From the IMG/VR virus record IMGVR_UViG_3300020195_000074, positions 1 through 39,420 of that record: a stretch of DNA of 39,420 bases; one strand, written 5' to 3'. Origin of the DNA: a virus. Both the position numbers and the translations under genes were made by a program. Shown here piece by piece: positions 1 to 39,420 of the stretch (positions within the stretch are counted from its first letter, which is position 1; every line of letters begins with the position of its first letter). Below the pieces are notes generated by a model. It worked only from the letters and a program-made list of their open reading frames with translations. It was not told the DNA's origin and searched no databases.

Positions 1-113
1 AGGTAAGCAGACAGGTGGATGACCAGGTGGATTCCCAGGTGCGAGAACAGGTAAGCAGAAAGGTAAACGCCCAGGTGTACGACCAGGTGGATGACCAGGT
101 AAACAACCTGGTA
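1..113. repeat. Terminal direct repeat, left copy
   Basis: Identical to 39308-39420. A third copy, matching 1-127, lies at 38804-38930. This suggests a circular or circularly permuted molecule. Because the repeated unit also occurs internally in the same gene, the closure point and repeat number could be affected by assembly collapse. Confidence 0.95.
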
Positions 114-905
114 AGCGACCAGGTTCGCGCCCAGGTTCGAAACCAGGTAACCGCCCAGGTGGACGAAGAAAAACTAGTACCCCATAGATTCTCGTGGGAA
201 TCGTTAGGATGGTCTACTGGGTTGGCATCGTTTATTGATTACTACCAGAAGATAGGAGTTATCAAGCACAAGGCAGCTGACAAGTGGCTTAAGTATCTAA
301 AGAGTGGTGCATACGCCACTATCTTTGTGGATGGATTAGCTGTCGTCTGCCGCAGGCCAACCAAAGTTAACAGAGATGAACAGAACCGGCTCCACTCTAC
401 GGATGAAGCGGCCATATCGTGGCGCGATGGATATAAAATCCACGCTATTCATGGAGTACGATTCGAGAACAACCTAGAGACTTGGGAGAAAATACGCGAC
501 GGTAAACTAACTGCCAAAGAAGCTATCGGCATAAAAGACATTGACCAACGGATGTGCGCGATTAAACACCTTGGGCCGAAAGATATGATTACCGCCCTGA
601 AAGCCAAGCTGGTAGATTCAGGGGAAATGCGGCTCTACAAACATCTTCCGGAACGTCACATCAAACGTGTGGCGGTTGGTCATGGACACGACGTCGCAGT
701 ACAGAACCGTTTGTATGAGGTTACGGATTTCTTCCGTGAGGGGACTAAATACTTCCTCCATTACAAAGACCCTTCAACCAAGAACGATTACCTGTCTTTC
801 TGCACTCAGGGAGTCGAGAAAAGAGGGAAGGACGCGGACGCAGTACAAGGCTGGAAACACGGAATGTCAAAGCAATCTTACCTGGGTATGATCCTAGAGG
901 CATGA
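3..905 (+). CDS. DUF6745-like protein, C-terminal part (continues from 38425-39420)
   Basis: The frame is open from base 3 and ends with TGA at 903-905. Bases 3-161 encode the last tetrapeptides of an xxQV repeat. Bases 162-905 encode a globular domain of about 247 residues that I recognise as DUF6745-like: FIDYYQKIGV, a W-rich stretch, an LHSTDEAAISWRDGY segment, a run of short helices with IDQRMCAIKHLG, and a MRLYKHLPE strand. An internal ATG at 15 lies within the repeats and is not a convincing start. The first 113 bases equal the last 113 of the window and the frames agree, so the real start is most likely ATG 38425. The joined protein would be about 595 residues. The function of DUF6745 is unknown. 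Family assignment is from memory of the pattern, not a search. Confidence 0.75.
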   Translation, partial: VSRQVDDQVDSQVREQVSRKVNAQVYDQVDDQVNNLVSDQVRAQVRNQVTAQVDEEKLVPHRFSWESLGWSTGLASFIDYYQKIGVIKHKAADKWLKYLKSGAYATIFVDGLAVVCRRPTKVNRDEQNRLHSTDEAAISWRDGYKIHAIHGVRFENNLETWEKIRDGKLTAKEAIGIKDIDQRMCAIKHLGPKDMITALKAKLVDSGEMRLYKHLPERHIKRVAVGHGHDVAVQNRLYEVTDFFREGTKYFLHYKDPSTKNDYLSFCTQGVEKRGKDADAVQGWKHGMSKQSYLGMILEA

Positions 906-960
906 TGCAACAAGCTACCCGACCAATTCTAAGGGGTCTGACGAAAGCGTTGACTTCGTA

Positions 961-2124
961 ATGAGGTACGTCGAACTCTTTGCTGGTGTGGGTGGTTTCC
1001 GATTGGGGATTCAAAAAGCCAACAAAAAAGCAAAGTGCGTTTACGCAAACGAGTTCGATAAGTACGCCGCCCAAACCTACGATAAAAACTTTGGAGGACA
1101 CATTGACCAACGAGACATCACAACCGTCCCTGCTACCGACATCCCCGCCCACGACCTCATCTGCGCCGGATTTCCTTGCCAAGCTTTCAGCGTTGCTGGG
1201 AAGCGACGAGGCTTCGAAGAGACTAGAGGCACACTCTTCTTTGATATTTGCCGGATCGCACGGCATCACCGAACCCCGTATCTATTCCTTGAGAACGTCA
1301 AAGGACTCCTCAACCACGACGGCGGAGCCACCTTTCACACCATCCTCAAATCGCTGGACGAGCTTGGGTATGACTGCCAATGGGAGGTGCTTAACAGCAA
1401 GGACTTCGGCGTTCCCCAGAACAGGGAAAGAGTGTTCATTATCGGACATTTTAGAGGCCGACCCCGACCCGAAGTATTTCCTCTCGGAAGTACAGACGAA
1501 GCGATTGATGGACATAAAAGCGTTCCAAAAGTAATAGCAAGAGGTGGACTTCAAAACCATGCTGGGGAAATGATTGAACAAAGTCCAGCATTAACAGAAG
1601 CTATGGGTAAAGGTGGCGGTCAGATAGCCCGGCTCAACAACCCAACCCATTCAAGTGACAGAGTGTACGGAGCAGACGGAGTAAGCCCAACAATCAACAC
1701 AATGCAGGGAGGGGGTAGACAGCCTTTCGTCAATACCCCAGAAGCCACCAAGAAAGGCTATGCCGAAGCGACAGTAGGTGACTCGATCAACCTATCAGCA
1801 CCCAACAGTAAAACACGCAGAGGGCGAGTCGGAAAAGGCATCGCTCAAACCGTAGATACCGAAGCGCGACAGGCTGTAGTTTCCCGAACTGTACGTTCGG
1901 GAGGGAATAAATCGCCACACGGCAGTAGGCACAACTGGGATAGCTACCAGGTAGGTCAAAGCATCAGACGGCTGACTCCAATCGAGTGCGAAAGACTACA
2001 GGGCTTTCCGGATAACTGGGCTTCCGGCGTGTCGGATACCCAGCGGTATAAGCAAATGGGTAACGCACTCACAGTCCCAGTTGTAGAAGCAATCACGTTA
2101 CAATGGTTACGCAATACAAAATGA
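961..2124 (+). CDS. DNA (cytosine-5-)-methyltransferase
   Basis: A complete 387-residue C5-cytosine methyltransferase, which transfers a methyl group from SAM to cytosine in a target DNA site. Visible motifs in order: I FAGVGGF (7-13), IV GFPCQAFS with catalytic Cys73, VI ENV (111-113), VIII QNRERVFIIG (153-162), a variable target-recognition region (about 170-325), IX RRLTPIECERLQGFP, and X MGNALTVPVVEA near the C-terminus. No restriction endonuclease gene is adjacent, so it is probably an orphan enzyme protecting phage DNA from host restriction. There is no clear SD close to ATG 961. Its TGA overlaps the ATG of the first glycosyltransferase (ATGA at 2121-2124), which ties it translationally to the glycan operon. 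The recognition site cannot be read from the sequence. Confidence 0.95.
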   Translation: MRYVELFAGVGGFRLGIQKANKKAKCVYANEFDKYAAQTYDKNFGGHIDQRDITTVPATDIPAHDLICAGFPCQAFSVAGKRRGFEETRGTLFFDICRIARHHRTPYLFLENVKGLLNHDGGATFHTILKSLDELGYDCQWEVLNSKDFGVPQNRERVFIIGHFRGRPRPEVFPLGSTDEAIDGHKSVPKVIARGGLQNHAGEMIEQSPALTEAMGKGGGQIARLNNPTHSSDRVYGADGVSPTINTMQGGGRQPFVNTPEATKKGYAEATVGDSINLSAPNSKTRRGRVGKGIAQTVDTEARQAVVSRTVRSGGNKSPHGSRHNWDSYQVGQSIRRLTPIECERLQGFPDNWASGVSDTQRYKQMGNALTVPVVEAITLQWLRNTK

Positions 2125-3062
2125 GGATTAGCTACGTCGGGAACCGGACTAACCTTGCCAGTGATGGCAAGAGTTTCAACACGGAAAATCACGTCGCCCT
2201 CTCTCTGGAGAAGCTAGGCCATACTGTAAACTTCATTCAAGAGAATGAGATTAAGCCAGGCACATTACCAGGGTTGGTTGATAGTTCTGACTTATTTTTA
2301 TGGACTCGCACCTGGCCGGGGTTCGTTACTGAAGAAGATTTGATCGCAATCAAAGTTCCCACGGTCAGCTATCACCTGGATAAGTACGCGGGAATCAAAC
2401 GTGATGGGGGTATCGGCCAAGATGTCTTTTGGAAGACTGACCACGTATTCTCACCAGAGGGGAGCGAACAAAGTGCCGAGGTATTTAAGAAACACGGTAT
2501 CAACCACCACTACTTACCGGCAGGCGCGTACGAGGGTGAGTGTTACATTGCCGACCCCGTACAAAAGTTCCAGCATGAAATTGTATTCGTAGGCGGCGGG
2601 ATAGAGTATATGCATCCTGAGTGGCGGTATCGCGGTGATCTTGTGAGGTGGCTACAAAGTACCTACGGTGGTCGGTTCGCCAAGTATGGTCACCCTCAAC
2701 CGTTCATCCGTGGTAATGAGTTAAACCAGCTATACTCAAGCAGTAAGATTGTAATCGGTGACTCACTTTGTAATGACTTTATGGACTCGTATTATTTCTC
2801 AGATAGGCTGTTCGAGGTTCCGTCTCGCGGAGGGTTCCAGATTGCCCCCTACATCCCAGGGGTCACCGATTACTATAAAGACCGCAAGGAAATAGTCTTG
2901 TACTCATTCGGTAACTGGGCGCAACTGAAGAACTTGATAGATTACTACCTTTCGCACGATGAGGAACGTGAGGCAATCCGTAAGGCTGGTCACGAACGGA
3001 CGAAGCGAGACCACACGTACACCGAGCGCACAAAAACTATGTTGGATGTTGTATGCGCTTGA
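2121..3062 (+). CDS. Glycosyltransferase, CgeB/GT1_2-like (GT-B fold)
   Basis: About 313 residues, probably transferring a sugar from a nucleotide donor. I chose ATG 2121 (MRISYVGNR) because it overlaps the upstream stop as ATGA; an ATG at 2103 is also in frame. The N-terminus has the alternating hydrophobic strands of a GT-B Rossmann domain (ISYVGNRT, SDLFLWTR). The C-terminal part has the pattern of CgeB-like and Glycos_transf_1_2 proteins: SDRLFEVPSRGGFQIAPYIPG, then KEIVLYSFGNWAQLKNLIDYYL and REAIRKAGHERTKRDHTYTER. It heads a run of overlapping glycan genes. Acceptor and donor are unknown. Ends 10 bases inside the next gene. Confidence 0.8.
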   Translation: MRISYVGNRTNLASDGKSFNTENHVALSLEKLGHTVNFIQENEIKPGTLPGLVDSSDLFLWTRTWPGFVTEEDLIAIKVPTVSYHLDKYAGIKRDGGIGQDVFWKTDHVFSPEGSEQSAEVFKKHGINHHYLPAGAYEGECYIADPVQKFQHEIVFVGGGIEYMHPEWRYRGDLVRWLQSTYGGRFAKYGHPQPFIRGNELNQLYSSSKIVIGDSLCNDFMDSYYFSDRLFEVPSRGGFQIAPYIPGVTDYYKDRKEIVLYSFGNWAQLKNLIDYYLSHDEEREAIRKAGHERTKRDHTYTERTKTMLDVVCA

Positions 3063-3511
3063 GCCTTGGCGGTGGCCGCGAGAAAATAAAAGGCTTTACA
3101 AACGTCGATATACTCGACCTACCCGAAACTGACGTAGTGCATAACCTTATTTTTATCCCGTACCCGTTTGATGACGGTTCGGCTGACGAGATACTTTGCA
3201 AAGACATCGTGGAACACCTGCCTAATTACACTCCCGACTCGAAGCCAATGATCCCGGCGTTCATGGAAGAAATGTACCGCATACTCAAGCATGGCGGAAA
3301 GCTGACGATACAAACACCAGGGGTAAATGCTGGCTTCGCTTGGACAGATCCGACTCACGTTCGCCCGTTCGAGATACGCTCGTTTGATATGTTCTGTCCT
3401 AACACCGACTTTGGGAAGTCTACGGGTTTCTATTCAAAGGCTCGATTCGAGATGGACAGCAAGTGGGAACATGAAAACGGCAACCTGACGTTTGTGATGG
3501 TACGGATATGA
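3053..3511 (+). CDS. SAM-dependent methyltransferase (class I, short)
   Basis: 152 residues with the features of small class I methyltransferases of glycan clusters: LSLGGGREKIKGFTNVDI (glycine-rich SAM loop followed by the acidic residue after strand 2), PFDDGSADEILCKDIVEHLP (motif around strand 4), then EEMYRILKHGGKLTIQTPG (strand 5). The usual helix before the glycine loop is very short, so this is a minimal version of the fold. It overlaps both neighbours by a few bases and must be co-translated. Probably methylates a sugar or a lipid-linked intermediate made by the surrounding transferases; that role is inferred from context only. Confidence 0.8.
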   Translation: MRLSLGGGREKIKGFTNVDILDLPETDVVHNLIFIPYPFDDGSADEILCKDIVEHLPNYTPDSKPMIPAFMEEMYRILKHGGKLTIQTPGVNAGFAWTDPTHVRPFEIRSFDMFCPNTDFGKSTGFYSKARFEMDSKWEHENGNLTFVMVRI

Positions 3512-4218
3512 ACTGGGTTGGGGTTATTCCATTCGTCTATCAGCCATACCTGGACGAGTGTGTTAAAACCATGCACCCAGATTTCAAGAAGCACGTCCTA
3601 TTTGTAGACAATACAAAAGACAACTTAGGGATTATGAAGTCACATAATCTTGGCGTAGAGAAAATGCGTGAAGAAAACGCCGACTGGTTAATCGTCATGA
3701 GCGCGGCAATTAGGTGGGGCAAACCTGGCGGGCTGGACTTTATCGACCAGTTAGTGAGACGCCCTGGCCACCACGTCATCCACGGCATAGGTGGCACTGA
3801 CGACAAGGATCAACAGATTCCATATGGCTGGCACCTAGCGGCGTTCAACAGAAAGACCCTGGAGGCTATTGGATTATGGGACGAGAACTTTAGCCCGTAT
3901 TCGTTAGACGATATTGATATGAGCCTGCGTATTCAAAAGCACTTCAAGGATAAGATTAAATGGGAGAAGGTTTCGTGCGATGTTTCAGACACGACCCACG
4001 CCCACAGTATTAACCTTGGTGGGGTTAAGGCAACCTACGCACCACGTAATGGATATTTTACTCGCAAGTGGGGGAGAGATGGTGGAGAATGGGATAAACG
4101 CCCCTATGATAGGCCGTTCAATGACCCAGAGAAACAACTATCGTGGTGGCCGGCACCTGATCACGCGCTGTCTATACAAAATAACGAATTGAGGGATGGT
4201 GAAAAACCGACTAGTTAA
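3508..4218 (+). CDS. Glycosyltransferase family 2-like (GT-A)
   Basis: 236 residues. It begins WVGVIPFVYQPYLDECVKTM, with an early LFVDNTKDNLGIMKSHNLGVEKM segment, the place where GT2 enzymes bind the nucleotide-sugar. A later AFNRKTLEAIGLWDENFSPYSLDDIDMSLRI segment matches the GT2 acceptor/catalytic region (G-x-W/F-D-E-x-F plus a D-D-x-D run). The canonical DxD is not obvious: ADWLIVMSAAIRW lies where it would be expected. ATG 3508 overlaps the preceding stop by 4 bases. The C-terminal 50 residues are Trp- and Pro-rich with no recognisable domain. Confidence 0.78.
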   Translation: MNWVGVIPFVYQPYLDECVKTMHPDFKKHVLFVDNTKDNLGIMKSHNLGVEKMREENADWLIVMSAAIRWGKPGGLDFIDQLVRRPGHHVIHGIGGTDDKDQQIPYGWHLAAFNRKTLEAIGLWDENFSPYSLDDIDMSLRIQKHFKDKIKWEKVSCDVSDTTHAHSINLGGVKATYAPRNGYFTRKWGRDGGEWDKRPYDRPFNDPEKQLSWWPAPDHALSIQNNELRDGEKPTS

Positions 4219-4897
4219 TGATAAATATGACATCATCGTCCCCGATGTTATAGCTGACTGGGACGCGCCGAGCCATTGGGAGAGAGAACGGTTTGACTCA
4301 ATGGAAAAACACCTCAAGGACACCGACGTTCTGTTCTGCGTTGGGGCCGAATGGGGCTGGATGGAGGCGGTGTTTGCGAAATACTTTACTCCAAAAGTGG
4401 TACTATTCGAGCCAACCCCTGACTTCTGGCCTGGTATTAGGTTGACGTGGGAGGCTAATAAACTGCCATTACCCCTCGCCCACTTCGTCGGTCTGGTGGG
4501 TAGGGAGTCCGACGATGAGGTAGGAGTTGAGATTGGTAACTGGGCACCAGCATCTTACGAGAAAAAACTACTAGAAAGGTCGATGCCCTATAAGTACCTC
4601 CATGAACACAAGGACGTACCCAAGATAAGCATTGATGATTTCAACGAACTGACAGATTCGTCAAAAGCACCCGACGCACTATCTATCGACGTTGAGGGGG
4701 CAGAGTATGAAGTCTTGTTGGGCGCGGAAAACACCCTCAAGAGACATCATCCGTTAGTGTGGGTTTCGATACACCCCGATTTATTACTTGAAAACTACGG
4801 CGCTACGCCCGATCAGATTCATGATTTAATGAAAAACCTAGGCTATACAGGAAAACGCCTAGCAACTGACCATGAGGAGCATTGGCTGTATGAGTAA
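4196..4897 (+). CDS. FkbM-family methyltransferase
   Basis: 233 residues. The C-terminal half carries the FkbM signature: KISIDDF, then ALSIDVEGAEYEVLLGAENTLKRHHPLVWVSIHPD, and LLENYG and LMKNLGY further on. The N-terminal half has a Rossmann SAM site: DVLFCVGAEWGWMEAVFAKYF and VVLFEPTPDFW. FkbM proteins are O-methyltransferases acting on sugars of polysaccharides and natural products, so this likely caps or decorates the glycan built by neighbouring enzymes. Overlaps the upstream gene by 23 bases and the downstream start by 8, consistent with one polycistronic message. Confidence 0.88.
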   Translation: MVKNRLVNDKYDIIVPDVIADWDAPSHWERERFDSMEKHLKDTDVLFCVGAEWGWMEAVFAKYFTPKVVLFEPTPDFWPGIRLTWEANKLPLPLAHFVGLVGRESDDEVGVEIGNWAPASYEKKLLERSMPYKYLHEHKDVPKISIDDFNELTDSSKAPDALSIDVEGAEYEVLLGAENTLKRHHPLVWVSIHPDLLLENYGATPDQIHDLMKNLGYTGKRLATDHEEHWLYE

Positions 4898-5783
4898 GCG
4901 CGTACTGATAACGGGGGCTAGTGGGTTTGTAGGTTCCCACGTACTCAACTATCTATTAGAAAAAACTGACTGGACGTTTGTATGTCCTTGTTCATTCCGG
5001 CATAAGGGGAATCCCCTAAGAATAGAAAAAAATGACAGGGTGGAGGTACCCACCCTTGACCTGACGGGAGTGATACCCAGTCTAGGCGACTTTCATTATA
5101 TCCTAAATCTAGCCTCTGAGAGTCACGTCACGCGCAGCATCCAAGACCCGGTGCCGTTTGTCGAGAATAACATTTCTCTTGCGCTACAAGTTTTAGAGTA
5201 CGCCAGAAAGCACCCCCCGGAGTTAGCGTTGCATTTTTCTACGGATGAGGTGTTCGGGGATAGTGGGGGGTCAGAACTAAATCCCTCCAATCCCTATGCC
5301 GCCTCAAAAGCCTCCCAAGAGTTAATTGCAATGGCCTATGAGCGGACGTATAGCATCCCTGTCGTCATCACAAACTCGAACAACATCATCGGATCGGGGC
5401 AGGATAAAGAGAAGTTCGTGCCGAAGATAGCCAGTGAAATTAGAAAAGACTACACCGTTTACCTTCACACGTCTGGGGGGCAGTTCGGTTCGAGATACTA
5501 CAACCATGCGACTAACGTGGCTGCTGCTCTTTTGTTCATAATCGAAAACGGGATACGGGATGGAAGGTATAACATCCCCGGAGGGGAGAAGCTGAACAAC
5601 CTGGAAATGGCACGGGCGGTGGCGGAGCTTTTAGGGGAGGAGCTGCACTACAAACAAGTGGACGCGGAGGTAGACCGCCCAGGGTATGACAAGACCTACC
5701 CAGAGCCGGATAGCAAACTAACTAACTTGGGGTTTAAACCACCAATCAGTTTCAAGGATGGATTACGAGAGGCGGTACTTTGA
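4890..5783 (+). CDS. NAD-dependent sugar epimerase/dehydratase (extended SDR, RmlB/GalE-like)
   Basis: About 297 residues. ATG 4890 is preferred over 4872 because GAGGAGC lies about ten bases upstream. The NAD site GASGFVGSHV is at the N-terminus. The active-site signature is LHFSTDEVFGD followed by NPYAASKAS (Tyr-x3-Lys), as in dTDP-glucose 4,6-dehydratases and related UDP-sugar epimerases. Later segments (VITNSNNIIG, FGSRYYNHATNVAAALLFII, YNIPGGEKLNNLEMA, DRPGYDKTY) fit the family. It likely converts a nucleotide sugar into a deoxy or epimerised donor for the local glycosyltransferases. It is the only obvious donor-making enzyme in the cassette, so other precursors must come from the host. 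Confidence 0.88.
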   Translation: MSKRVLITGASGFVGSHVLNYLLEKTDWTFVCPCSFRHKGNPLRIEKNDRVEVPTLDLTGVIPSLGDFHYILNLASESHVTRSIQDPVPFVENNISLALQVLEYARKHPPELALHFSTDEVFGDSGGSELNPSNPYAASKASQELIAMAYERTYSIPVVITNSNNIIGSGQDKEKFVPKIASEIRKDYTVYLHTSGGQFGSRYYNHATNVAAALLFIIENGIRDGRYNIPGGEKLNNLEMARAVAELLGEELHYKQVDAEVDRPGYDKTYPEPDSKLTNLGFKPPISFKDGLREAVL

Positions 5784-7459
5784 TACCCGTCTATTGGTTT
5801 TCACTGCATAAGAACACCCTTAACCGTGGGCAATTTGACGATACCGTACTTAACGATTTATTCGATGGGAAGTTCGGAGCTACCGGATACACGTTTGAAC
5901 ATCATGAGGTCGGTGGGCTGGAGCCGGGAGACGGGGGGATTGTAGTGCTGCACGCGCGGATGCACGATCAAGATATAAACGTAATAAACAAGCAACTAGC
6001 TAAGCTCGGCTGGGCTTTGGTAGTGCTGGTTGGTGACGAACAAAACCTGTTTCCTTGGGAAAGCCTAAAACATCCCAATATGAAAACCTGGGTTATGCAC
6101 CCTATGCCTGATCGGCACAAAGAAGCCGACTGGTATTTGATTAACGGATATGCTCCCGACACTAGGCTCCTGAAGAACTACCGGGCTGAGTATGATGAGA
6201 AACCCCTAGACTGGTTCTTCTCTGGTCAGTTAGGACATAAACGCAGAGAGGAATGCCAAGAGGCCGCACAAGACATACCGGGCGGTGAGTTCATCCCAAC
6301 CAAAGGATTCACCCAAGGACTCGACCACGGTCAGTATTTCAAAAAGTTGGCCAGCGCAAAGTTTGCGCTCTGCCCGTCTGGGCCATGTACCCCCGATACG
6401 TTCCGGTTGTACGAGGCACTAGAAGCGGGGTGTATCCCCATTGTAGATAGTTCGCCTCCAAGAAAATACCCCACTGGTTTTTGGGAGAACCTATTTGGTG
6501 AAGCCCCCCCGTTCCCTATCCTTGAGGACTGGGGGTCGTTACAGGGTACGATTGAAGAACTATTACCTGACTGGAAGACCACCGCGAATAGGGTGTTCGC
6601 GTGGTGGCAGCGATACAAGAGAAAAATGGCCAACCATTTACAGACAGACATATTCTACTTGTCAGAAGTTTCGCCCCTAACCTCTGACATCACTGCGTTA
6701 GTCCCATCAAGTACCATCGGGTCACATCCCTCAACAGACATGATTAACGAAACCATAGCCTCGATTAGAGAACGTCTGCCGGCGGCAGAGATTATAGTCA
6801 CCGTTGACGGGCTGCGGCCGCAACAGGAAGACAGCCGAAGGGATTACGATGACTACAAACGCGCCTTACTGTGGGAATCTAACCAAGCAGATAACATACT
6901 GCCAGTGATATTTGACGCTCTTTCCCACCAATCACTAATGGCTAAAGCCACAATTGACAACGTGCGCACCCCTTACCTTTTGTACTGCGAACAAGATACT
7001 CCGCTGTTCGGGGACATTCCTTTCGATAGGATCACCAGGGCGCTTGGTGAGTTAAACCTGATACGATTCAGCCACGAGGCATCCATACTGGAACCCCATA
7101 AACATATGATGGTAGACTCTGCACCAATTGAAGTGAACGGCTTGCCGGTGGTTCGCACTATGCAATACTCCCAACGGCCCCACATTGCCAGAACGGAATG
7201 GTATCGGTGGATTCTGTCAGAATACTTTGGTGAAAAGTCAGTCACGTTTATTGAATGGGTGATGTATGGGATTCTCATCCACTCCTGGGAGACGGATGGA
7301 TTCTTGGGATGGGCAAAGTTCCGCACCGCGATATACGCCCCCCCGGACGGTGAGGATGGGATCAGGAGGAGTGCTAACTTAAATGGTCGGCAGAATGACC
7401 CAGTGTACCCTCCCATCTACGATTACGGCGGTGACCCACCCCCAGGAGCGCCAACATGA
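5780..7459 (+). CDS. Two-domain glycosyltransferase: exostosin/GT47-like plus GT2-like domain
   Basis: 559 residues with a TTG start overlapping the upstream TGA. The N-terminal half (about 1-280) has an exostosin-like pattern: WFFSGQLGHKRREECQEA, then FALCPSGPCTPDTFRLYEALEAGCIPIV, the nucleotide-sugar binding part of GT-B enzymes. The C-terminal half (about 295-530) begins ITALVPSSTIGSHPSTDMINETIASI and has EIIVTVDG and TPYLLYCEQDTPL. The last resembles the strand-DxD region of a GT-A enzyme with Glu-Gln-Asp in place of the usual acidic motif. One protein may therefore add two sugars in sequence. It is the largest protein in the cassette. The tail is proline-rich. Confidence 0.75.
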   Translation: MIPVYWFSLHKNTLNRGQFDDTVLNDLFDGKFGATGYTFEHHEVGGLEPGDGGIVVLHARMHDQDINVINKQLAKLGWALVVLVGDEQNLFPWESLKHPNMKTWVMHPMPDRHKEADWYLINGYAPDTRLLKNYRAEYDEKPLDWFFSGQLGHKRREECQEAAQDIPGGEFIPTKGFTQGLDHGQYFKKLASAKFALCPSGPCTPDTFRLYEALEAGCIPIVDSSPPRKYPTGFWENLFGEAPPFPILEDWGSLQGTIEELLPDWKTTANRVFAWWQRYKRKMANHLQTDIFYLSEVSPLTSDITALVPSSTIGSHPSTDMINETIASIRERLPAAEIIVTVDGLRPQQEDSRRDYDDYKRALLWESNQADNILPVIFDALSHQSLMAKATIDNVRTPYLLYCEQDTPLFGDIPFDRITRALGELNLIRFSHEASILEPHKHMMVDSAPIEVNGLPVVRTMQYSQRPHIARTEWYRWILSEYFGEKSVTFIEWVMYGILIHSWETDGFLGWAKFRTAIYAPPDGEDGIRRSANLNGRQNDPVYPPIYDYGGDPPPGAPT

Positions 7460-7596
7460 GTACCCTCAAAGAAAAACTGTCAGGCCAGTGTTCTGAGTGT
7501 GAGGAACGCAAGAAAGCTATGATTGCTGCGTGGCAAAAGACCAAAGCCAAGGCTAAGGCCGAGTGGGAAAAGCTACAAAAGGAAAAGAATGGTTAG
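7456..7596 (+). CDS. Small charged protein with CxxC, unknown
   Basis: A 46-residue ORF beginning MSTLKEKLSGQCSECEERKK and ending in a Lys/Ala/Glu-rich helix. ATG 7456 overlaps the upstream TGA as ATGA, and its stop overlaps the next gene's ATG 7589, so it sits in the operon without any gap. The single CxxC near the N-terminus and the long basic helix suggest a small DNA- or protein-binding factor, but I recognise no family. Confidence 0.55.
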   Translation: MSTLKEKLSGQCSECEERKKAMIAAWQKTKAKAKAEWEKLQKEKNG

Positions 7597-8587
7597 AATC
7601 GGACTCATCGGACAGAACCATTTGACGGGTATCGGTATCCAGTCGGGCGAGTTCGCCAGAAATATGGGGGTCGAGAAAGTCCTGGTTACTGACTTGTCGA
7701 AGCTCCACGCTGATAATTCACGGAACGCCAAGCGCGTCACGAATAAGGGATGGTTCAACAGTTTCGAGAGAATGACGGTTGACGGGGTACCTGACGAGCG
7801 AGCCTGTAAGTGGCTGTTAGACGGGATTGATGTTTTATACGTCATAGAAACCCCACTTAACTGGGAGATATTCAGGTGGGCGAGGGAGAAAGGGGTTAAG
7901 TCATGCCTGGCTTATAACGCCGAGTTCTTTGAGTATTTCAACCGTCCCAACATTCCAAAGCCTGACGTGTTCCTTGCTCCTACCAAGTGGGGTATTAAGG
8001 GAGTCTCTGGATTTGGTAAAGTCGTAGAGATACCCGTTCCTACGGCGGCTGACCGGATCAAACGTCGTGATATAACCCAGGCAAGAAAGTTCGTCCACAT
8101 CACTGGGTTTAAGGCACATCTTGACCGGAACGGGACGGACATTGTGAAAGAGTCTATGCGGTCTGTTGGCACGTCCATCGAAGTCAAGGTGTTTGACCAG
8201 ACCAAGAATGAAGTTGAGGACTACTGGGATTTATATAAGGAGGGCGACGTGCTTATTTTACCCCGTCGCTACGGGGGTTTATCACTTCAGTTGCAAGAAG
8301 CAACGATGGCGGGGATGCCGGTCATCGTGACCGAACACGACCCTTATGCGGGGGAGCCGTCTACCGTGACCATCCCCGGCCCATATCATCACGTAAGGGT
8401 CAACCTCAGAGGGTCGGTGGACTGTTATTCGGCCAGCCCTCAATCGTTAGGGCAAACCATCACCGAGCTTTCTAAAGGTTCTATCAAAGACCTTTCAGAT
8501 CAAGCGTACGAATGGGCGCAGGCAAGAAGTTGGGATGCCCTTAAACCAAGGTACGAAGAACTGTTTGAGGATTTATGTTCACCGTAG
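7589..8587 (+). CDS. Glycosyltransferase family 1/4-like (GT-B)
   Basis: About 332 residues from ATG 7589 (MVRIGLIGQNHLTGIG), preceded by AAAGGA. A longer frame starts at 7523 but overlaps the small upstream ORF and lacks an SD. The N-terminus is a Rossmann strand-loop. The C-terminal nucleotide-sugar site reads GDVLILPRRYGGLSLQLQEATMAGMPVIVTEHDPYAGEP, a clear GT4-type E-x7-G/E variant. Ends 13 bases inside the next gene. Probably cytoplasmic; sugar specificity unknown. Confidence 0.85.
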   Translation: MVRIGLIGQNHLTGIGIQSGEFARNMGVEKVLVTDLSKLHADNSRNAKRVTNKGWFNSFERMTVDGVPDERACKWLLDGIDVLYVIETPLNWEIFRWAREKGVKSCLAYNAEFFEYFNRPNIPKPDVFLAPTKWGIKGVSGFGKVVEIPVPTAADRIKRRDITQARKFVHITGFKAHLDRNGTDIVKESMRSVGTSIEVKVFDQTKNEVEDYWDLYKEGDVLILPRRYGGLSLQLQEATMAGMPVIVTEHDPYAGEPSTVTIPGPYHHVRVNLRGSVDCYSASPQSLGQTITELSKGSIKDLSDQAYEWAQARSWDALKPRYEELFEDLCSP

Positions 8588-9333
8588 TTGTTACTGTAAA
8601 TAGACCGGAGTTTATTGAGCTGGTTCAGAGCAACCTTCTTAGTTTGGAGCTTCCCGATAAGGCAAAACTAGTTGTCATGGTCGACAATAGGAAAATTGAC
8701 TCGTTCATCACGGACGAGATACGGGAACGGTTCACGTCGGTTACGATACAAAACTCGTTACTCCCCGGCATTCCTGGAAACATTTCAGAATCTAGGAGTA
8801 GGATCGCCAAGGTCAGGAATCAGTCTAAGTCGCTGGTGGGTGATACGGAGTTCGTGTTTTCATTTGAGGACGACACGGTTGTGCCTAAAAACGCGTTGGT
8901 TAAGCTACTACAAGACTGGTACGAGGTTGACAACCCTGGGTTTATCAGTGGGGTACAGGTCGGCCGGCAGGGGTTGAAGATTCTAGGGGCGTGGCTGTGC
9001 GACTCTACGCAATTTCCTACTGAGTTCGTAAGCCTTGGAAAGAATGAAGTCGTCACCCCGATAGCCGAAGTGTCGGGAGCGGGAATGTACTGCTACCTCA
9101 CCCGGACGGACTTATATAAGGAGGCCACTTATGGATGGAGGGAACCCGTCGGGCCAGATGTGTGGTACGGCTTGCACCTCCGGACTAAAGGCTACAAGAA
9201 TTACGTGGATCAAAGCCTGGTGTGTGGCCACCAGATTAGCGGTAAGGTACTCACCCCTGATACTGTCGATGTGGTTAAGGCTCGGTTCTATCTCACCAAT
9301 GGAGTGTGGGAGCATGAGGTGGTTAAGGTATAA
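8575..9333 (+). CDS. Glycosyltransferase-like protein (GT-A/GT2 type)
   Basis: 252 residues starting MFTVVVTVNRPEFIELVQSNLL, a typical GT-A first strand. FVFSFEDDTVVPKNALVKLL supplies the acidic metal-binding motif (EDD). SGAGMYCYLTRTDLYKEATYGWREPVGPDVWYGLHLRTKGYK corresponds to the acceptor/catalytic region and is followed by a His-containing CGHQISGK. This is the last gene of the glycan operon. The downstream space holds a TATAAT at 9329-9334 overlapping its stop, which may start the next transcript. Confidence 0.8.
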   Translation: MFTVVVTVNRPEFIELVQSNLLSLELPDKAKLVVMVDNRKIDSFITDEIRERFTSVTIQNSLLPGIPGNISESRSRIAKVRNQSKSLVGDTEFVFSFEDDTVVPKNALVKLLQDWYEVDNPGFISGVQVGRQGLKILGAWLCDSTQFPTEFVSLGKNEVVTPIAEVSGAGMYCYLTRTDLYKEATYGWREPVGPDVWYGLHLRTKGYKNYVDQSLVCGHQISGKVLTPDTVDVVKARFYLTNGVWEHEVVKV

Positions 9334-9334
9334 T
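9329..9334 (+). promoter_or_regulatory. Possible -10 element before the packaging module
   Basis: A perfect TATAAT overlaps the TAA of the last glycan gene and lies 17 bases before ATG 9351. No good -35 is visible at the right distance, so it may be coincidental. Confidence 0.3.
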
Positions 9335-9350
9335 ACGTTTAGAGGGAAAC

Positions 9351-9545
9351 ATGAATTGCCTTTACACACTTCCCAAACACCAATACGACGCGGTTAAATC
9401 AAATGGTGATTTTGTATGTGTCTGCCCTAAGTGCCGGTACTTCGAAGAAAGAGTGTCAATCAAGGCTATTGTTCCTAAGTTCATCTACGACACCCCGCAA
9501 TTTATCCCATACATGAAACATCACACTAAGCCTGGTGGGTACTAA
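9351..9545 (+). CDS. Small Cys-containing protein, unknown
   Basis: 64 residues with FVCVCPKCRYFEERV in the middle, which could be half of a zinc ribbon (CVCPKC). A GAGGG-type SD precedes ATG 9351. It sits between the glycan operon and the terminase genes. No family recognised; some phages place small HNH or zinc proteins here, but no HNH motif is visible. Confidence 0.55.
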   Translation: MNCLYTLPKHQYDAVKSNGDFVCVCPKCRYFEERVSIKAIVPKFIYDTPQFIPYMKHHTKPGGY

Positions 9546-9582
9546 TGAACACCAGCTATAAAACAAGAGGCAATTGAGAAAA

Positions 9583-10050
9583 ATGGCTAACGAACAAAAC
9601 CTGAAGCCTCTGAAGAAGGGCGATCCTGCCCCACCCGGAGCTGGTAGACCTAAAGGTTCTAAGTCCCTCTCTACCATCATCCGTCAGTTAGGCGAGAACC
9701 CACCTGACTGGGATAAGATTAGACTCAAGAACAAGTCAGAGTTCATTGAGCAGTACGGCAACCAATCCGCATGGAAAGCCGTAGTGTACGTGGCTCTAAG
9801 TCAGGCGATGGCTGGTGATCAACAAGCCCGTGAGTTCCTGGCTAAGCGAGGTTACGGCGACAAACTAACACTAGAAGGCGGGGAGAAACCCTTACCTATA
9901 TTGGCAACACTGAATGTATCAACAGACTCAAGCACTGAACAAAGTAGCGGGGATGAACAAACGGATACGGATAATCCAGGGCGGGACGGCGGCGGGGAAG
10001 ACGATAGCAATTCTCCTCTACCTGATAAACCTAGCCCAGACAAAGAATAA
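9583..10050 (+). CDS. Probable terminase small subunit (DUF5681-like)
   Basis: About 155 residues from ATG 9583. Begins MANEQNLKPLKKG and then PGAGRPKGSKSLSTIIRQL, the Gly-Arg-Pro-Lys-Gly-Ser motif common in DUF5681-type small terminase-like proteins just upstream of large terminases. A helical middle (SAWKAVVYVALSQAMAGDQQAREFLAKRGYGDK) is followed by a 45-residue tail rich in Ser, Asp, Glu, Gly and Pro. That tail overlaps the start of the large terminase frame by 137 bases. Expected role: recognise the packaging site on concatemeric DNA. A TTG at 9574 is an alternative start. Confidence 0.7.
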   Translation: MANEQNLKPLKKGDPAPPGAGRPKGSKSLSTIIRQLGENPPDWDKIRLKNKSEFIEQYGNQSAWKAVVYVALSQAMAGDQQAREFLAKRGYGDKLTLEGGEKPLPILATLNVSTDSSTEQSSGDEQTDTDNPGRDGGGEDDSNSPLPDKPSPDKE

Positions 10051-11071
10051 GTCTATATCCATAGTTTCTGAATCCCTCCCTCACTTAAAGCGTGGAGCCC
10101 TGCGCGACTTCTTGAATATCATGAAGACGCATAGGTATTACAACGAGGAACAGTACAACCGAACGGATGGTATCTACACGTTCGAAACCGGAGCGTACAT
10201 TGAGTTCTTTGGGGCTGATGACCCGGCTAAGCTACGTGGCCCCCGGCGTGACGTGCTATTCATCAACGAGGCTAACAACGTCCCCTTACAAACATTTGAG
10301 CAGTTGGAGGTTCGCACAAAAGACTTCGTGCTACTGGACTACAATCCGGTATCGGAGTTCTGGGCGCATACCGACGTCATCCCCTCTATGGACCATGACT
10401 TCTTAAAGCTGACCTACAAAGACAATGAAGCGTTAGGAGACTCAATCATCAAGTCTATTGAATCTCGCAAGGACAAACCGAACTGGTGGAAGGTCTATGG
10501 GCTAGGGGAAGTTGGGACTAAGGAAGGGCAGATATATCCGGAGTGGGGACAAATAGACCGCGTTCCCGACGAGGCGCAGTTGGAACGCCGGTGGTTGGAT
10601 TTCGGGTACACGAATCACCCTACTGCTATCGGGAGCGTCTGGAGGATGGGCGAGGATATACTACTAGATGAGCATGAGTACCGAGTCGGGCTGACCAACC
10701 CCCAGATAGCGGATAAGCTCAAATCCTTACCAAACCCCGACACCTTAGTGGTCGCGGATAGTGCCGAGCCAAAGAGTATTGATGAAATTAAATCACACGG
10801 GCTTAACCTGGTCGGGGCTGTTAAGGGCACGGGGTCGGTGAACTACGGGATCCAGACCGTGCAACACCATAACATTAAAGTTACCAAGCGTTCAGTGAAT
10901 ATAATTAAGGAGTCACGCAATTACCTATGGAAGCTAGACCGTGACGGCAACCCCCTAAACGTTCCTGAGAAAGTGTTCGATCACCACATGGACGGGATAC
11001 GCTATGCTATTGGTGACATGGTTGGCAAGGGGTTTAACCCCGCCTATAACGAATCGCGGATAGCGTGGTAG
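9914..11071 (+). CDS. terL: Terminase large subunit
   Basis: 385 residues. The ATPase domain has Walker A GGTAAGKT (23-30) and Walker B DVLFINEA with catalytic Glu119. It continues in the nuclease domain with WLDFGYTNHPTAIGSV, VVADSAEPKSIDEIKSHG and DHHMDGIRYAIGDM, the three acidic clusters of the RNase H-like fold. It resembles the PBSX/terminase_3 type. It powers DNA packaging into the prohead and makes the terminal cuts. ATG 9914 is the first start in this frame and keeps the usual short stretch before Walker A, although it lies 137 bases inside the preceding gene; no SD is clear. Another in-frame ATG at 9953 is closer to the P-loop. Confidence 0.93.
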   Translation: MYQQTQALNKVAGMNKRIRIIQGGTAAGKTIAILLYLINLAQTKNKSISIVSESLPHLKRGALRDFLNIMKTHRYYNEEQYNRTDGIYTFETGAYIEFFGADDPAKLRGPRRDVLFINEANNVPLQTFEQLEVRTKDFVLLDYNPVSEFWAHTDVIPSMDHDFLKLTYKDNEALGDSIIKSIESRKDKPNWWKVYGLGEVGTKEGQIYPEWGQIDRVPDEAQLERRWLDFGYTNHPTAIGSVWRMGEDILLDEHEYRVGLTNPQIADKLKSLPNPDTLVVADSAEPKSIDEIKSHGLNLVGAVKGTGSVNYGIQTVQHHNIKVTKRSVNIIKESRNYLWKLDRDGNPLNVPEKVFDHHMDGIRYAIGDMVGKGFNPAYNESRIAW

Positions 11072-11097
11072 ACTTTAAGGGAAACTAAGAGGCTTAA

Positions 11098-13236
11098 TTG
11101 GCCACAACAAATAACATATTCGGAAGAACTTGGAACCGGGTAGATAGTATTGTCCGCAATGCTATTAATCTGGACAGCTGGTCTGGTGCCGGCGCTTTTT
11201 TGAGGTACGGTAACCGGGGCCGCGTTAGTACCGAGGACATGAGCGTCGTAGAGATGCAACCGCGCGAACTGTACGTCGGTCAGTTATACGCCGCCATCCG
11301 AACACGGGCTAACCGAGTGGCTGACCTGGCTAAGAACCACACTAAGACGAGGTTGTTTGATGATCCGGAAGCAGAGACTGACGGGCATCCGTACTTAAAT
11401 ATGATTAACGAGTCTCCTTCATTCAGCAACACCCAGTTCTGGCGGGCGCTGAGTACCTTCCTTGATTTGACCGGAACGGCTTACATCTACGTACTTCGTA
11501 ACCACACTAGCAACGGTAAGTTAGTTGGAGAACCCCAGGAGTTTAAGATTGTAAACCCCTACAATCTGAGCAGGGTTATGAAAGGGAGCGACCCTAGCGA
11601 GTACAAGTACATCGAGACTAGAGGTGCAACCTGGCGTGAGATACCAAAAGAGCAACTGATTATCTGTAAGTCGTTTAACCCATTCAACCTCGATGCCGGA
11701 TTTGGGATGGTTGAGGCCGCCCAAGATGACCACTTTGCCATAAAACAAGCCAGGGATTACACCCGTAAGGCGATCAAGAAGAACATAGGTCAACGGGGAT
11801 TGCTGACTACTGACGTTATCTTGAGTGATGAGAAGTTTGACAACTTTGTCAGCGACATCAAGAGTGGTGAGACGGGGGACTTCTTGTATGGCAATGGCCC
11901 GAACGCCATCTCGTATACGGATATGCAAATAGACCTAGACAAGTTAGCTCTAGACAAAATCAACAAGATTAGCACTGATTCCTTAATCATGGTATCGGGA
12001 GCCTCTAAGACCCTACTAGGGATTGAGGAATCAGGAACGACGAGGGATGTATCTCGCACCCAGAAAGACCTGTTTACCGAGAACCACGCCATCCCTCAAC
12101 TAGATGACATTCTTGATCCGCTTAACCAAGACTACAAGAACAACTATACGGTTGAGTACCAAGCTAAGAAGCTAGAGATGTTCGTCGACTCGCCCCTCAA
12201 AATAGATAAGGAGACTGAACTTAAAGAAGCCGACATCGAGAAGCGAAAGGCCGAGACAGCCAAGATACTGATTGAGGCTGGGTATGAGGCTGAGTCGGTA
12301 ACCAAGTACCTTGAACTGGACGAAGACCTAACGTTCGAGGAGCGTCAACCCCAGCCTACGCAGCTCGGTGCCCCACCACCCCAAGACGAGGCACCCAAGG
12401 ATGACACAGGTTTGAACACTTTTCTCAATGCGTTCACTCCCGGCTTAGAGGTCGTGGTTAAGGGATTTGAGACTTCCCTAGCTAACCAGATTACCAACAT
12501 CCAGAATCAGATACTGGCCGTCGTTATCCCTAAGCTGTCTGATGAGTTCAAGAACCAGCTAGATCCTGACGAATCTATCAAGAAGGCAGATAGGGATAGA
12601 TTGGAACGTGACCTCGTGTTGGCTTTGACGGCGTTCGGAGTGTCCGTAGTTTCCTTATTTGGGAGCCAAACGACGCGCCTGCGGTTCGCTGAGTTCTCCC
12701 TACCGAGCGAATTCAGCATGACGCCGGCGGTTAATAAGACGGTTAAGGAGGGAGCGAAGCGGGCGGCCACGTCACACATGGATACGTTCTTAAAGGCCAC
12801 GTTCAGTGAGGCAAGGAAAGCCGGGCTAGAAGGGTTGAGTAGAGATGCTATCGTATCCCGCCTGACAGGTTCATTCTCTGACTTGTCAGGGGTGAACGCT
12901 ACACGGATAGCCCGTACCGAATCCTACAAAGCCGTTAACCTGTCGCAGTATGAAGCGGACAAGCAGTTCATTGATCAAAACAACCTAACTGGCCAAGCCT
13001 ACAAGAAATGGGTCACGCAGTCGGCCAACCCCTGCCCGTATTGCGAGGAGCTGGCTTCGCGTGATCCGGTTCCGTTTGGGGACACTTTCATTGACCTTGG
13101 GGATTCTATCAAGGCCGAGTTTGAGCAAAAGGGTGGGACGGTCACCAGGGAGATGGTCAACACCTTTGAGCCTGTCGAATCAGGGGCGGCTCATCCAAAT
13201 TGTTCTTGCACATACGAGCTAACCATCGAGCGATGA
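11098..13236 (+). CDS. Portal protein fused to MuF (SPP1 gp7-like) domain
   Basis: 712 residues with a TTG start five bases after AAGAGG. Residues of about 1-430 are an HK97-type portal: ELYVGQLYAAIRTRANRVADLAKN, FWRALSTFLDLTGTAYIYVLRN, GMVEAAQDDHFAIKQARDYTRKAIKKN, SGASKTLLGIEESGTTRDVSRTQKDLF. A Pro/Gln-rich linker (about 415-440) leads to a helical region, then a MuF/head-morphogenesis domain (about 550-712) with GVNATRIARTESYKAVNLSQYEA, NPCPYCEEL and HPNCSCTYE. Portal forms the DNA entry ring; MuF proteins are carried in the head. In most phages these are separate adjacent genes, so the fusion is notable. Confidence 0.9.
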   Translation: MATTNNIFGRTWNRVDSIVRNAINLDSWSGAGAFLRYGNRGRVSTEDMSVVEMQPRELYVGQLYAAIRTRANRVADLAKNHTKTRLFDDPEAETDGHPYLNMINESPSFSNTQFWRALSTFLDLTGTAYIYVLRNHTSNGKLVGEPQEFKIVNPYNLSRVMKGSDPSEYKYIETRGATWREIPKEQLIICKSFNPFNLDAGFGMVEAAQDDHFAIKQARDYTRKAIKKNIGQRGLLTTDVILSDEKFDNFVSDIKSGETGDFLYGNGPNAISYTDMQIDLDKLALDKINKISTDSLIMVSGASKTLLGIEESGTTRDVSRTQKDLFTENHAIPQLDDILDPLNQDYKNNYTVEYQAKKLEMFVDSPLKIDKETELKEADIEKRKAETAKILIEAGYEAESVTKYLELDEDLTFEERQPQPTQLGAPPPQDEAPKDDTGLNTFLNAFTPGLEVVVKGFETSLANQITNIQNQILAVVIPKLSDEFKNQLDPDESIKKADRDRLERDLVLALTAFGVSVVSLFGSQTTRLRFAEFSLPSEFSMTPAVNKTVKEGAKRAATSHMDTFLKATFSEARKAGLEGLSRDAIVSRLTGSFSDLSGVNATRIARTESYKAVNLSQYEADKQFIDQNNLTGQAYKKWVTQSANPCPYCEELASRDPVPFGDTFIDLGDSIKAEFEQKGGTVTREMVNTFEPVESGAAHPNCSCTYELTIER

Positions 13237-13349
13237 AAGCCTTTACTAGAATACCCATCCTAAAGTTCGTTACCCAGGTAATTGTACCCAGGAAGGAGAA
13301 GCGTGTTAGAGACAGTAAACGTAAACGTAAAGCCAAGGCTCGCCGGTAG
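13233..13349 (+). CDS. Possible 38-residue basic peptide
   Basis: Starts at ATG 13233, overlapping the portal-MuF TGA as ATGA. Ends with a strongly basic stretch (RDSKRKRKAKARR). It overlaps the zinc-ribbon ORF by 47 bases in another frame, so it may be only a chance frame. The ATGA coupling is the sole support. Confidence 0.3.
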   Translation: MKAFTRIPILKFVTQVIVPRKEKRVRDSKRKRKAKARR

Positions 13350-13530
13350 GGAAGTCAGGTGCCAGGCTAAAGTGATGAAGACTTACAACGGAGAGAAGCA
13401 GCTGAAGACGTGCGGATCCTTATTGGCCGTTATTGAGCTGAACATCAACGGAACAGGATCGGCCACGGTTCACGCGCGTTGTACTAAGTCCAACTGTAAG
13501 CAGATGGTTCACCACACGTTAAGCAAATAG
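13303..13530 (+). CDS. Small zinc-ribbon protein (Com-like arrangement)
   Basis: 75 residues from GTG 13303, preceded by GGAAGGAG at four bases. An upstream TTG at 13282 is less likely. Cysteines are spaced REVRCQAKV, LKTCGSLLAV, HARCTKSNCKQ, with hydrophobic strands between. This recalls the Com/zinc-ribbon proteins found near late head genes of Mu-like phages, but the first half lacks a tight CxxC, so the assignment is only structural. It could bind RNA or DNA. It is the last gene before the capsid promoter. Confidence 0.6.
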   Translation: MLETVNVNVKPRLAGREVRCQAKVMKTYNGEKQLKTCGSLLAVIELNINGTGSATVHARCTKSNCKQMVHHTLSK

Positions 13531-13531
13531 A

Positions 13532-13560
13532 TTGTTGTACTAGCGGTTATGTGCCATAAT
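13532..13560 (+). promoter_or_regulatory. Promoter for the capsid transcript (TTGTTG-N17-CATAAT)
   Basis: TTGTTG at 13532-13537 and CATAAT at 13555-13560 with a 17-base spacer. Transcription would begin near 13567 and read the hairpin leader before ATG 13646. It lies directly after the zinc-ribbon gene's stop, in the longest gap of the structural region. Confidence 0.55.
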
Positions 13561-13586
13561 CCTAGGTAGAGTTCCCTGCAGAGATT

Positions 13587-13645
13587 AGGCATCGACCAAA
13601 CATAGCGAGAGGAACCGTATGTAGCTATGTAATCGGTGCCTTTTT
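13587..13645 (+). promoter_or_regulatory. Structured leader of capsid gene, terminator-like, with start-stop codons
   Basis: Outer stem AGGCATCGA (13587-13595) with TCGGTGCCT (13633-13641), nine pairs with two G-U. Inner stem ACATAGC (13600-13606) with GCTATGT (13624-13630), perfect. The 17-base loop holds GAGAGGA and, five bases on, ATG followed at once by TAG (13619-13624). A second ATG-TAA lies at 13627-13632. The outer stem runs straight into TTTTT and then the capsid ATG at 13646. It can be read as an intrinsic terminator/attenuator, a short independent RNA, or a translational control element. The capsid ATG has no other SD within normal distance. Confidence 0.6.
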
Positions 13646-15733
13646 ATGCCAAAAGACAATCTGGATAACGTCACAAATCGCCTTGACATCAGGGTAGACA
13701 CTAATGCTGTTTCTGAAGAAGCGGACGGTATCGTCCAATTTCAGGACGGTTTGATCATCTCCGACGAGTCAGAACAGGTCAACGGAACGCGCTACGATCA
13801 CTCCAACACCAGTTTAGACAAGTGGAGTGGCGAGGTTTTTGCTGACCACGGAGGAGAGAAAGGGTATACCGTCGAGCGATTGATCGGTACCGCCTTTGGA
13901 AAGGTTAAGAAGGGTGGACGAATCACCATCGAGGGGATTAAGTACGCCATGAATAACCCCCTAGGCCGCCTCTACCACGACATGTTGGTAGATGGGCAGT
14001 CTAAGAACTTCTCTATTGGCACGAGCGGGTCGGAACCAGACAAGAACGGGGTATACAAAGACCATGAGATTTACGAACTGAGTCAGGTCGGACTGGGAAA
14101 CAACCGATCCGCGAGGGCGGAGACGGTATTAACTAGCGCTCTGAATCGGTACGAGAGAGAGGGGATGGACACATCCTCGCTACGAAAGTTATTAACACAA
14201 GATTTAACAAATAAGAAAGGAGATTCTATGACAAAAATCAAGAATCAAGACACCGGAGACGGTGAACAGAAAGACGAATCCAAGGAAGAGTCACAAGACG
14301 AATCCAAAGAGGAAGTCAAAGTCACAGTAGAGGAAACAACTGTTTCCGACGGGGACACCGCAGCCGACGATGGCGGTGACGACAGCGACGACAGTAAAGA
14401 CGCTGACGACAGTAAGACAGACCAGAACTCCATTAAGAAGATGGTGGAGAACGCCGTTAAGCCGATTAAGGGCGAACTCGCTAAATACAAGCAAGCTTTT
14501 GATGAGGGTGCCGAAGAGCCGGAATGGCAGCTCAACAAGAGTGATAGCCCAGCCCCGATTATCGTCAAGGGTAAGACACAGGCCGAGCAACAGCTCGCCA
14601 AGATGGACGGTTGGGAACGAGCCGGCCAACAGTTACTAGCCTTTTGCAGCACGCAGAAGGGCGATAAGGACGCAGCTAAGACCCTTAACGCAGTCAACGA
14701 ATACAACTTGAAAGAGTGGAAGAGCCTGAGCCAGAACGACCTGAAAAAGCTGGGGGTGTACAAAAACACCTTCAACCTGTCAGACTTCGGTAACTTCGTA
14801 ACCAGTCCGGAGATGCAATCGGAAATCGAAGGGTTTGTAACAGACTACTCAGAACCGCTGAGATTCTTCACCTACCAGAACACCAACTCCCGTGACTTCC
14901 AGTGGTTGACACGCTCTGGTGACATTAGCTTCGACGATGTGGACGGTATCGACGACACCGTTGGTGTGGACACGCTGAAGCCTGTCGATGAGTACACCGG
15001 AACGACTACGACTTCACGCTTGCAGGAACTCGCCGCGGTAACGCCTATTAGCACCACGGCTAACCTGTTCCTAGCAGTTGACCTGATTAAGGACGCTGCC
15101 ATGATGTACCGGAATGAAGCTGACCGACGCTTCGCGCAACTTCCTATTGCTCGCCTAGAGCAGGCGATGGAAGAAGACGCTACCCGCTCGGTTTCATGGG
15201 ACACTGGTTCTCAGACTAGCGCTCAGAAGTTCAGCAACCTACGTTCGGCTATCGCTTCGATCAGCCAGGCCAACGGTTCGCTAGTGTTGACTGAAGCCAG
15301 CCACTTCCTAATCTACGACCTCCTACACCAAGTAGGGGCGGGATCGGGTCTGACTGAATCAGTCGTGAACGGAAACCCAGCTCGTTCCCTCTGGGGACGG
15401 AACCTTGTGGTTGTGCCTAACGACCTGATGCCGACCTTAGACGACACGAATTACACGAGCATTACAAATGTCCGGCCAGTAGCCGGAGGTGCGCCTGCGA
15501 CGGTGACCGTGAACCACGGCATCTTCTACGTCAACTCCCAAAACTGGGTCGGTAAGACGAACGGGAACCTACGATATGACCTTTCAACGGAAGCCTCCTA
15601 CGAAGAAGGCGGTACTGTAAAGTCAGCTTTCGCCCGGAACGAAGTCCTCTTGCGAGGCTCAATCTTCCGAGGTGGTGCGATCAAAGATAAGAGTCGCATC
15701 AAGGGAGTCCGTGCCGAGGCCGTAATTAGCTAA
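13646..15733 (+). CDS. Prohead protease-scaffold-major capsid fusion protein (HK97 type)
   Basis: 695 residues. Residues of about 1-185 are a prohead protease: FADHGGEKG (likely active His), IGTAFGKVKKGGRITIEG, LVDGQSKNFSIGTSG (FSIG active Ser), ALNRYEREG. Residues 195-290 are highly acidic and Ser/Lys/Glu-rich, typical of a scaffold or delta domain. From about 300 to the end is the HK97-fold capsid subunit: DGWERAGQQLLAF, DFGNFVTSPEM, LRFFTYQNTNSRDFQWLTR, AMEEDATRSVSWDTGSQTSAQKFSNLRSAIASI, SLWGRNLVVVPNDLMP, and a C-terminal LLRGSIFRGGAIKDKSRIKGV. The ATG follows directly after a T-tract. An internal start at 14228 with a strong SD could make the scaffold-capsid part separately. Confidence 0.88.
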   Translation: MPKDNLDNVTNRLDIRVDTNAVSEEADGIVQFQDGLIISDESEQVNGTRYDHSNTSLDKWSGEVFADHGGEKGYTVERLIGTAFGKVKKGGRITIEGIKYAMNNPLGRLYHDMLVDGQSKNFSIGTSGSEPDKNGVYKDHEIYELSQVGLGNNRSARAETVLTSALNRYEREGMDTSSLRKLLTQDLTNKKGDSMTKIKNQDTGDGEQKDESKEESQDESKEEVKVTVEETTVSDGDTAADDGGDDSDDSKDADDSKTDQNSIKKMVENAVKPIKGELAKYKQAFDEGAEEPEWQLNKSDSPAPIIVKGKTQAEQQLAKMDGWERAGQQLLAFCSTQKGDKDAAKTLNAVNEYNLKEWKSLSQNDLKKLGVYKNTFNLSDFGNFVTSPEMQSEIEGFVTDYSEPLRFFTYQNTNSRDFQWLTRSGDISFDDVDGIDDTVGVDTLKPVDEYTGTTTTSRLQELAAVTPISTTANLFLAVDLIKDAAMMYRNEADRRFAQLPIARLEQAMEEDATRSVSWDTGSQTSAQKFSNLRSAIASISQANGSLVLTEASHFLIYDLLHQVGAGSGLTESVVNGNPARSLWGRNLVVVPNDLMPTLDDTNYTSITNVRPVAGGAPATVTVNHGIFYVNSQNWVGKTNGNLRYDLSTEASYEEGGTVKSAFARNEVLLRGSIFRGGAIKDKSRIKGVRAEAVIS
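14216..14230 (+). promoter_or_regulatory. Internal ribosome binding site and in-frame start inside protease-capsid gene
   Basis: AAAGGAG at 14216-14222, five bases, then ATG 14228, in the same frame as ATG 13646 (194 codons downstream). It sits exactly at the protease/scaffold boundary, so translation here would give a 501-residue scaffold-capsid protein without protease, the nested arrangement known from lambda C/Nu3. The context is inferred; no expression is shown. Confidence 0.65.
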
Positions 15734-15767
15734 CAAACCTTAAAAACTAAACCAGGAGGAGGGTCAA

Positions 15768-16487
15768 GTGGACGCAGCGACGTATACAGCCTTGACGGGC
15801 AACACGCTCGATACAAGCGAAACAAGTCGGTTTGCAACCGTGCTAGATGTAGCTACAAAAGAATTAGAGCGACAGCTCGGCTATCCACTTGACACCTCTA
15901 CCTGGGCGAACCTTTACAACGAGACCGGAAAGACGAAGGATGACTGCGTTTGTCCCGATATTGATGCCGATTTAGACCCCGCCGATGCGGTGGTTGGGAA
16001 GTATCGTATCTTCGACTGGAAACCGTCAGACAGGTATATCCATATTGACCCCGCTACGGCCATCAACAAGGTTAAGCTCATCCGTGAGAACATCACCTAC
16101 CACACGTTCGATGTAGACAACGAGGAGCTGGCGATTAAGTGGGAAGGGACGAGGGATGTGGCGACCACTAACCGAGTGGCAAGATACCTCGATGCCCGGA
16201 GCTGTGATTGGCCGTGCTTACTCAGTCCTTGCTGGAAGAAGCACGACTACCTCCAGATAGCGGTTGACGCGACCTGGGCGTATACCACGACCCCAACCGA
16301 ACTCAAGCAGATATGGGCTGATTTAATAGCCAAGGTGTATCAAGGCCCAGATGATGACGTACAGTCGGAATCGCGCGGATCACACTCATACACGAAACGG
16401 GAACCAAGGAGCCTTACCGAGCGCTACCCCGCTCTAGCGGAATACGCTGGGCCGAACGGTCTAGCTACACGCAAGAGGACGACGTGA
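15768..16487 (+). CDS. Head-tail connector / adaptor protein
   Basis: 239 residues with a GTG start after AGGAGGAGGG. The N-terminal helices (TYTALTGNTLDTSETSRFATVLDVATKELERQLG) match the helical adaptor fold of gp6/gp15-type connectors that sit under the portal. A Cys-rich middle (CVCPDID and later CDWPCLLSPCW) is unusual. The C-terminal part has AVDATWAYTTTPTELKQIWADLIAKVYQG, common in these proteins. Position directly after the capsid supports this. Confidence 0.7.
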   Translation: MDAATYTALTGNTLDTSETSRFATVLDVATKELERQLGYPLDTSTWANLYNETGKTKDDCVCPDIDADLDPADAVVGKYRIFDWKPSDRYIHIDPATAINKVKLIRENITYHTFDVDNEELAIKWEGTRDVATTNRVARYLDARSCDWPCLLSPCWKKHDYLQIAVDATWAYTTTPTELKQIWADLIAKVYQGPDDDVQSESRGSHSYTKREPRSLTERYPALAEYAGPNGLATRKRTT

Positions 16488-16867
16488 AACGCATGAACTT
16501 CCCTGACACGGTTACGCTCTACGACGTAACCGAGGACGGGTACGGCGACAAGTCCCTGGATGCGGGAGTGGAGATACGGGCGTCCTTTGAACAGGTAATC
16601 TCAAAGACGCACAGTGATTCCCAAGATGCGATAGTGTCAAGCTCGCGCTTGTACCTACCGCCGGATGTGGACGCACTGACTTCAGAGGGCTACCGCTTAG
16701 AGGGGAAGCTGGCTAAGGTTAATGTCTTAGGAGGAGTTGCGACGCAGCAGTTCTTCAAGATAACTGAGGCGTTTCCTGTGAGGGACACCCTCTTACAGAA
16801 CCAAGTGCGCCACGTCGAGTGCGATTTGGCCAAGGTGACAGACTTCACGGCAGGAGCGATTTCATGA
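16484..16867 (+). CDS. Head closure / stopper protein
   Basis: 127 residues; GTG 16484 overlaps the upstream TGA. Mostly beta: FPDTVTLYDVTEDGYGDKS, AIVSSSRLYLPPDV, YRLEGKLAKVNVLGG, KITEAFPVRDTLL. Length, gene order and beta content fit the stopper/neck proteins that follow adaptor genes. No diagnostic motif. Confidence 0.6.
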   Translation: MKRMNFPDTVTLYDVTEDGYGDKSLDAGVEIRASFEQVISKTHSDSQDAIVSSSRLYLPPDVDALTSEGYRLEGKLAKVNVLGGVATQQFFKITEAFPVRDTLLQNQVRHVECDLAKVTDFTAGAIS

Positions 16868-17205
16868 GTGTACAGGTTCAGGATAATACGCCTGTTGCGA
16901 GCGCTCAGATAAAGCTCAGAGCCTCCGTTGGCTTACGTAACGCCGCTAAGGACATGAAAGTTCTCAGTAGGCCAAAGACCCCATTCAAGACGGGTGACCT
17001 CGCCAACCGAGGCACAGAGCAAGTTCTAGGACTCCAAGGGAAAGTATCTTGGGACGTATCGTATGCCCAGTACCAGGAACGTGGATCACGTTCGGATGGG
17101 TCACACCCCATTAGGAACCGTCCCTCAGGCGGTCAGTCGCACTTCGCGGAGGAATCTGCGGAACAAGTGGCCGAATCAGGGCATAAATACTTTGGTGGAT
17201 TGTAA
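16864..17205 (+). CDS. Tail completion / HK97 gp10-like neck protein
   Basis: 113 residues from ATG 16864, overlapping the upstream TGA as ATGA. It shows the gp10-like pattern: N-terminal helix, TPFKTGDLANRGTEQVLG, then VSWDVSYAQYQERGSRSDG, and a closing helix. Expected to terminate or join the tail to the head. A longer frame starting at 16819 lacks support. Confidence 0.68.
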   Translation: MSVQVQDNTPVASAQIKLRASVGLRNAAKDMKVLSRPKTPFKTGDLANRGTEQVLGLQGKVSWDVSYAQYQERGSRSDGSHPIRNRPSGGQSHFAEESAEQVAESGHKYFGGL

Positions 17206-17612
17206 TGCCGGCCGCTAATATCACCGAGGCATTTCGAGACTGGCTTATAGCTCAGTCGGTAACGACATCGGGACAAATAAAGATTCATAGAGCGCCTTCC
17301 GGAACAGACTCGCCAGACTCTATCTGGTGGTTGAAAGCAGAAGGAGGAACCGACCTCGGCCACACCGTGGACGGGAAATCCAAACAAACTAATGTGATCG
17401 GCTGTTACTACCGTCACAGATCAGCTAAGAACGTCTACGACACCCTGGAATTACTGAGGGAAACCGTGACGCTGGCTGGCTGTCTTGTCCTAAGTGGGTA
17501 CGAGGTAGTGGAGATTCCGACTACGTTCGGGCCGTTCAACGACAACGATATAGACGACGAAGAAAGAACAGTCGGGTATATACAGGTGGCTATAACCACC
17601 GCTCATCGTTAA
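17205..17612 (+). CDS. Tail terminator-like protein
   Basis: 135 residues; ATG 17205 shares a base with the preceding TAA. Begins with a helix (NITEAFRDWLIAQSV), then strands including DSIWWLKAEGG and TVGYIQVAITT. Size and place between the gp10-like gene and the tube protein fit a tail terminator (minor capsid / DUF3168-like). Confidence 0.6.
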   Translation: MPAANITEAFRDWLIAQSVTTSGQIKIHRAPSGTDSPDSIWWLKAEGGTDLGHTVDGKSKQTNVIGCYYRHRSAKNVYDTLELLRETVTLAGCLVLSGYEVVEIPTTFGPFNDNDIDDEERTVGYIQVAITTAHR

Positions 17613-17668
17613 CAAACGCCGCTTCTGGTGTTTAACAAGAAGCAAATAATAAAGAAAGGAAGCCAACA

Positions 17669-18175
17669 ATGGCCAGAGTAAAAGGACCCCATGCCGTAAA
17701 ATATGGGAACAGCACAATTTCAGATATCGAGGAACTCGATGTCGAATGGTCACAGGATAATGACGACTACGATACTATCCAGGGAAACAAGTATATGTAC
17801 GACACGTCAGGTAATGTAGTTGCAACGCTAACCCTACTAGCAAACGACGTAAGCTCGCTTGCGATACTGCTCCCGCAGCATTTCGTGGCGAACGGAGCAA
17901 GCCTCTCAACGGGTGAAACCGTCACCGATGCCCAGGGAGCGATTGATGTCCTCCCAGGTGGGTGTGTCTCCCTAGGAAACCTGAAGCACCTTACCATCAC
18001 CTCATGTGATGAGACGGGCGCAAGCCACGTTCTCCGTATCCCAGACGGAACCACCCGCATTGATGGGGTCGAGTTCGACGGAGCCGCAGCCCGGAAAGTC
18101 ATGGTTCAATTCCGAGGAGAAGGAACCACTATCGGTCAGCTGTATGACAGCGGTGCCGTGACTACAATTTCATAA
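17669..18175 (+). CDS. Major tail tube protein
   Basis: 168 residues after AAAGGAAG. A beta-rich small protein (HAVKYGNSTISDIEELDVEWSQ, VVATLTLLANDVSSLAILL, KVMVQFRGEGTTIGQLYD). Composition and place before the chaperone genes and tape measure fit the polymerising tube subunit. Gap of 56 bases before it contains no clear terminator. Confidence 0.72.
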   Translation: MARVKGPHAVKYGNSTISDIEELDVEWSQDNDDYDTIQGNKYMYDTSGNVVATLTLLANDVSSLAILLPQHFVANGASLSTGETVTDAQGAIDVLPGGCVSLGNLKHLTITSCDETGASHVLRIPDGTTRIDGVEFDGAAARKVMVQFRGEGTTIGQLYDSGAVTTIS

Positions 18176-18201
18176 GCAACTAATTAAGAATGGAGACTGG
18201 C

Positions 18202-18585
18202 ATGACCAGCTATAAACTTAACGAAAACGTCGCCGAGTTCTTCGAGTTTGAACTTGGCGGTTTTACGTACAAGATGAAGTACCCTAATGGAGAAGAGCGA
18301 AGGAAAATGGCCGAACTAGGCCAAAAGGTAATGGCCGAAGCGGGTAAGGCTCAGCGATCACAGGACGCCGGAGACACCGGGGCTTTTGAGTTGGCCAGTA
18401 ACGATGCCGAGAAAGTATCTAGCGAGATGTCTAAGCTGATTAACTCCTTGATTACTCCAGGCGATGAGAAGGCTCCTGGCATTGACACATCGCTAGACGA
18501 TGCCTCGACGCCCGTACTAAGAAACTTCCAGAACATGATCCAGGCCGAATTATCCTTAGATGTTCCCAAACAAGTAGGTAAATAA
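18202..18585 (+). CDS. Tail assembly chaperone, gpG-like
   Basis: About 127 residues from ATG 18202, with GGAG six bases upstream; an in-frame ATG at 18190 has no SD. FFEFELGGFTYKMKYPNGEERRKMAELGQKV resembles tail chaperone N-termini. Ends with TAA at 18583-18585, directly abutting ATG 18586 of the next gene in the same frame. The usual -1 frameshift site between chaperone halves is not visible. Confidence 0.62.
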   Translation: MTSYKLNENVAEFFEFELGGFTYKMKYPNGEERRKMAELGQKVMAEAGKAQRSQDAGDTGAFELASNDAEKVSSEMSKLINSLITPGDEKAPGIDTSLDDASTPVLRNFQNMIQAELSLDVPKQVGK

Positions 18586-18885
18586 ATGGCTGAAGAAGAA
18601 CAAGTAGAGAAGCACGTACGGGCCAAGCCCATACCTAAGCCGCCGGTGGGAGACCAAATAAGTCGCTCGCTCTACCAGTTGTGCTACTACTACTCGCAAT
18701 ACACCCTCCAAGATGCTAGGGCGCTTCCCTATCACCAAGTCCTGAGAATGCTCCAAGTAGCCCAACAGGAAAAGGCCGCTGAGTTCTTGCAACTGACTAA
18801 CATCACCGCCGCCCCCCACACTAAGAAGGGTAGTGGCGTGCGTAAGATAGCTAACCAATACAAGAAGGTGGCACAAGATGGCTGA
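18586..18885 (+). CDS. Tail assembly chaperone second part (gpT-like)
   Basis: 99 residues starting at ATG 18586 immediately after TAA, in the same frame as the preceding gene. Helical; LYQLCYYYSQYTLQDARALPYHQVLRMLQVAQQEKAAEF. Position before the tape measure is that of the second chaperone component. Overlaps the tape measure start by 8 bases. Confidence 0.55.
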   Translation: MAEEEQVEKHVRAKPIPKPPVGDQISRSLYQLCYYYSQYTLQDARALPYHQVLRMLQVAQQEKAAEFLQLTNITAAPHTKKGSGVRKIANQYKKVAQDG

Positions 18886-20830
18886 GGTCAGCGGCGGTAG
18901 GATAGTCTGGCAACTGGATGTCGAAGAAGGAAACTTTGACGCCCAGATGTCACAGGCCGGGAACAAAGCCAAGGATGCTGGTGACAACTTAGGGGAGGCT
19001 TTCGCGGGTGGCGCGAAGATTGCTGGGGTCGCCTTGCTTGGTCTAGGTGCTGGGGTGACCCTGTTTGCGAAACAGTCGACAGATTTCGCCAGAGACTACG
19101 TTTTAGGGTCGAAGAAGATTGCCCGTGAAACCGGCATATCTGTAGAATCCGCAAGCTTGCTGGTTACGGCAGTCGCCAGGGCTGGGGTTTCAGCCGACGA
19201 TGCCAGCTTGTTGTTCGGGCGTTTCTCTAGGCAGATACGGGAGACTGCCGGCGCTGCCGAACCTGCCGCTACGAAACTAGGGGCGTTCGGTATTTCCGTT
19301 AAGGACGCAGGGGGTAACCTCCTGCCTTTCGATAATGTCCTTGGCCAAGTAGCCGAAAAGTTTAAGACGATGCCAGATGGCCCGGAAAAGACGGCAATTG
19401 CTATGGAGCTGTTCGGGCGGTCAGGTAAAGACATTATCTCAATCCTCAACCAAGGGAGCCAGGGCATGGCTGAACAGGCTCAGAAAGCCCGTGATCTAGG
19501 TCTTGCTTTGACTCCTGGGGTGGTAGGGAAAATAGATTCTTTCATCCAGAGCCAGCGTAACTTGGTGCAGTCGACTAACGCGCTGAAGTTACAGGTCGGT
19601 TCGCTGACTTCTCCCGTACTAACAGGCTTTCAAGACAAGTTGACGGGTGTCCTGAGCCTGCTTCATAACGCCGACCCAGCCGTGCAGACTACCGCCGCGT
19701 CCTTCTTGGCGTTCGGTGGTCCGGTGGTTGGGGCATCGGGCGGGTTAATTATGTTCCTGGCGAACCTTAAACAGCTCGCTCCGGCGATGAACCTAGCGAA
19801 ATTAGGGATAGCTGGGTTAATCATCGCCCTCGTGGTAGGGCTGATCGCTGGCCTGATATTCCTAGAGGTCAAGTTCCAGCTGCTCAGTGAAGCCTTTAAG
19901 AGTTTTGTGGCGTTCATGACCCCAATCGCCACCGCTATTTGGACTACAGTTAAACCGGCGGTGGACATGTTGGTTCAAGGGCTTTCGCAGCTGTGGTCGA
20001 TAGTAACCTCGCTGGTTATCCCAGTCTTCCAGCAGTTCTGGGCGAGCATACAACCGTTCCTGCCTTTATTGCAACAGCTCGCGATACTGTTCGGGATTAT
20101 ATTAGTTGGCTTTATTCTCGCGTTCGTGGTGGCAATATTGGCAGTAGTTGCCGTAGTGGTCGCCGTGGTGACGGCAGTGATTGCCGCCATTACGTTTTTA
20201 AATAACGTATGGTCAAGTATCTGGGGTTCGATTGCCAGCTTCCTGTCGAATGTGTGGGGCGGCATTAAATCCATTGTGTCAGCAGGTATAGGATTCATCG
20301 TCGGAGCGGTAAGCGGTGGCGTATCTGCTGTCCTGGGCATCTGGCGTGGTATTCAGCAGATCGTTGGAATCGTCAGTCGAGCTTTCGACGATGCGGTCAA
20401 AACCGCCAGAGGATTCATCGAGTCTTTCGTGGGGATTGGCGGGGACATTATCCGTGGCATTGCAAAGGCCATTAGTGGAGCGGCTGGGGAGATCAAGGAT
20501 GCCATCAAGGGAGCGATTGGGGACGCGGTTAGTTTCGCCAAGCACATCCTTGGTGCCCATTCGCCCTCTAAGCTATTTGCTAGGGAAGTGGGTAGACCGA
20601 TTGCACAAGGTATCGCCCAAGGGATTATGCAAGGAGCGGGGGGAATAAATAACGCCTTGGCTTCGATAGCGTCACCAAGCCTTATGCCCGGTACCGGGGT
20701 GGACGGAGTAGGCGCAGCCAGTGGCGCGTCAGTCGTCATCAACGCCAAGCAACTCACAGAGGCCGATATAGACATGGCCGCCAACCGTTCACAGTTCAAG
20801 TTAGGCCAGCAGCTTAAGGGGGTAGCCTAA
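18878..20830 (+). CDS. Tape measure protein
   Basis: 650 residues. The N-terminus IVWQLDVEEGNFDAQMSQAGNKAK is typical of tape measures; the middle has ARETGISVESASLLVTAVARAGVSADDAS and several hydrophobic segments (about 290-325 and 400-440) thought to insert into the host membrane during DNA entry. The C-terminus carries AKHILGAHSPSKLFAREVGRPIAQGIAQGI, a classic tape-measure motif. The length sets the tail length, so the tail would be fairly short for a siphovirus. ATG 18878 overlaps the chaperone stop. Confidence 0.92.
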   Translation: MAEVSGGRIVWQLDVEEGNFDAQMSQAGNKAKDAGDNLGEAFAGGAKIAGVALLGLGAGVTLFAKQSTDFARDYVLGSKKIARETGISVESASLLVTAVARAGVSADDASLLFGRFSRQIRETAGAAEPAATKLGAFGISVKDAGGNLLPFDNVLGQVAEKFKTMPDGPEKTAIAMELFGRSGKDIISILNQGSQGMAEQAQKARDLGLALTPGVVGKIDSFIQSQRNLVQSTNALKLQVGSLTSPVLTGFQDKLTGVLSLLHNADPAVQTTAASFLAFGGPVVGASGGLIMFLANLKQLAPAMNLAKLGIAGLIIALVVGLIAGLIFLEVKFQLLSEAFKSFVAFMTPIATAIWTTVKPAVDMLVQGLSQLWSIVTSLVIPVFQQFWASIQPFLPLLQQLAILFGIILVGFILAFVVAILAVVAVVVAVVTAVIAAITFLNNVWSSIWGSIASFLSNVWGGIKSIVSAGIGFIVGAVSGGVSAVLGIWRGIQQIVGIVSRAFDDAVKTARGFIESFVGIGGDIIRGIAKAISGAAGEIKDAIKGAIGDAVSFAKHILGAHSPSKLFAREVGRPIAQGIAQGIMQGAGGINNALASIASPSLMPGTGVDGVGAASGASVVINAKQLTEADIDMAANRSQFKLGQQLKGVA

Positions 20831-21669
20831 TGGCCGCTCCCGCGACCACCTTATTTACCCAAGCCTCTTACGGAGGTTATAGCTTCGAGGTCGCCCGGAC
20901 GGGTAAACTGGACGGCCTGAGTACCCCGTCCTACGCCACTGCCGAATCCACGTTGGCGGGAGTCAGGGGATCGAAGTTTGTCCGTGCCTTGCAGCGCAAA
21001 AGACAGATAACTATGGAGTTTTTAGTCTACACTACCTCAGAGAGCGACTACTTCACCCAACGCAAAGCTATTATTAGCGCCCTGCAAAAAGAGGACGGTG
21101 AAGGCCCGCTCTTACTGACCATCAACGGCACGCAGTACCAGGTCAACTGCGTCCCTGAACCGCCAGAGATTAGCTGGCCGCACTTCCCATATTTTACCGT
21201 TCAGGCACAGTTCACCTGCTACGACCCGACGATTTATTCAGCCACGACGAATTCTAACTCCGGCATCGCGGTCCCAGGTGGTGGTGGAGCGGTCTTCCCA
21301 TTAGTCTTCCCGATTACGTTCACCACCCAGAACACGGGAACGGTTTTTGTCACTAACTCTGGTAACGTCGATGCCTCCCCGCTGATTACCCTAACCGGAC
21401 TCCTCACCAACCCGATCATTGCTAATGTCACCACGGGTGAGTATTTCCAACTCACCACCACGACTACGGTAAGCGACACTATTGTTATTGACATGAAGAA
21501 CCGCACGGCGGTTAAAAACGGCACTACTAGTATGCTAACCAGCCTGGTGACGGGTAGCGAGTGGTGGGCACTAGGAGCGGGGAGTAGCACGATACGCATC
21601 AACACCGGCTCGACCTCTGACACCGGCACAATGACGATTGCTTGGCAAAACGCGTATGGAGGCATTTAG
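20830..21669 (+). CDS. Distal tail protein (Dit, Sipho_tail)
   Basis: 279 residues; ATG 20830 shares a base with the upstream TAA. The N-terminal domain has LFTQASYGGYSFEVARTG and RGSKFVRALQRKRQITMEFLVYTTSESDYFTQRKAI, a Sipho_tail/Dit pattern. The C-terminal half is a beta domain with Thr-rich strands. It forms the hub linking tail tube to the baseplate and fibres. Confidence 0.8.
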   Translation: MAAPATTLFTQASYGGYSFEVARTGKLDGLSTPSYATAESTLAGVRGSKFVRALQRKRQITMEFLVYTTSESDYFTQRKAIISALQKEDGEGPLLLTINGTQYQVNCVPEPPEISWPHFPYFTVQAQFTCYDPTIYSATTNSNSGIAVPGGGGAVFPLVFPITFTTQNTGTVFVTNSGNVDASPLITLTGLLTNPIIANVTTGEYFQLTTTTTVSDTIVIDMKNRTAVKNGTTSMLTSLVTGSEWWALGAGSSTIRINTGSTSDTGTMTIAWQNAYGGI

Positions 21670-22772
21670 TGGCGGTGTATACTCTAGAGATTGTGAACCG
21701 CAACGGCGGTTTAGTGGCCGACCTGACCGGCATTGCCACCAGCCGTAAGTTCGAGGTTGAACGCAACGCTGCTGGTAAGGTCAGTTTCGAGGTTGACGCC
21801 AAGGTGTTATCCGACTTCGCGCTTACTAACAACACCACTGGAGCGGCGATACTGGCACCTGGGATCAACGAAGTCAGGGTGAAGCGTGGGTCAACCTACC
21901 TAACCGGCGGTAAGATCACCTACATCGAGACTACCGGCAGCGGAGAAAACAAGACGGTTTCGGTACATGCTGACGGATTCCTTAGCCTGTTCAAAGACCG
22001 CTTCTACGAGAAGCAAAAGATATTTACCGCAGTCGAGGCTTCGACGATTCTCTGGACGGTAATCAACGAAACTCAAACCGCATCTGCTAACTTCTACAAT
22101 TCGGCGCTGGAAGCCCTGCCAACTGCCGGTGATTGCACGTTCGGTGTCACCCAAGGCACCTTAGAAACTATTGGCGCTAAGGACAGGACGTATGAAATCG
22201 GCAAGAACGTTAAGGACATACTAGTCCAGATGACGGAACTCCAAAGCACGTCTACCGACATCTACTTCACCTACGACAAGGTGTTCCACGCCGTCGCGCG
22301 GCAAGGCTCAAACAAGCCGGGGATTGTCTTCGAGCTAGGTAAGAACGTCCTCGGATATAAGCTTCCCCACGATGCTCAGGAAATAGCCAACCGGGTGATT
22401 ACTACCGGCTCCGGTTCGCAAGGCGCGGGAACGCTGGTGGCTTCGGTGGTCGCTGACGCTCCCTCACAGGTAAACTACCGCGTCCGCCAGCGCATCAGAC
22501 AGTTCAACTCGATTGATAACACAAGTACTCTTGACGACCACGGCAACGGCCTGCTCCAAGCCCTAAAAGACCCGATGAACACTCCCGACATCACGGTTGA
22601 CTTGAACGATGAGGTTACTATCGCCGACTTCTGGGTAGGGGATAGGGTGATGGTCAGGCTAGAGGATCCGGAAATCCCCCACGATATATCCGGGCTGTAC
22701 AGGGTCGAAAAGATTAATATGACCATTTCCGACGAAGAATTGGAAACGGCCACCTTAACGCTATCGGTGTAG
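21669..22772 (+). CDS. Tail protein, ReqiPepy6 gp37-like
   Basis: 367 residues from GTG 21669, six bases after GGAGG and overlapping the previous stop; an in-frame TTG at 21642 is less likely. VYTLEIVNRNGGLVADLTGIATSRKFEVERNAAGKVSFEV is the standard opening of gp37-like siphovirus tail proteins; ILVQMTELQSTSTDIYFTYD and VWVGD-type beta hairpins (TIADFWVGDRVMVRLEDPE) follow. This family replaces the Tal protein in many phages of Gram-positive, especially actinobacterial, hosts. Confidence 0.78.
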   Translation: MAVYTLEIVNRNGGLVADLTGIATSRKFEVERNAAGKVSFEVDAKVLSDFALTNNTTGAAILAPGINEVRVKRGSTYLTGGKITYIETTGSGENKTVSVHADGFLSLFKDRFYEKQKIFTAVEASTILWTVINETQTASANFYNSALEALPTAGDCTFGVTQGTLETIGAKDRTYEIGKNVKDILVQMTELQSTSTDIYFTYDKVFHAVARQGSNKPGIVFELGKNVLGYKLPHDAQEIANRVITTGSGSQGAGTLVASVVADAPSQVNYRVRQRIRQFNSIDNTSTLDDHGNGLLQALKDPMNTPDITVDLNDEVTIADFWVGDRVMVRLEDPEIPHDISGLYRVEKINMTISDEELETATLTLSV

Positions 22773-22773
22773 T

Positions 22774-24153
22774 ATGGCAATCAACCGCTCCAAACTGACT
22801 ACTGAGAACAAGCTCATCTATGACCTTGAAGAAATTAAGCGTCAACTACGGGAATTAAAGTCCGACCCAACCGCCGCTGGCACGGGTACGGTCACATCAA
22901 TAGGATTCTCTGGAGGGACTACAGGGCTAACGGTATCGGGAAGCCCTGTAACCACTTCAGGGACTATCACCCTCGCGGGAACGCTGGCCGTCGCTAACGG
23001 AGGAACCGGAGCTACTAGTGCCGGATCCGCCCTCACCGCTCTGGGTGGGCAGCCGCTTGATTCAGACCTCACCACTCTCGCCGGACTGACCGCTACCACT
23101 GACAACTTCATCGTTTCAGTTTCAAGTGCCTGGGCTTCACAAACTCCTGCGCAAGTCAGAACAACGCTTGGGCTGGTGATTGGAACGAATGTGCAGGCTT
23201 GGGACGCTGACCTAGACACCTGGGCTGGTAAGACGGCACCGTCAGGGACGGTTCTCGGTACGTCTGACATCCAGGTCCTTTCGAACAAAGATTTAACATC
23301 GGGTACCAACACGTTTCCGACATTAAACCAGAACACGACGGGTAGTGCGGCAACCCTCACCACCGCCCGTGCCATTTACGGGAATAACTTTAATGGGTCG
23401 GCTGCGCTGACGGGGATTATCGACTCTACCTTCGGTGGTACGGGTAATGGGTTTGCTAAGTTGTCCGGACCGGCTACATCCGAAAAGACCTTCACACTGC
23501 CTAACGCTTCAGCGACTATTCTGACCGACAACGCGGCAGTCACCGTAGCACAAGGGGGGACAGGTCAAACCTCCTACATCAACGGTCAACTGTTAATAGG
23601 TAACACCACCGGAAACACGTTAGCAAAAGCCACCCTGACCGCAGGTACGGGAATCGCCATCACCAACGGTGCCAGTTCAATCACCGTCGGGCCAGGAGCA
23701 GGAGGGATTGTCCAACAGGTAGACACCTTGAGTACTGCTGTTTCAACCGGAACCACCGCCATTCCGGCTGATAACACTATTCCTCAAAGCGGCGAGGGTA
23801 ACGAATATATGACCCTCGCCATCACCCCGACCAGCACAACCAACAAGCTAATTATTGAGGTCGGAGTTCTTGCCGCTCATAGCATAGCTACCGTCCTCTT
23901 GGGTACTGCTCTTTTCCAAGACAGCGGTGTTGACGCTCTAGCAGCCGTCGCGGTTTCAGTCCCAGCCGCAGGCGCCAATGTCAATCCAACGCTTTATCAT
24001 TCCATGGCCGCAGGTACTACATCATCTACGACGTTCAAAGTCAGGGTTGGGGGGAACGTCGGGAGTACCACTACATTCAACGGCTCTGCCGGGGCTAGGT
24101 GGTACGGAGCCATTACTCACTCATATATTCGAATAACCGAATTGAAAGTCTAA
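22774..24153 (+). CDS. Tail fibre with phage-fibre repeats
   Basis: 459 residues. N-terminal coiled coil (about 8-32). Gly/Thr-rich shaft with fibre-repeat motifs LAVANGGTGATSAGSALTALG, STFGGTGNGFAKLSG and VTVAQGGTGQTSYINGQLLIG, as in trimeric fibres. A C-terminal globular domain (about 325-459) of beta strands probably binds the receptor: TLAITPTSTTNKLIIEVGVL and RWYGAITHSYIRITEL. Nothing shows what receptor is bound. Confidence 0.82.
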   Translation: MAINRSKLTTENKLIYDLEEIKRQLRELKSDPTAAGTGTVTSIGFSGGTTGLTVSGSPVTTSGTITLAGTLAVANGGTGATSAGSALTALGGQPLDSDLTTLAGLTATTDNFIVSVSSAWASQTPAQVRTTLGLVIGTNVQAWDADLDTWAGKTAPSGTVLGTSDIQVLSNKDLTSGTNTFPTLNQNTTGSAATLTTARAIYGNNFNGSAALTGIIDSTFGGTGNGFAKLSGPATSEKTFTLPNASATILTDNAAVTVAQGGTGQTSYINGQLLIGNTTGNTLAKATLTAGTGIAITNGASSITVGPGAGGIVQQVDTLSTAVSTGTTAIPADNTIPQSGEGNEYMTLAITPTSTTNKLIIEVGVLAAHSIATVLLGTALFQDSGVDALAAVAVSVPAAGANVNPTLYHSMAAGTTSSTTFKVRVGGNVGSTTTFNGSAGARWYGAITHSYIRITELKV

Positions 24154-24185
24154 ATTGATATATACTAATAATGAAAAAGGAGCTA
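24142..24185 (+). promoter_or_regulatory. Possible promoter and SD before the fibre-associated genes
   Basis: TTGAAA (24142-24147) and TAATAA (24166-24171) with an 18-base spacer; AAGGAG follows seven bases before ATG 24190. Weak match but in one of the few gaps of the tail region. Confidence 0.3.
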
Positions 24186-24189
24186 CACG

Positions 24190-24366
24190 ATGGCTGAACA
24201 AACACTAGAACAACTCAAGGGTCGGGCTTATGACTTAATCTCCATGAAGGAGCAGGTCGAGGCTGAGCTTCGGGCTATCAACCAGCAAATTGGCACACTG
24301 ACCGCCGCTGAGACAAAAGCACCGATAACCACACCCCAAGACCATAAACCAAAAGAGGGAAAATAA
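24190..24366 (+). CDS. Small coiled-coil protein, unknown
   Basis: 58 residues; ATG 24190 after AAGGAG at seven bases. Starts MAEQTLEQLKGRAYDLISMK and continues as an amphipathic helix (KEQVEAELRAINQQIGTL), then a Pro/Thr/Lys tail. Lies between the two fibre genes and abuts the next ATG, so it may be a fibre chaperone or a structural spacer; that is a guess from place only. Confidence 0.6.
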   Translation: MAEQTLEQLKGRAYDLISMKEQVEAELRAINQQIGTLTAAETKAPITTPQDHKPKEGK

Positions 24367-25584
24367 ATGGCAGAATTGGCTTATGTAGGCGGGAAAATAG
24401 ACGAGAGCGGATATTCTACTCCCTGGTATTCAACGATCACTTCTGGATCGGCTACTAATGTATCATTGACGGCCTGGCGAGCTGTTCAGCGTGCGGCCGG
24501 TGCGAATATGTCCGTTGATATATCTCTAGGGGTGGGCTTTATCCCTATCTCAAGTGCCTATGGGTATTGGGGTGAGGTTACGTCTGCGGCTAAGAACATA
24601 GCGGTTACGGCAGCTGACCCCTCAAACCCACGCATTGATAGAGTGGTTGCCTACATTGACCTGGCGACTATCTCCACGTCCGTCACCAATAACACGGGAG
24701 CCTTGAAGTTTCTTGCAGTTGCAGGTACGGCTGCTGGCTCCCCAACTGCCCCATCTAACGCCACCGTTCAGACAGCAGTGGGCGCCTCAAACCCCTACAT
24801 TGATATAGCAACGGTAGCGGTGGCGGCTGGGGCGACTTCAGTCTCAACGGCCAACATTACTGACAAACGCACTCCGGTTGCTTCGCGACTGCCCCTCGCT
24901 CCAAGAATAACCGCCATTAGTACAACTACCGTTCTTTCATGGGGGTACGACCACGTTTCCTGTAGCGCGGCCATAACCGTCACCCTGCCGGACGCTACCC
25001 TGAACCCAGGCGGTAAGATTACCCTCTACAAGACGGATACCATTTCTAATATCCTGACCGTTTCTACGACTTCATCACAGACGATTAACGGCTCAAGCAA
25101 CGACTATATATCTAATATCTACGACTTCGTAGAGTACACATCAACCGGGACCAACTGGCTTATCTCAAGAGAACGGCGCAACCCGCTATTGGCCATAGCT
25201 ACAAGTACGAGTAACTTCGTTACTACTAGTGCAAGCGCGGTCTTAATAACGGGGATGACAGTCAACCCATATGTCCCAGCCGGTACGAGAAGAATATCTG
25301 TTAGATACCACACCACCGAACGGCCTGCGATCAGCGGAGGTACGGGGACGGCCGACGTTATGGTTTGGGACGGGACGGTTGCATCGGGGACTTTGGTAGC
25401 CCGAACTACCGCAACTTCCAACGGTTTCATCGGAAGGGTGGAAGCCGAAACCCAACCGATTGCGCTATCTGCCGGAAATGCCAAGACTTACAACGCTGGG
25501 GCGGATATTTCAGGAGGATTCACACTCACCTTGGCAGGTGCGGCTGATTCCCCAATGGTTTTAGAGGCGAGGTTAGCAACATGA
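24367..25584 (+). CDS. Second tail fibre / baseplate receptor-binding protein
   Basis: 405 residues, Thr/Ser/Ala-rich and beta. The N-terminal 170 residues (AELAYVGGKIDESGYSTPWYS, NPRIDRVVAYIDLAT, NPYIDIATVAVAAGATSVSTANITDKR) look like the baseplate-binding domain used by many siphovirus receptor-binding proteins. A middle hairpin region (TLYKTDTISNILTVSTTSSQTINGSS) resembles fibre shafts. The C-terminal 130 residues form a separate beta domain. ATG is directly after the previous stop. Confidence 0.72.
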   Translation: MAELAYVGGKIDESGYSTPWYSTITSGSATNVSLTAWRAVQRAAGANMSVDISLGVGFIPISSAYGYWGEVTSAAKNIAVTAADPSNPRIDRVVAYIDLATISTSVTNNTGALKFLAVAGTAAGSPTAPSNATVQTAVGASNPYIDIATVAVAAGATSVSTANITDKRTPVASRLPLAPRITAISTTTVLSWGYDHVSCSAAITVTLPDATLNPGGKITLYKTDTISNILTVSTTSSQTINGSSNDYISNIYDFVEYTSTGTNWLISRERRNPLLAIATSTSNFVTTSASAVLITGMTVNPYVPAGTRRISVRYHTTERPAISGGTGTADVMVWDGTVASGTLVARTTATSNGFIGRVEAETQPIALSAGNAKTYNAGADISGGFTLTLAGAADSPMVLEARLAT

Positions 25585-25739
25585 AAGACCTTAGCTTTTG
25601 CCATATCGTTGCAGTCAAGGTCGAACATAAGGGAGACGAGGCTTTGATCACTTGTACCAAGTGCAAGAAGAAGTGTGATGTATTCCATGGGACAAAGAGC
25701 GAAGCTGAAAAGCATGGAAAGTCATTAAAGAGTAAGTAA
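25581..25739 (+). CDS. Small Cys/His protein, unknown
   Basis: 52 residues; ATG 25581 overlaps the fibre stop as ATGA. A C-H near the N-terminus (SFCHIV) and CTKCKKKC in the middle could bind one zinc ion. Highly lysine-rich C-terminus. No family recognised. Confidence 0.55.
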   Translation: MKDLSFCHIVAVKVEHKGDEALITCTKCKKKCDVFHGTKSEAEKHGKSLKSK

Positions 25740-25750
25740 ACATACATACA

Positions 25751-26014
25751 ATGGAACTTAACTTCGCCAGCATTGTTGCAATCCTTGGTGTCGCTGCCTT
25801 CATCGGCTCGATGATTGTCTACGTCAAAGGCAGTTACACCAAAAGCTCGATTGAGTTTCTACGGGGTGAGGTCAGCGATTTACGGGTAGGGAACGAGTCT
25901 TGCAAGAAAATTATCGCAGAGCAAAAGATAACCATCGCCGAACTATCAGGACAGGTGATAGCAATGGAGAAACTATTACGCCGGATTCCGGCTATTAACG
26001 GTAAAAAGAAATGA
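25751..26014 (+). CDS. Membrane protein with coiled coil
   Basis: 87 residues: a transmembrane helix (about 6-26, SIVAILGVAAFIGSMIVYV) followed by a charged helix (SSIEFLRGEVSDLRVGNESCKKIIAEQKITIAELSG). It heads three overlapping single-membrane-span genes before the endolysin. Such topology is seen in holin accessory proteins and inner-membrane spanins, but no motif decides. Confidence 0.6.
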   Translation: MELNFASIVAILGVAAFIGSMIVYVKGSYTKSSIEFLRGEVSDLRVGNESCKKIIAEQKITIAELSGQVIAMEKLLRRIPAINGKKK

Positions 26015-26286
26015 ACGAAAAATTACTAGACGAACTTATTAGGCGGGAAAGAATAAGCCGGGTTATTTGGGTCGCCTTGATGATGATGGTGTCTGTACTG
26101 ATAGGGGCAGTCTTTTTCAACAGCAGCTCAATCCTAACCAACCGCCAGGTAAACTTTAAAAACCAGCGTATTCTGCAAACCGCTCTTTGCACCGCCTCAA
26201 TTCCGATACAGGAAAAGACCCAAGCCGAAATAGATAAATGCTACAGCCCGCCCTACACCAGGCCAGGCCAGCTGGAGGTTAAATGA
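26011..26286 (+). CDS. Small membrane protein, unknown
   Basis: 91 residues; overlaps its neighbours by 4 bases at each end. N-terminal charged helix (NEKLLDELIRRERISR), then a membrane span (VIWVALMMMVSVLIGAVFF), then an outside tail with two Cys (ALCTASIP, DKCYSPP). The same layout as the following gene suggests the pair arose by duplication or works together in lysis. Confidence 0.55.
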   Translation: MNEKLLDELIRRERISRVIWVALMMMVSVLIGAVFFNSSSILTNRQVNFKNQRILQTALCTASIPIQEKTQAEIDKCYSPPYTRPGQLEVK

Positions 26287-26762
26287 ACGACCGCCACGAC
26301 GAACTATTGGAACGGCTAGTTGCCAGCGAACGTCGCAACCGCCTGCTGATTGTCGGCCTGCTAACTAGCATCGTCATTAGTACCATGGTAGTCGCCTTCC
26401 CTGCGTACAGTACCCAGTCCAGCTTAGAAAAGTCTATCCGTGAACACCGCCTGGATACCCAAACCCACATCCAACGAACCGAGGACGTTCACGCCGAGCA
26501 AACCAATTATATTATTTGCGGCTTGAAGCTTGCTAGCTCAGCACAACTCGATAATTTAGCTGCCATCAAGGACTGCGAGAAAGAATCACTAGATTCATTC
26601 CAAAAGGCTCAAGGGCTTTCAGGCCAGCCACAAACTCGGGACGACCACGCTGTTCCTAAACCGGAGCCTGCCCAGGCAGCTAAACCCCAAGAACCTGGCA
26701 CCCCACAACCCAAGGACGAGGGATTGATTCCCGACAGTTGGTTTATTATTGGAGGACTCTAA
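26283..26762 (+). CDS. Membrane-anchored protein with Pro-rich tail
   Basis: 159 residues: NDRHDELLERLVASERRNR, membrane span (LLIVGLLTSIVISTMVVAF), a helical outside region with two Cys (IICGLKL, IKDCEKE) and a Pro/Gln/Lys-rich tail. N-terminal plan (DELLERL/ERRNR then a span) matches the gene before it. Precedes the endolysin by two bases, so a role in lysis or wall contact is plausible. Confidence 0.55.
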   Translation: MNDRHDELLERLVASERRNRLLIVGLLTSIVISTMVVAFPAYSTQSSLEKSIREHRLDTQTHIQRTEDVHAEQTNYIICGLKLASSAQLDNLAAIKDCEKESLDSFQKAQGLSGQPQTRDDHAVPKPEPAQAAKPQEPGTPQPKDEGLIPDSWFIIGGL

Positions 26763-26764
26763 CA

Positions 26765-27502
26765 GTGACCTACGATCAGTTCCTAGCGAAGTACAACAAC
26801 AAGTTTTGGGATAAGGATGGATATTACGGAGCGCAGTGCATGGACTTGGTTCAGTTCTACGCTCAAGAAATCAAGATGCCCAGATTTTACGGGAATGCCA
26901 AGGACGTGGCTAACCAGTACCAATGGCCTCATGTACCTACCCAGACACGTGGTGACGTGGTGGTATTTGCCCCCAACGTGTCGAACGGGTACTTTGGGCA
27001 TATTGCTATTTATGATCGCCCTGGGTTCTACTTTTCTCAAAATTACCCCACCGGGAGCAACTCGCACATTCAATATATCAACGAACGAATCATTGCTATA
27101 CTGAGGCCACATAACCAAATAGGGGAAAGCTTGCCATACTCAGACCGACAATATAACGAACTTAGCAGACTAGCAGACCACCTCAACACCTGGAGTGTGG
27201 CTGGTATCTGGTGGAGGTTCATGGGGAAAGAACCTACTGGGGAACAGTACAAGTTCTGGAAGCCGAAGACGCCCGAAGAAACCGTCCGAGGAGTATGGGG
27301 TTCAGAAGAACGTAAGAACGTGATAAACGACCTGTTCCTAAAAATACTTGAACGCCCGGCTAAGGCAGAAGATTACAAACTGCGCTATCAACAACCCCTA
27401 GTTGATATGTCGAGTGATTTGCTGAAATCCGAGGAATACAATAACTTGTCCGATGGGTCACAAAAAAAGATAGACAAAATAGAACAGATTATACATCAAT
27501 AA
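26765..27502 (+). CDS. Endolysin with CHAP domain
   Basis: 245 residues from GTG 26765, with GGAGG nine bases upstream; an in-frame TTG/ATG at 26738 lies within the previous gene. CHAP domain at about 1-115: YYGAQCMDLVQFYAQEI (catalytic Cys25), RGDVVVFAP, GYFGHIAIYD (catalytic His79), SQNYP (Asn93). The enzyme cuts peptidoglycan amide or peptide bonds. The C-terminal 120 residues (LADHLNTWSVAGIWWRFMGKEPTGEQYKFW onward) are helical and may bind the cell wall; I do not recognise the domain. Confidence 0.88.
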   Translation: MTYDQFLAKYNNKFWDKDGYYGAQCMDLVQFYAQEIKMPRFYGNAKDVANQYQWPHVPTQTRGDVVVFAPNVSNGYFGHIAIYDRPGFYFSQNYPTGSNSHIQYINERIIAILRPHNQIGESLPYSDRQYNELSRLADHLNTWSVAGIWWRFMGKEPTGEQYKFWKPKTPEETVRGVWGSEERKNVINDLFLKILERPAKAEDYKLRYQQPLVDMSSDLLKSEEYNNLSDGSQKKIDKIEQIIHQ

Positions 27503-27517
27503 GGAGGTGAAGAATAC

Positions 27518-27757
27518 ATGACAGTAATTAACAAAGTAAAAGAAACGATCCTATCCCCGTCACGAGTAGCTGTGGGTCTAACCGCAGTCGCCGCATTCGC
27601 CACCGTTCAGTTTGGTAACTCAAGCGACTGGAACGAAGTAGATGTAGCCAGCGTGGTACTCGCTATCGTGATCGCAGGATATAAGTGGCTTGACGGTAGA
27701 AGCAAATGGGAGACCGCCCAACAATTCACCACGGCTGGCAAGACTGGACGCAAGTAG
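27518..27757 (+). CDS. Probable holin
   Basis: 79 residues after a near-perfect SD, AAGGAGGTGA. Two hydrophobic segments (RVAVGLTAVAAFATVQF and VASVVLAIVIAGYKWL) separated by a short acidic loop, with a charged C-terminus. Size, topology and place right after the endolysin fit a class II-like holin. Confidence 0.68.
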   Translation: MTVINKVKETILSPSRVAVGLTAVAAFATVQFGNSSDWNEVDVASVVLAIVIAGYKWLDGRSKWETAQQFTTAGKTGRK

Positions 27758-27776
27758 CGTATAGTGAGCAGGAATT

Positions 27777-29024
27777 ATGAAGTATATCTATTGTCTTTTG
27801 TTTTTGGGAGCATTACTTCTTTTCCCAGGTAAGGTTGACGCTGCGTCCTACTCTTACCAATGGGTTACCCAGACAGGTTACGGGACGATTCCTAAGCCTG
27901 GTAAGCCGGCTTCGTTGACTGTAAAAAACACCGGAACGTCGACGTGGTGTAAGAATTGTCCGACCCCCACCAGGCTCGGCACGTCGCACCCGCTAGACCG
28001 TGGTTCGGGATTTTTGGATGGTACGCTATCGGCTAACCGTATAGCAATGGATCAGGCTACCGTGGCTCCTGGGCAGAACGCCACATTTACATTCAACATC
28101 AAGCGCGCGCTTAGTAACCCCGGCACTCTTAATGAATACTTTCAGCCCGTCGTTGATGGGGTTACGTGGATGCCGGACGTAGGTATTTACTGGAACTGGA
28201 CGACCCCAGCTCCGGTGGGTGTCCACGTCTACCACTGGTACGGTGGTTCTGGGTTCCGCTGGCTCCCAGGGTTCAACCAAATTGTCCCAGAGTGGACACC
28301 GGACACCCCGGTTGGTGGTATCTACGACTCGGCCGAACAGGCTAGAATGCGCAGCCAGTTATCGCAGATTAAGGCCGCAGGGTTTGACTTCCCTATATTC
28401 GACTACTGGGAAGGCACTGGGCCATATGGGCAGGGTGCAACTATCCGAGCGCACGCTAAGCGTATGGCCCAGATTGCCCGTGACGAGTACGGCATGAAAG
28501 TCAGTTTTACAGTAGACAACCCTACTGGAGGGGTTGTGCAACCATCAACCTACGCTGACTTAGCGGAGTTCAGCTCGTCTATGTTCCGGTGGAAGAACCA
28601 AGCTCCTACCGTTTTCGTTTACGGTGGTCGGAGCCAGCCTAACGCCCAGGGCATCATCGGTATTGAATACGATAACGTCGAGCCTGACCCGCGCACAAAT
28701 ACGATGTACTGGGTACTTGAGCCTGCCAGGATTAAGAACCGGATGCTAACGATTATGCCAAGTTTCTCTAATTTGGCCTGGTGCCAAGGAGTGACGACGT
28801 GCTTGTCTTACGACGGTAGCCAGTCTGGCTGGCTGTGGAACAATCAATCAGGTAAGGCAATGGCGAACCGAGGGGCGCTTGATGTATTGGTTGAATACTC
28901 TTGGAACGAATACGGCGAACGAGCCACAATAGAACCCTCGACGGCAGGGGACAGGTCTGCTAACGCTCCTGATCGCGCCCTAAGCTGGGCTACTACGTTC
29001 CTAAACGCCTGGAACAATCTATGA
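27777..29024 (+). CDS. Secreted glycosidase: signal peptide, NBR1-like Ig domain, GH99/WbsX-like domain
   Basis: 415 residues. A Sec signal peptide (about 1-22: YIYCLLFLGALLLFPGKVDA) precedes an Ig-like domain (about 25-135) of the NBR1/FW type: GKPASLTVKNTGTSTW, VAPGQNATFTFNIKR, EYFQPVVDGVTWMPD. The rest (about 145-415) resembles GH99/WbsX-like enzymes: GVHVYHWYGG, GGIYDSAEQARMRSQLSQIKAAGFDFPIFDYWEG, and VEYSWNEYGERATIEPS near the end, the standard closing motif. Such enzymes act on mannose-type glycans. Probably exported by the host and active at the surface. Weak SD (AGCAGGAATT). Only this gene and the downstream tiny ORFs separate the lysis set from the RNA region. Confidence 0.78.
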   Translation: MKYIYCLLFLGALLLFPGKVDAASYSYQWVTQTGYGTIPKPGKPASLTVKNTGTSTWCKNCPTPTRLGTSHPLDRGSGFLDGTLSANRIAMDQATVAPGQNATFTFNIKRALSNPGTLNEYFQPVVDGVTWMPDVGIYWNWTTPAPVGVHVYHWYGGSGFRWLPGFNQIVPEWTPDTPVGGIYDSAEQARMRSQLSQIKAAGFDFPIFDYWEGTGPYGQGATIRAHAKRMAQIARDEYGMKVSFTVDNPTGGVVQPSTYADLAEFSSSMFRWKNQAPTVFVYGGRSQPNAQGIIGIEYDNVEPDPRTNTMYWVLEPARIKNRMLTIMPSFSNLAWCQGVTTCLSYDGSQSGWLWNNQSGKAMANRGALDVLVEYSWNEYGERATIEPSTAGDRSANAPDRALSWATTFLNAWNNL

Positions 29025-29037
29025 ATGGGCGTGCTAT

Positions 29038-29103
29038 ATGATTCAAGCACTGATCGGTGTCATTCTGTTAGTTATTCTCCTGAACCTTTTGGGTGTACTC
29101 TAA
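29038..29103 (+). CDS. Tiny hydrophobic peptide (21 residues)
   Basis: ATG 29038 to TAA 29101. Almost entirely hydrophobic (IQALIGVILLVILLNLLGV), long enough for one membrane span. No clear SD. Similar to the next tiny ORF, which is why I list it. Confidence 0.35.
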   Translation: MIQALIGVILLVILLNLLGVL

Positions 29104-29147
29104 GGTTGCCTAACAATTAGGAGCGCAGTTTAACAGAAAGGCTCAGG

Positions 29148-29216
29148 ATGGACATCTTGGGCGTTGTTGCGTTTGGGTTGGTGATGCTGGTATGGCTGAT
29201 GATCCCGAACGAGTAA
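29148..29216 (+). CDS. Tiny hydrophobic peptide (22 residues)
   Basis: ATG 29148 to TAA 29214; starts MDILGVVAFGLVMLVWLM. A single predicted membrane span with an acidic end. AGGAGC occurs about 30 bases upstream, too far for a normal SD; CTCAGG directly precedes the ATG. With the 21-residue neighbour it may form a pair of lysis or toxin-like peptides. Confidence 0.35.
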   Translation: MDILGVVAFGLVMLVWLMIPNE

Positions 29217-29392
29217 TCTGTCCGCGTGGTTACTGGTTCAAACTGGATTGTACCTGCGAGGTGATGTGTGATGGTAAACAAATTGGTTCTGGGAGCGATA
29301 GCGCTCCTGGGGGTGATGGCGGCGCTGCCACATCTCCTGCGCCTTCGCTACCTCCTCAAAAGAAAACTCTCCGGGTCCGTACACCGCCATAA
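29192..29392 (+). CDS. Small Cys-rich protein with disordered tail, unknown
   Basis: 66 residues. The N-terminus has RVICPRGYWFKLDCTCEVMC, then a Gly/Ser/Pro tail. Four Cys in 17 residues suggest a zinc knuckle. Its second half overlaps the 55-residue membrane ORF in a different frame, so the tail may exist only because of that overlap. Weak start context. Confidence 0.4.
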   Translation: MADDPERVICPRGYWFKLDCTCEVMCDGKQIGSGSDSAPGGDGGAATSPAPSLPPQKKTLRVRTPP

Positions 29393-29438
29393 GACGGTTG
29401 GTACTGGGAGTGATTTTCACTACGGGGGTTTGAGATGA
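29271..29438 (+). CDS. Small membrane protein, 55 residues
   Basis: ATG 29271; VNKLVLGAIALLGVMAAL forms an N-terminal membrane span, then a strongly basic segment (HLLRLRYLLKRKLSG). Its TGA overlaps ATG 29435 of the next gene as ATGA, which supports its reality. It overlaps the 66-residue Cys-rich ORF by 122 bases in another frame, reminiscent of nested lysis genes, but no lipoprotein signal is visible. Confidence 0.5.
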   Translation: MVNKLVLGAIALLGVMAALPHLLRLRYLLKRKLSGSVHRHKTVGTGSDFHYGGLR

Positions 29439-29761
29439 GTAAAAAAAACCCCCTGTCCGACGAACAACGACAAGTGCTAGGAGCGTGTTATGAGCATTGC
29501 GTTACCATCTCCGACAAACTCACGGAGTACCAGACCGTTGCACGCAAGTATCAAACGGCGTGCGAAGATGGACTCCAGCAAGCGTTGGAGGAGGAGATAC
29601 TCGAAGAAATCGAGGACGAATCAATCCGTCTATTCCAGAGGGTGAAAGAAGCTCTGGAGTTCCAAATACCTCCTAGCAAGGTTATATCTCTCCGGGGAAT
29701 CATCCCCGAAGAACACCAGGATCTCTTCCCTACTATCTCGGTCAAAGGGAAGGAAGTGTGA
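29435..29761 (+). CDS. Helical acidic protein, unknown
   Basis: 108 residues. N-terminal helices (LSDEQRQVLGACYEHCVTISDKLTEYQTVARKYQTACEDG) followed by a Glu-rich helix (LEEEILEEIEDESIRLFQRVKEALEF) and a short beta end. ATG overlaps the previous stop. It is the last coding gene before the tRNA-like sequence. No family recognised. Confidence 0.6.
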   Translation: MSKKNPLSDEQRQVLGACYEHCVTISDKLTEYQTVARKYQTACEDGLQQALEEEILEEIEDESIRLFQRVKEALEFQIPPSKVISLRGIIPEEHQDLFPTISVKGKEV

Positions 29762-29765
29762 TCCC

Positions 29766-29832
29766 AGGGGTTTAGTTTAATTGGTAGAACACCGCGTACC
29801 TGCGGAGATGAGGTTCGACTCCTCAACCCCTA
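29766..29832 (+). tRNA. Degenerate tRNA-like sequence
   Basis: Acceptor AGGGGTT (29766-29772) pairs with AACCCCT (29825-29831). T at 29773 and A at 29774 fit positions 8-9. D arm GTTT-AATTGGTA-GAAC is perfect. T arm is GAGG-TTCGACT-CCTC with the invariant TTCGA. The anticodon arm is short: CCGC and GCGG enclose only six bases (GTACCT), three short of a normal 17-base arm, so the anticodon is ambiguous (TAC or ACC). No CCA is encoded. It could be a decayed tRNA, a tRNA-like RNA, or a mimic. It starts four bases after the upstream stop region and precedes two more hairpins. Confidence 0.6.
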
Positions 29833-29876
29833 TTCCCGTTACGGTACCCTCCCTATCGCCACGGGCTAAAAGGCTC

Positions 29877-29921
29877 GTTTCTGAATCGTGGTTCACTCAC
29901 ACGTGAATCGTCCTCAGAAAC
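29877..29921 (+). ncRNA. Nested hairpin downstream of tRNA-like element
   Basis: GTTTCTGA (29877-29884) pairs perfectly with TCAGAAAC (29914-29921). Inside it TTCAC (29892-29896) pairs with GTGAA (29903-29907). Likely part of a structured RNA ending at the following terminator. No coding frame is convincing here. Confidence 0.45.
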
Positions 29922-29923
29922 AC

Positions 29924-29975
29924 TGCAACCGTTCGGCCTTTCCCTTCACGGGTTATAACAACGGTTGCATTTTTT
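29924..29975 (+). terminator. Intrinsic terminator-like hairpin
   Basis: TGCAACCGTT (29924-29933) and AACGGTTGCA (29960-29969), ten perfect pairs, then TTTTTT (29970-29975). The loop is 26 bases. An ATG follows the T-tract at once (29976) and opens a 10-codon frame. Confidence 0.6.
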
Positions 29976-30004
29976 ATGCTACTATCCAAGCAAGGAAACA
30001 GAAA

Positions 30005-30109
30005 ATGAAACGTAAATGGATTTCCCTTAACTGGAGGCGCTCGCTTTGCGGGTGTTTTTATTATGAAAATTGCCGTAATGCCGGACACCCACGTTCCGTT
30101 CCACGATGA
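30005..30109 (+). CDS. Possible 34-residue leader peptide overlapping the phosphoesterase start
   Basis: ATG 30005 lies eight bases after AAGGA and overlaps the stop of a 10-codon frame that begins at 29976 (ATGA). The peptide is basic and Cys/Tyr/Trp-rich in its middle (WISLNWRRSLCGCFYYENC) and ends at TGA 30107-30109, inside the phosphoesterase gene. Hairpin CGCTCGC-TTT-GCGGGTG plus TTTTT (30038-30059) lies within it. The arrangement resembles an attenuation leader, but translation is not proven. Confidence 0.35.
   Translation: MKRKWISLNWRRSLCGCFYYENCRNAGHPRSVPR
30038..30059 (+). terminator. Short terminator-like hairpin before phosphoesterase
   Basis: CGCTCGC (30038-30044), TTT loop, GCGGGTG (30048-30054), then TTTTT (30055-30059); two pairs are G-U. 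ATG 30063 follows within four bases. It also separates GGAGG (about 30033) from the start codon, so it may bring the SD close to the ATG rather than end transcription. Confidence 0.4.
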
Positions 30110-30785
30110 AAAATCGGTTGAGCTATGTATCAAAGTTATTAAATGGTTCAAGCCTGATGTCCTCGTTCATATCGGCGACTTGGTAGATTTCTACTCCATC
30201 AGCCGGTATGACAAGAATCCCGATAAGGACACGGGCTTCGTTGCGGAGCTAGAGAGAATCCACGCCATCATGGACCGGATAGACAATCTCGCTCCGCGTA
30301 AGATATTCTGCGAGGGCAATCACGAACAAAGGCTCCAAAGATATATTTTCGACAAAGCACCAGAACTGTATGGTTACTTGTCTGTAGAGACTGCTCTACA
30401 ACTAAAACCAAGAGGCTGGGAGTTCTACCCCTACCAAGAAGTCGCGACTATCGGCAAACAAGGTTTTGTACACGACCTTGGGTATGCTGGGGTCAACGCC
30501 TGTAGGCAGACTTCACTAGCCTACCCTGGGCATATCATATTCGGGCATTCACATAGATTCGGGTTATACACCGCTGGGAATCTCAGACGAGATACTTATA
30601 CCTGCTGGAATATCGGGTGGTTAGGGGACTCTCGCAAGGCAGATTATCTCCCCTCGGTTAAGGTAAAACTGGACTGGACGAAGGGGCTAATGCTGATTGA
30701 TATGGATCGCGACGGGGAACCTCACCACACACCAGTTAGGATAAGCCACGGACGTTGCATGGTGGGAGATAAAGTGTTTAGCTGA
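30063..30785 (+). CDS. Metallophosphoesterase
   Basis: 240 residues with the full calcineurin-like metal motifs: DTH (8-10), GD (38-39), GNHE (85-88), His137, GHSH (161-164). Two metal ions would be held. Phage enzymes of this type hydrolyse phosphate esters of nucleic acids, nucleotides or proteins; the substrate is not evident. First gene of the right arm. Its stop TGA at 30783-30785 touches the boundary of a GC-richer segment. Confidence 0.9.
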   Translation: MKIAVMPDTHVPFHDEKSVELCIKVIKWFKPDVLVHIGDLVDFYSISRYDKNPDKDTGFVAELERIHAIMDRIDNLAPRKIFCEGNHEQRLQRYIFDKAPELYGYLSVETALQLKPRGWEFYPYQEVATIGKQGFVHDLGYAGVNACRQTSLAYPGHIIFGHSHRFGLYTAGNLRRDTYTCWNIGWLGDSRKADYLPSVKVKLDWTKGLMLIDMDRDGEPHHTPVRISHGRCMVGDKVFS

Positions 30786-30833
30786 AGTGGGCGTGTCCAT
30801 GTACGTTAGTAAGATAGGCTCGCGCGGCATCGC

Positions 30834-30862
30834 TTGACCGCTTAGTGGCCTGCCCGTAGACT
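30834..30862 (+). promoter_or_regulatory. Promoter of the adenine methyltransferase gene
   Basis: TTGACC (30834-30839) and TAGACT (30857-30862) with a 17-base spacer; ATG 30879 with GGGAG upstream follows within 17 bases. TAGACT-type -10 elements are frequent in high-GC bacteria. Confidence 0.55.
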
Positions 30863-30878
30863 GGGCGGTAGGGAGCCT

Positions 30879-32561
30879 ATGCTGGACGAAAAACCGAACC
30901 CGAACACCGTCGCCCGCAGCCACGCCGGTCGGCTTGAGCTGACGTGGACCAACAAGGACGACCGGCTCGTCTCACACGAAGACGGCAGCTACGAGTGGGT
31001 TCCGCCGCATGACTACCGCGTCGCCGAGGTGCGCCTGCTCCACGACGCCGGTTCGGTTGGGGAAGACGACAGCGAAAGTGTGCTGGTTCGTGGAGATGCT
31101 TTGCACGGCCTGACAAGCCTGGCCGAGCTAGAGCCATACGCGTCCAGGTACGTAGGCAAGGTGAAGCTCGCCTACCTCGATCCTCCGTTCAACACCCAGC
31201 AATCGTTCCTGCAGTACGACGATGCCCTGGAGCACTCGGTCTGGCTCACGATGATGCGAGACCGGCTGGCGCAGGTGAAGAAGCTGCTCGCCCCCGACGG
31301 ATCAGTGTGGGTCCATTGCGACGACAGCGAGCAGGCCTATCTGAAAGCCGTCATGGATGAGCTTTTCGGGCGGGACAATTTCATCGCCAGCGTGATCTGG
31401 GAGAAGACGGACAGCCCTCGCATGGACGCCTCGTACTTCTCGGTTCGACACGACTACATCCTCGTCTACCGCGCATCGGAGGCGTTCGAGTTGAACCGGC
31501 TTCAGGTCAACGAGGAAGAGACCCACTTCAACAAGATTGATGACGACGGGCGCAAGTACTACCTCAAGCCGCTTCGAGCCAGTGCCGGTGCAGGTTCAAC
31601 CCGAGAAGCGCGGCCGAACCTTTATTTCGGGATGAAGGCGCCGAACGGACGCCTCGTCTATCCGAAGTTGCCTAGCGGCGGAGATGGCCGCTGGAGGTGG
31701 GGCAAGGACCGCGTCGAATCCGACGCCCACCTGATCGAGTGGGTCAAAGGCAAAGCGGGCTGGAATCCGTATTTCCGCATCTTTGAGCCAGAGGAGCGGA
31801 CTCGTCCACCGGAGACGATCTGGACCCACTCAGAGGTCGGCTCGACGCGGACGAGCGCTCGGGAAATCAAGGACCTTTTCAAGGGCGGTACCTTCGCCAC
31901 TCCTAAGCCGGAACGACTCATCGCTCGGATCATCGAGATCGGATCAAACCCTGGCGACATAGTGCTCGACTGCTTCCTTGGCTCCGGGACAACCGCGGCC
32001 GTGGCCCAGAAGCTCAACCGCAAATGGGTCGGCATCGAATGGAGCAAGGAGACCCTGACCAAGTTCGTCGTCCCTCGCTTGGAGAAGGTCGTCGTCGGTA
32101 AGGACGGTGGCGGGATCACTGAAGCGGCGGGCTGGCAGGGCGGCGGCGGCTTCCACATCGTGGACGTCGGAGCGTCGATGTTCGAGAGCGACGAGGGCGA
32201 GGTGGTCCTCGCGGACTGGGCGACGAATGGAAAGCTCGCGCAAGCCACAGCGGGTCGGCTGCGCTTTGTTCACCAGGACGACCCGCCATTCTGCGGTCAC
32301 AAAGGCAACCATCGGCTCGCGGTTATCGACGGTCTCGTAAATACGGATGCGGTTGATCTGCTCGTCGGACGCCTTACGGAATCCGAGCAACTCACCCTTT
32401 GCGGCACCAGCGTGGACCCGGACGCGGTGAGCGCGTTGAAGGAACTGCGCCCGGGCTCACGCATCGAGAAGATCCCGGCCTCTCTGCTTCTCGACTATCA
32501 AAAGAACGGGAGGTGGAAGGTCCGGCGCGGAAGTAAGGCGGCCTCACAACCCACTTACTAA
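30879..32561 (+). CDS. Site-specific DNA methyltransferase, type III Mod-like (beta class, N6-adenine)
   Basis: 560 residues. Catalytic DPPFN (101-105), then LAPDGSVWVHCDDSEQAYLKAVMDELFG, a long target-recognition region (about 180-330), FATPKPERLIARIIEIGSNPGD and SAM motif FLGSGTT (366-372); this order defines the beta class. The C-terminal 160 residues are variable. No res helicase-nuclease follows, so it is an orphan modification enzyme, likely protecting phage DNA. The gene and its upstream region are plainly richer in G and C than both neighbours and use different codons. AAGTGGG (30785-30791) and CCCACTT (32550-32556) flank it as a 7-base inverted repeat. It was probably acquired recently from a high-GC source. 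It ends one base before the convergent minus-strand gene's stop. Confidence 0.9.
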   Translation: MLDEKPNPNTVARSHAGRLELTWTNKDDRLVSHEDGSYEWVPPHDYRVAEVRLLHDAGSVGEDDSESVLVRGDALHGLTSLAELEPYASRYVGKVKLAYLDPPFNTQQSFLQYDDALEHSVWLTMMRDRLAQVKKLLAPDGSVWVHCDDSEQAYLKAVMDELFGRDNFIASVIWEKTDSPRMDASYFSVRHDYILVYRASEAFELNRLQVNEEETHFNKIDDDGRKYYLKPLRASAGAGSTREARPNLYFGMKAPNGRLVYPKLPSGGDGRWRWGKDRVESDAHLIEWVKGKAGWNPYFRIFEPEERTRPPETIWTHSEVGSTRTSAREIKDLFKGGTFATPKPERLIARIIEIGSNPGDIVLDCFLGSGTTAAVAQKLNRKWVGIEWSKETLTKFVVPRLEKVVVGKDGGGITEAAGWQGGGGFHIVDVGASMFESDEGEVVLADWATNGKLAQATAGRLRFVHQDDPPFCGHKGNHRLAVIDGLVNTDAVDLLVGRLTESEQLTLCGTSVDPDAVSALKELRPGSRIEKIPASLLLDYQKNGRWKVRRGSKAASQPTY

Positions 32562-32562
32562 T

Positions 32563-33120
32563 TTACCAGAACCCTCTAAGCGCTGACCGTGGGAACCTAG
32601 TCTGGCTACCTTTGTAATTTTCATGAGCTACTTCCACATCTCCGTTACTCCAGATCCCCACGACTCGACCTGTGTGGTTGTACGAGAATAGCGCAGCCGA
32701 TCCAATAGTCGGGGTTTGACTTCTGGCCGGCCAGGTAATCGGATTGCCATTTGGGCGAGGGTTTATCTGGTTTACGCAATTCCCTCCGGCTTTGGCGTAC
32801 CCAATAGAACCAACAAGACCCCCAGCAGAAGAGCTTGCAGAGCCTCTTGTCTGAGGCTGTGAGGCGGCCGCAGGGACGTTTATAGGCGTGGGTGGCGCGT
32901 ACGGGATAACGGTAGTTTTAACGATAGGCTGAGGGGCTTGTGAGGAAATTGGAGCAGGGGATAAGGATGCGGCGTAGGCGACATAGGTAGGCTTCTTGAA
33001 AGGCGAGGCTCCCATTACTAAGAGGGCGATTAAAACAATAACCAACGTGAACACAATGGTTAGCAAGTGGCTTACCGTGAGGGGCTGCCTAAGGTGCTTT
33101 TTTATTTGCATACCGACCAT
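32563..33120 (-). CDS. Membrane-anchored CHAP-like wall hydrolase
   Basis: 185 residues on the minus strand. Membrane span at about 16-37 (VSHLLTIVFTLVIVLIALLV), a Pro/Ser/Ala linker (about 50-100), then a compact CHAP-like domain: IGYAKAGGNCVNQINPRPNGNPITWPARS (Cys115), TIGSAALFSYNHTGRVVGI (His149), VEVAHENYKG. The last matches the vsEmNynG end of secreted CHAP amidases. It would be held outside the membrane and act on peptidoglycan. ATG 33120 overlaps the stop region of the lysozyme-like gene by 19 bases; ATG 33111 is an alternative. Possible roles: superinfection exclusion, wall remodelling, or a second lysis enzyme. Confidence 0.72.
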   Translation of the reverse strand: MVGMQIKKHLRQPLTVSHLLTIVFTLVIVLIALLVMGASPFKKPTYVAYAASLSPAPISSQAPQPIVKTTVIPYAPPTPINVPAAASQPQTRGSASSSAGGLVGSIGYAKAGGNCVNQINPRPNGNPITWPARSQTPTIGSAALFSYNHTGRVVGIWSNGDVEVAHENYKGSQTRFPRSALRGFW

Positions 33121-33539
33121 TGTGATTGTTTGCCTGCGGCGTGGTCAGAAGCGGCGCGCTGATCTTGGACTGAAGGAGGAGCGTCTTTAGCTCGCTTGTA
33201 ACCTCCATAGCCGTTCCACGTCGAGTCAAGGTATTGGTACGCCCCTGACGCCGAACTGCCCGACTTGTTTGTTGCTGTGTAGCGTCCCCCGGATTCCTTA
33301 GATTTGATGTACTCCAGGGAACAACCAGAAACCGTCCGGGCTTTCGCAGGAGTGGGCTTAGAAATTACAGGATCTACAATAGCAGGGGTTGGGGTCGGAA
33401 TGAACGCCTTATTAACGGGCGAGGTGGCATAGTCAAAATGCGCGCCACCAGATAGAATCCCGATGGCTACGGTGAATTGCGTTAAGATTGTGGTGATAGC
33501 GTCTATATGTGTGGCAAAAATGCTACGACATTGGGACAC
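33102..33539 (-). CDS. Secreted lysozyme/resuscitation-factor-like transglycosylase
   Basis: The frame is open from TTG 33563, but that codon lies inside the promoter (33544-33571), so GTG 33539 near the predicted transcription start is preferred; the protein is then about 145 residues. A hydrophobic N-terminal segment (THIDAITTILTQFTVAIGILSGG) and a Pro/Thr linker precede a lysozyme-like domain: CSLEYIKSKESGGRYTATNKSGSSASGAYQYLDSTWNGYGGYKRA. The Glu of KESGG is the catalytic acid. Conserved Cys in CSLEY and WSVC may form a disulfide. It would cut the glycan chains of peptidoglycan and pairs with the downstream CHAP-like gene in one operon. Confidence 0.75.
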   Translation of the reverse strand: MSQCRSIFATHIDAITTILTQFTVAIGILSGGAHFDYATSPVNKAFIPTPTPAIVDPVISKPTPAKARTVSGCSLEYIKSKESGGRYTATNKSGSSASGAYQYLDSTWNGYGGYKRAKDAPPSVQDQRAASDHAAGKQSQWSVCK

Positions 33540-33543
33540 AGCG

Positions 33544-33571
33544 AATATACACCCAAAACCCAAACTGTCAA
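33544..33571 (-). promoter_or_regulatory. Strong minus-strand promoter (TTGACA-N16-TATATT)
   Basis: Read on the minus strand: TTGACA at 33571-33566, a 16-base spacer, TATATT at 33549-33544. The expected start of transcription is close to 33537, within two bases of GTG 33539, suggesting a leaderless or nearly leaderless message. It is the only clear minus-strand promoter in the window. Confidence 0.65.
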
Positions 33572-33596
33572 ATTAACCAGAAAAGAGGCTTAACTA

Positions 33597-34019
33597 GTGC
33601 CTAAGAAGAAAAAACATACCATTTCATCAGCCAAGATCAAAGCCTGGAAGCAATTCTCTCAGTACATCAGGTTAAGGGATTGTCTAAGAACGACCAGAAC
33701 TTCAGACGAGGGCGTCTGTGTAAGCTGTCCGGCTAGAATCCCATTTAACAAAAGCACCGCTGGGCACTTCGTACCCGACAGAAGCCGGTATCTTTTATTC
33801 GACGAAGAAGGTGTCCATCTCCAATGCATGCAATGCAATATCTATAAAAAGGGGAACTGGGTCCCCTACGAGCGGTTCATGTTAGGATCCTACGGTCAAG
33901 AAACGGTGGATAGAATCAAAGCCAACAAGTACCGTTCTGGGACGTGGGACGTTCCGACTCTTCAGGAGATTGAGCAGAAATACAAAGAGAAGTTCCTAGA
34001 CCTTGCAAAAAAATCTTAG
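33597..34019 (+). CDS. ninG: NinG-like recombination protein
   Basis: 140 residues; GTG 33597 after AAGAGG. Matches lambda NinG/Rap pattern: KIKAWKQFSQYIRLRDC, GVCVSCPARIPF, AGHFVPDRS, VHLQCMQCNIYKKGN, YERFMLGSYGQETVDRI. The Cys/His pairs bind zinc. Lambda NinG promotes recombination by acting on branched DNA. It is transcribed away from the minus-strand hydrolase pair. Confidence 0.85.
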   Translation: MPKKKKHTISSAKIKAWKQFSQYIRLRDCLRTTRTSDEGVCVSCPARIPFNKSTAGHFVPDRSRYLLFDEEGVHLQCMQCNIYKKGNWVPYERFMLGSYGQETVDRIKANKYRSGTWDVPTLQEIEQKYKEKFLDLAKKS

Positions 34020-34036
34020 GGTGGTAATCTTTGGAT

Positions 34037-34089
34037 ATGATATACCAAACAAAATCCAGCAATTTGCCGGACACAATTCGGTATATCAT
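34037..34089 (+). repeat. Inverted repeat ATGATATACC / GGTATATCAT
   Basis: Ten perfect pairs (34037-34046 and 34080-34089) enclose 33 bases. It lies 17 bases after the ninG stop and directly before the next hairpin. Could be an RNA stem or a protein-binding operator. Confidence 0.5.
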
Positions 34090-34095
34090 CACTCA

Positions 34096-34120
34096 AGTCA
34101 CTTCTTAGGAGGTGGCTTTT
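34096..34120 (+). terminator. Terminator-like hairpin after ninG
   Basis: AGTCACTTC (34096-34104), TTAG loop, GAGGTGGCT (34109-34117), then TTT; nine pairs including two G-U. A GTG follows the T-tract. Its 3' arm contains AGGAGG, so folding would also hide an SD. Confidence 0.5.
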
Positions 34121-34428
34121 GTGTTATCGGGTATTTAACCCCGCCGCAACCCGAACCGGACACTGTGGACTGTATCGAACAGTATAAAATTGACTCCGGC
34201 TAGGTTTCCGCAAGCCATACAGCTCAAGGCAGAAACCACGATTCAAGTCAGCGATGTTGTAAAAGTGACGGCGGCTTGGAAGAACGAGTGAGGACGCGAG
34301 ACGGCAACCTCCTACAACGGTCACTAGGTTTTCCCGACACAAAACGGAACACGGAAACCGGCAACGGCACACCCCCCTCTAGGCACCACTGCGCCTCCAG
34401 CTCAGGGCGGCCACCCGAAACATTTAAA

Positions 34429-34614
34429 ATGAGTACCTACCAAATCGAGGGATCTAAAGCTACCATGAGCCTAGACAAGCTATTCAGCGCGTTGAAGGAA
34501 CGTGGCTACCGGGGCGCTAAGGGACCGTACTTTATGGCGTCTTTTTGTATGTCTAAGGGTAAGAACCTCTACGAGATTTCAGGAAACAAGCGATACGAAA
34601 TAGGTCGTAAGTAG
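34429..34614 (+). CDS. Small basic protein, unknown
   Basis: 61 residues from ATG 34429 (MSTYQIEGSKATMSLDKLFSAL begins it). The frame is open further upstream to 34276, but those residues are low-complexity and lack an SD. KGPYFMASFCMSKGKNLYEISGNKRYEIG suggests a small alpha-beta fold. No family recognised. Confidence 0.5.
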   Translation: MSTYQIEGSKATMSLDKLFSALKERGYRGAKGPYFMASFCMSKGKNLYEISGNKRYEIGRK

Positions 34615-34630
34615 AGCTACTTTATAGTGG

Positions 34631-34659
34631 TTGACTATAGGTATTCTATAGCGTATGAT
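34631..34659 (+). promoter_or_regulatory. Strong promoter TTGACT-N17-TATGAT, probably leaderless
   Basis: TTGACT 34631-34636, 17-base spacer, TATGAT 34654-34659. The predicted transcription start is ATG 34666 itself, and there is no SD before that ATG. It should drive the small-gene operon that runs to the end of the window. Confidence 0.7.
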
Positions 34660-34665
34660 GTTGGC

Positions 34666-34857
34666 ATGAATCCGAAACAAGCCTGCCCTAAATGCGAATC
34701 ACTACTTCGATATGTACGTAGTCCCCTCTCTCGGCTATGTACATCTCAAAGTTGTGACTTCCAAGAAAATCCAGGGGAGCGTCAGTCCGACCTGACTCAG
34801 TTCCTCAATTCCACTGACACTACCGACTTTGAAGACTTTCATAGAGGCGCGAAATGA
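34666..34857 (+). CDS. Small zinc-ribbon protein
   Basis: 63 residues from ATG 34666, at the expected start of the transcript. KQACPKCESLLRYVRSPLSRLCTSQSCDF holds CxxC and C-x4-C, a likely zinc ribbon; the tail is acidic. First gene after the strongest promoter of the right arm, so possibly an early regulator. A GTG at 34627 is in frame but lies in the promoter. Confidence 0.65.
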   Translation: MNPKQACPKCESLLRYVRSPLSRLCTSQSCDFQENPGERQSDLTQFLNSTDTTDFEDFHRGAK

Positions 34858-35006
34858 CCACCAGGAATGACCAGATATTTGACGCGACTATAGAGGCCCT
34901 ACTAAAAGTAGAAAACCTTGGCGTAGATTTAACCTTAGCCAAAAGCGTTGTAGAAGAATTTGTTGAGGGTATTTGTGAATATGAAAAGAACGCTTTGTAT
35001 CAATAA
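34854..35006 (+). CDS. Small helical protein, unknown
   Basis: 50 residues; ATG 34854 overlaps the preceding TGA as ATGA. Helical and acidic (TIEALLKVENLGVDLTLAK, SVVEEFVEGICEYEKN). No family recognised. Confidence 0.55.
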   Translation: MTTRNDQIFDATIEALLKVENLGVDLTLAKSVVEEFVEGICEYEKNALYQ

Positions 35007-35069
35007 GCCCCTAGATAGGACGGAAGTATGAGTAGAACAATTAATAAATTAACGCCAAAGGAGAAAACA

Positions 35070-35573
35070 ATGTCTGAAAAAGCTAACAAAGTCCAGATCA
35101 AGACACTCGGTGGAAGGCTGCTATTCGAACACTCGTCAGTAGGCAACACCCTTAAAGATACAGTAGAGCTGGCAGTGGCTAAGGGCATTGACCTAGATGG
35201 CGCTGATTTGAGAAATGCTCGACTGGCCTTCGCTTGGCTGCCTGAAGCTAATTTGACTGGCGCTTGGCTGGTCGATGCTCGGATGACTGGCGCTCAGCTG
35301 GAAGGTGCTAATTTGTACGGTGCCCGGCTGGAAGGTGCTAATTTGTACAAAGCTGATTTGACCGGTACTCGGCTAGTCCATGCTGATTTGGGAGGCGCTC
35401 GGCTGACTGACGCTGACCTGACTCGTTCTGATTTGGAAGGCGCTCGGATGGATGGTGTTGATTTGAGAAATGCTCGACTAGCCCATGCTAATTTGGAAGG
35501 CGCTCAGATGATTGGCGCTGATTTGAGAAATGCTCGGCTGACTGACGCTGATTTGACTGGTACTAGGCTGTAA
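35070..35573 (+). CDS. Pentapeptide-repeat protein
   Basis: 167 residues from ATG 35070 with AAAGGAG six bases upstream; an in-frame ATG at 35028 has a poorer context. After a short N-terminal domain (about 1-45) come about 24 pentapeptides of the A(D/N)LxxA type, e.g. ADLRNARLAFAWLPEANLTGA, forming a right-handed beta helix. The DNA shows 15- and 30-base repeats (GCTGATTTG, GGAGGTGCT-like units). Known members mimic DNA and protect gyrase or bind other DNA enzymes; here a role against host defences is possible but unproven. Confidence 0.85.
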   Translation: MSEKANKVQIKTLGGRLLFEHSSVGNTLKDTVELAVAKGIDLDGADLRNARLAFAWLPEANLTGAWLVDARMTGAQLEGANLYGARLEGANLYKADLTGTRLVHADLGGARLTDADLTRSDLEGARMDGVDLRNARLAHANLEGAQMIGADLRNARLTDADLTGTRL

Positions 35574-35638
35574 TAACTCGACGGCGGTGGCTACGGCGGG
35601 GCGTGGTAATGGAATTATATAAACTAAGAGGCCAAGGA

Positions 35639-35821
35639 ATGAATCCACTAGAGGGAACACTTAAAGCAGGCACGCGAGCTACTAGCTCGGCTTTCCGAGA
35701 AGGCCAGCGATCAGAGCGCAAGAAACATATCAAGCAGTTAAAACGTATCCACGCCCTTACGGAGTGGGAAGCACGACTCTCAATAGAAGATTATATTAAC
35801 CACCTGGGGAGATTAGAATGA
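35639..35821 (+). CDS. Small basic protein, unknown
   Basis: 60 residues from ATG 35639, seven bases after AAGAGG; starts at 35603 and 35609 are in frame but less favoured. Arg/Lys-rich centre (FREGQRSERKKHIKQLKRIH) and a helical end. Overlaps the next start by 4 bases. Confidence 0.55.
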   Translation: MNPLEGTLKAGTRATSSAFREGQRSERKKHIKQLKRIHALTEWEARLSIEDYINHLGRLE

Positions 35822-36093
35822 CTCGCCCAACAGAGCTTACCCCCACCGAGTACACGGCACTTCTGTTTATGCTGAATTACTCGAACTGGTACTACGACCA
35901 AAAAGGAAACCATCGCCCACCTACTGGCCCACGACTAGCCAAAACACTGGGGTATGAGGGTTCGGCGTATGCCTATGTTCTAGTGAATCGACTTATTAAG
36001 AAGGGCTATCTAGACGCAGACTTAAAAGCAACGTACAAATGCAAAAATATAACTAAAAGCTTTGGTGAGCATAGCGTTAGGGGGATGAATTGA
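35818..36093 (+). CDS. Winged-helix-like DNA-binding protein
   Basis: 91 residues: LTPTEYTALLFMLNYSNWYYDQKGNHRPPTGPRLAKTLGYEGSAYAYVLVNRLIKKGYLDAD reads as helix, helix-turn-helix, recognition helix and wing (RLAKTLGYEGSAYAYVLVNRLIKKGYL). Likely regulates early transcription or takes part in replication initiation. Overlaps both neighbours. Confidence 0.55.
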   Translation: MTRPTELTPTEYTALLFMLNYSNWYYDQKGNHRPPTGPRLAKTLGYEGSAYAYVLVNRLIKKGYLDADLKATYKCKNITKSFGEHSVRGMN

Positions 36094-36536
36094 AATACGA
36101 AGTTACCGAAGTTACCCAAGGTGACGACTGGGACAACAACTATGGTAAATACCGCACGTTCCTGGTCAGGTTCCAGGGGCAAGACCAGCAAATTCAGATT
36201 AACCGTAAGTTCAAGGGTGACGACGTTAAGGCGCCGGCAGTCGCTGATGAGCTAGAGGGGTCGATTGAACTCCAAGCCAATGGAGTACCTAAGTTTAAGC
36301 AGGACTACGGATCGGCCGGCGGTTCAGGTGGCGGCAGCACTCAACCTAAGAAAGATGGTCTCTCAAAGGAATACTGGAGTAGTAAGGATAAGCGGATTAG
36401 TCGTCAATGGGCGATGGGCCGAGCCTTGGAACTTCTTATCGCCAACCGTAAGGAAGAACAGCTAATCACCGTAGAACAAGTCGCCAAGGCTGCCGGTGAG
36501 TTTGAGAAGCATCTACCGGATCTTAAAGATGAGTAA
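36090..36536 (+). CDS. Possible single-stranded-DNA-binding or recombination protein
   Basis: 148 residues with a TTG start overlapping the preceding TGA. N-terminal beta part (KYRTFLVRFQGQDQQIQINRKF) could be an OB fold; then a Gly/Ser linker (GSAGGSGGGSTQP) and a helical end (KEYWSSKDKRISRQWAMGRALELLIANRKEEQL). The layout is common for phage ssDNA-binding proteins; no decisive motif. Confidence 0.45.
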   Translation: MKYEVTEVTQGDDWDNNYGKYRTFLVRFQGQDQQIQINRKFKGDDVKAPAVADELEGSIELQANGVPKFKQDYGSAGGSGGGSTQPKKDGLSKEYWSSKDKRISRQWAMGRALELLIANRKEEQLITVEQVAKAAGEFEKHLPDLKDE

Positions 36537-36915
36537 CATTATTCTTAACTCGGTCAACAAATATGCCTCACGGGAGCTTACGTCAGGAGACATTATTATC
36601 CAGTTCCACGTTGACCGAAGCCTAGCCGAAGAAGTCTTACCGTTTCACCTTGTTACCCAGGACGTACCCCTACGGCTGACCATATCGGACGGTGAGGCCC
36701 CGGTTAAAGAAGTTGACCCCGACCAAGGGAAGCGTACCAAGCTCTACGCTAAGATCCAGATACACTCGGACGCTATTGGGCATTCGCAAAACGCCCGGCG
36801 TACCGCTATGAAAAACCTGGTTGGTAAGGAATCACGCAAAGACATGTCCGTTGAACAGCTCGAAATCGTTGAGCAGGCTTTCTACCACGAAACTAACCCA
36901 CCAATCCATGAGTGA
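36529..36915 (+). CDS. Hypothetical protein of the early operon
   Basis: 128 residues from ATG 36529. Mixed alpha-beta: SGDIIIQFHVDRSLAEEVLPFHLVTQDVPLRLTIS, KRTKLYAKIQIHSDAIGHSQNARR. Overlaps the previous gene by 8 bases and the next by 8. Possibly part of a recombination or replication set with its neighbours. Confidence 0.6.
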   Translation: MSNIILNSVNKYASRELTSGDIIIQFHVDRSLAEEVLPFHLVTQDVPLRLTISDGEAPVKEVDPDQGKRTKLYAKIQIHSDAIGHSQNARRTAMKNLVGKESRKDMSVEQLEIVEQAFYHETNPPIHE

Positions 36916-37336
36916 TTTAATCGACCAGACCACTGGAGAAGTTATTAAGTACGACCCAGGTAAGGCGAGTGATTTATTCAAGCTCTACCGTAAGGGTAAG
37001 TTATACGAGGCTGCTGGTAAGAAGATACGCGACGGTATCAAGGGCGACCTCAAACAATTTATTGAGGATAACGGCGGCCACCCCATCGAACAGGATGGAT
37101 ACAGTCTTGGGTGGGTGAATGCCCAGGTTGAGGGCATTACTCCCATAGACGCTTTTAGCGCCATTGGGGACACTGACCTATTCATCGACCTCCTCAAAGA
37201 CTCCGCCTTTGACATGGCTAAAGCTAAGAAGCTCCGGGAGCAAGGCAACTTAGACGATGATACCTGGGACTCTATCCAAGCCAGAACCAAACCCATACGG
37301 GCTATGGATCAACCGCGGATGGAGAAGATAAAGTGA
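36908..37336 (+). CDS. Hypothetical protein of the early operon
   Basis: 142 residues from ATG 36908; a longer frame from 36821 overlaps its neighbour. Begins LIDQTTGEVIKYDPGKASDLFKLYRKGK; central helical part GIKGDLKQFIEDNGGHPIEQDGYSLGW; ends DDDTWDSIQARTKPIRAMDQP. No family recognised; similar-sized proteins accompany recombination genes in some phages. Confidence 0.6.
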   Translation: MSDLIDQTTGEVIKYDPGKASDLFKLYRKGKLYEAAGKKIRDGIKGDLKQFIEDNGGHPIEQDGYSLGWVNAQVEGITPIDAFSAIGDTDLFIDLLKDSAFDMAKAKKLREQGNLDDDTWDSIQARTKPIRAMDQPRMEKIK

Positions 37337-37503
37337 ATCCCGAACTACAAGACGGTGCATTAAGCGCGCTCATTACTCTAGCCATCATTGCCTCGCCACT
37401 TCTGATAGCCCTATGGAATTCGCAGATGACCCATAAGCGTTTAACAAAGCGTATTCACTACTTGACCCATCCCATGTCAGATAAACGTAATAGGGGGTTC
37501 TAA
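37333..37503 (+). CDS. Small membrane protein
   Basis: 56 residues; GTG 37333 overlaps the upstream TGA and its TAA overlaps ATG 37503. One membrane span (GALSALITLAIIASPLLIALW) followed by a basic tail (THKRLTKRIHYL). A membrane protein inside the early operon is unusual; it might act in superinfection exclusion. Confidence 0.6.
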   Translation: MNPELQDGALSALITLAIIASPLLIALWNSQMTHKRLTKRIHYLTHPMSDKRNRGF

Positions 37504-37724
37504 TGAGTAGAATGAGAGACCAAAGGGACGACGCAAGACAGATTTACGTCAGCGAGCCTGTGGTTGACGCGGTTTACAAGATACTCGCGGATAGGGATAA
37601 CTGGCGGCCACCTCCAATACGCGACATTACCGATATGGTTCCCTATTCTCAAGGCTCTGTACATAAGGCCGTCCTCAAACTCTACGATGACGGACGTATA
37701 GACTCAGAATGGAGGCCACAATGA
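37503..37724 (+). CDS. Winged helix-turn-helix protein
   Basis: 73 residues. IYVSEPVVDAVYKILADRDNWRPPPIRDITDMVPYSQGSVHKAVLKLYDDGRIDSEW reads as a LexA-type or MarR-type winged helix: helix 1, RPPPIRDITDMV, recognition helix SQGSVHKAVLKLYDDG, wing RIDSEW. Probably a transcription regulator of the early operon. Confidence 0.7.
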   Translation: MSRMRDQRDDARQIYVSEPVVDAVYKILADRDNWRPPPIRDITDMVPYSQGSVHKAVLKLYDDGRIDSEWRPQ

Positions 37725-38071
37725 GTAGGAAACCTCAATATGAAATCCTCGTAGACTACCTACGTAAACATGATGGTAAGGCTACGATCCGCGACATCCA
37801 CATAGACACTTGGATTAACAACGTTCCTGACGCTAAGATGCAGGCCCGTAAAAAGGGCTTTAACATCACCACGGAACATCTCCACTCTAATAAGAAGATA
37901 GCAAGCTACATGCTGCATGAGTTTCAAACGGTAGATTATCGAAACTCTGAACCCAGTCCCGGTAAGACTGTACGGATAGAACGGACAGAAGTTGAGCGTG
38001 ATGAAAAAGGCCGACCCAAGTTCCAACCTCTATTCCCCGACTTCGATCCCCCCCGAACTAAACGCTTATAA
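37721..38071 (+). CDS. Possible DNA-binding protein
   Basis: 116 residues from ATG 37721, five bases after GGAGG and overlapping the preceding TGA. YEILVDYLRKHDGKATIRDIHIDTWINNVPDAKMQARKKGFNI looks like a helix-turn-helix; the C-terminal half is basic. The pair of adjacent HTH-type genes may act together. Confidence 0.5.
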   Translation: MSRKPQYEILVDYLRKHDGKATIRDIHIDTWINNVPDAKMQARKKGFNITTEHLHSNKKIASYMLHEFQTVDYRNSEPSPGKTVRIERTEVERDEKGRPKFQPLFPDFDPPRTKRL

Positions 38072-38110
38072 GGAGTAAGTATAATGAAAACAACTAATAA
38101 GGAGGTCAAT

Positions 38111-38425
38111 ATGACCAAACCAGTTCGTCATGGCGACGTCACGCTTCATACCGCTAAGCTCCCAGCTGGGGCCAAGGTGGTTGCCCAATCCACTAAATTC
38201 GTAGCCGCGGAAGGTGAAGTCACTGGACATCATCACACCGTTGAAAGCGACGGTGAGTTTCAGGTACTCGAAGCGGGGGACAAGCGGTATTTCGTGTTCG
38301 CCAAACCCGCGACGATTTCTCATCCGGAACACCGGACGCTGACGATTCCACCGGGAACCTACCGGCAGGGGCAAGAGATAGAAGAAAACCCGTTCAATAA
38401 CGAAATCCGCGAGGTCTTGGATTGA
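38111..38425 (+). CDS. Cupin-like phage protein
   Basis: 104 residues from ATG 38111 after AAGGAGG; ATG 38084 with its own AAGGAG is in frame, giving 113 residues. VRHGDVTLHTAKLPAGAK, EGEVTGHHHTVE, RYFVFAKPATISHPEHRTLTIPPGTYRQGQEIE. The HHH and later HPEH fit a small double-stranded beta helix that could bind a metal. Related proteins in phages have no known function. Its TGA overlaps the DUF6745-like start (TGATG). Confidence 0.6.
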   Translation: MTKPVRHGDVTLHTAKLPAGAKVVAQSTKFVAAEGEVTGHHHTVESDGEFQVLEAGDKRYFVFAKPATISHPEHRTLTIPPGTYRQGQEIEENPFNNEIREVLD

Positions 38426-39420
38426 TGGATAAGATTACCAAATTGACCGTCGCACAAACAAAAATCATGGAAGAAGTTAGCGGGCACTGGATTAAATACA
38501 TCTTGGGAGGAGATGATTCTATCAATCGAAAGGTTGCTAAAGAGGGGATTGAATGGATATATAGTCTGGCTAAGCTAAAAAAGCCAGTTGTGCTATTCGT
38601 AGACAGCCCACTAGCCGCTCAGTGCGCTATTCCTATTTACAATAATCTTGTTAAGTCAGGCAAGCGCCAAGGGGTAAGCGCCCAGGTTCGCGCCCAGGTT
38701 CACGACCAGGTGTACGACCAGGTAAACGCCCAGGTTCACGACCAGGTGGATGACCAGGTAGGCGCCCAGGTGTACGACCAGGTGGATGACCAGGTGCGCG
38801 GCCAGGTAAGCAGACAGGTGGATGACCAGGTGGATTCCCAGGTGCGAGAACAGGTAAGCAGAAAGGTAAACGCCCAGGTGTACGACCAGGTGGATGACCA
38901 GGTAAACAACCTGGTAAGCGACCAGGTTCGAGCCCAGGTGGTAGCCCAGGTGGATGAACAGGTAAACGCCAAGGTAACCGACCAGGTTCGAGCCCAGGTA
39001 GGCGACCAGGTAAACGACCAGGTAACCGACCAGGTGGATGGCCAGGTAGGCTCCCAGGTGGTAGCCCAGGTGGATGAACAGGTAAACGCCAAGGTAAACG
39101 ACCAGGTGTACGCCCAGGTAAACGACCAGGTTCGAGCCAAGGTAGGCGACCAGGTAAGCGACCAGGTGGATGACCAGGTGGAAGACCAGGTAAACCACCA
39201 GGTAAGCGACCAGGTTTACGACCAGGTAAACGACCAGGTTCACGGCCAGGTAAGCAGACAGGTTCGCGTCCAGGTTCGAAACCAGGTAAACGCCAAGGTT
39301 CACGGACAGGTAAGCAGACAGGTGGATGACCAGGTGGATTCCCAGGTGCGAGAACAGGTAAGCAGAAAGGTAAACGCCCAGGTGTACGACCAGGTGGATG
39401 ACCAGGTAAACAACCTGGTA
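38425..39420 (+). CDS. DUF6745-like protein, N-terminal part with xxQV repeat array (continues at 114)
   Basis: ATG 38425 overlaps the upstream TGA. The frame is open to the end of the window (332 codons) and joins in phase with base 114, giving about 595 residues in all. Residues 1-84 form a folded head with VVLFVDSPLAAQCAIP, a pattern typical of DUF6745 N-termini. Residues 85-332 are 62 tetrapeptides of the form x-x-Gln-Val, and four more follow after the join. The third position is nearly always Gln and the fourth Val; position two alternates mainly Asp and Ala. The first position varies (Arg, His, Tyr, Asn, Asp, Gly, Ser, Thr, Val). The array may form a long helix or fibre holding the C-terminal domain at a distance. 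Function unknown. Confidence 0.8.
   Translation, partial: MDKITKLTVAQTKIMEEVSGHWIKYILGGDDSINRKVAKEGIEWIYSLAKLKKPVVLFVDSPLAAQCAIPIYNNLVKSGKRQGVSAQVRAQVHDQVYDQVNAQVHDQVDDQVGAQVYDQVDDQVRGQVSRQVDDQVDSQVREQVSRKVNAQVYDQVDDQVNNLVSDQVRAQVVAQVDEQVNAKVTDQVRAQVGDQVNDQVTDQVDGQVGSQVVAQVDEQVNAKVNDQVYAQVNDQVRAKVGDQVSDQVDDQVEDQVNHQVSDQVYDQVNDQVHGQVSRQVRVQVRNQVNAKVHGQVSRQVDDQVDSQVREQVSRKVNAQVYDQVDDQVNNLV
38804..38930. repeat. Internal copy of the terminal repeat
   Basis: Matches 1-127 exactly and its first 113 bases match 39308-39420. Created by duplication inside the tetrapeptide array, and it makes the contig join ambiguous. Confidence 0.9.
39308..39420. repeat. Terminal direct repeat, right copy
   Basis: Identical to 1-113. 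Frame and gene content agree across the join. Confidence 0.95.

Follow-up and report, generated by a model that had tools for sequence, protein, structure and literature searches.

Organization of the array gene

The DNA analysed here (hereafter the window) is a stretch of 39,420 bases corresponding to positions 1 to 39,420 of the IMG/VR virus record IMGVR_UViG_3300020195_000074. One of its open reading frames (ORF), at 38425-39420, encodes an 84-residue head followed by four-residue xxQV units that run up to the very last base. A second, in-frame ORF starting at base 3 carries on the array and stops at 905 with a DUF6745 domain. Sequence comparison of the contig ends indicated that positions 1-113 are exactly those of 39308-39420, and joining the ends over this 113-base overlap yields a single frame of 595 aa composed of the head, the array and DUF6745. 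The array gene thus spans the contig ends, running in frame from 38425-39420 into 114-905, with the array occupying residues 85-348, that is exactly 66 four-residue units. The range 38425-39420 given for the gene in the initial annotation therefore covers the head and 62 units, while the last four units and DUF6745 lie at 114-905. The features concerned are the following:

38084..38425, plus strand: small partner protein of 113 aa, with an internal start at 38111 (from the sequence and relatives)
38425..38676, plus strand: N-terminal head domain, residues 1-84, conserved across phages (relatives' profile, 7e-19)
38677..39420, plus strand: xxQV tetrapeptide array, first 62 units, to the contig end (from the sequence)
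114..161, plus strand: last 4 units of the array once the 113-base overlap is removed, in frame with the ORF at 38425
162..905, plus strand: C-terminal DUF6745 region, stop codon included (PF20530; Pfam match 336-614)
1..113, no strand: terminal overlap, identical to 39308-39420; assembly break within the array and no second gene copy
38803..38930, plus strand: 128-base block repeated 504 bases downstream (39307-39420 plus 114-127), where the contig broke
38933..38977, plus strand: 45-base block with a second copy at 39053-39097 (10 units apart)

The xxQV array is real and far above chance: three CAGGT cores at 12-base spacing were matched 43 times versus 0.00 expected from shuffles, and in-phase runs reach 15 in the window but never exceed 2 in any of 200 Markov windows. 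The C-terminal domain had been called DUF6745-like, and correctly so, since it matches PF20530 with 33.7 bits (E=2.9e-8) against a curated cut-off of 27; the match reached 34.1 bits when the genome was searched, and E=1e-37 with the family profile. Weak Pfam matches of the array itself (EnY2, YpjP, cornifin) were set aside as compositional. PF20530 is described in Pfam as a domain of unknown function, and its model includes neither array, head nor partner. No published function was found for DUF6745, the literature searched containing no paper that names the domain, and a literature search with array peptide strings returned nothing.

Unit number and assembly

Bases 1-127 also correspond to 38804-38930, so that both contig ends sit inside a repeated block, which would be a typical stopping place for a short-read assembly. 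Because the two copies of this 127/128-base repeat are 504 bases (42 units) apart and hold both contig ends, short reads cannot fix how many times the 42-unit loop occurs. The path from head to DUF6745 through the repeat but without the loop has 24 units and each passage through the loop adds 42; the true number is then about 24 + 42k, with 66 corresponding to a loop traversed once. The initial count of 66 is hence exact for the joined frame but assembly-dependent, and in that form it is the largest among 39 measured arrays (range 12-66). As for the nested duplications of 127 and 37 bases initially reported, the former was recovered as the 127/128-base block whereas the latter was not found as such; a 45-base duplication is also present.

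Unit composition and codon usage

In the window array, position 4 is Val in all 66 units and position 3 is Gln in 58 (Lys in 6 and Leu in 2), so that the Gln-Val core, first described as fixed, is invariant for Val but not strict for Gln. Positions 1 and 2 are variable, as had been noted, with 10 and 9 residue types, respectively. None of the 65 pairs of neighbouring units share positions 1-2, versus 2.7 expected (P=0.056), so that growth by one-unit slippage is not visible in this array; no similarity between neighbouring units was detected at lags of 1-12 units. Single-unit slippage as the main growth mode was rejected, identical neighbours not being in excess, and so was a structural coil repeating every 3 or 4 units, for which there was no significant lag signal.

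Across the 39 arrays, the first base of the unit has a mean entropy of 1.40 bits, compared with 0.15-0.22 for the third bases of the four codons (Wilcoxon P=1e-7). Base by base, the mean entropy was 1.40, 0.56 and 0.19 for the first codon (x1), 0.26, 0.90 and 0.22 for the second (x2), 0.14, 0.15 and 0.15 for the third and 0.11, 0.05 and 0.15 for the fourth. Diversity therefore resides at the first (and second) base of x1 and at the second base of x2, not at silent bases. Near-fixed silent positions together with high-entropy variable codons were found in 37 of the 39 arrays, the other two being read only in a different register. Arg at x1 is written with a single codon within the array in 32 of 35 arrays, the main one being AGG (18), CGG (8) or CGC (8), and more than one codon within an array was used in only 35 of 286 residue-column classes, the preferred codon differing between arrays. 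Despite these differing codons, a residue alphabet is common to the arrays, namely {R,G,W,S,E,...} x {D,A,S,N,G}, and the fixed residues differ between arrays carried by the same scaffold (QV, QL, NL, SV, SL, AV, AT). The window array is exceptional in that its Val codon has silently diverged (GTA 29, GTG 24, GTT 13; 1.51 bits), and the codon argument is weakest there for that reason. The simplest account of these sequence patterns would be that a small number of unit types are copied and shuffled to build the arrays, while selection at the protein level maintains type diversity.

A role at the DNA level, in which clustered CCWGG (Dcm-type) sites would lie beside a C5 methyltransferase gene, was rejected: most arrays are without CCAGG, the QL and SL arrays having none. 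In addition, CCWGG sites outside the array are close to expectation (106 versus 114).

Variation between near-identical phages

The queries used retrieved no close relative of the window phage from INPHARED or IMG/VR. The initial annotation had suggested that the array could be a source of rapid variation, which is supported in relatives. A single RAQV unit (29 versus 30 in all) separates L144 from L145, two contigs with 99.8% identity along 6,621 bases. Long stretches of 99.6-100% identity are common to five others (L182, L184, L188, L191 and L192), yet their array genes show fusion, reshuffling and exchange of cassettes: the 18-unit gene of L192 joins the front of one L191 array to the rear of its successor, and extra units are present in L184. 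All of these contigs are metagenome assemblies in which individual junctions within repeats could be mis-assembled. The suggestion of recent growth by slippage or unequal recombination is partly right: block duplications and recombination between arrays are observed, but neighbouring units show no similarity at lags of 1-12 units.

Distribution of the scaffold and location of its arrays

Relatives were gathered by scanning for the CAGGT pattern at 12-base spacing and, later, with the C-terminal domain, which revealed numerous phage loci sharing this head and the DUF6745 domain. In one scan, 232 stretches of viral contigs encoded DUF6745-domain relatives, the best 80 of which were examined. Homologues also occur in plasmids of Streptomyces, Nocardia, Nonomuraea, Mycolicibacterium, Deinococcus and Nostoc, in nine Microcystis/cyanophage records and in one Mycobacterium prophage record, prophiGD102-1, which bears the array form. 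The bacterial distribution was sampled mainly via plasmid records plus one class (1/289 genomes), and a query of genome contigs gave two loci. Bacterial versions in Streptomyces, Deinococcus and Nostoc plasmids have no such arrays. In Deinococcus psychrotolerans (L137:3359-4369), a leucine-rich-repeat-like region, a different type of repeat, precedes DUF6745.

Among 70 non-redundant complete genes, 27 have an internal array only, 21 stand-alone arrays only, 22 neither and none both, the 'neither' class being defined by a detector of QV-type units. This mutual exclusivity is significant overall (Fisher P=5.6e-6) and in the subset not chosen for arrays (P=0.0026). A composition-free detector moved four loci (L124, L206, L216 and L218) from 'neither' to internal arrays (xAAT, xGAV) and gave no convincing case of both forms, with one weak alanine-rich match in L155. 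The scaffold-internal arrays of these four (see L124:4365-5468) are made of xAAT/xTAT or xGAV units instead of xxQV.

Among the loci sampled without regard to arrays, some of the scaffolds have internal arrays of about 10-44 units. In array-less phage homologues, head and DUF6745 are bridged by a short linker, mostly of 12-36 residues, and the array is therefore a dispensable insertion. Array-less scaffolds are often accompanied by several separate array ORFs, the majority with about 12-22 units, while several such scaffolds have no array within the ca. 3 kb examined. Two phage contigs (L059:4084-5464 and L101:1-3172) each encode some seven QV arrays as separate ORFs; the L059 record yielded no DUF6745 gene. 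As arrays occur either fused to the scaffold or separate from it, the two probably act together, an argument drawn from gene fusion.

The array could also be functionless, a self-propagating 12-base repeat passively expanding at a tolerated insertion point, as its range of 0 to 66 units in homologues and the existence of the scaffold without it would allow. Such an origin appears improbable: silent positions are near-fixed while variable codons are not, the residue alphabet is the same though codons differ, and stand-alone array genes are kept with their own starts, often many per locus.

Comparison with known repeat systems

The only tetrapeptide-repeat phage protein with a known role found in the literature search is gp54 of mycobacteriophage Tweety, which acts as a tunable counter-defence protein. 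Like the array gene, gp54 (as well as Che8 gp57 and PMC gp51) has unique N- and C-terminal regions around dozens of four-residue repeats encoded by 12-base units (PMC2884959, PMC9262239, PMC8549241). Its third codon positions are invariant, with variation at the first and second (PMC2884959), and escape mutants with more or fewer repeats overcome a prophage defence (PMC9262239, PMC8549241). Repeat number varies among related phages in both cases, as seen here in the pair with 29 and 30 units. In contrast to xxQV in the window, the gp54 repeat is AA[GW][SY]; the xAAT units mentioned above resemble these AAxx units. The end domains of gp54 have no significant match to the head or DUF6745 profiles (hmmsearch, hhalign), no partner homologue lies nearby and no stand-alone arrays have been reported. 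DUF6745 arrays thus appear analogous, not homologous, to gp54; counter-defence has been demonstrated for the latter and, by analogy, may extend to the former.

The variation of repeat number in Tweety escape mutants, for which juxtaposition of the end domains has been proposed (PMC9262239), is also what would be expected if the array were a mechanical spacer or ruler that sets the distance between head and DUF6745 by its length alone. We regard this as unlikely here, given that the separately encoded arrays of many phages cannot act as a linker and that diversity is kept at positions 1-2, which a pure spacer would not lead one to expect. We know of no DUF6745 or partner gene in Bordetella phage BMP-1. 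Its bbp36 VR2, in which a 24-base element occurs in 9-20 copies, resembles the array gene in that short repeats of variable number occur in a phage gene that is dispensable and of unknown function (PMC2884959).

Pentapeptide repeat proteins (PF00805) share a short strict period with small and aliphatic residues at set places, but their period is 5 whereas that of the array is 4 residues (12 bases), and PF00805 gave no match to the array ORF. A pentapeptide repeat gene (35028-35573, plus strand; PF00805, E=6.6e-47), which itself contains a tandem duplication of 60 bases, is located in the window about 3 kb upstream of the array gene, and another was found near the DUF6745 gene of a Mycolicibacterium plasmid (L141). 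Diversity-generating retroelements likewise concentrate diversity at chosen codons of a phage protein. This candidate was rejected since RVT_1 is absent from the window and from the records of eight relatives, some of which are possibly fragments, and since the units represent copied types, each residue having one codon, instead of randomised adenines.

Structure predictions

AlphaFold modelled the array of a full-length relative with very low confidence (pLDDT ca. 34) and, for the window half of the protein, only as a low-pTM helix. Together with the short linkers of array-less homologues, these models lend no support to the length-variable stalk that had been envisaged. A fold search of the full-length relative's model against PDB gave no match, and a second fold comparison gave Z values of at most 3.8 with only partial coverage of the C-terminal domain, which may therefore still have a known fold. 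Significant fold matches in BFVD were to two named DUF6745 proteins and two uncharacterised phage fragments; the DUF6745 profile matched nothing among PDB sequences.

W, R, Y, H, G and S are frequent among the variable residues and common on binding surfaces, and the four-residue period is maintained across very different compositions. These features would suit an array that binds a nucleic acid or repetitive ligand (DNA, RNA or a cell-envelope polymer) and whose variable residues tune specificity outside any defence context, a role that the low AlphaFold confidence in the array does not favour and that we consider to have little likelihood.

A small partner gene adjacent to DUF6745

In the window, the stop codon of the partner gene overlaps the ATG of the array gene (TGATG). 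The partner carries the motif (R/Q)HGD ... GHxH ... HxEH ... G.Y ... R.V.D and belongs to a small family in which GHxH and HxEH are conserved. A homologue is found near the DUF6745 gene in 56 of 60 non-redundant loci having at least 500 bases on both sides, whose fetched flanks were searched; it usually lies immediately beside that gene, at distances from overlap to about 1.7 kb. In a smaller set of loci, each of the 31 partner-profile matches shared its locus with a DUF6745 or head gene, which it nearly always adjoined directly, in either order; in L073 the two are fused. In the cultured Microcystis phage LMM01, which was left out when building the profile and thus provides an out-of-sample confirmation, the partner (MAP_175, E=2.6e-27) adjoins the DUF6745 gene. 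The partner also occurs near the Streptomyces and Deinococcus homologues. The copies tested matched no Pfam, NCBIfam or PADLOC entry, no significant match was obtained against PDB sequences, and the window copy matches a PHROG of unknown function.

On four plasmids, two from Streptomyces and two from Deinococcus (L136, L138, L137 and L142), DUF6745 and its partner adjoin genes of the STM4011-STM4015 families, including radical SAM, hydrolase and STM4015, a conserved neighbourhood. These neighbours, as well as the small tandem array genes adjoining scaffolds, could fit an enzyme formed by DUF6745 and its partner that, in the manner of peptide modification systems, processes or modifies the array as a substrate in cis or in trans, but this is very unlikely considering that no radical-SAM family is among those listed for phage neighbourhoods, that no leader-like segment was seen and that fold and profile searches found no enzyme fold.

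Genomic neighbourhood and proposed function

The genes surrounding DUF6745 in phages are largely early or accessory and include Erf, DNA methylases, replication proteins and one Thoeris inhibitor, Tad3. In the window, the array gene is followed by a C5 DNA methyltransferase gene. The latter opens a cassette for surface or DNA modification (961-5783, plus strand), which immediately follows the array gene and continues with glycosyltransferases, SAM methyltransferases and a nucleotide-sugar epimerase. A PADLOC search for anti-phage defence gave no match for the window proteins and weak, doubtful matches in two relatives.

The reading that we tentatively favour is a two-gene module consisting of the small partner (38084-38425) and a head-DUF6745 scaffold carrying the array as an insertion of four-residue period, in which two positions are largely constant and one or two vary. 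The array would lengthen, shorten and reshuffle by recombination between near-exact 12-base units, while selection at the protein level would preserve the diversity of the variable residues; in other phages, separate small genes supply the same kind of array beside an array-less scaffold. Array and scaffold would interact physically and the variable residues would play a direct role. The array may thus serve recognition or tuning, as the rapidly adjustable component of an accessory module for host interaction whose most likely purpose would be counter-defence. This function is favoured because of the Tweety gp54 precedent and the early or accessory neighbours; against it, some bacterial pairs lie near STM4011-4015 genes, a context that does not look phage-specific.

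A more speculative proposal is that DUF6745 and its partner form the core of a widespread, as yet undescribed system with hypervariable arrays in cis or as a shuffling stand-alone set, in which specificity would be changed by recombining 12-base units with no mutagenic reverse transcriptase. The cis/trans arrangement and the conserved partner provide testable components, for which named phages are available (the LMM01 pair and the array form of prophiGD102-1). If DUF6745 arrays act like Tweety gp54, repeat-based tuning would be a general phage strategy.
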